DNA of 64,000 nt from Arabidopsis thaliana (Eukaryota > Streptophyta > Magnoliopsida > Brassicales > Brassicaceae). The stretch is from NCBI RefSeq assembly GCF_000001735.4, contig NC_003075.7, positions 9,921,001 through 9,985,000 on the forward strand, in the 5' to 3' direction. Below the pieces are notes generated by a model. It worked only from the letters and a program-made list of their open reading frames with translations. It was not told where the DNA came from and searched no databases. Of this stretch, positions 1 through 64,000 are shown one piece after another (positions within the stretch are counted from its first letter, which is position 1; every line of letters begins with the position of its first letter). The translations under genes were made by a program, and so were the position numbers.

Positions 1-1750
1 ATGCTTTTATTTCAAAAACATAAACATTGTATCATCCAACGAGTTCATATACTGCTAATCATGTAGCCACCTATTAAGCCTGCAAAATGATTTTATTTCA
101 AAGGTATTTTGCTTATTTTATTTAAGGAACAATGCAAGAAAAAAATGTGCTACTCTATGTTGCAATTCGACCTACATGCATCTGGTAATAGACGTACACA
201 CATTTACTAAAAATTGACATCACAAACAATCATTAATTATCAATGGATACGAGGTGCATATCTCTAATCTTAACATAGGGATGAAATGTTAGATATACAT
301 GATGTGCACTTATTAGGATCTGGTAATTGTTGACGTCCATCAATATACTTAATATAGAAACTTCATGATTCCAAAGGATACTAATTCATTTTATGTCATC
401 TATTTCATACTTAACACATATAACGACTAGTTTTTAAAAAATACATATAATTGTGACGAGACATATATGTACTTCTCTATCACGATTAAAAGACAAAACA
501 ATATATACTACTTGATCGTATACAATAGGAAACTCTTTTACTATGTAACTATATGTAACCTAAAGTTTTTGATTATAAGAGTTAATATAATATTTCCCAA
601 ATCCTAATGTAGCCATTTGTAGAGTAGGCCCACCAGTTTTAGGACTAAATCGTTGAGTTAAATCATGAATATACTTGTGGGCGGTTCAATATATAAAAAC
701 TACATTACGACGATATTACATTTTGTTTTCATAACTTAGGTTACACATGCAAATACAAAAGTCATCTCAATTTATATGTATTCTTAATTCAAACACATGT
801 CATAACAAAAATAACAAAAATAGAGCCATAAATCTATTTCTATTTAAAAGTTAACAAGCATATATGGTCTAAAATTAATTAAATTAAATTAAAATAATAA
901 TCAAGAGATAATAAGAGCAAATACTAACTGAATATAATTCCTAAAATAGATAATCGAAATACAATTCATCATTAAATTGCTTTAGTTACAAAGAAAATAA
1001 AATAAGACAAGATATATTAACATAATAAGTTAATGAATTGATGTACTGGCTCTAAATTTGGTCTTTAAATATTTGTGATCTTCTCCCTCTTTGCTCATCA
1101 CTTTTTATGTTGTTTGGACTTTTATGTAAGTATTTTTCAAAATTCATCTATTTATCTTCACTTTGATTTGGATTTTTCTTTGCATCAAGTGAAAAACGTA
1201 TTAAATTTCGAAGAATTATGGTTTTTGTTTTGATTATTTTGGCTAAAATAATTTTATTGTTATTCTATAAATTTAGGATATTATATATGGTTTATATTTT
1301 TTTCAAAGTTATGAATGATTTGGAAATTTTATTTGTGAAGTCTAATTATGATTCAAGATGATCATTTGTTTATAACTTGTATCCTGATTATGAATCAAAA
1401 ATCAAATTGGATCAAGGATTCCAAGATTTTTCATTTTTATCTTAAAATTTGATGATATCAAGGAGTGAAATATAAATTTATTAAGATTGATCACTTCTCT
1501 AGTTTTATTTATGAAGATTTTTTCCCTTTTCTCTCCTTCAATTGTGTTGATTTTGTTTGCTCTGTTCTTTTATCGTTAGAAAATCACAATCATCAATTCT
1601 ATTAGTTAGTTCTTCTTATGAATCAGGTTTTAAATCGTGGTTCATTACTATTGATGTTTGAGATTCATTAATGTTTTAGTTTTTTTTTTCTTAAAGATTC
1701 AGGGATTTGGACTCTAATAGATTTGTCAAGAAATAATATAGAATATCAAC
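1..1750. other. AT-rich intergenic stretch
   Basis: No convincing coding exon is seen on either strand. A short minus-strand stretch near 560-700 weakly recalls a neprosin C-terminal region but is too broken to call. Part of 1500-1750 may be promoter or leader for the PHD-finger gene that follows. Confidence 0.5.
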
Positions 1751-1977
1751 TATGATTTTGAACAATCATGACTATGATCATATTGTTGTATCTAAAGAGG
1801 TGACACCATTATTTTCCTCTAAGAACACATATGACTTAAACGAATCTGATATTACAGAACATCTTTCTCAGAAGTAGATATATATTATCCATTTCTGTTC
1901 ATCATGATGGAAGAATATATCTTTGATTTCCATGGAAAAATGAATATAATTAGTTAATTACGTATTTACGTTTTTAG

Positions 1978-2966
1978 AATGAGGAGCAAATGACATCGTA
2001 TGTGCAGCATGATGGTGATGGCGATAGTGTTAAAAATGCAGAAGTTGCAGAGGCTATACTCAATGATAACAATGAACTGTCTCATATTGAGCGAGAAGTA
2101 TATAATGATTTTATTTTAATTAATTTAGCGGATATTAGCTTATGCATGTTATCGATATATGATGGTATATCAAATAATGATTTTGCAGATAACTGTTTGT
2201 GATACATGTGGTGATCAAGGATATGAATATTTACTTGTGATCTGTTGCAACTGCGGAGTTGGTGCAGAACATACGTAATATTTTTTGTCAACAATATACG
2301 TAACTTTTAACTATGCCATTAGATAGTAGCATTGTTTTTATATGAATATCTGTTATCATTTTTTTGTTATTGTAGTTATTGCATGATGGAAAAAATAGAT
2401 AAGGTTCCCGATAGTTGGTCTTGCTATGACTGCACTAAAGAGGTAGATGAAATGCGAGAAGAAAAAGGAAATGAAGAAACCAGCTCTAGAAAAAGGAAAG
2501 CAGATGCTGTTACTAATTTTTTCGAGGTAAATCCTTGAAAATTAACGTATTTATTGAAGGATTATTTGTTCTAGAACATATCTTAATTTAATTAAAAACA
2601 AAGACCACTAATAATTTGTTTATTTTTGCAGACAGCAGAAAAAACATCATCTCAAAGACAATTTGATTTGTTGAACACAGAAAGTTATCCTAAAATTAGA
2701 AATTTTGATTTGAACGTGGACCCTAACATAAAACTAGGTGAAATCTCTGGTATAGATATGGACAAAGTACATGACATAGATCTAAATAGGGATCCTAACA
2801 TAGAACTAGGTGAAGTCCCTGGTATAGATATAAACAAAGTCATGACATAGATCTGAATGTGGATCCCAACGTGAACATGTCCTTAGGTCATGCTTCATCA
2901 TTTGAGGCAGGATATTCAAGTAACTTTCAAGCTCAATATGCAAAGAAACCTCGCATGGATACATAA
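1978..2966 (+). pseudogene. Small AIPP2-like PHD-finger protein with DLNxxP repeats; frame broken near 3' end
   Basis: Exons 1978-2098, 2189-2274, 2376-2526 and 2632-2850 join in phase with GT-AG introns. Exons 2 and 3 together make a C4HC3 PHD finger: CDTC, CCNC, HTYC, then WSCYDC. This type resembles the PHD of Arabidopsis AIPP2/PAIPP2, which read histone marks in silencing complexes (family knowledge). The last exon holds DLNVDP and DLNRDP, the DLNxxP form of the EAR repression motif, within a repeat of about 28 codons. The second repeat lacks one A relative to the first (near 2840), giving a stop at 2848-2850. The next frame continues open with a third DLNVDP and ends at 2964-2966. The 5' exon is uncertain: an ATG at 1752 opens a short frame containing DLNESD, but its donor is not clear. 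It may be a short functional protein or a recent pseudogene; no gene name is recognised. Confidence 0.6.
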
Positions 2967-3697
2967 TTCTTTCTCTGAAATAAATTTTAAAGAAAAAAAA
3001 TATTTTGTAGTTTCTCATAAGAAAAATATAATGTAAAAACTAAATTGTTATTTTTGTTATTTTCTAAAAAAAAGTGTTATTTTCTTGTAATAAAATATGT
3101 GTAATTTTTTTGTAGTAAAATATGTTTGTTTCTCATTCGTTGAAGATTAAAATTTCTAAGTTGTTTTCATTAAAAAACTAGATTGATGTTTTATTACAAA
3201 ACGTCTTTCTATAGTTTCCCATCTTTATTTTCTAAGAAAAAGGATAAAAATTCAATGGATATTTTTTTATTGAAAATCTTTTTTTTGTCTTTTAATCATA
3301 TACACAATAAACACAAAATTGTTAGCACTAAATCGAAGGTACACTCAATCTTAAATCTCGTTTGAGTCTAGATTCTTAATTATCTCCTTTTCCATCACTG
3401 TTTTTAGTTTGACTTTGTTAAAATTTTGGAATGAAAATTAGTTATAATTTTATAAGAAAATAAATAAAAATTTGTTTGAAAAATAATTTAGTTCACATTT
3501 ATAAAGTTTATAGAATTTATATAAGAATAATAAGTTTATTTTATTAAATTTGAATAAAAAATGCCATAAAATCATACCTACAAATTATTAGCACTATTAT
3601 TACGAAGCAACAATAACAATATAATCTGTGTTAAAAAAAAAACAATAACAAGATAAGCTAAAATGGAAAAAAAGAACAACAACAAAGAAACCATTGA
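2967..3697. other. Intergenic stretch
   Basis: Very AT-rich DNA between the convergent 3' ends of the PHD-finger gene (+) and the neprosin gene (-). Short open frames here are low-complexity and look accidental. Confidence 0.5.
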
Positions 3698-5337
3698 TTA
3701 GATACCACATTGTCCACCAGGTCCACCGAAGGTTAGCATCTCTCCACTTCGTATTTCAAACTCGCGATACCATACATCGTAACACTTTGGACTATCCACA
3801 TATTCCTCAAACTCGTTCGAATCAATATCTACTAGTCTTTTATCCTCAAAATACTTAAGTTGTTTCATGAAACATGCAAACTTGTTTCGATATCCTACTT
3901 GTCTCGGAAAAGTTCCTGCCCCCATAGGAGGGCTGATAGCTCCAGCTAACCCCCCTGTATATCCGCCGAAGAAAACTTGTGATACTCCTTGCATCGAAAA
4001 AATTTGATAGGGCCAATAGCCTATCAAGGTTTTTCTCGTCATCAATAACCAGTTTTTTGTTCTGGAATCCTGTATGATTGGTGTACATATATAAGTTCTA
4101 TATATAACCTACTAAATATTTAAATATATTTTGTTACTATATGTTTTTTACCTGACCGACGAGAAGATGAGCAGTGGACTGTCTTTTGCCTAAGACACTA
4201 ATTTTATTGTAAGCCATACCGGGGTAGATTGTCTTATGGACTTGGACATATCCTCCTCGACATAACACATTGTAGCATCCGTTTTGGTGTCGATTTGACT
4301 GTAATATATAAATAATAAGTACTTATTTGATAACTAGCACATCAAAAACGAAAGATATTAAAAGTCATTAAGCTTGACATTTGAATTGAAATATAAAGTA
4401 AAGATCACTTACTATCCAGTATGTTGTTAACCTTGGGCGATCATCTCGGTACAATCCTATATGCACCTAAAAGAAGATCAATTGTGCGATAAGTTCTTAA
4501 TTCGGCATATGATGATTCTTATGGACAGCTAGGTTTTGTAGTATACTTACTGCCCAACCAAATTGGATGCTGCTTATTACATCTTTTTCTCTGTGATTTA
4601 GCCAAATCCAAGCTTTACTAAATTGATTTCTCAATACTCGTGGTTTGTAAATATTGAAAACCGCTTGCGCTCCACCCCATATCTTTGTGTAATTCTCAAA
4701 TGGTCTAATAATTGCATACTAACCAAAAATAATTTATCATGTTAGTAAATTATATATAAAAAGTCGCAAAAACAAATTCTATAACTATTTTTAAAATACT
4801 GTAGTTTAACATCGTGGTTAAAATACTTACATGTAGATTGGCTTCTGTAATTATTCTATTCGGTTGGACAAAGTCATTAGTATAGTTAATTTGCGGTATG
4901 TGAATTGGTACTTGTCCTTTAGGACACCTTTCTTCTGCTTTACCAGTGAATAAATCTGATGTTTCCGGCTCCGTCGATACCGTGGTTTGAAAATCGACAC
5001 TTGGTCTCATCTAGGATAGAGACAAATAAGCACTTGATAAATAATTTTGATATGAAATTGTGTATAGATAAACTCATCTTTCTAATGATCATGAACCCAC
5101 ATACCTGGATTTGGTGATCTTTCATCAATGGATGTTGAAATGCAGGTTGCTTATAGATATCCACACATTCGTATTCTATTTCTTTCTGCGATAAACATTA
5201 GATATATGAGTCAAATTACATGCAAATAATGTATTAACTGAATATCGAAATTTTGTTTCTTTTGCTACCTGAACTGTTTGAGCAATGTGATAAGAACAAA
5301 GATATATGAAGATGTATAATAAACAGTACGAAGCCAT
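3698..5337 (-). CDS. Neprosin-domain (DUF239) secreted protein
   Basis: Seven exons can be read from the ATG at 5337 to the stop at 3698. The approximate limits are 5337-5269, 5187-5105, 5010-4831, 4719-4553, a short exon near 4487-4434, 4301-4152 and 4060-3698, all with GT-AG junctions. The protein starts with a hydrophobic signal peptide (MASYCLLYIFIYLCSYHIAQ). The activation-peptide signature ECVDIYKQPAFQHPL follows, then the neprosin catalytic domain with IWGGAQAVFN, IQFGWAV, GCYNVLC and a C-terminal GGPGGQCGI. Neprosins are glutamic, prolyl-specific endopeptidases (established for the pitcher-plant enzyme); activity here is inferred. No break is seen. By position it should be At4g17860, a member of the large Arabidopsis DUF239 family. 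Decayed related sequence lies upstream at about 6240-6385. Confidence 0.88.
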
Positions 5338-6009
5338 AGATTATTGTTTTGATCGATCTTAATCTGCTTTCCAAAACTAACATAGTGTAGTATATTGTAT
5401 ATATAATCTTGACAAATTACTAAAGAAATCCAAACTCTTAACGTTATCTGGTCTTAAGTCAGCGTCACTGAATTATATTAAAGTGATTATACCAAAAGAG
5501 ACATGATTGCCAACAGAAAGTCAAGTTTCTGATGATTTTGTTCCTAATTTGCAATGATATTTCGTACTTAGCTTCTATAGCTTATAATAATCGCTAATTG
5601 TTGCAATTTAATATCCTATCTCCAAAAAATGCATGACTCACACAAATCAAAATAAAACGTAATATATATAGTTATTATACATGTTTTCCAAACGTTATTT
5701 TTAACATTTTAGTTTAAATGTATTAGTATTTAGTATATACGCATTGATTTAGATACTAATGGAGATACTATTACATTTTAATATTAATATTTTACCTTTT
5801 ATTTTTTTTGTTAATAAAAAATAAAACTGCATACTAATATATTTTTATAACATGAAACAGCATAGAATTTTTTTAATTAAAATTCATCAATGGGTCTCCC
5901 AAGAAATGGGCAAAGCATTGGGCTCCTACACATGGCAAACAATTCCAAAAAGGAGATAAAAACAAAAAATGAAGCCTTCACCAAATGGGAGGATCAGATC
6001 TTGTTGAAG

Positions 6010-6190
6010 ACCACTAGCAATGATTCGAAGCAATAATACCAGCAAATACATGACCTACGGCGTTGCGGCAGTGGCACTGAACCGGAACCATCGACGGAAG
6101 TATTCGGTTCACATCTCCGCTCCCTTTCCGACGACCCACCATACCCGCAACAAGTCTCACACAATGTTTAAGCTCAATTTCCGACAAAAT
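6010..6190 (-). pseudogene. Unrecognised exon-like remnant
   Basis: An island of higher GC with an open minus-strand frame of about 55 codons (contains VNRILPSMVPVQCHCRN), no start codon and a stop near 6012. A plus-strand frame of similar length also exists. I do not recognise a family. It could be a gene fragment carried by a mobile element, or chance. Confidence 0.25.
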
Positions 6191-6239
6191 TGTTAGTATA
6201 CATATACTTATAGACCAAGTGGATTGGATATCGTTAGTT

Positions 6240-6385
6240 AGTCACATTCTTTTCTTTATGATTAAGCCAAACGCAAGCTTGACTAAACTAATCATTCTCT
6301 ACTTTTACTAAACACAGCTTGCGCTCCAGCCCCCACCCATTTGTTGAGTTCAAACTCGAAATCTTTCTTGTCTTCCCTACATAAT
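6240..6385 (-). pseudogene. Decayed neprosin exon fragment
   Basis: This segment aligns by eye with exon 4 of the neprosin gene at 4570-4690. Both contain the series ttagccaaa, caagctt, tactaaa and gcttgcgctccagcccc/ccacccc in the same order and orientation. It has several substitutions and small indels and no usable frame. It is probably what remains of a tandem neprosin copy upstream of the intact gene. Confidence 0.55.
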
Positions 6386-6886
6386 GTATATATCATGTAA
6401 ATTTGTTACCAATTCTTTGATTCTTTCAGTAATCAACAAGTGCTTATAAACTCAATAACAAGGTGTTTGCGTAATAAATATATTAAAAATAATTTTACTA
6501 CTTTTAACTTCAAAATTAAAATGGCATCCTTATGAAGGGCTCTTCCTTGTCAAACTTGTTCATGCCTTTTTCTTATCAATCTGTTCTCGGAGCATTTTCT
6601 CTGCGAGTTTTCTCTTTGAAGTCTCTTCCCTACCACCTTGCTAAAAGATTCCTCTCCACTTGTTTGTTCCTAGTAAATCTTGTACTGTATAATAAGGTCT
6701 CTCTCGGATGTCCTCTTCCACCGTTTCTCTCCCAAAATTTTCTCCCTACAACTTTTTTTTAAGAACAAGTGTGAATCAAGTCCAAAAAAGTTGATCTTTA
6801 TATCATCTTTTTAAAAACTCCTCTTAAAATGTTATTTATTTAATGTTTATTAAATATAATATATTTCTCTTTTTTATTTTTTTAAT

Positions 6887-7043
6887 TTTATTTTTGAATA
6901 ACAGGAGGTTCTGGACCGAAGTCCGTAATCCCTCTAGACCCGAAACCACATAATGTAATATTAGTTTCGTCTCAAGCGTCACTCGAACTGGCGACCTCTA
7001 AGGTTCGCCTAAAATCTTTACCAATTGAGCTAACGACACTTAA
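6887..7043 (-). mobile_element. tRNA-derived SINE with 14-bp target duplication
   Basis: Read on the minus strand, the element starts AAGTGTCGTTAGCTCAATTGG. It has a clear Pol III box A (TAGCTCAATTG, 7022-7032) and a slightly degraded box B (GTTCGAGTG, 6980-6988; the last base departs from GWTCRANNC). A short tRNA-unrelated body and an A/T-rich tail at the low-coordinate end follow. Identical 14-bp direct repeats (tttatttttttaat) flank it at 6873-6886 and 7044-7057, as expected for LINE-driven insertion. The repeat is AT-rich, so its exact limits are less certain. It fits the RathE/SB type of crucifer SINEs, but the subfamily cannot be assigned by eye. Confidence 0.8.
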
Positions 7044-7570
7044 TTTATTTTTTTAATAATCACAACTCCTTTGCATATATATTTATTTTTAGTTATAAAA
7101 AAATCTTTTTATTTTATTGTTAAAGAAAAATAATTTTATTGTTGCAAATTGTAGATTTGTCAAAGATTCATTAGATTTGTCACTAAATATAATACCCAAC
7201 CAAAATGATATCTAAAAGAATTAATGAAACGTGAGTATATTTGTTTTCAACGACTAAAGAAACATATAAACAAAACTTATAAAAATATGAAATTGTTTTT
7301 GATAATTTCAAATGACAAAATAAAAAACTACAAACAATTTTCATCTCTAAGATTTCATTTTTTTCACCAAATAAAACCTACGAATATGAGTTCTTAAACA
7401 ATAAAATAAAATCACCACACTCTTTAAAAAAAAAGAAACTTATACGAAAATAAGACTTATTCTCTTGAATAAGTAACAAATCCAATAGTTTATAACAGAA
7501 ACTCCAGGTCATCTTTCTTTAAATATAAACAGATTCCATTTTTTGCATTATACACCCTTCCACTCTCACG

Positions 7571-7578
7571 TATATATA
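7571..7578 (+). promoter_or_regulatory. Probable TATA box of PYR1
   Basis: TATATATA preceded by CTCTCACG, about 215 bp before the PYR1 start codon and upstream of a GA- and CT-rich leader. Confidence 0.45.
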
Positions 7579-7708
7579 TTTCTTACTTTACCCTTACTAT
7601 TTAATATAATTCCATGTTTACCCTTCATCTTCCCTCTAAAATCCAACACAGAGAGATTTCAACGCTAAATAAAGAGAGAGAGAGTCTAAAAGCTCGTCGT
7701 CGTCTTCA

Positions 7709-7735
7709 ATGGTGAATCTCAAACCAATTGGATAA
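7709..7735 (+). promoter_or_regulatory. Eight-codon uORF in the PYR1 leader
   Basis: ATG GTG AAT ... GGA TAA encodes MVNLKPIG and ends 56 bp before the PYR1 ATG. It lies downstream of the likely TATA box, so it should be in the transcript. Any effect on translation is inference. Confidence 0.5.
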
Positions 7736-7791
7736 ATAAAACAAAACAAAAAAAACTTCACAAAAAAAAAAAAAAGATCCAAATTACAACC

Positions 7792-8367
7792 ATGCCTTCG
7801 GAGTTAACACCAGAAGAACGATCGGAACTAAAAAACTCAATCGCCGAGTTCCACACATACCAACTCGATCCAGGAAGCTGTTCATCACTCCACGCGCAAC
7901 GAATCCACGCGCCTCCGGAACTCGTCTGGTCAATCGTACGACGATTCGACAAACCACAAACATACAAACACTTCATCAAATCCTGCTCCGTCGAACAAAA
8001 CTTCGAGATGCGCGTCGGATGCACGCGCGACGTGATCGTCATCAGTGGATTACCGGCGAACACATCAACGGAAAGACTCGATATACTCGACGACGAACGG
8101 AGAGTTACCGGATTCAGTATCATCGGAGGCGAACATAGGCTGACGAATTACAAATCCGTTACGACGGTGCATCGGTTCGAGAAAGAGAATCGGATCTGGA
8201 CGGTGGTTTTGGAATCTTACGTCGTTGATATGCCGGAAGGTAACTCGGAGGATGATACTCGTATGTTTGCTGATACGGTTGTGAAGCTTAATTTGCAGAA
8301 ACTCGCGACGGTTGCTGAAGCTATGGCTCGTAACTCCGGTGACGGAAGTGGTTCTCAGGTGACGTGA
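7792..8367 (+). CDS. PYR1: Abscisic acid receptor PYR1 (RCAR11)
   Basis: Intronless frame of 191 aa with a START/Bet v 1 hormone-binding fold. All hallmark positions are visible: Lys59 (in YKHF), which contacts the ABA carboxylate; the gate loop SGLPA at 85-89; the latch HRL at 115-117. When ABA is bound, the closed gate docks on clade A PP2C phosphatases and inhibits them, releasing SnRK2 kinases (established). It acts in the cytosol and nucleus. The leader is CT/GA-rich and carries a short uORF at 7709. The next genes are MYC4 downstream on the opposite strand and the neprosin gene upstream. The length matches the known protein exactly and no defect is seen. Confidence 0.98.
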   Translation: MPSELTPEERSELKNSIAEFHTYQLDPGSCSSLHAQRIHAPPELVWSIVRRFDKPQTYKHFIKSCSVEQNFEMRVGCTRDVIVISGLPANTSTERLDILDDERRVTGFSIIGGEHRLTNYKSVTTVHRFEKENRIWTVVLESYVVDMPEGNSEDDTRMFADTVVKLNLQKLATVAEAMARNSGDGSGSQVT

Positions 8368-8399
8368 AAATGAAGAAAAAAATATGATTTAATTTCTTT

Positions 8400-11300
8400 T
8401 ATTAAAAACAAAATCCAGAAATGTTATTTATGTTGCTTCGTATAAGATTCTCTTCTTCTTTTGTCTGTTTTTGCTTTTTTAACCTCATATAGTCATATTT
8501 TTACCATTTTCTTATGATGAGAATGACGTGCAAGGTTATTTTGGGCATTTTATGTTTGTGGATAACTATGAATCTTTCCATTTTCGTTAGGTATATTCCG
8601 GCGAGTAAGTCAAAATTTTCGGCTATGCAACAAACTCTCATAAAAAGTTACAAAAAAACTTACTATAAAGTTACCAAAGGTTTATTTGACACAAAAAAAA
8701 AAAAAGTAAATAACCATTCGTGTAAGGTTTTACTTTTCTTTGAATGTAAAAAAAAAGAAAGGTTTTCCTTTTCTTTTCCTTTTGTTAAAAAAACATGGGG
8801 ATAAGATTTTTTTCACGTGTTTTTTGCTGTTATTGCTTTAAGTATGGTAGATTTAGTGTGTGATTCGTATGAAATTGTAATTACTTTTCATAGATTTCGC
8901 TTTTTTATCGATTACTTTTACATAATGTCCATGAACAAAACTTTAGTTTTTTTTCCCATGAACAAACTTTGTAACATATCGGTTGCCAAAAAAAAAAAAA
9001 ACTTTGTAACACATGAACTCCCGATTTATTAACCAAACAACAACTTTTTTAAGAGTGGTAAAACGATAAAACAAATTGTGAAGGAAGAGATAGAGAAGAC
9101 TAAAAAAACCATAAGTGGAAGTGTTTTAAGTTTTAACGAAGATGGTTTTAAAAGTGTGTGCCGTTTTTCATTCAGATTCGGGTTACCTTTTGCACTATAG
9201 TCAGGCTAGTGTCCCACTTGACTTGAATATATCACCATCATGTTTTATATAATTTATTGTTACAAAATTTGATGTGGGGAATCCATTATATGATACTATA
9301 ACAATTTGTATATTTTATTATCGAATTTCAGCTGGATCGAGACAATAGCGAAAGGCCACTTTTATATTTTGTATAGTACTATTTTTAATTTCCTATTTGC
9401 AAACTTAAGACGAAGATCTTCTAATTAAGGCAAAGGTGATGATGATGTTGGTGCAAGTTGTGCCAGCTTGGTTAAATGTTGCAAGTTGCCAACTTGGTTA
9501 TTAAACGCCGACACAAAGGTAGATTGAAAAATTAGTAGTATTATATTTGCGCAAAAAGTGGAAAATGAAGGAATACTACTAATTGCATGTACTTGAAGTC
9601 TTGAAGTTGATGATGGATGGTTGAGCCAATTAGAAGATCGATATTTTGAGCATCCTCACCTACTTTAATCATTATCATCGTTAACGTCAAATCTTTCTTT
9701 CATTTTTTTAGTTACGACAACGAGATCTAAATCTGAATAATATTTATATATCAAATTATACGTTGAAATTATCATGTTATGGAAAGTCTAATGGTTTATT
9801 AAATTATCAGATAATTAATTAGCAAAGTAGGTATATCGAATTAGACTTTTCCCTAGAGACAATGTGCCAAATACCTAATATATATTTAGGTGGTAGAAAT
9901 GTATAATATCAAATATTGGGATAATCAAAAAATTTAGTCGAAATGACGATTGTTGTAAATAACAATAGCATGATACAATTATATAACTAAGTATTTTTAC
10001 TCATCTAGTTATGAATGAAAGATTCAATAAATGTTGTTGTATGTACGGAAGACTCAATAGCGGTCACAGCTCTCTTGGCAAAGACAACAAACCACTCCTC
10101 GCTCGAGTCTTCAAAGTCATCTTCATCGCAAAACGATGATAGCAATGACTAAAGAGAAGAATTAGAGAGCAGTCTAGTAGATGGACAGTGATTCCTTACG
10201 AAATGTAGTGCATACATTTGAAACTGCTAAGGAGTAGATTATAGCCTATAATAATTTAGAAATTTCTAAAACCTTTTGACGCTCAATTAGGGTTGGACAC
10301 GTTAGATGTTGCGTAATGTCCTAATTACGTTTTGTGTTAAAAAGTGTTTTTTTTTTCTGTGTGATATCCTTTTGTAGATTTTGATAAATGATGTCTCGAC
10401 TTATATTTATAAGAAAGATCTCACCAAGGTTTAGATACCGAGTATTTAACTTATGGTGTTTGGCGTATTCACATGTTGGCTATTCGCATGAATAATGCGT
10501 ACTGCGTAGTATGTTTTTTTTTTATAAAGTACTACTGCGTAGTATGTATGTTATGTATGACAAGGCAACAATCCTCTAAGGAGCAACAATCCTCTAAGAA
10601 GCAACAAAAGACTTCTCCTGTTCCATCTCAGTCCTATTGACGTATCTGCGAGAATAAGTTCGTGCAATGAAATATTTTGTACTCTCTCATCAGGAAATGT
10701 TTTGTTGTGAATTTGCTAACTATTCATTAAGTTTGTTGATTGACGCTATTCCGCTAACTCTCGTGCTAAAACTGAATTTGTCCATTCAAGAATCAAGCCT
10801 TTGTATATATATATATATATCTGATTTCTCTTAAACGATAGATGTAATGAATCATATCGTTTTAAATAATGACTAGCCTTGTTATAAGCTAATTTCTTTT
10901 CGGCAGCCCATGTCACATGACACATGCTACTTCATTACACATGAATATATTACATATAGCTACTAGGCTCGAATGGTTTCAAACTTCCAGCTTTTGTTGG
11001 GCTTTTTGGGTTTTAGGTTTTAAGAAAATCCAAAATTTAATTTTTCCTTTTTCGTAACAAACTTAAGAAAAAAACGGACTTCTTTAATAAAGAAATCTCA
11101 AAACAAACAGAGACGATGGATTTTATCCTTTAAAAAGTAAAATCTGTAACAAATTGTTGATATTATATTCTTTTAAAATATATATATACAAAATGAAGGG
11201 TGATGGATCAGTTTAAAAAATTCCAAATCCGCACACACTTTGGAGCATCAAATAAAGTACTCTTGACACAGACAACCATGCAACAACATTATACTATTGG

Positions 11301-12620
11301 TAAGAAAATTTAGCAAACCAAAGGGGTGGATATTCGATCGTCTTGAAATCTTTATAATACTCCATTAGAATGTATGCGTACTATTACGGCATGATAACTA
11401 TGTCAATAATCTGCCACTAAACAGTGTTTTAATCTAGTCCAATTGTAATCTCTATTGTAATCAAATTGCCATTATTTAATGTACATTTGGTAACTAATTG
11501 TAATCTGAATTAGTCTATTTAGTACATCTTTTACGTACAATTAATCTAAAGTTATCCAGAATGAGAAAACGATCATCAAACAAAGTATAGTTAATATTAC
11601 ATGTACAGATGATAAATGTCTCCTTTCGTTCTTTGTTTTTATTTGGCGATAATGTGCCCTATAATTTTAAAAGCGCATGCTTTCTTCTTATCACTCACAC
11701 GTTCTCTTCGCACTGTCACTCACATTTTCGAGGAGATTATTGCTAAAATGTTTGGAAACAAACACAATAATATATGTTGCAGAAAAATCTCTTTAATAAT
11801 CGACCACACATGTCTCCACGATTTTTTTGTATGATTTTAACTTTTTCTTCAAAGATTCATAACCTCGCTTTCCCTCCCCCACAACCCTTTTAAGACATCT
11901 TATGTTTATATCCCCATGTTTCATTTTGATTTCACCATTTTGGACCTTTATGACATATATTGATTTTTTTTTATTTTTTTAAAGGGTATTATTCTAGTGG
12001 TTTCACTTCTTCTGTCAATATCAAGAAATCCATTTAGCATTTGCATGTTGTGCATCATGATTTATGCGACAAACTTAATTACTCTGAAGTAATCTATGGT
12101 TCAAAATACTATTTAGAACGATAATGATCATGTAACATCCACATAAATTTTGAGGTCCTACATTGGAATCTCTAAATAGCTGTGATTGATTTAAATTATC
12201 CCTATTGAAAACAAAAAAAAGTAGGTATATTCGTTCCTAACAAATTAGATGCCTCTTTTGATGCCAACTTCCCAATGACTAGTCCCAAATGATGAACACA
12301 AAAAACTCACTTGAAAGTGAAATACTCAAACTTTAACTCAAAAGACAACAAAAAACTCCAACTTCAGTCCCATTTGTCTTATTTCTAACAAAAGCCTTAT
12401 TTACATACATACACCAACAAACCAAAGACTTAACCATTGATCAAACACATTTATTTATCTCATGAAACAACAAACCCCAACCTAATCATATACTACACTA
12501 AGAATCCTCTCTAACAAGCATTCAATAGCAACAAGTGGGTACTACAAAATTACCCTTACACAATAGAGTTTACAACTACATTCACTAGAGAAACTTGTGT
12601 GAAAGGTTTAACACTTTTTA
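8400..12620. other. Long intergenic region between PYR1 and MYC4
   Basis: About 4.2 kb separates the convergent 3' ends of PYR1 and MYC4. No gene is recognised. Visible items are PYR1 3' UTR material, A/T homopolymer runs, a (TA)n run near 10806-10820, and local duplications near 10490-10620 (tactgcgtagtatgt twice; gcaacaatcctctaag repeated). An exon-like patch at about 10045-10155 gives a plus-strand frame of about 36 codons ending in a serine-rich stretch; it could be a gene fragment. Confidence 0.5.
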
Positions 12621-12701
12621 CCGCGGCTTATACTATGATCGTTGTTTTCGACTTTTCGCAGTATTCTCCGGTGTATTAGCCCTAAAGATGCTGACTTCAA
12701 T

Positions 12702-14471
12702 TCATGGACATTCTCCAACTTTCTCCGTTAGAGCAACCTTGAGTTGATCTTGCGTGAAAAACTGATTCCCCATTTTCACAGTCGCTTGTTGGATCATAAG
12801 ATCATTCACTACCGATAAACTCGCATGATTCACTTCCAAATCCAACTCCTTAAGTGCTTCCATGAACTTAGCACCAGGATGATTCCTCTTACTACATTGA
12901 ATCCTTATCATTGCATCCCAACCAATAATCTTCACATCAACCTCCATCTCTATCAACACACTCGATTCTTGATTCAAACATTTTCGATCTTTTACCGAAC
13001 TTTTCGCATTTCCCGCTTCTTTATTCATCACATCAATCTGCTTCTGCAACTCTTCTTTATCAGATTCAGCCTTTTGCAACTTAGACTTAAGCTCACTGAT
13101 ATACGAAATAGCATCTCCTAATAGAGAAGCTTTATCCATCTTAGACACATTAGGAACCACAGCTCTTAAAGAATAGAATCTCTGATTCAACTTCTCTCTT
13201 CTCTGTCTCTCTGCCTCTACATGATTCAAAGGCTCTTCTCTTCCATTCGCCGGTTTTCTCCCTCGTTTCCTCGGTTTCTTCTCCGGTTCAACCACAACTC
13301 TGTTACTCTCAGCTTCTTTAGCCACTGAAGCTTCAAGATCAGAGTGATTCGAGTCACATGGAAGAACAGAGGTAAAAGAAAGCATCCCTTCTTCATTATT
13401 CGAAACCGGTGATCTCTTCTTATTACTACTATCTTCTTCTTGACCATTCTCAATCCCATTCTTGAAATTCACCATTTCACAAGATTTCAGAACTTTAGGG
13501 TTAGGGTTTTCAACAGAGCTTCCATTACAAAGCTTAGAAATTGGTTGAGAATCAGAATTAGAAGTTGAGTCATTTCCACCATTATTCATCACCGGAGCAG
13601 CTACAAGACCAGAGTCAACACCATTAGGTTCACTAATCCACAAACCTGGATCATTCTCTCCTTGATCTGGATTCAAATTAAACGCCCAAGAACCAAATTC
13701 ACCACCACCATTGTTAAAATTGAAAAAGGTGTCAACTTTATCAACAAGATCTGAACTTTGATGAATAATCTCCGACGAACCAAGCTCAACGACACCATTC
13801 TCTGTCGCTACACACACCATTGTTTGTAACCCATAAATCTGACCTTGACGAGCTCTCTCACAACTTGATCCAGCTAAAGCATTAGAACCAGATAACCAAA
13901 TCGTGTCTGAATTTGAGAAAGCTTGACCAGGTAAACCAGTACCCTTGACAAAGCTCTGTGTCATTGAAACTAAGAAGAACCATTCAGTATCTGTAACTTC
14001 TTCATCTCCAGCTTCATCTCCTCCTCCTACACCACCGGAGATTAAAGAGTTGAGCTCTCTAATCACTCTCTTACGATGCTCTTGTTCAGCTGCACTAGCT
14101 GGATTTGATTTCTTCTTTCTAGACTTCTCTTCTTCTCCTTTGTAATAACCATCTCCCCAACCTAACAACACTGTGTTGTTGTTGTTGTTGTCTTCTCCGG
14201 CGAAACCGTGAGATGATTGCCAGAACACGGCGTAAGTCCAGTTCTCGTTTGCTCCTTCGATTAAAGCTTGGAGACGTTGCTGGAGATTATCTTCGTTGAC
14301 TTGAGGAAGAGGAGGAGGAGGAAGTGGAGGAAAAAGAGAAGAATGATCGGAGCCGCCGCCGATGAAAGCTTCCATTACCGATGCATCGTCGTCGGTTGAC
14401 CAGAGATTTGTTGTATCCGTTTTTGATTGGTTGAGATGGTAATCGGTTACTTGAACATTCGTCGGAGACAT
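12702..14471 (-). CDS. MYC4: bHLH transcription factor MYC4
   Basis: Intronless frame of 589 aa. The N-terminal half holds the JAZ-interaction region ([12 protein letters not shown], about 76-87, and [11 protein letters not shown], about 102-112). The transactivation segment [14 protein letters not shown] (about 161-174) binds MED25 or JAZ. A basic stretch ([10 protein letters not shown], about 398-407) precedes the bHLH at about 414-463. The H-E-R residues for G-box binding (H417, E421, R425) lie in HVEAERQRR. An ACT-like C-terminal domain follows. With MYC2 and MYC3, MYC4 drives jasmonate responses and, with MYB factors, glucosinolate synthesis (established). Poly-N and poly-P tracts occur near residues 47-56 and 95-99. 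The protein is complete, with the length known for MYC4. Confidence 0.98.
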
Positions 14472-14597
14472 AACAGTTCTCTGACGTAGTTATAAAAGAG
14501 AAGACTTTTTGTTTTTCCGGTGAGAGACAGAGGAGAGAAGTAAGTTCTTTAAGCAAAATATTTGTGTTTGGTTTGATTGTTTCGGGAAAAGGAATCT

Positions 14598-14605
14598 GTT
14601 TATAT
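14598..14605 (-). promoter_or_regulatory. Probable TATA box of MYC4
   Basis: TATAAACA on the minus strand, about 130 bp before the MYC4 ATG. This spacing suits a short leader. Confidence 0.4.
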
Positions 14606-14609
14606 TCAT

Positions 14610-16120
14610 TTTTTTTTTTTAACTCTAAAGAAAAAGAAATAGTACTTTTATTTTCACCAAATATGAATTATTGATTGAGTTATTTCTGAAGTTGGGTTAT
14701 ATACATAACTTGATTGAAAACAATTTTTTTCTGAATAGTAATTGTTTTACAAGAAAATTACTAATCTATGTAAGAGAATCGGATCAAATTTGTCAAGGAG
14801 CCTTTTACATCAAAGTTGATAATTAAGAACAATTAAAGAATGAAAATGATATTTCACTTACAATAATGATCTTGTCTCCCTCACTTTTGGTATTGGTGTC
14901 AATATCTGCTTTTCTTGTGATTAATCCCATCATTTAATTCTTGTAAGCAAGTAGCATCAATTAATTTAAACAATGAGTTTGTAGAATTGCAGTTGTTCTT
15001 TGAGGCAGGAAAATATGATTTAAAGGGATTAAGGGAGTGTTAACACCAAAGATTTGGATACAACATTTATATACAAAACCTATAAAGCAAATATTGTAGA
15101 CTTGTAGTTTAACATTTTCTTATAAACATATTTTTGTTGGCTTCGTTATTGGACACAACTTTTTGCAATGATAAAGAACAAAAAAAAGACATGGGTGATT
15201 TTGATATCAAAGGTGAAAGAGACGCAAGAGCATAAAGGAAAATAAAAGGTATAGTATTAAAACAGAATTAGATTTAATTACGAAAATTATACGACCACAC
15301 AAAAATAATCACATTATGTCGTGTGGGTCTCGTGTTTTTAGTGGCCAGATTTCATAATATGCTTTCTTTTTCAGTGAGAGCAAATGCCCAAAAATGTTGG
15401 TCTCTCTATGTTCATATCCGACGAAACTATAGTGTCTACTGTACAGTGACATTTCGGAATCGCATAAAAGCAAACAAAACAAATTAAGCTGGGCTTTACT
15501 TTATATTGGGCCTCACACATTTTGGGTAGTTAATAAAACTAGCCCGCAAATATTTCACATTTGACATTTTTTAGTGTATGGTCAACAACAAGTATAGCGA
15601 AACTTTTAGCATATAATATGTGTGAGACATATTATGGAAAGAAGGCAAAAATGAAAACCGTTAGTTAGTTTGAAAACCTGGAGTTATAAAAAGTCGTATT
15701 TTAATTTACTAATACATGTTAACTTCAGATATTAAAAACAAATCCTGTACGTATTAAACCATATGATAAACATAATATTAATACGAAAAATGTATAACAC
15801 ACGATTAGACAAATTAGGAAGTAATCTTTGAATTGAGGTTTAAGAAAAGGTGAAAATGATAAGCTTTCGTCCGTTTTATATCATCCATGTTGCTTCAGAA
15901 ACGGAATTTACACACTACGTGTCGTTTCTACGTAATGCCATTTTCGTAATTTCTAGAGTTTATTCAGGGTGTTTTCGTCAGTCTAGTCAGATCAAATGTT
16001 TCCATCAAACGTTAGTACTGTTTCCTTTAGATTTACAGATTTTGAAGAAGAAAGATTTCAAATTAAAAAATCTTTCAAATTTCTTCAAGGAGGTGATCAA
16101 ATTGAACAATTTGATCTACA
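14610..16120. other. Intergenic region shared by the MYC4 and AGD8 promoters
   Basis: Divergent promoter region between MYC4 (-) and AGD8 (+). No additional gene is recognised. Open frames at about 15850-16200 belong to the AGD8 leader or run through its first exon in the wrong frame. Confidence 0.5.
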
Positions 16121-18146
16121 ATGGCTTCTTCTTCTGCTGACAATCTTACCGACAAAAACATTGTTTTCAGAAAACTCAAATCAAAATCTGAGAACAAGGT
16201 AATCAAATTTTTTTCTGAATTCTTCTCTTTCTTTGAGTATCGTCAATTTGATATTGTGTATGTTTAGATCTGAGAGTTGTTTGACTAGATCTTTGATTCA
16301 TTTATGCTAATTTTGGTTTTGATTTGCCAATTTAGGTCTGCTTCGATTGTAGTGCGAAGAATCCAACTTGGGCATCGGTTACATATGGGATTTTCCTCTG
16401 CATCGATTGTTCAGCTACTCACCGGAATCTTGGTGTTCATATCAGCTTCGTCAGGTAAACAATTCATCATCTGATCCAATTCTTCGGCATTACTCTAGCT
16501 CAGATTTTGGCTAAGGTTTAAGCTTTTGAGGCCTTTATAAGGGAATTAGCTTAAACCGTGCTCAGGTGTTCAGAATTGTTGGCTAATGTGTAGCATTACG
16601 TTGACTTTAGTGTGGTTGAATCATCAGATTATGTTTTAAGGTTTCAGAATTGTTGACTTCAAAATTTCACCAGTGTCTTGAAATTAGACTCATTCAAATT
16701 ATCGATTCATTGACTAGATAATATTGAATAATGCCACATTACGTTCTCAAGATGCTACCTTTTCCGTTTTTGTATAGATCAACGAATTTAGACTCTTGGA
16801 GCCCGGAGCAGCTCAGGACAATGATGTTTGGTGGTAACAACCGTGCTCAGGTTTTCTTCAAGCAACATGGATGGACTGATGGTGGCAAAATTGAAGCTAA
16901 GTATACTTCAAGAGCTGCTGATTTGTATCGGCAGATTCTTGCTAAAGAAGTTGCGAAAGCGATTGCGGAAGAAACTAATTCTGGTCTTCTGTCATCTCCC
17001 GTTGCTACTTCTCAGTTACCGGAAGTATCTAATGGGGTTTCTTCTTATTCTGTCAAGGAAGAGTTACCTCTTTCGAAACATGAAGCTACCAGTGCTACTT
17101 CTTCGCCTAAAGCTTCTAATACAGTTGTGCCTAGTACGTTTAAGAAACCTATTGGTGCTAAAAGGACAGGAAAAACTGGTGGTCTTGGTGCAAGGAAGCT
17201 TACTACTAAGGTAAGTCTTAGGGGTATTTTTTTGGAGCATTTACGTTTTTGTTCTCTTGTTCAGATTAAAAGATTGGATTTTGTTTTTGGTGAAATGTAG
17301 CCAAAAGACAATCTCTATGAGCAGAAACCGGAAGAAGTTGCACCGGTTATTCCCGCTGTATCATCAACAAATAACGGGGAAAGCAAATCATCAGCTGGTT
17401 CATCATTTGCCTCTCGGTTTGAGTACAATGACGACCTGCAATCTGGAGGACAAAGCGTTGGTGGTACACAAGTGCTTAACCATGTTGCTCCACCAAAGTC
17501 GTCAAGCTTCTTTTCGGATTTTGGAATGGACAGTTCTTTTCCCAAGAAATCAAGCTCCAACTCTTCAAAATCTCAAGTAAACACATAATTTCTCAGTAAC
17601 AAAATTAATAAATCGAAATTCCAAACCTCTTCTAAACCATTTCTTTTTCTCTTACTAGGTTGAAGAATCAGATGAAGCAAGAAAGAAGTTCACAAACGCA
17701 AAGTCCATATCTTCAGCTCAGTACTTTGGGGATCAGAACAAAAACGCTGATCTGGAATCAAAAGCTACTCTTCAGAAGTTTGCAGTAAGTAACAACATTC
17801 ACCACAATCTCAAAGGAACATATAACAACATCTTCCGATTCTAATGCCATTGTTGGAAATTACAGGGCTCAGCATCTATCTCAAGCGCTGATTTTTACGG
17901 TCACGACCAAGATGATTCCAATATTGATATAACAGCTAGTGATCTCATTAACCGACTTTCTTTCCAGGTAAAAGATCCATACACCTGAATCTCTGGTTCT
18001 TCTTCACATTTTTAACCTTTTGACGAATTTTTGATCAGGCGCAACAAGATCTATCGTCGCTGGTGAACATAGCAGGAGAAACAAAGAAGAAGCTTGGAAC
18101 TTTGGCTTCTGGTATCTTCAGTGATATTCAAGACAGAATGCTGTAA
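16121..18146 (+). CDS. AGD8: ARF GTPase-activating protein AGD8
   Basis: Seven exons: 16121-16198, 16336-16454, 16778-17210, 17301-17576, 17660-17784, 17866-17967 and 18039-18146, all GT-AG. Exons 1-3 encode the ArfGAP domain. The zinc finger reads [11 protein letters not shown]...CIDC, followed by the arginine finger in [10 protein letters not shown] and the FFKQHGW motif. The rest is low-complexity Ser/Lys-rich sequence with a C-terminal helix ([20 protein letters not shown]) typical of the ArfGAP2/3 (Glo3) class, which acts in COPI traffic at the Golgi (family knowledge). The calculated length is close to the 413 aa known for AGD8. Exon 3 and parts of exons 4-5 recur as broken copies at 29630 and 37110. 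Confidence 0.95.
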
Positions 18147-18913
18147 GAAGACCACGAGTCTCTCACATGTTTTTGATATTGACAGAGAAAAAAAAGTAAG
18201 AAAGAAGCTTTGTCGGAAAACTTCCAATGAGGTTCACGTTTCTCTGTTTTTATTTTATAGAACTTTTTTTTGAAAACTATTGAGACGTGGCTATTGTTGT
18301 TATCATCAAAATCTATATTGATACTATTATACTCGATATGTTATAGACTTTATTAAAAAAAACTTTGTTTGTTTGCAGAAAGTGGATTTTTAATCAAATT
18401 TAATTGTGATGATTACAATGTCAATTGGTTATGCAAGATATTAATTAATATGTTTAAGATTTTTCACTTTTAATAAGTAAAATAAAATACGTCAAAAAAA
18501 TTTCCTAAAGATAATGCCAAAAAGGTTAAATTATAGAAATTAAACTAAAATATATTAAAAGTTGACTTAAAAATGCAATGTTGACCACCGACCTAGGGGA
18601 AAACAAATTTACCGTATCTGGGATAGAATCTCTTCTGTATCATCTCAGATAAAGATTACTACATAAACACACTTTACAGTTTTACGACGCCCAAAATTCA
18701 ATTCCCGGAGATTAAAAACCCTAAAACAAACACTGGCGATTCGATTTTCCCTCCCAATTCAAATCATCTCTTAATCTTCTTCTTCTCACTATCCTCTCAA
18801 ATTCGCCGCCGATCTTCCATCAATTTTGATTTCTCGCACCGAAATTTCGACTTTTCATCTCCTATCGACGAAACCCTAATTTTTCACACTCCAGAAATCG
18901 AACTTTGACGACG
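18147..18913. other. AGD8 3' region and UBP20 promoter/leader
   Basis: The AGD8 3' UTR, then AT-rich DNA, then a CT-rich leader for UBP20 from about 18700. No separate gene is seen. Confidence 0.5.
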
Positions 18914-21698
18914 ATGTTAATGGCTAAACCCGACGTACCTTCATCGATTTTACCTCGTTCGTCGTCGATACTTCCCAACTCGATCGAAACCCTAGATGAG
19001 AACGAGTCGATTGAAGCACAAGTTAATAATGTTCAGTCATTGGCTCTTTCGTCCCCAAATCGAGATCGCAGCGATGATGATGATAATAATAATAATCATG
19101 ATTCGGTTTCAATTCCGCCTCCGATCTATGATGGGTATAGCTCTTCTTCCTCTGACGAATCCCAGTCCGTTCCTTCTCCTCCGATCAATTTGGATCACGA
19201 TGATGATGAGTGTCAGATTCCAATCAGGAATACTTCGCAAGCTCTAGACGATATCGACGATGATATCTGGGGCGATGATGATCTCCCAGAGACTCGCAGA
19301 CCTTGGACTCCTAATGTTTCGCCTGGTTTTGGAAGCGATGATGATGATGACAATGATGATGACAACTCTAAAAATGAACCTCGCAAATCCTTGTTCTATG
19401 GTTTCCGGCAAGAACCTGAGCCTGTTACTGGTGTGGTATGTTCTGATTTCGTTTCCAAGTTTTGGTTTTTTAATTTTGGGTTTTGATCTCTGATTACGAA
19501 TTTGATAATTTTTGTAGGGAGCTGGGCTTTGGAATTTAGGCAACAGTTGTTTCCTTAATTCGGTGTTTCAATGCTTCACTCATACTGTGCCACTTATCGA
19601 GAGCCTTCTTTCTTTCAGATATGAAGTTCCATGTCACTGTAAGACTTTTAATGTAGTGTAGCTTTTTGTTCTTATGTTACGTTGTAATGATCTTATCTTA
19701 TATATTATGTTTGGCTTTGTAGGTGGGAATGAGTTCTTCTGTGTTATAAGGGCTATTCGCTATCACATTGAGGCTGCATTGAGGCCTGAGAGATGTCCAA
19801 TTGCTCCGTATTTTTTTTTTGACAATCTTAACTGTATCCTTCATCGATTTTTATTTCATAAATTTTCTGAATATATTTGATTTTGGGATTCTCTGATTTT
19901 TTTTATGAGATGCATTTTGATTTATCCTTAAGCTGTCACAGATTTTTCACCTGACTTCCAGCGTTATCAACAAGAAGACGCTCATGAGTTTCTGCAAGCA
20001 TTTTTGGAGAAGTTGGAGATATGTGGTTCGGATCGAACAAGTTTTCGTGGCGATATCACTTCTCAAGATGTCTTTTCTGGTCGTCTCATCAGTGGGGTAA
20101 GTAGTTTAAACTTTTATACACTTGGTCAAGTGTCAAAGCTATTTCGGTATGAGTTTCAGTTGTTTTTTTTGTAAACATGTACGCATTTCTGTTTTCAGCT
20201 ACGTTGCTGCAACTGTGACTACGTCTCCGAGACATATGAAAAGTCAGTTGGGTTGAGTTTGGAAATTGAGGATGTGGATACCCTTGGAAGTGCACTAGAA
20301 TCCTTTACCCGTGTGGAGAAACTTGATGAGCAATTGACATGCGACAACTGTAATGAAAAAGTTTCAAAGGAGAAGCAACTGTTGCTTGATAAGCTCCCTT
20401 TGGTTGCCACTTTCCATTTGAAGAGATTCAAGAATAATGGGTTATATATGGAGAAGATCTATAAGCATGTCAAGATCCCATTAGAGATAGACTTGCAGCC
20501 ATATATGAGGAATATCCAGGAAAACGAAGTATGTGAAACTTGCAGTAAACTATCTTATATCTTTCTTTTACTCAAAATTTTGTATTTACACTTTGAGACC
20601 CACTTCATTTCTTTATTTGTCAGGTTTCTACAAAATACCATCTTTATGCTCTGGTGGAACATTTTGGGTATTCAGTAGCTTATGGACATTACTCCTCCTA
20701 TGTGAGATCAGCTCCTAAGATATGGCATCACTTTGATGATTCGAAGGTGATGTTTTTAGTAATTCTACTCGATCCGGGTGGTTTAATATATGATTTCCAT
20801 AAATAAAGTTTTCCTTTTTGTGCTTTTGACAACCGCAGGTCACTAGAATAGATGAAGATATGGTGCTATCACAGGATTCGTATATTCTTTTTTATGCACG
20901 AGAAGGAACTCGCTGGTTTTCTAGTGTCTATGAAGAGATGCAGCCATTGGTTGAAGCGAGTTTACTAAATTCGTCCCCAAAGTCTGTGCTTGATTCCTCT
21001 ACTAACGGGGAGTGTTTATCAGAGATCAGTTATGAGAATGGCGATAAAGCAAGCAAACCCTGCGATTCTGCTGGAGTGTGTAACCAACATGTCAAGACGA
21101 AAGAAGATTTTGTTTCCCTCTCTAATGATGATGTGTTTCTATCAGCAGAGTCTTCTAGTGGCGAGGAGTCTCCTATGGGAGAGCTTTTGGACCCGCTTGA
21201 TCCTGATGATTCTTACAGTCCATGCACTGAGAAAGAATCAGATTCTTGTTTAGCCATTGAAAGAGCTACCATTCGTGATGATTTTTTTCCTCTGCTCCTG
21301 GATCAAAATCAAGAGTCGTCGACGTCGTCTCCAAAACTGCAAGGTACTTCTATTCTCTGATTACAGGACAGATTGTTGAAACTTTTGAACCGAGTTTTAT
21401 GTTTTATTCGCATCAATGTTGACTTATGGAGTTCGGTTCCTTACTTGGCGGTGTATGTGTGTGTGGTGATTCTGCAGAAAGAACTTTTGAAATGCAGCTC
21501 TTGCAAATGGAAGAAACCACAAAGAGCCAAGAACCTTGGAAGCAGCCATTATCATCAATAAGCAATATCGCAGATTCCATGGAAGCAGAATTTGTGTATG
21601 GAGACCTCATGAAGAAACCTTCACCTCGTGCTAGAGAGTTGTTGGATCAAGCCATTTCTACAAATGGTTCTCCTCCCAAAAAGTTAAAAACAACATGA
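18914..21698 (+). CDS. UBP20: Ubiquitin carboxyl-terminal hydrolase UBP20
   Basis: Eight exons: 18914-19435, 19518-19638, 19723-19833, 19942-20096, 20199-20528, 20624-20746, 20839-21343 and 21478-21698, in phase and GT-AG. The start is the ATG giving MLMAKPD. The N-terminus is acidic, with long Asp/Asn runs. The USP catalytic core begins at exon 2. The Cys box NLGNSCFLNSVFQC carries the nucleophile; QQEDAHEFL, a CxxC...CxxC zinc ribbon (LRCCNC, LTCDNC) and the His box GYSVAYGHYSSYVR follow. The C-terminal tail is unstructured and ends in KKLKTT. Such enzymes remove ubiquitin from substrates. The total of about 695 aa matches UBP20. All catalytic motifs are present. Confidence 0.95.
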
Positions 21699-21719
21699 AA
21701 ATGTGATCTGCTTCTGGAC

Positions 21720-24700
21720 ACAGAGAGGTATCATGTCGACTTTCTTGATCGCTAGCTACAAACTTCTTCTAGGTGTTATAATTGACTTTGATTTAGACTA
21801 AATCAGGCTTTAATCGTTTTTGTTTCGTGCATACTAGTAGTTCTGGTGCTTTTGACTTGGTTAAGCAAGGATTAAGAATCTAATAAAGCTTTAGATTCTG
21901 TTATTGGTTTTTGCTTCTTTTTCTCCGACCATTGATTCACCTCTTTTTGTTCGAACCTGAAAACCCCAAGTCCTGAGACCATTAAGACTAGAGAGCTTTG
22001 TGGTTTAAATGTGTTGACACATTTTCAAAGATCACTGGAACTCGACGGAACATCAAGTGAAATGTGAATAACCGATAATTCAATTGAAATGAAAACCGAC
22101 CGGTTTGGTTCCGCTCATATTGACTTCTTGATTTAGTACTTTACTAATAAACCAAGTGAGCGATTTACTACTAATCATGTTAAGTACAGTTGTCAGTAAA
22201 TATCTGAAGATTAGTGGACTATAAGTCTATTATGAGTCTTAAGATAATATACAATTTATATAGAGTAAAAAACTTGAAGATTAGTGGACTATGATAACAT
22301 ATACATTACATACATGTCTATATCTCGATTTTTGTTTGTTTTCAACTGAAGAGAGAAATAAATAAAGTGTTTCTATCGAATGTCCTCGAAGATGCGAAGT
22401 AAATACTAATTCTATGATGTTTATCGTCGACTGAGTCTAGTCTTGTTTCGTTTTTATGGTTGATTAATTTAATACAAATTTCGGAAAAAATTAATAAAGA
22501 GAGAACAAAGAAAAAAGATGATAAGAAGCGGGTCCATACACCGGGTCAGATTTGGCGTGCCGTGTCCAAAGTGCTTCAATTTTGACTAAACCATTCGATT
22601 TTTCTTTTTATTTTTTAGTATTTTTTTTTTTTTAGTTTTATCGTCAATGAAAATAACTCGTGTTTATATGTTCTTACTTCTTAAACTTTTTCCTCACAAT
22701 TTTATCATGAGTTAAACTTAACGGAACATGAATTACTATATCGTATATGTGAGCATGCGTAATGTGAATTACATTTGTATTTATCCCAAAATTAGGATGA
22801 ATTGCTATAATGTAGTAGGGATTAACAAAATTAACAAAGGAAACACAAGTTATCAAAGTGAAAAACAAATGTGGATTTGGTAATATCAAGGTCAAGTGGC
22901 GTCCTTTTTCAAAGTCAATGGACAATAAATCGCATGTAAGACTTGTGTGTTCCTATTCAAATGACTGCATACGTTTTTCAAAATTGTCACAAAACTTATC
23001 ACCAATACAAGATTTATAGTATCAATAGTATGTTTCATCTTTTCTATTTAAGAAAAAAACAAACAAATTGGTATCTTCATCCATCTACCATCATGCATGA
23101 CAAATGAATAAAAGCTGTTGTTATCATATGACGTCTATAGAATGCATATTATATGTCTCCCTTTTATTTTATTTCCTTGTCGTCATTCTTTTATTTTATT
23201 ATACTACATTATATGCATTTAAACATATATTAAAGACACACATTATATGATTCATAAGGTAGAAACAATTATTTATCATTCATCGGGCCAACAAATTCTA
23301 TATCCGCATGAAACACGGAAGTCTAAATTTAACAACGCAATGAGTAGACTCTTGTATAAATGAATTTCAACAAATAATTCCATGTTTCACCTATCAGAGA
23401 TTTAGAACAAAACACAAACTGTTGTAAGAACAGAAAAAAAGTGTTAGTTAAAATTTGAATTCAAATGTGACATTACGTTTAGGCTTTATGAAACTAATTG
23501 TACTTTCATTTCAGATGAGACATGACAGCGATATTCATAAAAGTTTTGCTGAATTAAATTATGTGTATAGTATGATTTTATATAATCAAAGGACATGAGT
23601 TTAAAATGGAATTTCCTTTTCAAGTGATGCATATTGGAATAGTTAGTACTGACTTTGCAATGTTAATTTACCTAATTAATTAGAACAACAACCAAACGCA
23701 AGCACTAATAAACAAAAGGGTGTGTTATCTATATAATAACCCATCTTTTGACCTAAATTTCTGCATTAATTTTCTCTTTAATAATTTAACAAGTGATAAA
23801 CAAGTACACATGGATTAGGTTATTATGTCCAATTCATGAGCTTGTCTCCGCTTATTGCTCGCTTTAAAAGCTATAACAATGGAATCTAATTATTGATATC
23901 ATCCATCTTCTTATTATATACAAATACACACCAATAATAATGAGAACAAAGTATAAAGTGCGATTCACACTTGTTCCAACTCATTCTTATGCACATATAA
24001 TAGAAATAACATATAAACAAACACGCACATATACACTAATTTTCCATAAAACGAAATTTACAAGTAAAAATGAAATTTTCTTTTTCAACAGTCAAGTTAT
24101 TTGAAAACATTACGTCATTCATATTATATATAATTTTTTTTGGTGAGATATCTATCATTGATGTTATATTACAACAGTTTAAAACTATTTAACCATAAAA
24201 GTTACATGAATACATATACACGTCTTAGCTATTCTAGTAATTTTAATATTTTGAACAAGCAAAATAAGTTTTTTTAAAAATAGAGGAAAAATAGAGAGAC
24301 CACCTGATAAAACACTTATAATGGGATTCTAAAGGATAGAGATGAGATGTCAAAAGACTCAATACTACAATAATGGAGCAATAGTTTTCTCCACTTGGCT
24401 AATATAATATCTAACACAAAAAAAACTTCCCACAATTTTTTTTTGTTTTTGCTAAAGGTAAACACATTTCCATATTATTACTAAACTTTATTTTATACAT
24501 AAATGCAATGTGTATTTAAACCAAGAATAATGTTGTGCTCTAAGATTATGTAACGAAAAAAAAAATCTAGTTATATATATATATATATAATGATTTATTT
24601 CTATATAATATCTTATAACATTGCAAAATATTAATTTATAAACATATAAAATATTAAATCTTGATAAACCGGAAATAAATATTATTTTGCAAGTGAGATT

Positions 24701-25040
24701 ACATAATTTGAAGATTTTTTTGTAGAGTGAATATGGGAAAAATATATAGAGATTCTCTCTATTGGTAATTGGTATATTATGAGAAAGATATTGATTTTTT
24801 TTAATTTTAAGTTTGATTAAAGATATTGTAAACATTTATATAATTAAAAAAAAAAGAGAAGGAAAGAGGAAGGAGGTTGGGTTGGTCGACTTTGCTAAGA
24901 TAAGAGAAGAGAGACTGACTCTCTCTCTCTCTAACTCTTCATTCTTCTCTCTTTTACCTTCTCTCCAAGAAATCTTCACTTTCTCTCTAGAAAAAAGTTG
25001 GAAGCTGACTCGATAAAGACTCTCTTTTTCTTCTTCTTCC
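21720..25040. other. Long AT-rich intergenic region
   Basis: About 3.3 kb between UBP20 and the PLATZ gene. No coding exon, tRNA or clear terminal repeats were found. It holds UBP20 3' UTR sequence, poly-A/T runs and a (TA)n run at about 24572-24590. A CT/GA-rich PLATZ leader begins at about 24850 (CTCTCTCTCTCTCT near 24919). Confidence 0.5.
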
Positions 25041-25045
25041 TGCAA

Positions 25046-26697
25046 ATGGCGATCGAGGATCAAGAGAACACAATCCGTGAAATCAAACCTAAGAACAGAA
25101 GAATCATGGTACTTTTTTAAAACAATACTCTGTTTCTATGTTACTTCTTCTCTGCTCTGTTCTTCAAATGTGCAATGGTTTCTATGTGTTTTAGCTTCTG
25201 GGTTTGGGGTTTTTGATTGAATTTGAAAGTTAAAACCTTGAAAATGGTGAAAAGTTGTTGTTTTTTTTCTTTTCAATTTAAAATGGGTTCTTCATTGAAG
25301 TGCTCTGTTTTCTTTTTTTGTATACCTAACAAAAAGATTTGATTTTTTTTTTTGATTTTGAAGAATCAGAACAATGCTCGATTCCGTTAGTTAAATTTTA
25401 CTTTATTTGGTGTCACGAATTGGTACAATATGCTTTTTTCATTAGATACCAAATTATATACTTTTAAACTCTTAGAAATCCAGTGAAATAGTGAGCACGA
25501 ATCTGAAAAAGATAAATGGAACAGAATCAAATTTCAAACTTCTATCACAAGATTAATTCAATGAATTGAAATGAAGGTTTAAGAGTTATGTCTCAATGTT
25601 CTCTTGAGGTATATGTTGATAATATACCAAATGGTAATGTTGATTAATGATATAGATGATGAATATTGATTAATCTTTTGTTTTGTGTGTAGGGAGCTGG
25701 TGGTCCGGAGGAAGAGGAGAACCGGTGGCCGCCATGGTTGAAACCTTTGCTTAAAGAGCAATTCTTTGTTCATTGCAAGTTTCATGGAGACTCTCATAAG
25801 AGTGAATGCAATATGTATTGCTTAGACTGCACCAATGGCCCACTTTGCTCTCTTTGTCTTGCTCATCACAAGGATCATCGCACCATTCAGGTAATGTCTT
25901 GATCTTGATTGTTATTTTATACTTGTGTCTCTTGCTTCTTGTTGAGGTTTTGAGATTGTCTTGATTGGTTTTTGGCAGATAAGGAGATCTTCTTATCATG
26001 ATGTTATAAGGGTGAATGAGATACAAAAGTATCTTGATATAGGTGGGATCCAAACCTATGTGATCAATAGTGCTAAAGTCGTCTTCCTGAATGAGAGGCC
26101 TCAGCCTAGGCCTGGGAAAGGAGTGACCAATACCTGCAAGGTTTGCTATCGTAGCCTCGTTGATGATAGCTTCCGCTTCTGCTCTCTTGGCTGCAAGGTA
26201 CATTTCCAATACTACCAAATAGAATAAACTTTGGTATTTGGTTGACACTTTTGATTCCCTCTTTACACGTTTCATATAGCAAATCAGGTCTCACACAGCT
26301 TCACCTAACATTTGCTTGCATTTTTGGTAAATTCAATTCCTTTTTAACCGCATGAAGAAAAGATCAAAACTTTTGAAATGGGTCATCCTGAAATCTGATA
26401 TATGTTTTACAGTTTCACCTAACTTCTCCTTGCATTTCAGTAAACTCTTTTCTGATACTTACTTTCTCTATGTTTTTGGGAAATGAAATCAAGATTGCTG
26501 GAACATCAAGAGGCTTTGAAAAGGGAAGGGAGAACCTGCTAATGGAAACAGAGGATTCAAGTAGCAGCATTGCAATTGGGAAGAACATTACAAATCTCCA
26601 GAGTTTCAGCCCATCAACACCTCCACTTACTACATCTAGTAACTGCAGAATCGTCAAGCGAAGAAAGGGAATTCCTCACCGATCTCCAATGGGATAA
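25046..26697 (+). CDS. PLATZ zinc-finger transcription factor
   Basis: Four exons: 25046-25108, 25693-25890, 25979-26197 and 26494-26697, giving 227 aa. After a 20-aa lead comes the PLATZ core [20 protein letters not shown]. Paired zinc ligands follow ([18 protein letters not shown], then [10 protein letters not shown] and FCSLGCK). The tail is serine-rich, with a basic [11 protein letters not shown] end typical of plant PLATZ proteins. The family binds A/T-rich DNA and represses transcription (family knowledge). By order it is At4g17900. The third intron's acceptor (aaatcaag) lacks a strong pyrimidine tract, but the exon continues the conserved [10 protein letters not shown] peptide, so it is well supported. 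Confidence 0.92.
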
Positions 26698-26829
26698 GAA
26701 CCGAGATTACACACAGGTTTTAGCTAATACAGAGGCTTCTTCTGTCTCTTATCTTTCCTCGTATACCAAAAGAAATGGTCTTTTGCTTGTGTTAGCAAAA
26801 AAAGAAAGGCCTTAAGTTAGGTTTTGTTG

Positions 26830-27850
26830 TCCTACTACTTGGGCAAATATGTGAATATGTAATGTGCTTTGTATATGATGCAAAAAGGGTAGAAATGGAA
26901 ATATAGGGGTTTTAGTGGGCTAAAAGTAAGAATAAAAACAAAATTAGTTTTTGGTTTTCATTTATGTATGCATGGTGTAAATTTGGTTTGGTTAGGTGCA
27001 TACATGGATCTTGAATAATGAATAATAACAATAAATTAATAATGAGAATACCTACCTTTGTGTATTTTTTGCGATTTTAAGAAAATATTATGATTCATTT
27101 CAAAGGGTTTTGGTTGGACTTGCAAAGTTGGAATAAAGATTTTTGGCTCTAACCAATAATAACATATGGTTCTTAGTTGAAAAAAATATAATTGGTGTTG
27201 TGATGATAAATTTATTTAAATTTTTATTCGTTATAGATGATATATTAATTCTCATGGGCCATTGTGTTGGAAAGCAATTTGGTGGGGAAGGTCTAATTTG
27301 CTTTCTCTTCTAACTTTCTTGAGAAGGGAACCATTATTTGGAAATTGAAATAAGCATTGACAGAGAGAAGAATATATGTTTTTCCTCAAAGAGTTTTGAT
27401 TTTTTTTAGTTATTTCTCAATTAGTATAATTATATGGAACGAACCTTTTAAAAAAGAAGATAGATAAATTGATTGTTTTTAACGTCTAATGTTGTAGAGT
27501 GTAGACAAACGTTCTAAACCCAATGGGCGGATGAAAAGAAAATGATCTAACATAGAAAACTTTGGTAATTAACGATAAAAAAGACCCTGTACATGTTTAT
27601 TTAATTAGTAGTAAATATATAAAAATAGAAGAAAAATAAATCCAGTTGTATGTGAATGTGATGATTTTAACTCTATATAATATCAAAATGTATACTAATT
27701 AAGATGATGAAAAAAATATATAAAGACAACGAAAATTAAAACCTCTAAACTAAGATGATGTTTGATGTATATATGTATGTATGTATAAATTTCTCAAAGT
27801 GTAAATACAATAATATATGTTTCCGAAGAAAAGATAATGTAAAGAAAACT
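26830..27850. other. Convergent intergenic region
   Basis: PLATZ 3' UTR followed by AT-rich DNA and the 3' end of the ATL53 gene on the other strand. Nothing else is recognised. Confidence 0.45.
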
Positions 27851-27852
27851 AA

Positions 27853-28785
27853 TTAAGGACATATGTTTAGGGATCTTCTAGTCCTTCCTTGAGTCCCAAG
27901 AACCAAGCCACCACTTGAGAATGATCTTTTCAAGTCTACAAGTTTCTCTCTGTTTCCATTTTCAAGATCATAATTTCCCTCTTCCTCTTCTCCGTCCCTG
28001 CTTATCCGCAGAACAATATCCGCGGCCGAGAACCAACTTGGATGATGAGAACTAATCGAAACACTAACCTCTTCACGATGATCATCAACGACTACATTTC
28101 CTTCTGCTGATCCAACATTGCTCGTAAACCGATCAAGATTCATCACCACAACATGATGTTCAGGTTGTTGAGTGGTAGGGACGATGATCTTAGCCCGACA
28201 AAGCGGACAGTTTGAGTGAGATTTGAGCCACCGATCGATACAAACGACATGAAAGGTGTGGTTGCATTTAGGTAATAACCTTAAGCTCTCGTCTTCGTTA
28301 AACTCTCCAAGACATATTGAACAATCCGTACCGTTGATCTTGAAACCGTTTTGATGCTTTTTTAACTTGAAGAAACCGATCTTTTTTATGAGAGTATCAT
28401 CTAAGCCGGCGGTTGAAGACTCAAGAGCAAAAGGATCGTCTTGGTCTCCTCTTTCCGGCGAGTTAACGTCGAGAATTATATCCGATCTTCCGGATTCTGA
28501 GGCAGCTTCATTGGTGGTGTCGTTGGCGCAATACTTTGAGACAAGAGTGTAGTAAGCTGCCAAGAGAAAGGCAGTTGCAAATATTCCAAAAATAGCAATG
28601 ACAAGAGGGGAGAGATTGGGGTTTGATGCAACGCCATCGTTTAGGAATTGTTCATAAGAAATTGGTGGTGGAGAGAAGTTGATGTAAGTACACCATTGAG
28701 GACAAAATGTGGAACATAAGCCTTGAGTACAATCTCTTGGGTTTATGTATTGATTCCAAGCACTAGGATTTGGATCAGACTCCAT
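27853..28785 (-). CDS. ATL53: ATL-type RING-H2 E3 ligase (ATL53)
   Basis: Intronless, 310 aa from the ATG at 28785 (MESDPNPSAWNQ). The frame is also open 26 codons further 5' (28863), but the inner ATG matches other ATLs with a Cys-rich N-terminus. One transmembrane segment (LVIAIFGIFATAFLLAAYY) lies at about residues 66-84. A GLD motif (AGLDDTLI) precedes the RING-H2: CSIC...CNHTFHVVC, WLKSHSNC and PLC, with the ligand spacing of an active E2-binding ring. ATLs are membrane-anchored ubiquitin ligases. The specific name is recalled from gene order (At4g17905) and I am fairly but not fully sure of it. No defect is visible. Confidence 0.85.
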   Translation of the reverse strand: MESDPNPSAWNQYINPRDCTQGLCSTFCPQWCTYINFSPPPISYEQFLNDGVASNPNLSPLVIAIFGIFATAFLLAAYYTLVSKYCANDTTNEAASESGRSDIILDVNSPERGDQDDPFALESSTAGLDDTLIKKIGFFKLKKHQNGFKINGTDCSICLGEFNEDESLRLLPKCNHTFHVVCIDRWLKSHSNCPLCRAKIIVPTTQQPEHHVVVMNLDRFTSNVGSAEGNVVVDDHREEVSVSISSHHPSWFSAADIVLRISRDGEEEEGNYDLENGNREKLVDLKRSFSSGGLVLGTQGRTRRSLNICP

Positions 28786-28789
28786 GAAA

Positions 28790-29630
28790 GAGGAAAGACA
28801 AAAGAAAAATAAAATCCTTGAGGGATTAATCAAAGATTGTGTTACATTGATAAGTGTATTCATTCATATATGATAATCCATTTCGTAGCATCAAAGAGAT
28901 AAGAATTTGTTTATATATGTGATGAATGTAGTTTATAGATGTGGAATGTACCAAAACTTGATATTTTATAATAGATAATAGAGATTCTTGCTGGTACATG
29001 AGAAGCTAATTTGCTCTGATTATTATTTATCTCCTTACTTTTTTGTTCTTTTTATGTGACTTTAACTTTGTTCTTTAGCTTCTTCTTTTTTTCTTTTCTT
29101 TTTCTTTTGATGATAGAATTGGCTTGTTGACTAAGATATTGAATGGGGTACGTAAATATGTTAGCTTTTAATTATTTTGATGTCATATTCTGTTTGAAGG
29201 ATCTGTAATAATAGTGTTGATTTAGACATCTCATAACATAATCCTAAGTTTAACCTGTCTGAGTTTGACCGAAAGCGTCTTGGGTTTGGGCAGTTGCAAG
29301 CATGGTCCGCATGGTGTAGTTTATATCTCGAGTTATGTTGGAAAGTTGTGATATGCGGCAAGAGTGGAACATACCTTGAGTAATGTTCAATCTCTCTTGC
29401 ACTATGAGTCTATGACTCTAGGCTAGGGTCATGGTTGTACAACACTCCTTTAGTTCAAAAAAAAAAACACTCCTTTAATTATGAATAACCTTTAACAAAG
29501 GAAAAGAAAAGAAGAAGATAACAAACAAAATTCGAAGAAACTAATTGCGTATAGAGGAGGATTTAGATAGAACTATGGGGAATTTACTTTCTCAACTCTC
29601 TAGATGCGACACTTTTGTTTTTATTGGTAT
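28790..29630. other. Intergenic region upstream of ATL53
   Basis: The ATL53 promoter side (minus) and AT-rich DNA leading to the AGD8-like fragment. A poly-A run occurs near 29458. No gene is recognised. Confidence 0.4.
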
Positions 29631-30135
29631 ATATCGACGAATTTAGACTCATGGAGCCCTGAGCAGTTTAGGACAATGATATTTGGTGGCAACAACATTG
29701 CTCAGGTGTTCTTCAAGCAACATGGATGGATCGATGGTAGCAAAATCGATGCTGATTTGTATAGGGAGATTCTTGCTACAGAAGCCATTGCAGAAGATAC
29801 TACTTGTCAACCAGAAGCATCTAATGTGGTTTCTTCTGCTGTCAAGGAAGAGTTATACTGATGCCACTTCTTAGCCATGTTGCTCCACCAAAGTCATCAT
29901 CAAGTAAATCAAGCTTCAGCTCGTCGATAGTTCAAGTAAGCCCGTGTGTTTTAGTGACAGCTTCGGTCTAACTAGTGACAGTCATCTTTGAACTAATTAG
30001 ATTATTAGGTCGAAGAATCCGATGAAGCAAGAAAGAAGTTCTCAAACACGGTCTATTTCTTCTGCAGTTTTTTGGGGATAAGTACAATTTTCTGATCTTG
30101 AATCAAAAACTACCCTTGAGGAGTTCTTGGTAAGT
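29630..30135 (+). pseudogene. AGD8 partial copy (exons 3, 4 and 5 remnants)
   Basis: The stretch 29636-29870 matches AGD8 exon 3 ([10 protein letters not shown]..., FFKQHGW) with internal deletions. About 29874-29936 matches the end of exon 4, with a donor still in place. About 30009-30132 matches exon 5 ([13 protein letters not shown]) and its donor. Introns are retained in shortened form, so this is a DNA-level copy and not a retrocopy. The zinc-finger exons are absent and the frame is broken, so no ArfGAP could be made. It shares differences from AGD8 with the second copy at 37110 (actcatggagccctgagcag). Confidence 0.85.
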
Positions 30136-30321
30136 CTTATTGCGATAAAATAAAAGTCGACACTTTTTATGTGAAAAAAATACTCATCACGGCAAAACTT
30201 TCATACACAGAAGAAAGATTCATACTTCACAAAACTGTCTTTAACTTCTCTGCTCATATGCCACACAATCATATCAGAATCCAAAGCTAGTGTCAGTTTA
30301 GATGTTGTGAGCTATTTTTTT

Positions 30322-32956
30322 TTACCAGAACTTTAACCGGAAACCGGAGAAATGAATGGTTCCGATAATAGCAGATAAAGCAAAGGCGTAAGCGGTTAAT
30401 ATCAGAAGAGAAGAGAATGGAGAAGCAAAGATGGTATCTACGGTGAGGTTCACCATTCCTGTAACAAGGTTTGCCTGTAAAAAAGGGGAAATATGATATC
30501 AGATCAAAGAGGGATCCATTGTGGAGAAATCAGTTGATAAGAGACTTACAAGCAGAAAGGTTGCTAACAGATTTTGGTCAATTGCTTCTTCAAGTGATGA
30601 AAGCTTGTTCAGAGGTATGTAACTAGACAGCATAAATATCCCCAACGCCTGGAAATAAAAGCAGAGACGAATCAAATCTCAAATCACAAAGACAAAGTCT
30701 TCACCATTATGATCAATTCTTAACTATAAAGAGACCTGAAGATCTTGCGCAAGCACCCAAGTAACGTAAGGCATGTTACACTGTAGAATATAAAAACAGC
30801 TTCAAACGTTATTGTCCCTTTAAATGGTTTTGAGCTATAAGTGAGTATCATTACCGTTCGACGGGAGATCCTCTCAACGTAGTTGTCAAAAAGTATAGTT
30901 ACAATCCTGAGACAAACATACATAATATATGCGCATGAGTATCTTATCATAATGAGATCGTATGTTCTATAACCGCTTGTTTTTACCATAAGAGAAGAGA
31001 AACGAGAAAGACTCTAGCGATTGAGCTTGTGGTGCTTCGAATATTTGTATGTTTTCCGTAAAAGAGACGATAACCTAAGTGAACGCCAAGAAGGTACATG
31101 CCCCAATAACCTGGATCAAAACAAAGTTAGATGAGGAAGAACCAAAAGAGAGTAGTAAATAAACCAAGTCAAAATCTTACCAAGAATGCTATATACTCCT
31201 TCCTTGTTTTTGCTGATAATGTCAGTTCCTCTTTCGTCCGAAAGCAAATATGTGTTCAGTCCACTAAGCAACCAAGTTTGGTACCCTGAGAACCATGGAA
31301 GTTGAAGATAGTTAGGTTTCACTATCTTGTAATTAAGAAAGAAGAGAAAGTGAAACTGAAATATACCTGCAAGAACAGCGAAACCTAGGAGTCCACAGTA
31401 CTTGGCTGGTATGTTAACAAACGATGTGAGAATTGATATGGCTGCAAGTGTGAAAAAGAAATTCCAGTGTACTCCATATTCCGTAACGTGGACCTGCATA
31501 TAGTTGATAACCAACGATATTAAGATTTTGTAAAACGAGAAGTATTTAAGGCAGAAACGCAAAAGCTTCTTTACCTGATAATCCACACCTGAAGTGGTAA
31601 CAAGACGAATAAACCCGAGTAATAGCAATGGAGCGGTTGCTTTAATTCCAGTTATCCAGTTTCTGAAGAAATGCAAGTAAAAATTGGACTGAGTTTACAT
31701 AATGCTGAACTAGTAACAAAGCTTCACAAAATGGATAATGGAGTTTCAAAGGGGAATCCACAAACCCTGATGAGACGTCTCTAGCTTGCCGAGAAACAAC
31801 AGCATTAGCCAACACAAAAGAGCCAACCCCAAGATCCATCTGTTTTCATTTCAAGTTGTAATATACATACAAACACAAAGTTACTAACTGCTTTAAGAAG
31901 GAACAACATTAATATAGACAAAAAAAATGAGATTAGACATTGTAAACATACCAAGCTAGTACCATAAGTCTCTGTCTTGGCATACCTTCTGGGAAAGATA
32001 GTAAAGTCAACAGCCAAGATACACAAGCATGTAATAAGCATCTACAAGGAAAAGATCATTCAGAGTAGATGGAAGATAAAAGCAGAGTTGGCTTAAACTA
32101 AAACTAAGCAGTGTCATATACCAGAGCAACTCTATAAGAAGATACACTTGCTCTAAACGAGAGAGACTGTCCTCTCTGCAACCCTGAAAAAGATCTAGTT
32201 ATAAAACCTTAAGTTAGCTAAAGTTAAACCCTTAACTAACAAATGACTTACAAGTTATACCTTTTGGCAGTCACAGAAAGAATCAGTACCAACAACGACA
32301 ACAAGCCTGTCCCATGATAAACCCATTCTGATAGAACCTGTAATATATAAGTTTTGGTGATCATCAGAGAACATTAAAAGTAGGCACTGGTGAGTCAAAA
32401 AGTTTGAAGAGAGCGTACAGTGAAAAAGAGGAGCATGGGGAAGACAATGAAGATGAAATCCAATGATATGGCAGCCTTCCAATTTCTGGAAATAACAATT
32501 TTCTCATCGTCGTTTTTCTTCGATGTAACGGATTTAACACCATTGTTATCTATAACAAACAAGTGAACATCTTTAGCACTAATCGAACAAAAGTTACATC
32601 ACTCACTTCAAAAAGCACTCACCAATTTTACAGTGGAAGCCAATGGAGTATCGTAATAGAACCAAGAGCTGAAACAAGAGAAACGTCATTATTATCAGGA
32701 ATTGAGCTAAACTGAGTCAAAAGAAACTTACAGGGACAATGGTCAATAGTGCTGCGATTTCCAGAATTGAAGATCCATCGAGATTGCTCACAAATCTGTC
32801 AAAAGTCAATTTGAACAAAAAAACCTTGAGGAATCACAAATTCTAAAAGTCTGACGAATGAGAGGTCATTGAGAGAGTAAACAAAAAGAGAGAAGCTTTT
32901 TACTGTTCTTTGAGATGTTTGTTTGGATTTAGAGTCTGCTTTGGTACAGAATCCAT
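30322..32956 (-). CDS. GPI-anchor inositol acyltransferase, PIG-W/GWT1-like
   Basis: A multi-exon gene from the ATG at 32956 ([18 protein letters not shown], exon 1 to 32904). Exon 2 starts at 32795 ([21 protein letters not shown]) and the last exon ends GFRLKFW at 30322. It contains many hydrophobic segments and the conserved GWT1 strings [42 protein letters not shown] and [18 protein letters not shown]1 acylates the inositol of GlcN-PI in the ER membrane during GPI-anchor assembly (established in yeast and mammals). By order it is At4g17910. About a dozen small exons were followed by eye and not all junctions were checked. The first exon and 5' flank recur at about 37755-37890. Confidence 0.85.
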
Positions 32957-33061
32957 CAAAACTCGGAGATCAAAAAAAGTTGTAAACTTCGAACAGTCGT
33001 TCTCGTTGATCAACTATATAGATTTAGTTTGGTTTGGATCACGAACCGGCCGGTTTAATCA

Positions 33062-33860
33062 AAATAATCTCAGATTGCTTTTGTTATTGTTACGAATCTA
33101 TGCTCGATTTCACATTAAACCAAACATGGACTCACTAATCTGCATCAAACGAACCACGTTCTATTCTACCATCATTTTGGAAAATCTATTCTGAGTACCA
33201 TCCATTTATTCTGAGTACCACTCGGCCATGTGTAATTACATCTCTCTCCTTAATGAATAACTGAGGGAGAATTCAAAATAAAGAGTAAATCATTTAGTAA
33301 AAAAAAAAAAAAAAAAAACGGTCGTTGCTCCCGCGATTCTCTCCGACGACTTCGGACGTGATTTTTTCCGACTTCGCCGCCGGCGACTTGAGCTCCGATT
33401 TCGCCGGCGATTTGAGCTCTAATTTTACCGGCGAGTTAGCTTCCAATATCGCCGTAGCTTCCAAGCCGATAATCTGCTCCCAAAGTGAGCTTCCTCTTCA
33501 ACGGCAAAAGTAAATCCGATCTCGTTTTGATTTGTAGATTAATGTGAATTTCTTGTTGGAGTTAGTTGTTCATAACATAAAATTGTTGTATTGTTCATTC
33601 TGGGCTGTTTTATCGTTTTGAATCAGAGAGTTTAGTGAGTGTTCAATCGAAATTTATGATTTGTGAAACCCAGAATTGACGAACTGGGACAAATGGTAAA
33701 ACTTAGATATCATAGTATAAGCGGTACAAATGTTTTATTGAGATACAATAGGACAGGTGGTACAAATGGTATTAGTGAGTTATAATATAGGTATAATTAT
33801 ATCTAAATCTAAACGATTACGTAATTGTGTTTTTATAATTTATTTGTAATTACAGGAGAC
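33062..33860. other. GWT1-like 5' flank and start of Mutator-like debris
   Basis: A poly-A run at 33299-33317 is followed by a GC-rich, gene-like patch (33318-33500) with a Ser/Asp-rich frame (DFAAGDLSSDFAGDLSS repeats). AT-rich DNA then leads to the transposase fragment. The patch may be leader or captured sequence of the neighbouring element. Confidence 0.4.
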
Positions 33861-33861
33861 G

Positions 33862-34250
33862 ATGAAGAACAAGCACACATTCATACAATTTGACAATGGG
33901 TATTATTCAGAAGAGCATGAGTGGATTTCAAACAATTCTTTAAGCGGTGTATTGTTGAGGACGTCAAAGGTAACATACTCTATGTTAGTAGAAAAGATAT
34001 GCAAGAAGATTGGAATAGATGAAACCTCAAGGAAGGTAAAATTGAGTTATATTCTATGCACATCTCAGAGAGAGACATCTATTGTAGATGATGATGACTT
34101 TTTAGGTTATCTAATGGTAGTGAATGCTAAGGGAATTAGACCAGCTTTGAACGTGGAGGTAGTAAATAAAGAATCTGAGAGGGTGAAACAAATTTCAAGG
34201 GTAAAGGGAAGAAGTTCAGTTGGTGTTAATTATGAGGAGTTGAATGTTTG
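33862..34250 (+). mobile_element. MuDR-type (Mutator-like) transposase N-terminal fragment
   Basis: A frame from MKNKHTFIQFDNGYYSEEHEW continues through a PB1-like region with VDDDDFLGYLMVVNAKGIRP. This is the N-terminal domain seen in Arabidopsis MuDR/VANDAL transposases (family knowledge). It stops well before any zinc finger, DDE catalytic core or SWIM domain and runs into tandem repeats. It is therefore a truncated relict that cannot encode a transposase. Confidence 0.7.
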
Positions 34251-34452
34251 TACCGTGTACTTGTGCTGTATGTACTATTGCTTTATGTATTATGTCTTCA
34301 TTTTTAAGTACTTTGGAATTTTCTTAAGTATTGTGTTGTTATGTCTGTACCGTGTACTTGTGCCGTCTGAACTATTGCTTCATTTTTAAGTATTTTGGAA
34401 TTTTGTTAAGTGTTATTATGTATGTACCTTGTACTTGTACCGTATGTACTAG
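34250..34452 (+). repeat. Degenerate tandem repeat, about 2.5 copies
   Basis: The series TGTACCGTGTACTTGTGC, then actattgctt, catttttaag, and ttttggaatttt occurs twice and begins a third time. The unit is about 80-105 bp because the first copy has an insertion. Confidence 0.7.
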
Positions 34453-34584
34453 TTTTTTCATGTTTATCTCTTACAATAAAACCCCTCCTATATATATAAG
34501 AAAGAATTATACTTTTAATATTATTTCTTTTTACTTAAATTTGCTTTAATTTAATTTAATTTAAATATTTTTATTACATCAAAA

Positions 34585-34830
34585 ATATGGGTTTTTGTAT
34601 GAAAAACTATCCAGTTTATGGGTTTTTGTATGAAAAATACACCTCTCTTTACTTTTAATTAAAACTATAATTTCTAATATATTAAATAACAATTTTTAAG
34701 AAACTGTATTTTTAATATATTTTTACTATTTATGAGACAAATACAGTTTATTTATTTTATCTACTAAAATATGATATTATTAAAAAGGAGGTAATTTTTT
34801 AATTTTTCTCATAATTATAAAGAAAAACTT
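34585..34830. mobile_element. Internally deleted relative of the 663-bp MULE
   Basis: The left part (tatgaaaaatacacctctcttt) resembles the terminal repeat of the element at 40116. The body (actatttatgagacaaatac...tttatttattttat) resembles that element's internal repeat. The right side (aaaaaggaggtaatttttt) looks like a decayed inverted end. No target duplication was found. Confidence 0.4.
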
Positions 34831-35229
34831 ATCATACTTGGAAAATCTTTCTATACATTGTTCTGGAACATTTATTAATCACTTATACTAATTATCATAC
34901 AATCTAAAAAACAATTGAACATATTATACTCATCAATTCAGAAAACACTTCTTACATTATATGGTATGCATTGTATCATGTTGGATCATCTTGACATAAA
35001 CATGGCAAAACACATATATTTGTACAAATTATATAACTATAACATTATATCTTATTATTAAACATATTATATCATTTGTCCAACTATAAGTTAATTCCCT
35101 TAATGAAGTCCAACTCTAAATACTAAAACTTCCACAAAGTACAAATAAATTGAGTACCGGACAACTGAATAACTTATGGCACAACTACGGCTAATGCGCA
35201 GTATTTTGTCTGGGCCCGCATTCCACTTT

Positions 35230-35290
35230 TATTACCATAATAACTATTGTGTGTTCACACTATGCGTTCACACTATGTGTTCACACTATG
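35230..35290 (+). repeat. 13-bp tandem repeat, three copies
   Basis: GTTCACACTATG(C/T) is repeated three times in a row, just upstream of a CT-rich, gene-like leader (35335-35500). Confidence 0.75.
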
Positions 35291-35543
35291 TATTTCAATT
35301 TCAATTCAAAGAATTTTTCTCATTAAATTACAAAATTTTCTCTCTCTTTCTTTATTTCCTTCTTCTCCTTTCTTCTCTCGAAAACTTTTCTTCTCTCCTT
35401 CTCTCTTTTCTGACGACGAACTTCCGCCGACGAACAACACGACGAACCTCCGCCGACGCCGAATCTTTCTCATATCCCGCCAGATCCAAGTTCTCTGGTA
35501 AGTTTTGGGTTGGATTGAAAAGAAATTAGGGTTTTGATTTCCC

Positions 35544-36270
35544 TATACACTACTTTCAATATTCAAACACAATTTACAGAAATAACCATTTACCTCAGAT
35601 TCTTCTTCTTCTTCCCCTTCTTTTTCCTCTTCTTCAGGGTTTTCTTCCATCCCCTGAGACTGCATTGGTTCCACATTATCACCTTCCTGAAAATTCATAC
35701 ACAACCATAAAATTAATATTTCGCGTTATCTCAGACCAATATTATAAACTTTTCTCAGAATCCAATTTTCTAATGCAAATCAATGTATGATTGATCACGT
35801 ATAAATCCATGCATGCACCAATCAAACAAACCAATACATTAAGTTGTACTCATTGTTTTCTAGTTGTCCTTATACACTACTTTCATATTCAAACACAATT
35901 TACAGAAATAACCATTTACCTCAGATTATTCTTCTTCTTCCCCTTCTTTTTCCTCTTCTTTAGGGTTTTTTTCCATCCCCTGAGACTGCATTGGTTCCTC
36001 ATCATCAACTTCCTGAAAATTCATACACAACCATAAAATTAATATTTCGCTGTACTACTTGTACTAGTTATCTCAGAACAACATTATCAACTTTTCTCAG
36101 AATTCAATTTTCTAATGCAACCCAATGTATGATTAATCACGTATATCCATGCACCAATTACATAGACCTATACTATTAACTTGTACTCATTGTTTTCTAG
36201 TTGTCCCTAAACACTATATCAATATTCACACAAAATTTTCATAAATTTGTATATACCTCAGAAATATTTT
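35544..36270. repeat. About 330-bp direct repeat, two full copies and a partial third
   Basis: The blocks tatacactactttca, caatttacagaaataaccatttacctcaga, ccctgagactgcattggttcc, cctgaaaattcatacacaacc and tctaatgcaa recur in order from 35544 and from 35871. The shared edge cattgttttctagttgtcc recurs at 35851 and about 36189. Each copy contains one acidic minus-strand exon with intron on both sides. Confidence 0.85.
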
Positions 36271-36439
36271 CTTCTTCCGGTTCGTTAAGGTTTTCCGGAG
36301 ACTCTTGTTCACAGTTTTCGTCTTCAAATTTGTTTTCCTCTGCCACTTCTTCACGGTTCATATCCGCTTCACGGATGATCGTGACCCTCTCGTCTTCACT
36401 TTCACTCGAACTAGGAGTGACTAACCTTACACGACCCAT
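35574..36439 (-). pseudogene. Unrecognised acidic repeat protein locus within Mutator-like debris
   Basis: A minus-strand ATG at 36439 opens MGRVRLVTPSSSESEDERV, followed by a Glu-rich exon ending near 36257 at a GT donor. The next two candidate exons lie one per 330-bp repeat. They read EVDDEEPMQSQGMEKNPKEEE (about 36013-35927) and EGDNVEPMQSQGMEENPEEEE (about 35686-35598). The former carries a stop near its end, so the later copy may be unused. No known domain is seen. It could be an accessory reading frame or captured gene of a VANDAL-like element. Confidence 0.4.
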
Positions 36440-37105
36440 GATTACCTTGCAAAACCACTCAACAATCAAGGAAACCGTTCAAATCAACACAACGAAAACA
36501 CTCAAAAATCAAAAACCGTTCCAATCTACACTTACAATTTGGAACGCCGGCGGTTTGGAACGACGACGGTTTGGAACAGCACCGGTCACGGCGGAATTGC
36601 AACGGCGGTTAAACGGAATTGCAAAGTGGATGTCGACAATTTTGATTTTGTAAAATGTTACTTAGGTTAAAAAAATTCAAGAAATCGTTTGGTGAAGAAG
36701 CAGAGATGAAACCGGTGACGGTGAACTGGTCGGAAAAAGAAAGCGACGAAAATTTTCGAGAATCGCCGGAACAAATCGCCGTTTAGGTTAATCGGAGAAG
36801 AAAGCGACAATTTTGATTTTTGAAAAAAATTACTTAGATTAAAAACTGACGATTTGGGGGAAAACCCAGTTACAGTGGAGCTATCCGTCTACATGTGGTT
36901 GGGTCATGTAGTTTTCCTAAAGTAACAAGGTTATTTGGTAAAATCCCTCTATTTCTCTACTTAAAAATAAATCAAAAAAAAATTGATTTATTTGGATGGC
37001 AGAATAGAATTTTTTTTTCCGAATCATGGCAGAATAGAAATTCTTCCGCATCAAACAATAAGCATAAAGAAAGAACACACACAACCTTTTTGTTTTGTAT
37101 GTTTA
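36440..37105. other. Mutator-like debris and spacer
   Basis: A GC-richer patch with gccgg/cggtttgg motifs (36535-36800) and a repeated line (gaagaaagcgacaattttgattttt) suggest the outer part of the element. A clear terminal repeat or target duplication could not be defined. The following 200 bp leads to the second AGD8 fragment. Confidence 0.35.
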
Positions 37106-37109
37106 TTCG

Positions 37110-37735
37110 TATAAGATCAACGAGTTTAGACTCATGGAGCCCTGAGCAGCTTAGGGCAATGATGTTTGGTGGCAACTACCGTGCTCAGGTGTTCTTCAAG
37201 CAACATGGATGGACCGATGGTGGCAAAATCGAAGCTAAGTATACTTCGAGAGCTGCTGATTTGTATAGGCAGATTCTTGCTAAGGAAGTTGCTGAAGCCA
37301 ATGCACTAGATACTACTACTGATGGGGTTTCTGCTTATGCTGTCAAAGGAAGATGTACCTCCTAAATATGAAGATACCAGTGACACTTCGTCGCCTATAG
37401 CCTCTGATACAGTTGTGCCTAGTACGTTTGAGAAACCTGTTGGTATTAAAAGGGCAGGACAAACTGGTGGTCTTGGTGCTAGGAAGCTTATTACTAAGGT
37501 AAGTCTTGGGTTGTTATTTGGAGCATTTACGTTTCCGTTCTCTTGTTCAGATTCTAAGATTGGACTTTGTTTCTGGTAATATATAGCCAAAGGAGAATCT
37601 ATATGAGCAGAAACCGGAAGAAGTCTCACCGGTCAGTCCTGCTGCATCTTCAACTGATAACGGCGGAAGCAAATCATCAGCTGGTTCATCATCTGCTTCT
37701 CGGTTTGAGTACAATGACCACTTTTCAAGATAACT
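37110..37735 (+). pseudogene. AGD8 partial copy (exon 3, intron 3, part of exon 4)
   Basis: The match starts at the AGD8 exon 3 acceptor (gtataagatcaacg) and runs through [27 protein letters not shown]. It retains intron 3 and continues into exon 4 up to SRFEYNDH, where it leaves AGD8. The frame is interrupted in the middle of exon 3. The zinc-finger exons are missing. Retained intron sequence shows a DNA-level duplication. It is closer to the copy at 29630 than to AGD8 itself. Confidence 0.88.
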
Positions 37736-37754
37736 CAAGCATTCCTAAACCTCT

Positions 37755-37890
37755 TACTCTGGTTTAGGAATTGTTCAGAATTCAGAGGTAAAGAGATCTA
37801 AACTTTCTTCAGTCCTTGTCGTTTGATCAAACTACAGAGATTTCATTTGGTTTGATCACAACCGGATAGTTCAATTGGTAGGTTCTGTTC
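37755..37890 (+). pseudogene. Fragment of the GWT1-like gene 5' end and flank
   Basis: The stretch cagtccttgtcgtttgatcaa, gatttcatttggttt, gatcacaaccgg aligns with cagtcgttctcgttgatcaa, gatttagtttggttt, ggatcacgaaccgg at about 32994-33054, in the same orientation. It follows the AGD8 fragment directly, just as the complete GWT1-like gene follows the first AGD8 fragment. Confidence 0.65.
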
Positions 37891-38012
37891 ATCAGATTTT
37901 ATCCGGTTCAGAGAGACCTCTTGAATGTTAAAGAATCAAGACTTTTATTCTATTTCATGATACATAAGTACATTACAGTTTTACTTCAAAACTTTTGAAT
38001 GTAAGGATATCG

Positions 38013-39404
38013 TTAGGAATTCCCAACCAGGGTCAGTTTCATTTCGGCCTTCGCCTTCCTCGCTTCACCGTAACATCCAGACATCCGTAAACCCGACAAA
38101 ACCGCTCGTCTCGCCGATGTCGGAATCTTAATTCCTTTATTGTAACACGACAATAGCAGCTTTGAAGCACAAACAAACCTCATGTCTTTACAAAGATTAT
38201 GCACAACAGAGGTGTAAGTATACTCATCTTTCACTTCCATCGACTCAAAATATCTCATCGCCCGGTCCACATGACCCGCTTTACACAATCCATCAACCAA
38301 ACAGTTACAAGTCACGAGATTCAATCCAATCCCCATCTCTCCCATACTTACAAAATGCTCCTCAGCTCTTCTCGTCTGTCCTGTCCTTAACAAACCATTA
38401 ACTATAATCGTGTGTGTATACTCATCCGCTTTCATTCCTCTCCGCTCTATCTCTCCTAACAAATCATCGACCGCATCCAAATTCCCGTCTTTAAAATACA
38501 GATTCAACAATGTGTTATACGAAACAATGTCATGTCTCCTACCTTTCCTAACTAACTCTTGCATATACTCATAAGCCTCTTTCGTTCTACCCGTCTTAAT
38601 CAAAGCACTAACAACCGCGAAGTACGCATACCCATCATAAGTGTACCCTTCTCTTTTCATCTCTAAGAACAACTGAAGCCCTCTTCTAATCCTCCTGGTC
38701 TTAAAATATAGCTTCAGGATTGTAGTATATGTAACAGCATTCGGAGTGTAACCTGATTTCTTCAGCTCCGTTAGCATCCATTTCGCAGTACCGACTCTCC
38801 TGGATTTACAAAGCCCGTTGATAAGAATGTTATAAGTCATAAGCTCCGGTTTAAACCTACTCTGCATCTCTTTAAAAAGCTCTAGAGCATTGTCTATATA
38901 ACCACACTTGCATAAAGCATCAAGAAGAACATTGTAAGTATCAGGACCTGGATTTAGCCCAGCGAGCTGAAGATCCTTATAAAGAACCCGAAACGCTTCT
39001 TCGTGTTTCCCTAGCTTAAAATAACAACACATCAAAGTATTGTAACTCCACAAATCAGGATAAATTCCCCACTCAAGCATTTCGTCGAACAGGTAGAGGA
39101 CATGATCTAACATAAGCCGTCTAGCTGCTCCGGCGATTAAAGAATTATACGTAGCTACGTCTGGTCTAATTCCGGCGTCTCTCATACGACGAGTCACAGC
39201 GTAAGCTTCTTCTATACCAACGAATCGACAATAGCCACTGATCAGTGTGTTGTAAGTGACGACATCAGGATCAACACCTAATCTGATTCCGTCAATGATT
39301 AAAGACTCAGCTTTCTCTAATTTCCGGAATTTGCAGAGTGAATCAACGCAAATGTTTAATAACCTCGTTGATAATCCGGTGAAATTCACCAACCCACGAA
39401 CCAT
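38013..39404 (-). CDS. Pentatricopeptide repeat (PPR) protein, P class
   Basis: Intronless, 463 aa, with about twelve 35-aa PPR motifs. Examples are PDVVTYNTLISGYCRF, PDVATYNSLIAGAARR, PELMTYNILINGLCKS, PNAVTYTTILKLYFK and EYTHTIIVNGLLRTG. Standard-length repeats without E or DYW extensions make it P class. P-class PPRs bind single RNAs in organelles to stabilise, process or translate them (family knowledge). The N-terminus (MVRGLVNFTGLSTRLLNICVD) could be a short mitochondrial presequence. By order it is At4g17915. No frame break is seen. Confidence 0.93.
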   Translation of the reverse strand: MVRGLVNFTGLSTRLLNICVDSLCKFRKLEKAESLIIDGIRLGVDPDVVTYNTLISGYCRFVGIEEAYAVTRRMRDAGIRPDVATYNSLIAGAARRLMLDHVLYLFDEMLEWGIYPDLWSYNTLMCCYFKLGKHEEAFRVLYKDLQLAGLNPGPDTYNVLLDALCKCGYIDNALELFKEMQSRFKPELMTYNILINGLCKSRRVGTAKWMLTELKKSGYTPNAVTYTTILKLYFKTRRIRRGLQLFLEMKREGYTYDGYAYFAVVSALIKTGRTKEAYEYMQELVRKGRRHDIVSYNTLLNLYFKDGNLDAVDDLLGEIERRGMKADEYTHTIIVNGLLRTGQTRRAEEHFVSMGEMGIGLNLVTCNCLVDGLCKAGHVDRAMRYFESMEVKDEYTYTSVVHNLCKDMRFVCASKLLLSCYNKGIKIPTSARRAVLSGLRMSGCYGEARKAKAEMKLTLVGNS

Positions 39405-40106
39405 TCTATTGGATTAATCCGAATTATCATAGAAGAATGGTGGAAGGAGTAAGATTTGGAGATTAATTCGTGACATAGGATTTGATAAACAGAGAAAATG
39501 GTAGAAATTTTGATAATTCAGATGCAGATCTCGGCGAAGAATGTGATCGGCATCGGAAAAATGTGAACTTTTCGAAACAAAATTGTTTTCTCTTTGAAGC
39601 AGCAATCTGAGAGGGGTTTTACAAGAAGAACAGTCTTCAACTTCCAAGTTCATTATATTTCATAATAAACCCCTAAGTTTTTGTTTTAATCAAAGTAAGC
39701 CCTAAGTTATAAATGTTAACATATACACCAACAAATAAAATTCTTTCGAGTCTTTTAAGTGTTATAACAAAGGATGAAAAAAAAAAAATAGACCAAGAGA
39801 ATGAAAACTTGAAAGAATGTAGCAAAATTTCAAACCATGCATGCTTGCTTGTTATTTTGCAAATCAAAGCGACAAGAATTATTGAAAAGGCTTAAAACAT
39901 GCAAATGCAGATTTCTTTATTAGAACCAAAACTAAATAAATGAATAAAAACAGAAACATTATGTTATTCAATTTTTATTTTTTTTTATAATTCAAACTTG
40001 GCTTATTCAAATTAGATTAGAATACTCTATAATCTAAACAATAACTGATATTAACAAAACAAAAAATCGAGATAGGTTAGGTAAATTCATCCGAGTAAAA
40101 CACACA
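39405..40106. other. PPR promoter side and AT-rich spacer
   Basis: Upstream DNA of the PPR gene. The open minus-strand frame at 39414-39653 lies in the probable 5' leader and shows no recognisable domain. No other gene is seen. Confidence 0.4.
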
Positions 40107-40115
40107 AAATATAAA

Positions 40116-40778
40116 GGGATATTTTGAAAACTATCTTGTTTTTGAGTTTTCATTTGAAAAATACATCTTTCTCTATTATTAATAAAAAAATATAATTCTT
40201 AATATGTTAGATGACCGTTTTATCCGGATTTAAAATAAAAGCTATTTTCTTAATAAATTAAAACGAAATTCGAAATTTAGAAGAAACAAATTAAAATAAA
40301 ATAAATTTGAATTCTTAATTATGTTTTTAACTATTTTTTGAGATAAAGATTTATTTATTTTAGATATTTAAAATTTTAACCAAAATAATGTCGAAAAATA
40401 TTGTAAAGTACTTAATAAAACTTATTTGCTTTTTTCTTGGACAAAATTTTGTTTAAAAATATTCAAGATAAGAATTAATTTTGACTTTTTCAATATTTTT
40501 TCAACTATTTCTGAGATAAAGACTTTGTTTATTTTATTTGTTAAATTTTAATAAAATAATATTTTAAAATATTTTAAAAAGTCTATCACTTAGTAAAGTT
40601 TATTTTTTACTTTTTCGACAAAATTTTGTTTAAAAATATTTAAGATAATAATTGTTTAAATTTTAATGAGACTATCTTAGTAATTTTGTATATTAAAAAT
40701 TAATTGTTTAAAAAGAAAAAAGGAGAGGGTATTTTCCAAATGAAAACTCAAAAATAGGACATTTTTCCAAATTTACTC
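40116..40778. mobile_element. Non-autonomous Mutator-like element, 663 bp
   Basis: The ends form inverted repeats of about 50 bp. The left reads GGGATATTTTGAAAACTATC then TTTTTGAGTTTTCATTTGAA; the reverse complement of the right reads GAGTAAATTTGGAAAAATGT then TTTTTGAGTTTTCATTTGGA. Identical 9-bp direct repeats AAATATAAA flank it at 40107-40115 and 40779-40787, the Mutator-type duplication. The inside is very AT-rich and contains a degenerate tandem repeat of about 175 bp (attttttgagataaag...gacaaaattttgtttaaaaatatt twice). It has no coding capacity. Confidence 0.85.
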
Positions 40779-40914
40779 AAATATAAATGCAAAACAATTC
40801 GTTCAAACATAACACATGTGAAACAAGATTAATTATCGTAAAGAAAAAGGTAAAACAAGAGTGATAAAGATATTTAATTTAATTTTTAACATGTTGGACT
40901 AAAAGTTTAAATGT

Positions 40915-41015
40915 TGCGGCGGAGGTTGCGGTGGCAGAGATAAATGAATTATTGTAGATATTACGGTGGCCGCAGAGCAATATTGCCACGAAGATGGAAG
41001 CGACGACCAGAACAA
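40915..41015 (-). pseudogene. Fragment copy of the ATL29 5' end
   Basis: The stretch aatgttgcggcggaggttgcggtggcagagataaatgaattattgtagatattacggtggccg aligns with the start-codon region of ATL29 at about 43040-43102 in the same orientation. It covers the first codons and leader only and is degraded. It marks a partial tandem duplication about 2 kb downstream of the parent. Confidence 0.75.
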
Positions 41016-42220
41016 AAAAAAATATTCAATTAAGGTAACTTAACAGTAGACCAATCGAGACCAAACCACATATTAGCGAGGTTACGTCAAGTTTCCTTAC
41101 TACATTTGTATGGCCTCGATACCTGTAGAAAGGATAAAGAAGCTTGCCCAAAGTACCAGAGAGAGCATAATCGCCATGTTGAAACCATTTTCGCTCATAG
41201 TTTTATTGGGATGTGCGAAACGGCGGGAAAATCATTTTACTTTTAGAGAACGGCAGGAGAAAATGCATAACACGAAAACGCCAAAGATTGCTCTTCATTT
41301 ATTTTTATTCTAACAAATCTAGTTTTTATTTTTATTAACATATCTATAGAATTGAAACCTAACATTTTTTATAATAATTATATATCTTTTTGGAAATTGA
41401 AAATTTTGAAAGAACTATATTTACAAGATAACAAGCAAAACCAAAGCAAAACATAGTAATATATTTTTTAAATATGTAACAATAAGTAGGTTATAGATTA
41501 TAATTTCTTAAAATATAATCTATAACCTACTTATTGTTACATTTTTGAATAAAAATATAAATATTTTTCATCTTCGTATTTCTCTTCAACCAGATGGACG
41601 ATCTTGTTCATTTCATGTTTATCTATTATCTATCACATTAAGCTTTTCATGTCATCTATTATAAAATAACTCATGCATAAATCTTTAATCTATTCTAAAT
41701 TTTTTATATTATTATGTAAAATTAGATTAGTTTATATTAAGTATGTAATCAATTTTCATTCATTTTTTTTTAACTTTTTAGCAATTTAAATTTATCATAT
41801 GTTGGAATATTTAGTGTTTTATTCAGGATGAATCATGTGTTGGAATAACAGTAAATATTTCTTCTTTTTTTGAAGAACAAGGATAACAGTAAATAGTTCA
41901 GAATTACTTTTTACCATAGAATTGGTTCATCTCTTTCAAATCTAGTTTTTGTTCTGCAAATAAATTTGATTTGAACGCAAGGAAAGACTCACAACTCACA
42001 AGGCTTCCTTTTGTAGGGTTAATCACTCACAAATCTGGTTTAGCATTACAAAATAAATTGTCCGTTCTTATTATTAAACTCCGGAAATAAAAGAAATAAA
42101 TTCACTAATATTTCTAATTAGCATCTTCACAAAATTCACTACCTACAACATCTATAACCAATACAACAACAAGAAAAAAAAAATCTAATTGCCAAAAAAA
42201 AGTGTATAATTATTTCTTCT
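41016..42220. other. AT-rich spacer downstream of ATL29
   Basis: Contains the perfect hairpin at 41474-41542 and otherwise only AT-rich DNA. The frame at 41110-41313 shows no known domain. Confidence 0.4.
41474..41542. repeat. Perfect 29-bp inverted repeat with 11-nt loop
   Basis: Arm 41474-41502 (ATGTAACAATAAGTAGG then TTATAGATTATA) is the exact reverse complement of 41514-41542, separated by atttcttaaaa. No mismatch is present. The flanks are ordinary AT-rich DNA. It could be a minute MITE or fold-back product, or could form a small-RNA hairpin if transcribed. Confidence 0.9.
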
Positions 42221-43090
42221 TCAATTTTTAGATTGCGTTTGACCAGAGACTTCACCAAACCGGCGATGATCATATCCTCTGTTTCTAATAAGTTCAGCGA
42301 ACGTAACACAACTCTCTGTCTGGCTATGTCCTCTCGTGACCTTAATCTTTACATGTTCTGGTAATCTCAATGTATACTTATCTTCTTCCTCCGGTTTATT
42401 TCTCACTATCGAGTGTCCCGTAGAATGCGATCTAGAGAATTTCTCCGGCAAGTTTTGTTCCTTTTTGATGCTACTGGTCTGTCCTGAAGATGGCCAAGTA
42501 TCAATCTGTGTTGTTGTCTGCTGACGATGATGATCGTCTTCTTCGTCGTCGCTTGTTTCTTGAATCACATCTATGATCATCTCATCGACAGTAGGCTTGG
42601 TGTTTTCCGGTGGCGGAGGAGGATCAAGATCCCGACGACAAACAGGGCAAGTTCTGTGAGATTCGAACCAGAGATCGATGCATTCTTGGTGGAACACGTG
42701 GTAGCATGTTGTCAAGAGACGTAGCACGTGATCTCCGTCGAATTCGAGAAGACAAATGGCGCATTCGAGGCCGTATTTCTCTTCCCGGAGATCTTTAACG
42801 GAGGAGTAAGGAAAAGTGGGAAATGAGTTAATGATTCGAAGTTCAAGGCCGGGATTTACCGGTGGAGCTTCCGGTTGCTGGAGGGGATTGTCGGATACGG
42901 TGTCTCCGCCGTGGTGGAGACGCCAAGCTTGCACCATTGTGTCGAGGAAACACTTGCAAAAATAGAGAGTGAAGAAACCGATGAAGAAGAAAACGAGGAG
43001 GATTACGGTGAGGATCACCGTGAGAGGCGGTGTAACGTAATGTTGTTGCGGAGGTTGCGGTGCCAGAGGTGAAGGAATTATTGTCGACAT
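42221..43090 (-). CDS. ATL29: ATL-type RING-H2 E3 ligase ATL29
   Basis: Intronless, 289 aa from the ATG at 43090 (MSTIIPSPLAPQPPQ). The frame stays open to 43177 but the inner ATG fits ATL N-termini. One transmembrane segment (VILTVILLVFFFIGFFTLYF) follows the short lead. The GLD-like region is LEFDGDHVLRLLTTC, and the RING-H2 ligands are CAIC, CYHVFHQEC, then CPVC with the conserved WFESHRTC. The tail is acidic and basic, without further domains. It is a predicted membrane-bound ubiquitin ligase. The name is recalled from gene order (At4g17920). A broken copy of its 5' end lies at 40915. Confidence 0.9.
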   Translation of the reverse strand: MSTIIPSPLAPQPPQQHYVTPPLTVILTVILLVFFFIGFFTLYFCKCFLDTMVQAWRLHHGGDTVSDNPLQQPEAPPVNPGLELRIINSFPTFPYSSVKDLREEKYGLECAICLLEFDGDHVLRLLTTCYHVFHQECIDLWFESHRTCPVCRRDLDPPPPPENTKPTVDEMIIDVIQETSDDEEDDHHRQQTTTQIDTWPSSGQTSSIKKEQNLPEKFSRSHSTGHSIVRNKPEEEDKYTLRLPEHVKIKVTRGHSQTESCVTFAELIRNRGYDHRRFGEVSGQTQSKN

Positions 43091-43179
43091 TACGGTGGCC
43101 GGAGACTGAATATCTCCGCCGTGAGACTTCTCATATACCAAAAAAAAACAAGAAAGCGAGAGACAAGAGAAATTCACTT

Positions 43180-44500
43180 ATTTCAAAGGTTATTTTAATT
43201 ATTAGAGTTCAGTTTTATTTGGTATAGTGTGTGGAAAATGTGTGTTTGGTGTGAGAGAAAGAGTGTTAGGAAGTTTTGGTTACTAAAAATAAAAAGTGTG
43301 TTTTGGGTTTGGTTATGTTTGTTTGGTTTGTTTGCTTAATGCTATAGCATTGAACGAGTCGTCTGTGACATTTGTTTAACGTTAAGCCACTTCGTCCTTA
43401 AAAATAGTTAAGTTTTTTTTCTTTTTCTTTGGTTTTAATAGTATATAAGTCTCGTTTCTAACAAGCAATAATTAGGATTTAGGTTCATGACACATTTCGG
43501 CTAATGGCTTTTCTTTCCTTATATATACACAATTCATCAAGGTATAAGGATGTTTTGAATATACTTGTTTGGTATGATCGGTATACTTCATAAATCAACT
43601 GATCATCAAAAACTCTCGATGAACGACCATATTCTTCGAAATCAATGGTCATTGAGCTATCTTTGTATTTGGTATACTTTTGAATCAACGAACATCGGAT
43701 CAACTAGTTTTGCACAAGCTCATTCCACAAAGGTGTCCACACGGACCTCAATTGATGTTTTGCACGAAGAGACATGCATATATCGGGGATGTGAATTTGC
43801 AAAACAAGGACATCAGTCCTTTAGAGCTTTGGTTGCTTAATCATTTCCATTTTTTCTATTTGAAAATTTTAATATTATGAAGAGGAGACAAAAATATAGA
43901 CCCGTCGGTAATCACTTATCTTTGTTTTGACAATAATATTATAAGTCAAGTACTAGTTTCCATCTTCCACAGTTAGTAAACAAAACTGTTACTGTATTTT
44001 ATAAGATCATCTTTACCATTAATAGTGTGAAACAAATTAAAAGACAAAGTCACAACTAGATAACAACCATATTATATGCATTTGGGAAAACCTTATCTTA
44101 TCTTATCAAAAACAGCAAAATATCCCCAATTGAATCAGTATAGTGAATCCAGATCTTCCCAATTTCATAGTTAAAGACAAGAAAATGAAATGTCATTTTG
44201 TGTGATTGTGATATTAATCATTCACATATTAACATCATTCTCATCCCATCGTTAATCCATTACATTTTATTGTATAGATTTGACACACAAAACAAAACAA
44301 AATGCATGCAAAGACAATTAGTAAAACAACTTCTTTTTTTGATCTAACATCATGAATAACATTTGGCATGACAACAGAAATTTTATAGTTTCGATAATAA
44401 TACAGTAATACTCATAGTTTTATGATTCTGACTGAATCGCCAATTGTTTTTCATTAAAGAGAAAAATACTATGGTAAGGAACTAAGGATCCATGTGGTAA
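43180..44500. other. Intergenic region between ATL29 and the TPR gene
   Basis: Divergent upstream region. An exon-like patch at 43590-43840 has open plus-strand frames but no domain I recognise; it may be a worn gene or transposon fragment. The rest is AT-rich. Confidence 0.35.
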
Positions 44501-44516
44501 TCGAAGAGTCGTCGAT

Positions 44517-44538
44517 CACGTGCAATCCTCCACACGTG
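44517..44538 (+). promoter_or_regulatory. Two CACGTG G-boxes upstream of the TPR gene
   Basis: CACGTG occurs at 44517-44522 and 44533-44538, about 175-195 bp before the TATA box of the next gene. G-boxes are bound by bHLH (including MYC) and bZIP (including ABA-responsive) factors. A close pair in a proximal promoter is a plausible regulatory module. Confidence 0.6.
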
Positions 44539-44710
44539 TTAAGTCAGCTCGTAGTTGATTCTTCCCCCTTGACGGTCATCTCATCGGACGGTTGAGATCA
44601 GCCAACTTTAAGTGTATCACACGGAAAAGGGAAATGTAGCGCGAGAAAGTCAAAAGATCCAACGGTCGATATGAAACAAAAGTCAGATAATCGTACGGTA
44701 GAAACGAAGC

Positions 44711-44718
44711 TATATATA
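44711..44718 (+). promoter_or_regulatory. TATA box of the TPR gene
   Basis: TATATATA, 68 bp before the ATG, with a short purine-rich leader between. Confidence 0.6.
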
Positions 44719-44786
44719 GCAACAATTGGATTATTCTTATCATCATCACTCTCTGAGATCGAAGAGAAAGCAAAATCAAAGTTGTG

Positions 44787-45778
44787 ATGAAATCTCTATT
44801 GATGAGAACCGGTTCGATGCCGGTTCTTCAAAACCGGTTAATTTCAGGTGGTTCATCGCGGAAGATGACGCCTATCTCCAGGACCAACTCCGTCGAATCA
44901 TTATCCAGCTACGGCGAGAGATTCGCCGGCGGGAAGATTTCGATCGAGGTTAAGGCTAATGTAGGGATGCGGAGGGTGTTATCGGAAAGTGATGTGATTA
45001 GATCTGAGAGAATGTTGAAAAGAGTTGGATCTAAGCCTTCGCCGGCGAGAATCCCGGAGGATGATGAAGCGGGGGAGGAAGAAATTAGGTTTGCAGATGG
45101 TTGGGGGTCTATGATCTCCGGTGGTTTACCTGTGGAGGAGAAATGTTTCACGGGTGGCGGTGTTGGTGGTGGATCTGGTTATAGCGGCGGTTATGGAAAC
45201 GGAGGAGGAGGCGGTTATGAAGATAAGAGCAAGATCGGTGATTATTATCGAGAGATGTTGAGATCTAATCCTAATAATTCGCTTCTTCTGATGAATTACG
45301 GCAAGTTTTTGTATGAGGTTAGTGATTTTTAGAAGCTGAATTTGAGTTTTGGGAATTGGAGATTAGGTTTTGATTTGGGATTGAATCTTCAGGTGGAGAA
45401 AGATGCAGAGGGAGCTGAAGAGTACTATGGAAGAGCAATACTGGAGAATCCAGGAGATGGAGAAGCTTTATCCATGTATGGAAGATTGATATGGGAAACG
45501 AAGAGAGATGAGAAGAGAGCTCAAGGTTACTTTGATCAAGCTGTTAATGCTTCTCCTAATGATTGGTATAATTTGTATACTTTGATTACTTTTACTAATC
45601 CCAAATTAATTTTCTTTACTTTGAATCTAAAATGTTTGTGTTGTTGTAACTTTGTAGTATGGTTTTGGGATCATATGCACGTTTCATGTGGGAGGCAGAG
45701 GATGATGATGATGATGATGAAGAAGAAGAAGAAGAAGAATGGATGGCTGCATCACCACTCATGGTTTCTGCAGTTTAG
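44787..45778 (+). CDS. Tetratricopeptide-repeat-like protein
   Basis: Three exons: 44787 to about 45316, about 45393-45566, and about 45659-45778 (stop TAG 45776-45778). The N-terminal 110 residues are Ser/Arg-rich. A Gly-rich linker (GGGVGGGSGYSGGYGNGGGGG) follows, then two TPR-like helical pairs (YYREMLRSNPNNSLLLMNYGKFLYE; AEEYYGRAILENPGDGEALSMYGRLIW; AQGYFDQAVNASPND). The last exon adds a Asp/Glu run. TPR modules bind partner proteins; the specific role is unknown. By order it is At4g17940. Two G-boxes upstream suggest ABA or light control (inference). Confidence 0.88.
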
Positions 45779-46294
45779 AGACTAACACGACGAAGATGAA
45801 GAAGAAGTAATGGAGACTAAGATTATGTATCAAGTATCAACCTTTTTTTTGTCTATTTCACTGTCTTTTTACTAACTTTTGTTGTAATAACCTGAAGAGT
45901 AATGAAAACATGTATGTGAAAGAAAACGAATGTAACCTTATTATAAGAGAATAAAAGTGCTTTTGTATAGTTTAGAATTTCGTTGTTTAGAATCAGAATT
46001 AAAGTGGATAATTCGTTGAATATAGGAGAAAAAGAACAAGTCTTTATGATCATCACAATCAAAAGAAACTACTAAGAAACAAACTAAACAAGATTGAATT
46101 TGAAACCTACTTAACATGTCTCTCTCTCTCTATTTATCTAAAACCAAAGCTAAATTTAAGAGAAATAGTAAAGGAGAAGAAGATGAGAGAGTAAGAGAGC
46201 TCAATCTACTTTATAGAGATAAATCTGATGGAGAGATGTGTCAAAAGGAACAGAGAAGCAAACCCGGTCAAATCTTGACCCATGAACCATCTGT

Positions 46295-48007
46295 TTATTG
46301 AGGACTGTTGCCAGGCCAGAGATTCTGGTACATCTGCATAGGAATTTGGTGAAGCGGTTGAGGTGTAGAGTTTCCAAATATCCCATGATTGTTGCTGTTG
46401 TTGTTGTTGCTTCTACGGTGCAACGGAGAATTACTTTCGTTTTCCTCTGATGACTCGCTCGAGTGTTGTTGTCCTTGAGATCGAGGGCTTCCCGGTCCAC
46501 CAACACCACCAAAGCTCAACATATTGGCTGGTGCTGAAGCTGGCTCCGGAGTATTCTGAGCACGCCCCGCACTTTGTTTCTGCTTCCTTCCATCTGGTAC
46601 AAAGCTTCCCACAATGACCTATATAAAAACCCCAATCAAAGTCAGTATCTTGAATACTTTCTGATCTTAACTCAAGTGTAAAGGTTAAGAATTTGACAAA
46701 CCTGGACTTGTGATCCAGCTACTAGCATTCCATCAACACATCCACCCACAATCCGGCCTTCGTGTCCAGCCAGCGACACACTCAAGTTACCAGTTTTGGT
46801 CACAGTACCATTACTCTCAGAATTCAAGAAAGAACCTGACAGAGAAATGATTTCAAATCGGCCCTGAAACAACAACACATCCAATACAGCTCAATACAAG
46901 ATTTAAATTCCAGCTCCATTCGATAACAACAGAGCTCAAAATGAGGCCAAGAAGCAAGCAATGCACAAAGCACATGAGTAATTTTATACCTCATACTTAA
47001 CAGTTCCAGTAGGATTGCTATTGTTAGCTTGACGAAGCATCACATTAGTTACAGCTCCTGTAGCTGAGAGAATACAGATTGCGCGTGGCCCTTGGTTCGT
47101 AAACGCCAATATCTTCGTAGCTATGTCCTGAATACAATGAAAGATCATAACTTTAACCAAAGAAACAAATTGAAGATTAAAGATTTGCTACATCAACACA
47201 TTACCTCTCCTGTTTTAACCTCAATGACATGAGGCGTGAACCCAACTCCTCCTGTTCCTCCTGCTCACACACACACACAGAGGACAAAACCCATTAAGTA
47301 AAATTGTAAAACAGTGAATTTGATTTGATAAGAGAAAGAGAGAGAGAGATAGAGATAGATCCTGTACCTAAAGCATCGAGCTGCTTCTTACCGGAGCCAG
47401 GAGGACGTCCTCTGTTCCGTTTAGCAGGTGGATCGGAAGAGTTAGCATTAGCTCCGGCGCTATCACCACCACCACCTCCTTCATTTCCACCACCGTAAGA
47501 ATTAGAAGCAGAAGGAAGAGGCGAAGTAGGAGCCAAACCAAGAGCAATGTTACTACCACCACCACCACCACCACCACCATCAGCAGCATACTTCCTAGGT
47601 CTACCTCGTTTCTTCTTAACCTGTTGATGGTCGATCCCAAATCTCATCGAATGTTGTTGAGTGGCGGCAACAGAAGAAGGCGATCCATCAAATCCAAGAG
47701 ATTCAAGAGTCTTCTGATCTATCTGTTGCTGAGGCTGAGGATGATGATACTGATGTTGTTGAGGCTGATGCGGTGACATAGAACCACCAAAAGGTAATCT
47801 TTGATGCATAGCTTGAGATGTGGAGGTGTTGTGACCCATTAAAACAGCGGCGGCGGCGTTAGGGTTTCGATTGTAGGAATTGTGGTGACTCATTAACATC
47901 CCTGGCGGTGGTTGTTGCTGTTGTTGTAGATGTTGCTGTTGTTGCTGCTGCTGCTGTTGTTGTTGTTGTTGTTGCTGTTGTTGGTGGTGGATCTCTCTGG
48001 AATCCAT
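46295..48007 (-). CDS. AHL13: AT-hook nuclear-localised protein AHL13
   Basis: Five exons, with exon 1 at 48007-47368. The N-terminus begins MDSREIHHQQQQ and is a long polyglutamine tract. Two AT-hooks follow: KKKRGRPRKYAADG and KRNRGRPPGSGKKQLDALG. The PPC/DUF296 domain (GFTPHVIEVKTGEDIATKILAF, GRFEIISLSGSF, LSVSLAGHEGRIVGGCVDG) spans exons 2-5. A Ser/Asn/Gln-rich tail ends MQMYQNLWPGNSPQ. AHL proteins bind AT-rich DNA in the minor groove and assemble through PPC (family knowledge); two hooks make it a type II/III member. The leader holds a (CT)38 run at 48152. Confidence 0.93.
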
Positions 48008-48149
48008 TGGAGGTGGAGAAAAGTATGAATCTTTGTGAATTTAGGGTAATTTTCTTGGAGACCCACTTTTCTGTTTTACGAATGCCGAGAAAATAGACGA
48101 GAAAGTGCAGGTTTTTGAGTTTTAAGCGAAAGCGTGTGAGCTAGCTAAC

Positions 48150-48151
<2 letters not shown>

Positions 48152-48227
<76 letters not shown>
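48152..48227. repeat. (CT)38 microsatellite in the AHL13 leader
   Basis: An uninterrupted CT dinucleotide run of 76 bp, 145 bp upstream of the AHL13 ATG. It reads as (GA)n on the coding strand. GA/CT tracts bind BPC-type factors in plants, and such a long pure run should vary in length between accessions. Confidence 0.97.
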
Positions 48228-48232
<5 letters not shown>

Positions 48233-48239
48233 GAGTTCT

Positions 48240-50150
48240 TTCATCAGACGAGGGACGATCTAGTTAGTGTCTAATTTTTTTATTTTTTTTTTGTGTTTTT
48301 GAAGATTTTTAATTATATAAATAAAAGAAGAAATTGAGGAAACAAATCTTTGGTTTATGGTTTTCAGTTTTCAGGAGATTAAGTTTTGTTTTTGTTTTCT
48401 TTAATATTGATGAATTTAACTTTTAAAATATAATATAATTAGGGTTTTGTTAAAATGTGAATGAAATAAAGAGTTTGTGTCTTTAATAATGATGATGTTC
48501 AGTCCAGTTATAGTTTCTAGTTGTAATCTAATGTAAATGGTTTGGTGTTCTCTCCTTTAACACTAGTTCTGTTTTAATAAATGGTTTTCAATTTTTTTGG
48601 GGTTTTTCACATAATTTCCATTGTTGCATTGAATGAACCAAGTTTGGTTATTGGAAGAGAAATCAAACCGGAATGAGACATTGAAGTTTAATAAAATATT
48701 AGGAGGTTATTTTAGTTCAGTGTCTTTTTAGAAAATCTCTAAAATGCAAACAAATGCACAAGAATTAATAAGAGAATAATATATCAAATAAATTATTATG
48801 TAAACTAAAGATTTTGGTTTGACTGTGTTTGGGAAATGCAAAAATAATAAAGATGGGGTTTGTACTTTGATGTGTCAGATTTTTTTTCTTAAGTATATCC
48901 TTCAGATCTTAAAAACAATCACTAGTTTGAAAATGACAGCAGCTTATTTTGACTATTTTGTCCTTCTATTGCCTATCTTTTTAAGAAAAATCTATCATTC
49001 AGAATTCAGAATACTGTTGTATATACTCTCTATAGATTCCAAATTAATTGACAAACTCAAGTTACTAATTTTTAATGCTACTATATCACATAGATAAAGA
49101 CCCACTGGAGTTGGAATAGAATGTAGCAACCAAATATTTAATATATGCAACTTTAGAATCCAAAACAAAAATCTGTGTAAAGGAACAAAAGTGTATATTT
49201 TAATTGGTTATGTACTCTTCTCCCATACTTGTTCACGAGAAAATGGAATTTACCGATTAGATTTTTTTTTGTATCCCGGTTTAATCCAAAGGATAAAATA
49301 TGTGATGTGTATCCGGTTTTGTTGGAGATGATAATCAATGTAAAAGACTAAAAGTACTAAACTTTTTATGTCTAGGTAGCGACTAAAGTGATTGACTTTA
49401 GTAGACCAACAAGCAATAAAAAGCAAATGTTATCAACAGTTTACGCCATGCGCGTACCTTAAGAAACTGGACACGTAAAACCAGATGCTGTGAAAAATTA
49501 GTACCTGAACATAGAAATATTTCGAGACAGATAACGAATGTTTTTCTTTTAAAGTACTTTAGAGTTTATCATATGATTCAAGTCACCTGAAAGATCCATA
49601 ATCTCTATTATCACTTGGTGCTGCAAGGCTGCAACACATAAGAGTGTTGCATTGAAAAATGAAAACACTTACGGAAACTAATGAACTTGGAAGCAATTGA
49701 CCAAAAGTATAATTATTGGTCAGGTGGGCTTTTATTAATGGGCTTAACTCTCACTAATGTAGCCCACTAGTGAAATGTAATTGTGGTAAATAAGAATTTA
49801 CCGCTCGTTAATGGAGAAGAAGAAGGGTTAGATTTGGAAAGTAGAGAAATGAGCAAAAGCAAGAAGAAGAAGATTCTCTCTTTGATCCACTTTCCTCCAT
49901 TGTCGTCGCAGAGAGAGTGGAGATATTCGGATTCAGTTTATGAAGTAGAACTTGGGTCTAAAGGATTCAGTTTCATAAACCCTAATAAGTATCTGTTGTC
50001 TGATTAACTTATAGGAAAGATCATTTTTTTTTTTGTTTCTCTTAGTGACGGATTGGTCTAGAAACTAGTATGCAAATTGTAGCTTCTGGGAGAGAAAGTT
50101 TGTATTTTTAGTAACGGATTTATTTTGGGAGAGTTTGATTTGTAAGGATT
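48240..50150. other. Intergenic region and leader of the small unknown gene
   Basis: AT-rich DNA. Two short uORF-like frames lie in the probable leader of the next gene: ATG at 49811 (MEKKKG, stop 49831) and ATG at 49849 (52 codons, MSKSKKKKILSLIHFPPLSS..., stop at 50007). Confidence 0.4.
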
Positions 50151-50153
50151 AGG

Positions 50154-51227
50154 ATGGGTTTTTTCAAGAAATTAGCTGGTGTGTTTGGATTTGGCCAGGA
50201 AGTATTGAAAAATGAGGAAGATGATATTGATGTTTACGGTGACGGAGGTAATCAGCAGAGATTTCGTGAAACTGGATTACCAAGGAAAGGATTTGGAGTT
50301 CCGGTTCAAGTTGCTGTCGAAAGGTCTCAACTTGGTCCTCTTCTTCAGCCTTGCGCCAATGGAGATGGTGGTATTCAGGTTTGGGATTCCTGTGCTGGAA
50401 CGGTTGCTATAGTGGTTGATTGCTTTATACGGAAGTGTGGATTCTAGTTAGTTAGATTAGCTTAGGAACATCATACATTGGGTTTGAGATTGATTAGTAA
50501 GTTCCATTAAAGATTCCTCATTCTTTAGTTCTACTTTAGCTGTTAGTAATCATGGTTCATGTGCTACATAGTCCTCAGCTTGACTCTCTTAGCATAGTGT
50601 ACAAAATTGATTTCGATACTCTCTGTTCTTGCTTTAGCATTATTGAGGTTTTGAGTTAGATGTTCTCATGAGTAGTAACAGTTAGATGCAATAAAGAAAA
50701 TGAGTAGAAGTAAGTTCACCAATATGGCTTACCTTAACTTTCTATGTAGTAGAAGCGTAACTATAATCATTGCCTCTAAACTGGTTTCACATTGTCTTTT
50801 CTTTGACATTAGACAACGACTCTGTATCACTTCTGTTTATATTTTTACTCCTGTGGTTCCTCCAGTTAGCTGTTACTTTATTTCTAATGTTAGACTAGTG
50901 AATTTTTCTTAGTTAAGAGCTTGCATATCTTCTTGGATATTGGTTCTGTCACAAGCTGTATTATAGCTCTCTCTTGTGTTGAACCAGGGACTGAGATGGT
51001 ACACAAAACGGCTAAGGGTTGATGAAGATGGAGATGTTGCAGATGAGTTTTTGGAAGAAGGAGAGAAATCGACTAACGCAGAAGATGATCATAACTGTAT
51101 TAAGACTATGCCAAGATTCCAAATTAAACGCAAAACGAAGCCTGTAAAAGTAAGAGGACTAGTTGTGTCTTCTGATGGGAAACTCCAGCAATGCATTGAA
51201 CATCAAGGAAGGTTATTTATAGTATGA
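50154..51227 (+). CDS. Small conserved plant protein of unknown function
   Basis: Two exons, 50154-50378 and 50988-51227, giving 154 aa in phase. The N-terminus MGFFKKLAGVFGFGQ begins with Met-Gly but lacks the usual Ser at position 6, so N-myristoylation is only possible. A Gln/Arg-rich middle (RKGFGVPVQVAVER) and a C-terminal basic patch (RFQIKRKTKPVKVRG) are followed by LVVSSDGKLQQCIEHQGRLF. There is no known domain or membrane segment. By order it is At4g17960. Confidence 0.8.
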
Positions 51228-51366
51228 ATTGTTTTTGAACACAGAGAAGATTAGGACAGGTTTTTGTTTTATCAGAAACTCCGGATTGAATGTGTAAAGA
51301 GGGAAGCAAAAAGCAAATAGAGTTGCAGTCTTGCAGACATATTAGCGAGAAATGGCAATGATCAGT

Positions 51367-51912
51367 TTAGCTTTGTTTGTGTCTGTGAACTCTATATTTT
51401 GGCTTATCGAATCTGTACAAACTGATTTGATTCATCAAATTTGTTTTTGGGTTATTAGTGTTTGATGTTTGGTGTAGATTATAGTTTTTTTGAAAAAACT
51501 TGAATAATAATTTGGTGTAGATTTTGCAAAAAAGAAACTCCATAGGATTTGGTTTTTGTTCAATAATTGGTAAAGATTTGTAAAATCTAGATATCAACGG
51601 CAATAAAGGGTTTATGTACTTGAACAGTTGGTAAGTAGACACTAGAGCAAAGAACAGGGAGAAAATATTGGCGTGCTTTGCCCAACGATGGCCTCTATAT
51701 CGAGCGAGATCACAAAGGAGCCAGCCCAAACCAAACAAAGAGAGCAAGGTGAGCAGGTCGAATGTATCCTCCATATCCATCTTTTGCGGATGAGCGACCA
51801 ATGGAACGGTGATGTGATTTTGTCGAAAGGTAGGCTTTGGAGAATGGGAGAACAAGCCTAGTACAAACGCGCCAAAAATTTCATGGACCGTGCAAAAAGA
51901 ATCTCGTTCCAA
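51367..51912 (-). CDS. Orphan 181-codon frame, unrecognised
   Basis: A single open frame with mixed codon use. One or two hydrophobic stretches (DLLTLLSLFGLGWLLCDLA and ISLFFALVSTYQLFKYI-like) are visible in its middle. The last 60 residues are Asn/Lys-rich and look like AT-rich chance extension. I recognise no family. It may be a gene fragment, a small membrane protein or an accidental frame; support is weak. Confidence 0.3.
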   Translation of the reverse strand: MERDSFCTVHEIFGAFVLGLFSHSPKPTFRQNHITVPLVAHPQKMDMEDTFDLLTLLSLFGLGWLLCDLARYRGHRWAKHANIFSLFFALVSTYQLFKYINPLLPLISRFYKSLPIIEQKPNPMEFLFCKIYTKLLFKFFQKNYNLHQTSNTNNPKTNLMNQISLYRFDKPKYRVHRHKQS

Positions 51913-51919
51913 GTAGCAT

Positions 51920-54330
51920 TTGTTTCCATTGGAACCATTTGAATGCCGTTGTGATGTACTTTTGAGATGATCCGTTTCTTCTTCCTTTTTAAAAAAAATG
52001 CATTGAGCATTTGAGCATCAAAGACGATTACTTATAGTATAAATGATTTGGAACACAAGAGAGGCTATGAAAGGTTTTTGTTTCATCAGCATTTCAAAAT
52101 ATTGGTATCAAACCATATAAGAATACATGTTGTTGTGATACATTATCGAAGTACTAGACTATGCAATGAGACTTGGTTTTTCGTCCTTGAGCCAAAAATA
52201 ATAATGACTAGCTTTATAATTTGACAATCACAATTAGTTTTGAGATACTCTACTGGACTTTGTAATTTGTATTACTACGATGATCTTTGTGTGTGTATAC
52301 ATAATAATAATATGATCAACCTTTTTGGTTTAAACATGAATCCAAGTTTCTTTTTTGATATCTGTATTGGTAATATTTTCCTGCCACGTGTGGAGGTCTC
52401 ACAAGAGCCACATGGACAAGACACGAGAAATCTGAAATCTCAAAAACTCAACAACACGAGAACAGCTGTTCTGTTGCTTAGGAAGATCTATTACCTCTAA
52501 CCACAACACTACAAAGAGAGTACTAGTTAATTAGTTTAATTTACTGGATTTTTCTAATAATTTCTATTGATATTCGAATGTAAAACTCGATGTAGGACTA
52601 CAATTGTCCATATATGAAGTTGAAATACATAATGTAAAATCTGATTATAGAAAAACAAAAAATTGTAGGTTAACTATCAGCCACATAGAAGAAAAACAGG
52701 ATCTTTCTTTGAAGTTAAATTTATAAACTAATCTCCCCATTTCAATGAGCTGTATATCAACTCACAAGTCGTAACCCGTGCCATCATTAATATTGTTCAC
52801 GTACATTTTCCTTTTGGCAGAAGATTACGGTTTGAGTTATACTATTTCGTGGAATTACATATTTTAAAAAATCTTTCTCCAAAACTATTTATTTTCTCTT
52901 TTGTTTATTTCGTACTAAACTATTTCATATGATGCAGAAACTTAAACTGATCTTACCACGTAAACGTGGCAAGAATTAATTTACACAATTAATAACAAAT
53001 ATATAATCTATATTATATTTGACAGTAATTCGAGATCTTTAGCATTTAATTTAGTGTTTTTAGTTTGGTGTTCGAAGCCATCAATTGATTTTTATTTACA
53101 TGGCGGTTACATATTTAGGGGGTTAACGTGGCTTTTAATTCATAGAATGTGATTAGAACACACAATTTATAAAAATTAGTTGTCCCCGTGCAAAAAAAAG
53201 AAGGTATACATGTGTTATGTGTCAACGTTGGTACGACTTTGAAGGATCTAAAAGGTCAAACTTTAGTTGAGAGTTGAGACAGTGATAACTTGGTTTTGAC
53301 TTTCTTACATGCATCGCCACAACAATACAATATTTCTACGAATGCATAAAAAACAAATTCTATGCTTTAATTTTTTTTTTTTTTTCTTGAATGATTGTTA
53401 ACGATAAACTGTAAGAGGATAAGTTAAATCTCTTTTTATTGTTAGTAAAAATAGAAATTCGTGTAAGGACTTCACATATTTGATCTCTTTTTAATTAGCG
53501 TGACACAATAACTAATTCTCAGTTCTCGATGTACCTACTAAATTCCTTAATCTAGGAGGACAACGTATATCGGTATATGACTAAGATCTAGTTCTTGGAA
53601 CTACATGTTTAACAATATTGGTACTAATTGGGGGACACATGCATATAATTATACAAATTTGTATATCTAAGGATAAAAATTGGATCTCTAATTTTCAAAC
53701 TAAAAGAATTATGGAACGTATGTTAGTTTAATATCCTTTTCAACAGCTTTTGACTTATTTAATTTTTTCATCTTGTGAACAAGAGAGAAAAAAGTACTCT
53801 TTAATTTATTATTAACTTCAATAATTGCAAGTCATGTGAAACCCATCAATCTAATCTTTTCTCACTTGCCAAAAGAGAATATTATTTCTGTAGCTATTAA
53901 AAGTAATTATGTAAATTTATACCTATCCTATTATAGAGGTAAAAAAATGTAACACCACGAGAATTTTTATTTACCAGAAATGTAGAATGGAACCTAAAAT
54001 AATGAACAATTATTAATGCTATAGGATCGATTAATCGTAAGAAAAAAAAATTAGAAAGAATAACATTAGGCAAATTTTTTAAAACGATCATCAAACGAAA
54101 CCGTAAAATGGTGAAAAAATATTTTACATTTTGTCATAAAAATGACAAAACATCAAAGTACACCCTTAAAAATCCCTATTTTGTAAAGTCATAGGACACG
54201 TAATTTTTTAAATTACTCGAACCTACAAGAGATTCTCGTAGTTCAACCAACACAATCACACGTATTAACTTTTTTCCTCTAGCCAGCTACATACATAGTC
54301 TACGCATCGCCTACGCAAACCATAGATCCA
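51920..54330. other. Intergenic region upstream of ALMT12
   Basis: About 2.4 kb of AT-rich DNA. CCACGTGT-type motifs near 52383-52391 and homopolymer runs are visible. No gene or repeat with clear ends was found. Confidence 0.45.
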
Positions 54331-54333
54331 TCA

Positions 54334-54346
54334 CTCTATATATACA
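54334..54346 (+). promoter_or_regulatory. Probable TATA box of ALMT12
   Basis: CTCTATATATACA, about 140 bp before the ATG. A GA microsatellite (GAGAGAGAGAGAGAGA, about 54441-54460) lies in the leader. Confidence 0.5.
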
Positions 54347-54481
54347 GAAATATATACACACACACAAAGAGCTATATATAGAGAATACACAACACATTAT
54401 TCTATTCTTGTATACTCTAATTACACACAAAAAAAAAAGGAGAGAGAGAGAGAGAGAGAGTACCAATTTCTCTCCCTCAAA

Positions 54482-56722
54482 ATGTCCAATAAGGTTCACG
54501 TAGGGAGCCTTGAGATGGAGGAAGGTTTGAGCAAGACGAAGTGGATGGTTCTCGAACCTTCTGAAAAGATTAAGAAGATTCCGAAAAGGCTTTGGAATGT
54601 CGGAAAAGAAGATCCGAGGAGAGTGATACATGCCCTTAAAGTAGGTCTTTCCTTGACACTCGTTTCTTTGCTATATCTCATGGAGCCTCTCTTCAAAGGC
54701 ATTGGAAGCAATGCTATTTGGGCAGTCATGACTGTCGTCGTCGTCCTCGAGTTCTCTGCCGGTAAGTTATAAACATTAAACAATTTATCTCCTTATATAT
54801 ACATACATATTACAATCAACTATAGTAATGTAATATGTGTTTTAACTTTTTGTTTAACTTCTTGATTCTTTAGGTGCAACGTTGTGCAAAGGGCTTAATA
54901 GAGGATTAGGGACACTAATTGCGGGATCTTTGGCATTTTTCATTGAGTTTGTAGCTAATGATTCCGGCAAAGTCCTTCGAGCTATCTTCATTGGCACTGC
55001 TGTTTTTATCATTGGTATGCAATATTTTTTCCAAAAAATACATTTTACCCGTTTAGTGCGTTTCTTTTTATTCACATTGGAGTCTCTAACCGTAAAATCT
55101 CTAACTTTTAGAGACAAACTCTATATAACAATAAGACTACTAATCTATGTTCTCATTCTTATGGTTACAGGAGCGGCTGCTACTTATATAAGATTTATAC
55201 CATACATAAAGAAGAATTACGATTACGGTGTTGTGATATTTCTCTTGACGTTCAATCTTATAACGGTGTCAAGCTATCGAGTAGATAGTGTGATAAACAT
55301 AGCACACGATAGATTCTACACTATAGCCGTTGGTTGCGGAATCTGTCTTTTCATGAGCCTTCTTGTTTTTCCTATTTGGTCTGGTGAAGATCTACACAAG
55401 ACCACCGTTGGTAAACTCCAAGGCCTCTCTCGCTCTATAGAAGGTATGTAATTCTCGAAAATATCATTTTTGTTTTGTTAATACTTAACACCAAACTTAT
55501 AATTCCAAAAATATTACTTAATTTATCTTGTTTTAATATTCTATAATTGTGTTTGTGTTTATACGTATAGCATGTGTGGATGAGTACTTTGAGGAGAAAG
55601 AGAAAGAAAAAACAGATTCAAAAGACAGAATCTACGAAGGGTATCAAGCTGTTTTGGATTCTAAATCTACTGACGAAACACTTGTAAGTCTTTATTATAT
55701 ATTTCTCTAATATTTCAGGCATTATACGGAATATATATATAATTATAAGAAATTCTTCAGGCATTATATGCAAATTGGGAACCAAGACACACTCTACGTT
55801 GTCATAGATTTCCATGTCAACAATATGTTAAAGTTGGAGCTGTTCTTCGTCAATTTGGTTACACTGTTGTTGCTCTTCACGGTTGCTTACAAACTGAGAT
55901 TCAAGTAAGGTTATTGATTACACTATAATGTCATGTTTTATAATCAACTTAAAATCATTTTCTATATTTGTTTATCTTTTGTTTTTCAAGACTCCAAGAT
56001 CCGTTCGCGCGCTTTTTAAAGATCCTTGTGTAAGATTAGCCGGAGAAGTATGCAAAGCTTTGACGGAACTCGCAGATAGCATCTCAAACCACCGTCATTG
56101 TTCACCGGAGATTCTATCCGATCATCTCCACGTGGCACTTCAAGATCTTAATTCCGCTATCAAGTCTCAGCCTAAACTCTTCCTTGGCTCTAACCTCCAT
56201 CGTCACAATAATAAACACCAAAACGGTAGCATTTCCAATAACAAACACCATCAGCGCAACAGTAGTAACAGTGGAAAAGATCTAAACGGCGACGTTTCTC
56301 TTCAAAATACCGAAACCGGTACACGTAAAATTACAGAAACCGGTTCACGTCAAGGCCAAAACGGAGCCGTTTCACTTTCAAGCTTTAGGACTGACACGTC
56401 AGCTTTAATGGAGTACCGGAGATCGTTCAAGAACAGTAACTCAGAGATGTCGGCGGCGGGAGAGAGGAGGATGTTACGGCCACAGCTGAGCAAAATCGCG
56501 GTGATGACGAGTCTCGAATTCTCGGAGGCATTACCGTTCGCGGCGTTTGCGTCGTTGCTAGTGGAAATGGTGGCGAGGCTCGATAATGTAATCGAAGAAG
56601 TTGAGGAATTGGGAAGGATCGCAAGTTTTAAGGAGTATGATAACAAGCGAGATCAGACGGCTGACGATGTCCGATGCGAAAACCCGGCGAATGTTACGAT
56701 CAGTGTCGGTGCCGCGGAATGA
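54482..56722 (+). CDS. ALMT12: R-type anion channel ALMT12 (QUAC1)
   Basis: Six exons, with exon 1 at 54482-54761, exon 2 from 54874, exon 6 from about 55991 to 56722. The N-terminus is followed by about six transmembrane segments (LSLTLVSLLYLMEPLF, AIWAVMTVVVVLEFSA, GTLIAGSLAFFIEFVA, AIFIGTAVFIIG, VVIFLLTFNLITVSSYRVD, IAVGCGICLFMSLLVFPIW). The ALMT signature WEPRHTLRCHRFPCQQYVKVGAVLRQFGY sits in exon 5. A long cytosolic tail has Asn/His-rich low complexity. QUAC1 is the malate-activated rapid anion channel of guard-cell plasma membranes, needed for stomatal closure (established). It appears complete, about 560 aa. Confidence 0.96.
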
Positions 56723-56724
56723 AG

Positions 56725-57095
56725 CAACGAACGACGACGATAAATTGAGTTTTTTAGATTAGACTAAACCGATCGGTATAAGGGGTCGATGATGCGATTC
56801 GATTCGGTTTGGTATGATTCGGTTTGTCCTTTTTACGATGATGGGAATTAGGAATCGGATGCTTTTTCCTTTTCGTGTCTTCGTTTTCAGAATTTACTAA
56901 TAAGAAAATTATCGTTTCTTGAATAGAAAAAACTATTATGTGTTTCGTTGTGTAATGAATTGAGATGTCTGGTTAAGACAAACAATACAAGGAGAAAGAT
57001 ACAGTCGTAATGTTTAAGGCCGGTTATTTCTGGTCCGGCAATTTGAATTTCCGGAATTTAATTGTAAAGTGAAAAACAGAAAAAAAAGAAAAAAC
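56725..57095. other. ALMT12 3' region
   Basis: 3' UTR and spacer up to the tRNA terminator; nothing else is recognised. Confidence 0.4.
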
Positions 57096-57102
57096 AAAAA
57101 AA
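57096..57102 (-). terminator. Pol III terminator of tRNA-Cys
   Basis: A run of seven T on the coding strand, starting four bases after the discriminator-end of the tRNA. Confidence 0.85.
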
Positions 57103-57106
57103 GGAA

Positions 57107-57177
57107 GGGCCCAACCGGGTTCGAACCGGTGACCTATTGATCTGCAGTCAATTGCTCTATCACTGAGCTATGGACCC
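57107..57177 (-). tRNA. tRNA-Cys (anticodon GCA)
   Basis: A 71-nt intronless cloverleaf. The acceptor stem GGGTCCA pairs with TGGGCCC (one T-G pair), D arm GCTC/GAGC, anticodon stem ATTGA/TCAAT with loop CTGCAGA (anticodon GCA), variable loop AGGTC, and TPsiC arm ACCGG/CCGGT with TTCGAAC. Internal box A (TAGCTCAGTGA) and box B (GGTTCGAAC) are intact. Confidence 0.97.
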
Positions 57178-57179
57178 AA

Positions 57180-57870
57180 TTTGATATTGTTCACATTTTG
57201 TAAATCATATAGACTATATATCAAAAGTATTTCGTAGATCATTTTCAAGAGGAAGAAATATTCTTATAAATTTTAAAAGAATGAAATGTAGAAAGCTCAT
57301 GGAAAAAAGAATTTTGTTTGAAAGGTCTCTAACAATTGAGAAATGCAAGCTTTTGGGATTTTCATACATCTGTAAACAAATTGCTGCGTCACATAGTTTT
57401 TGATTTTAATCTCTGCATATTTATGGAATTTTGTTTACATAAACTTTTGAAATGTCAAAATGGTCCCGAAACTATTGCTTTTATAGACAAAATATTGGAT
57501 TTTTAATGCAAATGATTGTTATGACTTCTACATAAGTTGCTTTATATAATATAAGTTTGGTCCAATTAATGATTGAGAAGAACATGATTGATTCTCTTTG
57601 CATATATCATATCAAAGGTATCGGAACATTAAAATAAGACTCTATAATAACGTAAATCTTCATACGAAAAAACTTTAAATAAGGAATTTATTATACTCAT
57701 TCCTTATATTAGCAAACAATATATATAAAACTAAAATAAAAACCAAGAGTAAGATAATTAAATTCTCAAAAGAAAATGATAGACGTTCACAACTAGTTCT
57801 TCTTCTTCTTCCAAGTTCCAAGACACCAACGTTAAAAGGCGTTTTTGTCCTAAGAACGAACCAACATTTC
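57180..57870. other. Spacer between tRNA-Cys and NAC071
   Basis: AT-rich DNA and the NAC071 3' region. No gene is recognised. Confidence 0.4.
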
Positions 57871-57876
57871 TTGTAG

Positions 57877-59038
57877 CTAAAAAAGGTTTGAGTAGTCAAA
57901 TGAACCGGTTTGGTCATTTTCATAATTTGTCCAATAACCGGTTTGCATCGACTGATCAATGTCCTGGTCCACATTGAAATAACAAGAGCTCACCGGAAAT
58001 TCCACGTGGTGGTTTGCCGTGGTGACCGGAAAATGGTAGTTGGGAAAGCACTCAGAAGCAACCTCCTTAATCTGAGGATAATCCTATATTTAAAATCACA
58101 AAACCAAAAACACATATCAGACCACTACTGTCTATACAAAAACTATTTTGGTTTAGATAATAGATGTAGGTACCTTTGACGAATCAAGGATGAAATCAGG
58201 AGAAATCCAAATGCTTGAAGAGTCGTTTGTAGTAGAAGAAGGCTTGAACGATTGAATCTGCGACGCTTCATCGCGACAAGGAGAGGTCGCGAGGCTAGAG
58301 TAACAAGAACCAATGTCTTGTTCGTTTTTATTTTTCAAACTTTTCGAATTTTTCTTCAGTTCATTCTTCTTAACTACGCGACATAACGCAAAAGCTCCCT
58401 AAAATTCAAACATATATATGGTTTTTAGGCTTCGTTCCATTAGTTCATAAAAATGAATATTATGAAGTTGGATCAAATGAAACGAACTCTAATTTTCTTA
58501 CCTTGAAATTTGGTGATTTTTGTGAATGATCATCAATATCGCATAGACGATATTCATGCATAAACCAATTAGTTCTGTCGCCTAATGGGGCACGACCTTC
58601 ATAGAAAACTAAGGTTTTTCGGTATCCAGCTATAACATGCGATGATTTACAAGTGATTTTCCGGTCTTTACCAGTTGCTTTCCAATAACCCGCTTTTGTA
58701 GCCCTATTGGTTCGAGAACCGTTTGCATATTTTTTGTCTCTTGGACAGAAAAAGAACCATTCCAAATCTCTATTTGGAAGGAAAGATTTACCTAAAATTC
58801 AAAGATAAAATCAAACAAATTTAGTTTTATTTAAATATAAATTTATGGATAAAAATCTAATTGTTTTCCTTTTCAAATTACCTGGCAACTCCCAAGGATC
58901 AAATTTGTATAAGTCGATAACAGGAATGACTTCAAGCTCAATCTCGAGACCTTCTATTTTTCTACTCAAGTAGTAGCCTATGAGCTCTTCATCAGTTGGA
59001 TGAAATCTAAATCCTGGAGGCAAACATGAACTCCCCAT
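57877..59038 (-). CDS. NAC071: NAC domain transcription factor NAC071
   Basis: Four exons, with exon 1 at 59038-58882, exon 2 at about 58792-58502 and two 3' exons ending at the stop 57877-57879; about 262 aa. The NAC domain shows subdomains [106 protein letters not shown] and [12 protein letters not shown]. The C-terminal region is acidic and Ser-rich, ending DYSNLF. NAC071 promotes tissue reunion after stem wounding, under auxin and ethylene (established). The neighbouring tRNA and ALMT12 are unrelated. Confidence 0.95.
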
Positions 59039-59870
59039 TTGCAAAATTCACACTTGTAGCTTGCGACACAAGAGAGTTGTCGAAAGCTAATATTTAACTA
59101 AATATCTATTGACTATTTGGAAAATCTAAAAATATAAACTTTTTTCGACATTCAATTTGTTTTTGAAAATAAGTTGCAACTCACTTTGATTGCATCCTTT
59201 TTGTGACAATATCATTGTCTGAAAGAGATTGTATGTTTACAAAAAAAAAAACGAATTATCCAAAATTCTCTTTTTAAAAATATATCTAACACCTAAGAAA
59301 AAAAATAGAAACAAACTTAAGGTACAATTCAGAAATAACGAAGAGCAGTTGGTGGAAGAGCTAATTGCTGCGGGTCAAAGAGTCTGACTGAGGAAAAGGG
59401 TTCTCTGACTTATTAGCTATACAAGACCAAAAAAAAAAAAAAGTTATTAGTGAGTATTGATTAGGAGAGTGATTAAGATCGGAGAGAAGAAGAGAAGGTT
59501 GGTAGAGTGTTGAATGGTTGTGGGGTGAATGATATTTATAGCACAAAGGTTGCGAAACTTTGTGAGGCAAATTTAATCATAGCTTAAAATATGTTGATGA
59601 ATTTTTCTGTAGAATAAACAAACAGTATTATAATAGTCAGTGCCGTTAATATTCAGAAGAAAAAATAACTCGACACACCGAAAGCGGATAAAGACATTGC
59701 TTGTCTTAAGAGTTCCCAAAATTCAAAAAGAAAGTGGACCTACCTGGTCTCTAAAGTTAGACTTGTTCACACTTCACACATCAATGATTCAATAATACTA
59801 TCACCTATAATTAATCAAAACTTATTTTTCTATTTTTTAATTTCATAAGACGTCGTTTCGTTTTGTAAAA
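59039..59870 (-). promoter_or_regulatory. NAC071 upstream region with possible leader intron
   Basis: A TATA-like box (TATAAATA on the minus strand, 59533-59540) lies about 495 bp before the ATG. The stretch between could be a long 5' UTR with an intron. No other gene is seen. Confidence 0.4.
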
Positions 59871-59882
59871 CGATATGTTTAT

Positions 59883-60785
59883 AGGTGTGTTGGCAAATTA
59901 GTCACTTTTGAAAACATAATTATGGAGTTGGGCAAGTTACTATTTACACTTGACAAAACATGTAACTCACTTTGGGCGTGTAATAGACGAGCGTGAAATA
60001 GAAGTTTGGGGTGGGGTAAGTGATGTGTTTTGAAATTACCGAACTATCCTTTTGACAGAGAAGAAAGATAAAAGTGAAATATTCTTTTTTTTTTTATTTC
60101 TTTTTAATAACCCCTCCAATTTAATAATTGAAATACTTATCAATATAAATTTATTTTCTAAACTAATTCATATACATAAAAATCTATGTATTTTTCTTTA
60201 TAATTTGATATGCATTTTGTTAATATTTTTAATATATTACAGACATTTTATCAGTAGTCGGTACACTTAATTATGTGTACAGACTTTATTTTGTACGTTG
60301 CATTAGCTGTACAGAGTATATAATTGTATGGAGTATACAATTATCAGTAGTCACTTTTCACTGTTGATTCGTACACTTAGACCTGTACAATATTTTTAGT
60401 GTATATATATATATATAAATATACACAACGTACACTTACATCTGTACACTAAAAAATGTTGTACAGATCTAAGTGTACGAATCAAACAGTTAAAAGTGAC
60501 TACTTTGCAAATTGTGAATAGTAAAATGACTATTTTTCCAATTATGGCTGGACGATTTCAATTTGTACTTATTAAATAAGTTGTATAAATAAAAATCTGT
60601 ACACATAATTAACTGTACTGACTACTAATAAAAATGTTTATATAATATATTTAAAATTATTAACAAAATGCATATCAAATTATAGAGAAAAAATATAGAT
60701 TTTTATGTATCTGAATTAATTTAGAAAATAAATTTACATTGATAAGCATTTCAATTATTAGATTGAAGAGGTTATTAAAAAATAA

Positions 60786-60843
<58 letters not shown>

Positions 60844-61092
60844 AAATACAAAGAATGTGAGTATGAGGAGAGAGAAATGTTGAATCTAAAAGCACAAATC
60901 CCAATTGCTTTCAACGACATTGGAGAAGAAGAAGATTAGTGGCATATTTGTAAATAATAGAGTTGGTATGGGGTATATTTGATTTTGTCTGTAATAGGGT
61001 CAAAGGTTAGTGACTAAAAATCCAATTATAAATAGTAATTTGCCCAATTCCATAATTAAGTTTAAATATCTGACTACTTTACAACTTAACCC
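59883..61092. mobile_element. Fold-back Mutator-like element, 1210 bp
   Basis: Identical 9-bp direct repeats TATGTTTAT at 59874-59882 and 61093-61101 flank it. The ends are imperfect inverted repeats (left AGGTGTGTTGGCAAATTAGTCA; reverse-complemented right GGGTTAAGTTGTAAAGTAGTCA). The inverted match continues inward over hundreds of bases: AATTATGGAGTTGGGCAAGTTACTATTTA against AATTATGGAATTGGGCAAATTACTATTTA, then the region 60100-60360 against 60480-60780. It therefore forms a long hairpin around about 60430. No transposase is encoded. A (TA)n run (about 60790-60840) lies in the right arm. Confidence 0.85.
60788..60841. repeat. (TA)n microsatellite
   Basis: About 26 TA units inside the right arm of the fold-back element, absent from the left arm. 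It therefore grew after the arms diverged. Confidence 0.9.
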
Positions 61093-61101
61093 TATGTTTA
61101 T

Positions 61102-63365
61102 TTGCATGTCATTCTTGTATATCGGATTAGTAAACCTTGGTTAACCAAAAAGAGAGAGATATATTTTACATTTCTCTAATGTTTTTTCTAGCTCGTTTCT
61201 TTGATATAAGTATGTAACGGGAGTTTTAGTTCTAGGTCATAGAAACTCGGTCCTAGCTAATTCTTTTATTTTTCCTTTCGTTCAATATTCTAAACTTTTT
61301 CTTGACTATTTTGAAGGGGGTGTAACAATGTTCCTCCACGTCAGTATGAGTAAGACAAAACTGCTTTTTATTAGAGTAACCACTTTCAACTTTTAAGACA
61401 TTAGAAGAGATAACAAAACTTTGAAGAAAATTTTGTTTATTGTCTTCTTTTTACCGGAAATATGTTATTGTTTAAGATGTAAAGTTGTAGTTTAAAGTTT
61501 AGTTCCCATTTGTGTAAGACCCGATAGCTGAAATATTCAAGAGGAAAAGAAAATAAAAAAATATTGGGAAAACGAATGACTTCACGAGATGGAAATGTAT
61601 AAGGTTAATAAGTTCTATATACCAAAAAGTGCACCTTATAATTATACGATACTTTAGGAACGGTCACCATGACCCCTAACACTGATTAAAGAGAGACAAA
61701 AGAACAAAAATGAAGAAAAAGGCCTAAAGCGTGAATAACTACGTCATATGGTAGGAAAAGAAGAAGTTAGCCTATGAAATACGAATAACGGATCTTCTAT
61801 GTTGACTATACTGAGCCCTAATTTTATATATCAAAAAGTACCATATACGTTTGAATATTATGTCGTTACTAATTAATGTCCGGGGGTAAATTCATATCAG
61901 TAGTCATATCGGAACTATTTTTGCAAATTCTAAATAGATTCAACCGATATCATGGACCAACCAAATATACCAAATTACCAACCCACCACACTGGTCATCG
62001 TGTTCTCGTTTTTGCCGACATGTGATTTTTCCTAGTCCGCGATTCCGACAAAAAGTAAATATTGCTAAACTTATCGATAGACAATATATATACATATTGA
62101 ATGGTTTTGTAGATTGTCATCAACTTAGTTAACCGTATCAATAGAAAGACAATATAAATCTTCATTTTCTTTTGGTGTGAAAGAGGGAGCTAGAATATAA
62201 TTCTTCATTATAATACAGTTACACATAGGTTTTATAGTTACTTTACAATCGGAAAATTCTATTCAAAGTTAATGTACTACTTTGTGCCAGCTATATCTTC
62301 TAAAGAAAGTGAAAAACAAAAGTGAAAAGGAATGGTAAGACTCTTATTTATCCGCATCTCAACCAGTGTAATAGTTTCTTATATCACTCACAAAAAAAAG
62401 TTCAAAATTACTAGTTTAATCATTTTTAATATTTGGTCTGAGGAAATTATGGGTTTAGGTCCAAAATTTTCTTAGTCGCAAATAAAACAAAATTCAGAAT
62501 TACTAAAAAAAGTTTAGAAAATGAGAAGATCCCACAATTTATCACTTAATTTGTTAATCACACTATATATAACTCAACTTTCTCCTTCTTGATTTCTTCC
62601 CCTTTTCGTTTTATTTATTGTCTGATTTTGGGTCTAATAATCACCAACGATTAGTCTTTAGTAACATGGATGCTCAGAGTTGATCTAAATTTATAAATAT
62701 TCTTGTCTAGGTTTAGATTCAAACCTCAAAACTATTAGAACAAAAATGTGGGTTAAAGGAAGTGAGTAGCAAAATCATACCAAACAATAGTCAATTTCAT
62801 ATAAGTCAATATTGTCAAATACTCTATTATATGATTGATGTGTGCATAAATCAGTTATCAGATTCCCCGAATCGAGCCCAAAACTTCACCCGCTCTTTGA
62901 TGTAATCTTCCATTAACAAACGTCAGGGAAAGTTCTCAACTTTGCACTTTTAAAGGTTTTTAGTCGATTAAATTTCGACAAGGCTATACGTCCCTTAAAT
63001 ACACATCATCATTCTATTTATGGACCTGTATTGGGCCTCAACAGCCCATATCTTTTTATAAAGATCTAAACAGGTTCATAATTAGAGTACATCTCATTCT
63101 TCAACTCAAAAACAATTCTTTTTTGTCCCATGTAAAAAAGAATAACCACGCTACATTTTCTTTTTCACTTGCTAGAGGTTTTTCTTTTTTACGTTAGACA
63201 AAGAAATTGTTTTGTAAATCAAAAGAAAAAGACTCGCAACTTCCAACTGTTCTGCGTGATTTTCTATCTCCGATATTCCACATACACTAAATTAACCCAC
63301 AACTTTGAAGTAAACACAGACACCAAACCAAGAACTCTTAGTAAACATATTTGGAAGAGAGGAGA
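61102..63365. other. Intergenic region
   Basis: About 2.3 kb of AT-rich DNA. No coding exon with a recognisable domain, RNA gene or element end was found. Confidence 0.45.
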
Positions 63366-63369
63366 TCAA

Positions 63370-63510
63370 TAACCATAAAGTACAACATGTTACATAGTCT
63401 TATAAATTGTTTCCATAAAGTACAACATGAATGCATAGTCTTATGAATTGTTACAAGCTTCATAATTAGAGTAGATTATTACAAGCGTCATAAGTAGAGT
63501 AGGGTACTAC
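63370..63510 (+). repeat. Two small tandem duplications
   Basis: CATAAAGTACAACATG...CATAGTCTTATRAATTGTT occurs twice (about 63374-63412 and 63414-63453). It is followed by ACAAGCNTCATAANTAGAGTAG twice (about 63452-63474 and 63481-63503). Confidence 0.85.
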
Positions 63511-63511
63511 C

Positions 63512-63990
63512 TTACAGAAGAGTTTTTGCATACCGAGTATCGAACTCGAGTGTGAGAAGCCCCTGAATGTCCATAGTTCTTTTTATGATAGCGATGCGAT
63601 CACGGGGAGGCTTGTGACCATTACCCTTAGGAGCCCGTCCCTTATTAGGGTAGTACCTGTACCGTATGTAGAAAACTGCATTTCTGGCCTTGAGTCTCTC
63701 ATTTGGCTGCTTCACATTTTCCTCAGTTTCTACAGCTACCTTCAAAATAACCAATTTTGATAGATTGGGCTGCAACAAGAGTTAAAAACAGAACAGTGTT
63801 ATTATTACCAAGAGAGAGCCACTACACTAATGGAGGAAAAGGAAAGAAAGAAAGTTCCTACATTTGGAAGACACTGATTTGCATGGATGAATGCAAGTTC
63901 CAAGTATAGACGAACCCAGTCCTGTTTTCGCACCTCCGATTTCTTCATCTGTAAAAGCAAACAAATCACAATTGAATTTGAGAAAAACTG
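63512..63990 (-). CDS. Unrecognised protein, partial at window edge
   Basis: Two exons are visible. The right one (up to about 63950, after a CAG acceptor) reads MKKSEVRKQDWVRLYLELAFIHANQCLPN and ends at a GT donor near 63860. The left one (63774-63512) reads from PNLSKLVILKVAVETEENV through RYRYYPNKGRAPKGNGHKPPRDR to the stop. No domain is recognised. The gene may continue beyond the right edge, or the stop and short length may mark a decayed copy of a larger plant gene. Confidence 0.5.
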
Positions 63991-64000
63991 AAACAATTGA

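Follow-up and report, generated by a model that had tools for sequence, protein, structure and literature searches.

A small Arabidopsis thaliana PHD-finger gene with a repeated DLNxxP tail and a one-base loss: a possible truncated silencing adaptor or decaying gene

Results

The window, 64,000 nucleotides of Arabidopsis thaliana chromosome 4 (G000:C4:9921001-9985000), contained a small four-exon gene encoding an AIPP2-type PHD finger and a repeated DLNxxP motif, with a one-base loss in the repeat. This observation was confirmed. In all probability we are dealing with either a silencing adaptor that has been shortened or a gene in early decay, and not with a novel type of system; a working truncated gene was judged about as likely as a decaying one.

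The gene lay near an open frame (7690-8367) that we take to be PYR1. A minus-strand Neprosin-domain gene (open frame 3698-4108; PF03080, E 8.2e-26) lay beside the PHD-finger gene, and the window also held a minus-strand tRNA-Cys (gca) at 57106-57177. The locus number of the PHD-finger gene is presumably AT4G17850, and no mention of this number was found in the literature searched. Judging by titles and the openings of abstracts, none of the papers found on AIPP2, on PHD, EAR and DLNxxP, or on the loci of relatives was about this gene.

Gene structure and coding evidence

The first-pass annotation had proposed four exons. These could be joined at GT/AG sites (three of three introns) into a single 187-aa open frame from 1990 to 2850, with the splice sites taken from DNA, not RNA (Table 1). 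The introns measured 91, 101 and 105 nt and had an A+T content of 77-78%. The 561-nt frame remained open in 0 of 5000 first-order Markov sequences of equal composition, indicating that its openness is more than chance.

Codon scores came from a model whose training set consisted of 20 open frames from the same window, each 150 codons or longer (14,514 nt, gene status unchecked). The gene itself was not part of this set, since stop-to-stop frames that overlap the test exons reach 84 codons at most. The annotated frame had the top score in all four exons: 9.9 in exon 1 (1978-2097), 1.6 in exon 2, narrowly above the next frame at 1.2, 5.2 in exon 3, and 2.9 in the last exon (2632-2835) versus -11.5 and -6.3 in its other frames. 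Scores were negative in all nine intron frames and in all three frames of the 3' flank. A putative additional 5' exon, with donor GAG/GTGACA at 1800 and acceptor TTTTTAG at 1977, was considered and rejected: its splice phase suited, and its codon score (-0.8) gave no support.

Table 1. Features of the PHD-finger gene (window positions) and other AIPP2-type loci in the genome (chromosome positions)
Feature	Position	Strand	Remarks
Possible extra 5' exon (MILNNHDYDHIVVSKE)	1752..1799	+	phase 0 into 1978; codon score -0.8; doubtful
Coding exon 1 from first ATG	1990..2097	+	frame open from 1978
Exon 2, first part of PHD finger (ITVCDTCGDQGYEYLLVICCNCGVGAEHT)	2189..2274	+	
Exon 3, remainder of finger (YCMMEKIDKVPDSWSCYDC) and basic stretch SSRKRKA	2376..2526	+	
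Last exon, with two DLNxxP motifs	2632..2850	+	stop TAG 2848-2850
Repeat 1, 72 bp, DLNVDP	2707..2778	+	
Repeat 2, 71 bp, DLNRDP	2779..2849	+	shorter than repeat 1 by one base (near 2836-2842)
Third DLNVDP and former C-terminal tail	2850..2966	+	shifted frame, open 2814-2966
Other AIPP2-type loci	AIPP2, PAIPP2, PHD1 C1:16537666, PHD1-like C1:16548621, three at C5:24.58 Mb, one C5:2.566 Mb		

PHD finger and its relatives

The finger was a complete C4HC3 finger, as had been claimed, with eight of eight zinc ligands present (CDTC, CCNC, HTYC, and CYDC). Ligand spacing was that of AIPP2, except for one residue fewer ahead of the last CxxC. The finger was diverged, as seen from its score of 15.7 bits against the Pfam PHD model (PF00628), below the curated cut-off of 24. 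In a phmmer search of solved structures the top match was the BAZ2B PHD finger (E 0.00076), and the ATXR5 PHD finger was also matched (E 0.033).

A genome-wide protein search identified two nearest paralogs: C3:641778 (E 4.1e-7), which we take to be AIPP2, and C5:5471670 (E 6.1e-5), presumably PAIPP2. With the AIPP2 finger as query, the gene followed directly on PAIPP2 in the ranking, at 67% over 27 aa (E 7.5e-6). Identity of exon 2 over 28 aa was 64% to AIPP2 and 61% to PAIPP2. The intron that splits the finger after H-T had a position and phase common to the gene, AIPP2 and PAIPP2, and in five of five genes compared the acceptor lay three codons ahead of the first Cys. The earlier assignment to the AIPP2 type thus held on two grounds: AIPP2 and PAIPP2 head the list of genome matches other than the gene itself, and they share the finger intron.

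Searches with the relatives' fingers revealed at least nine AIPP2-type fingers in the genome, including this gene, such counts being lower bounds. DLNx(x)P was found in none of the eight other AIPP2-type loci within frames of at least 30 aa in the stretches scanned, a scan that intron-split motifs escape and that may stop short of the far ends of AIPP2 and PAIPP2. The PHD1-like finger gene (G000:C1:16548621) was located approximately 11 kb from PHD1 and had a very lysine-rich tail. The minus-strand cluster at G000:C5:24579500-24589400 comprised three AIPP2-type finger exons, two of which keep the H3-contact Asp.

Histone H3 contacts

The modelled PAIPP2-H3 contacts described in the available text of PMC7718874 are: Val285, Gly292, Leu298, Ile300, Cys301, Asp306, Pro322, and Gly324. 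The same source reports that the D306K substitution abolishes H3 binding by PAIPP2. In the finger of the gene described here, with the register set from Cys301, the equivalents of Val285, Leu298, Ile300, Cys301, and Pro322 were retained; Gly292 was left out of the count, because residue 292 of PAIPP2 is Ala in our numbering and not the Gly named in the paper. The Asp306 equivalent was Val. The Gly324 equivalent was absent, beside a one-residue deletion, and its deletion as opposed to replacement by Ser hinges on a hand-placed gap. The finger had been called a chromatin reader, and this part of the first-pass annotation is weakened because the Asp306 and Gly324 equivalents are missing, though five contacts are kept. 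We infer, purely by analogy, that a role as an AIPP3-docking adaptor is better supported than a role in reading H3.

Constraint on the finger

Over 47 codons the dN/dS of the finger on this gene's branch was 0.34 (bootstrap 2.5-97.5%, 0.09-3.7), with values of 1 or more in 7.5% of 2000 bootstrap replicates, so that neutrality was not excluded. Purifying selection on the finger is likely by this estimate. Between the gene and AIPP2 or PAIPP2, dN was 0.32-0.33 over 47 codons and 0.25-0.29 over 28 codons; the corresponding values between AIPP2 and PAIPP2 were 0.07 and 0.03. The finger is far more diverged than AIPP2 is from PAIPP2, which counts against an adaptor. The frame loss itself suggests relaxed constraint and likewise counts against an adaptor.

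DLNxxP repeat and one-base loss

Two DLNxxP motifs were in frame (DLNVDP at 2707 and DLNRDP at 2779) and a third (DLNVDP at 2850) was in the next frame, in agreement with the first-pass annotation. Motif starts were spaced 72 and then 71 bases apart, and the third motif falls in the next frame because repeat 2 has 71 bases as against 72 in repeat 1. The missing base corresponds to the codon pair GTA CAT of repeat 1. As had been proposed, this loss removes the third motif: it leads to the stop at 2848-2850 and cuts off the motif together with approximately 42 C-terminal residues, sparing the finger, the basic stretch and two motifs. The cut-off tail (2836-2963) had a codon score of 1.7 and no stops, while the other frames had three and four stops; a 42-codon tail was also open in 607 of 5000 Markov sequences, and openness alone is weak evidence.

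Differences between repeats 1 and 2 were unevenly placed. Within the D, L, N, D, and P codons four of four differences were silent, whereas outside the hexapeptide five of five aligned differences altered the residue; two further differences fell in a single x codon (V to R). With the x codon omitted, the contrast of four silent and no replacement changes in the motif with none and five outside it gave a Fisher p of 0.008. Across three copies, five of five minimal motif-codon changes were silent, with a chance of 0.0006-0.003 depending on transition bias. These counts are low, and the motif was selected post hoc; they suggest past selection on the DLNxDP motif.

A genome search with the 989-base DNA (common words skipped) matched only the gene itself, and a genome search with the 58-aa repeat found no copy besides the gene itself.

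PHD fingers with DLNxxP at other loci

A Pfam PHD survey gave 150 scored matches from 303 candidates, of which the best 30 of 150 were scanned for DLNx(x)P over approximately 3.1 kb each, in stop-to-stop frames of at least 30 aa, a procedure that misses intron-split or distant motifs. DLNEIP was found in the finger's own frame at one of these 30 loci (C3:173571), which is presumably MBD9. There it lies shortly before the PHD finger in one 193-aa open frame, a second case of PHD and DLNxxP together in this genome. One other locus of the 30 (L031) carried DLNPVP on the same strand as the finger, in a 111-aa frame judged by eye to differ from the finger's own. DLNx(x)P was found in none of three further PHD loci (L008, L012, and L014).

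Discussion

Proposed explanation and alternatives

The reading that we favor, while giving it somewhat less than an even chance, is that the gene is a diverged relative of AIPP2 and PAIPP2 in which an AIPP3-docking finger and an EAR-recruiting DLNxxP tail would form a small truncated adaptor. If expressed, the reference allele would give a 187-aa, presumably nuclear protein with a PHD finger, a basic stretch and two DLNxxP motifs. The finger and basic stretch would dock on AIPP3, a BAH protein, in the way that AIPP2 and PAIPP2 do through their PHD-PBR parts. The DLNxxP motifs may recruit TOPLESS or SAP18 as EAR corepressor, together with histone deacetylases; EAR proteins are reported to interact with both TOPLESS and SAP18 (PMC6283911, in its available text). 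The protein could then act as a small adaptor linking H3K27me3-bound AIPP3 to deacetylation. The gene structure, homology, motifs and frame loss are seen in the DNA, and from them we infer expression, location, AIPP3 binding and corepressor binding. The analogy for AIPP3 docking is as follows: PHD1 lacks the H3-contact Asp yet is found with AIPP3, and the PHD-PBR part of AIPP2 and PAIPP2 is described as indispensable for AIPP3 interaction (PMC7718874, in its available text).

The adaptor just described competes above all with a recently broken gene, in which a base was lost from the last exon and the finger and motifs are the remains of a gene drifting to a pseudogene. This is a serious possibility, about as likely as the adaptor. 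The one-base loss with the downstream frame still open, a finger lacking two of the modelled H3-contact residues, a dN/dS bootstrap range that includes 1, and the lack of any literature mention found of the presumed locus number all accord with decay. However, no further disabling change was seen: splicing signals are intact at all three introns, as are the frames of all four exons and the full set of eight ligands, and the finger, basic stretch and two motifs escape the truncation. The first-pass annotation had gone a different way, proposing a self-contained repressor; in such a protein the finger would read H3 unmethylated at K4 and the DLNxxP motifs would recruit corepressors. The conserved Val285, Leu298, Ile300, Cys301, and Pro322 equivalents and the two DLNxxP motifs fit such a protein, but the Val at the Asp306 equivalent, at a site where D306K abolishes PAIPP2 binding (PMC7718874, in its available text), and the absent Gly324 equivalent make it unlikely. 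Overall, the first-pass interpretation is partly supported, through the AIPP2 type, the two in-frame motifs and the one-base loss that removes the third. We consider it improbable, to a like degree, that the gene is a lineage-specific adaptor in which an AIPP3-docking, non-H3-reading finger is joined to a growing EAR array with a motif number that varies among accessions; H3K27me3-reading AIPP3 complexes would here be linked to TOPLESS/SAP18 deacetylation, and motif number would vary through repeat changes such as the one-base loss.

The two remaining explanations would restore the third motif or the tail, and both appear very unlikely. An error in the reference assembly, with the gene intact in the plant and carrying three motifs, would involve one base, and the open tail frame has the best codon score of three, though a low one (1.7). 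Base errors are, however, rare in the A. thaliana reference assembly. An exitron, that is, an intron within the last exon (e.g., 2810-2886 or 2738-2850), could bypass the stop and join the upstream frame to the tail. Within the last exon, eleven GT-AG pairs of at least 60 nt would produce one continuous frame reaching 2966; in three the donor is AG/GTGAAA or AG/GTGAAG, and exitrons have been described in Arabidopsis (PMC4484396, in its available text). Against this, many such pairs would probably arise by chance at this length, and no clear tract precedes the acceptors (6-10 pyrimidines in the final 20 bases).

If the truncated adaptor is expressed, direct recruitment of EAR corepressors by AIPP3 complexes could be tested with it in a minimal setting, as could the route by which paralogs with a PHD finger give up reading histones and turn into adaptors. 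If the gene is broken, it joins the numerous small, young genes in decay that a reference genome contains.

Comparison with known systems

AIPP2 (AT3G02890, PHD3) and PAIPP2 (AT5G16680, PHD2) resemble the gene in finger sequence, in the finger intron, and in the basic stretch after the finger (termed PBR in the available text of PMC7718874). Unlike the gene, they have a long N-terminal part (the PAIPP2 finger being placed at approximately residues 285-330 in the available text), a C-terminus that contacts CPL2 (PMC10693458, in its available text), the H3-contact Asp and Gly, and an apparent intron after the finger where the gene has none; no DLNx(x)P was found in the stretches of them examined.

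PHD1 (AT1G43770, MOM1 complex) has, like the gene, a single AIPP2-type finger, and its H3-contact Asp is also missing (Ile by alignment). It differs in the charged tail that follows the finger, and no DLNxxP was found in the stretches examined. According to the available text of PMC10338684, PHD1 co-purifies with AIPP3 and MOM1 in IP-MS, and tethered PHD1 represses FWA, an effect blocked in aipp3. PHD1 is thus placed with AIPP3 and MOM1 by published data.

A PHD and an EAR motif in one protein is already known. In HSI2/VAL1 and HSL1/VAL2 a PHD-like domain and an EAR motif are predicted in one repressor; as described in the available text of PMC4232687, these proteins differ from the gene in also having B3 DNA-binding and CW domains. 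Among rice DLN-motif repressors PHD is a prominent family, likened to the gene here through a family-level description, and only 14 of 266 rice DLN proteins have two motifs (PMC6479872, in its available text). Particular to this gene is that its finger is of the AIPP2 type and is joined to a tail in which DLNxDP is repeated.
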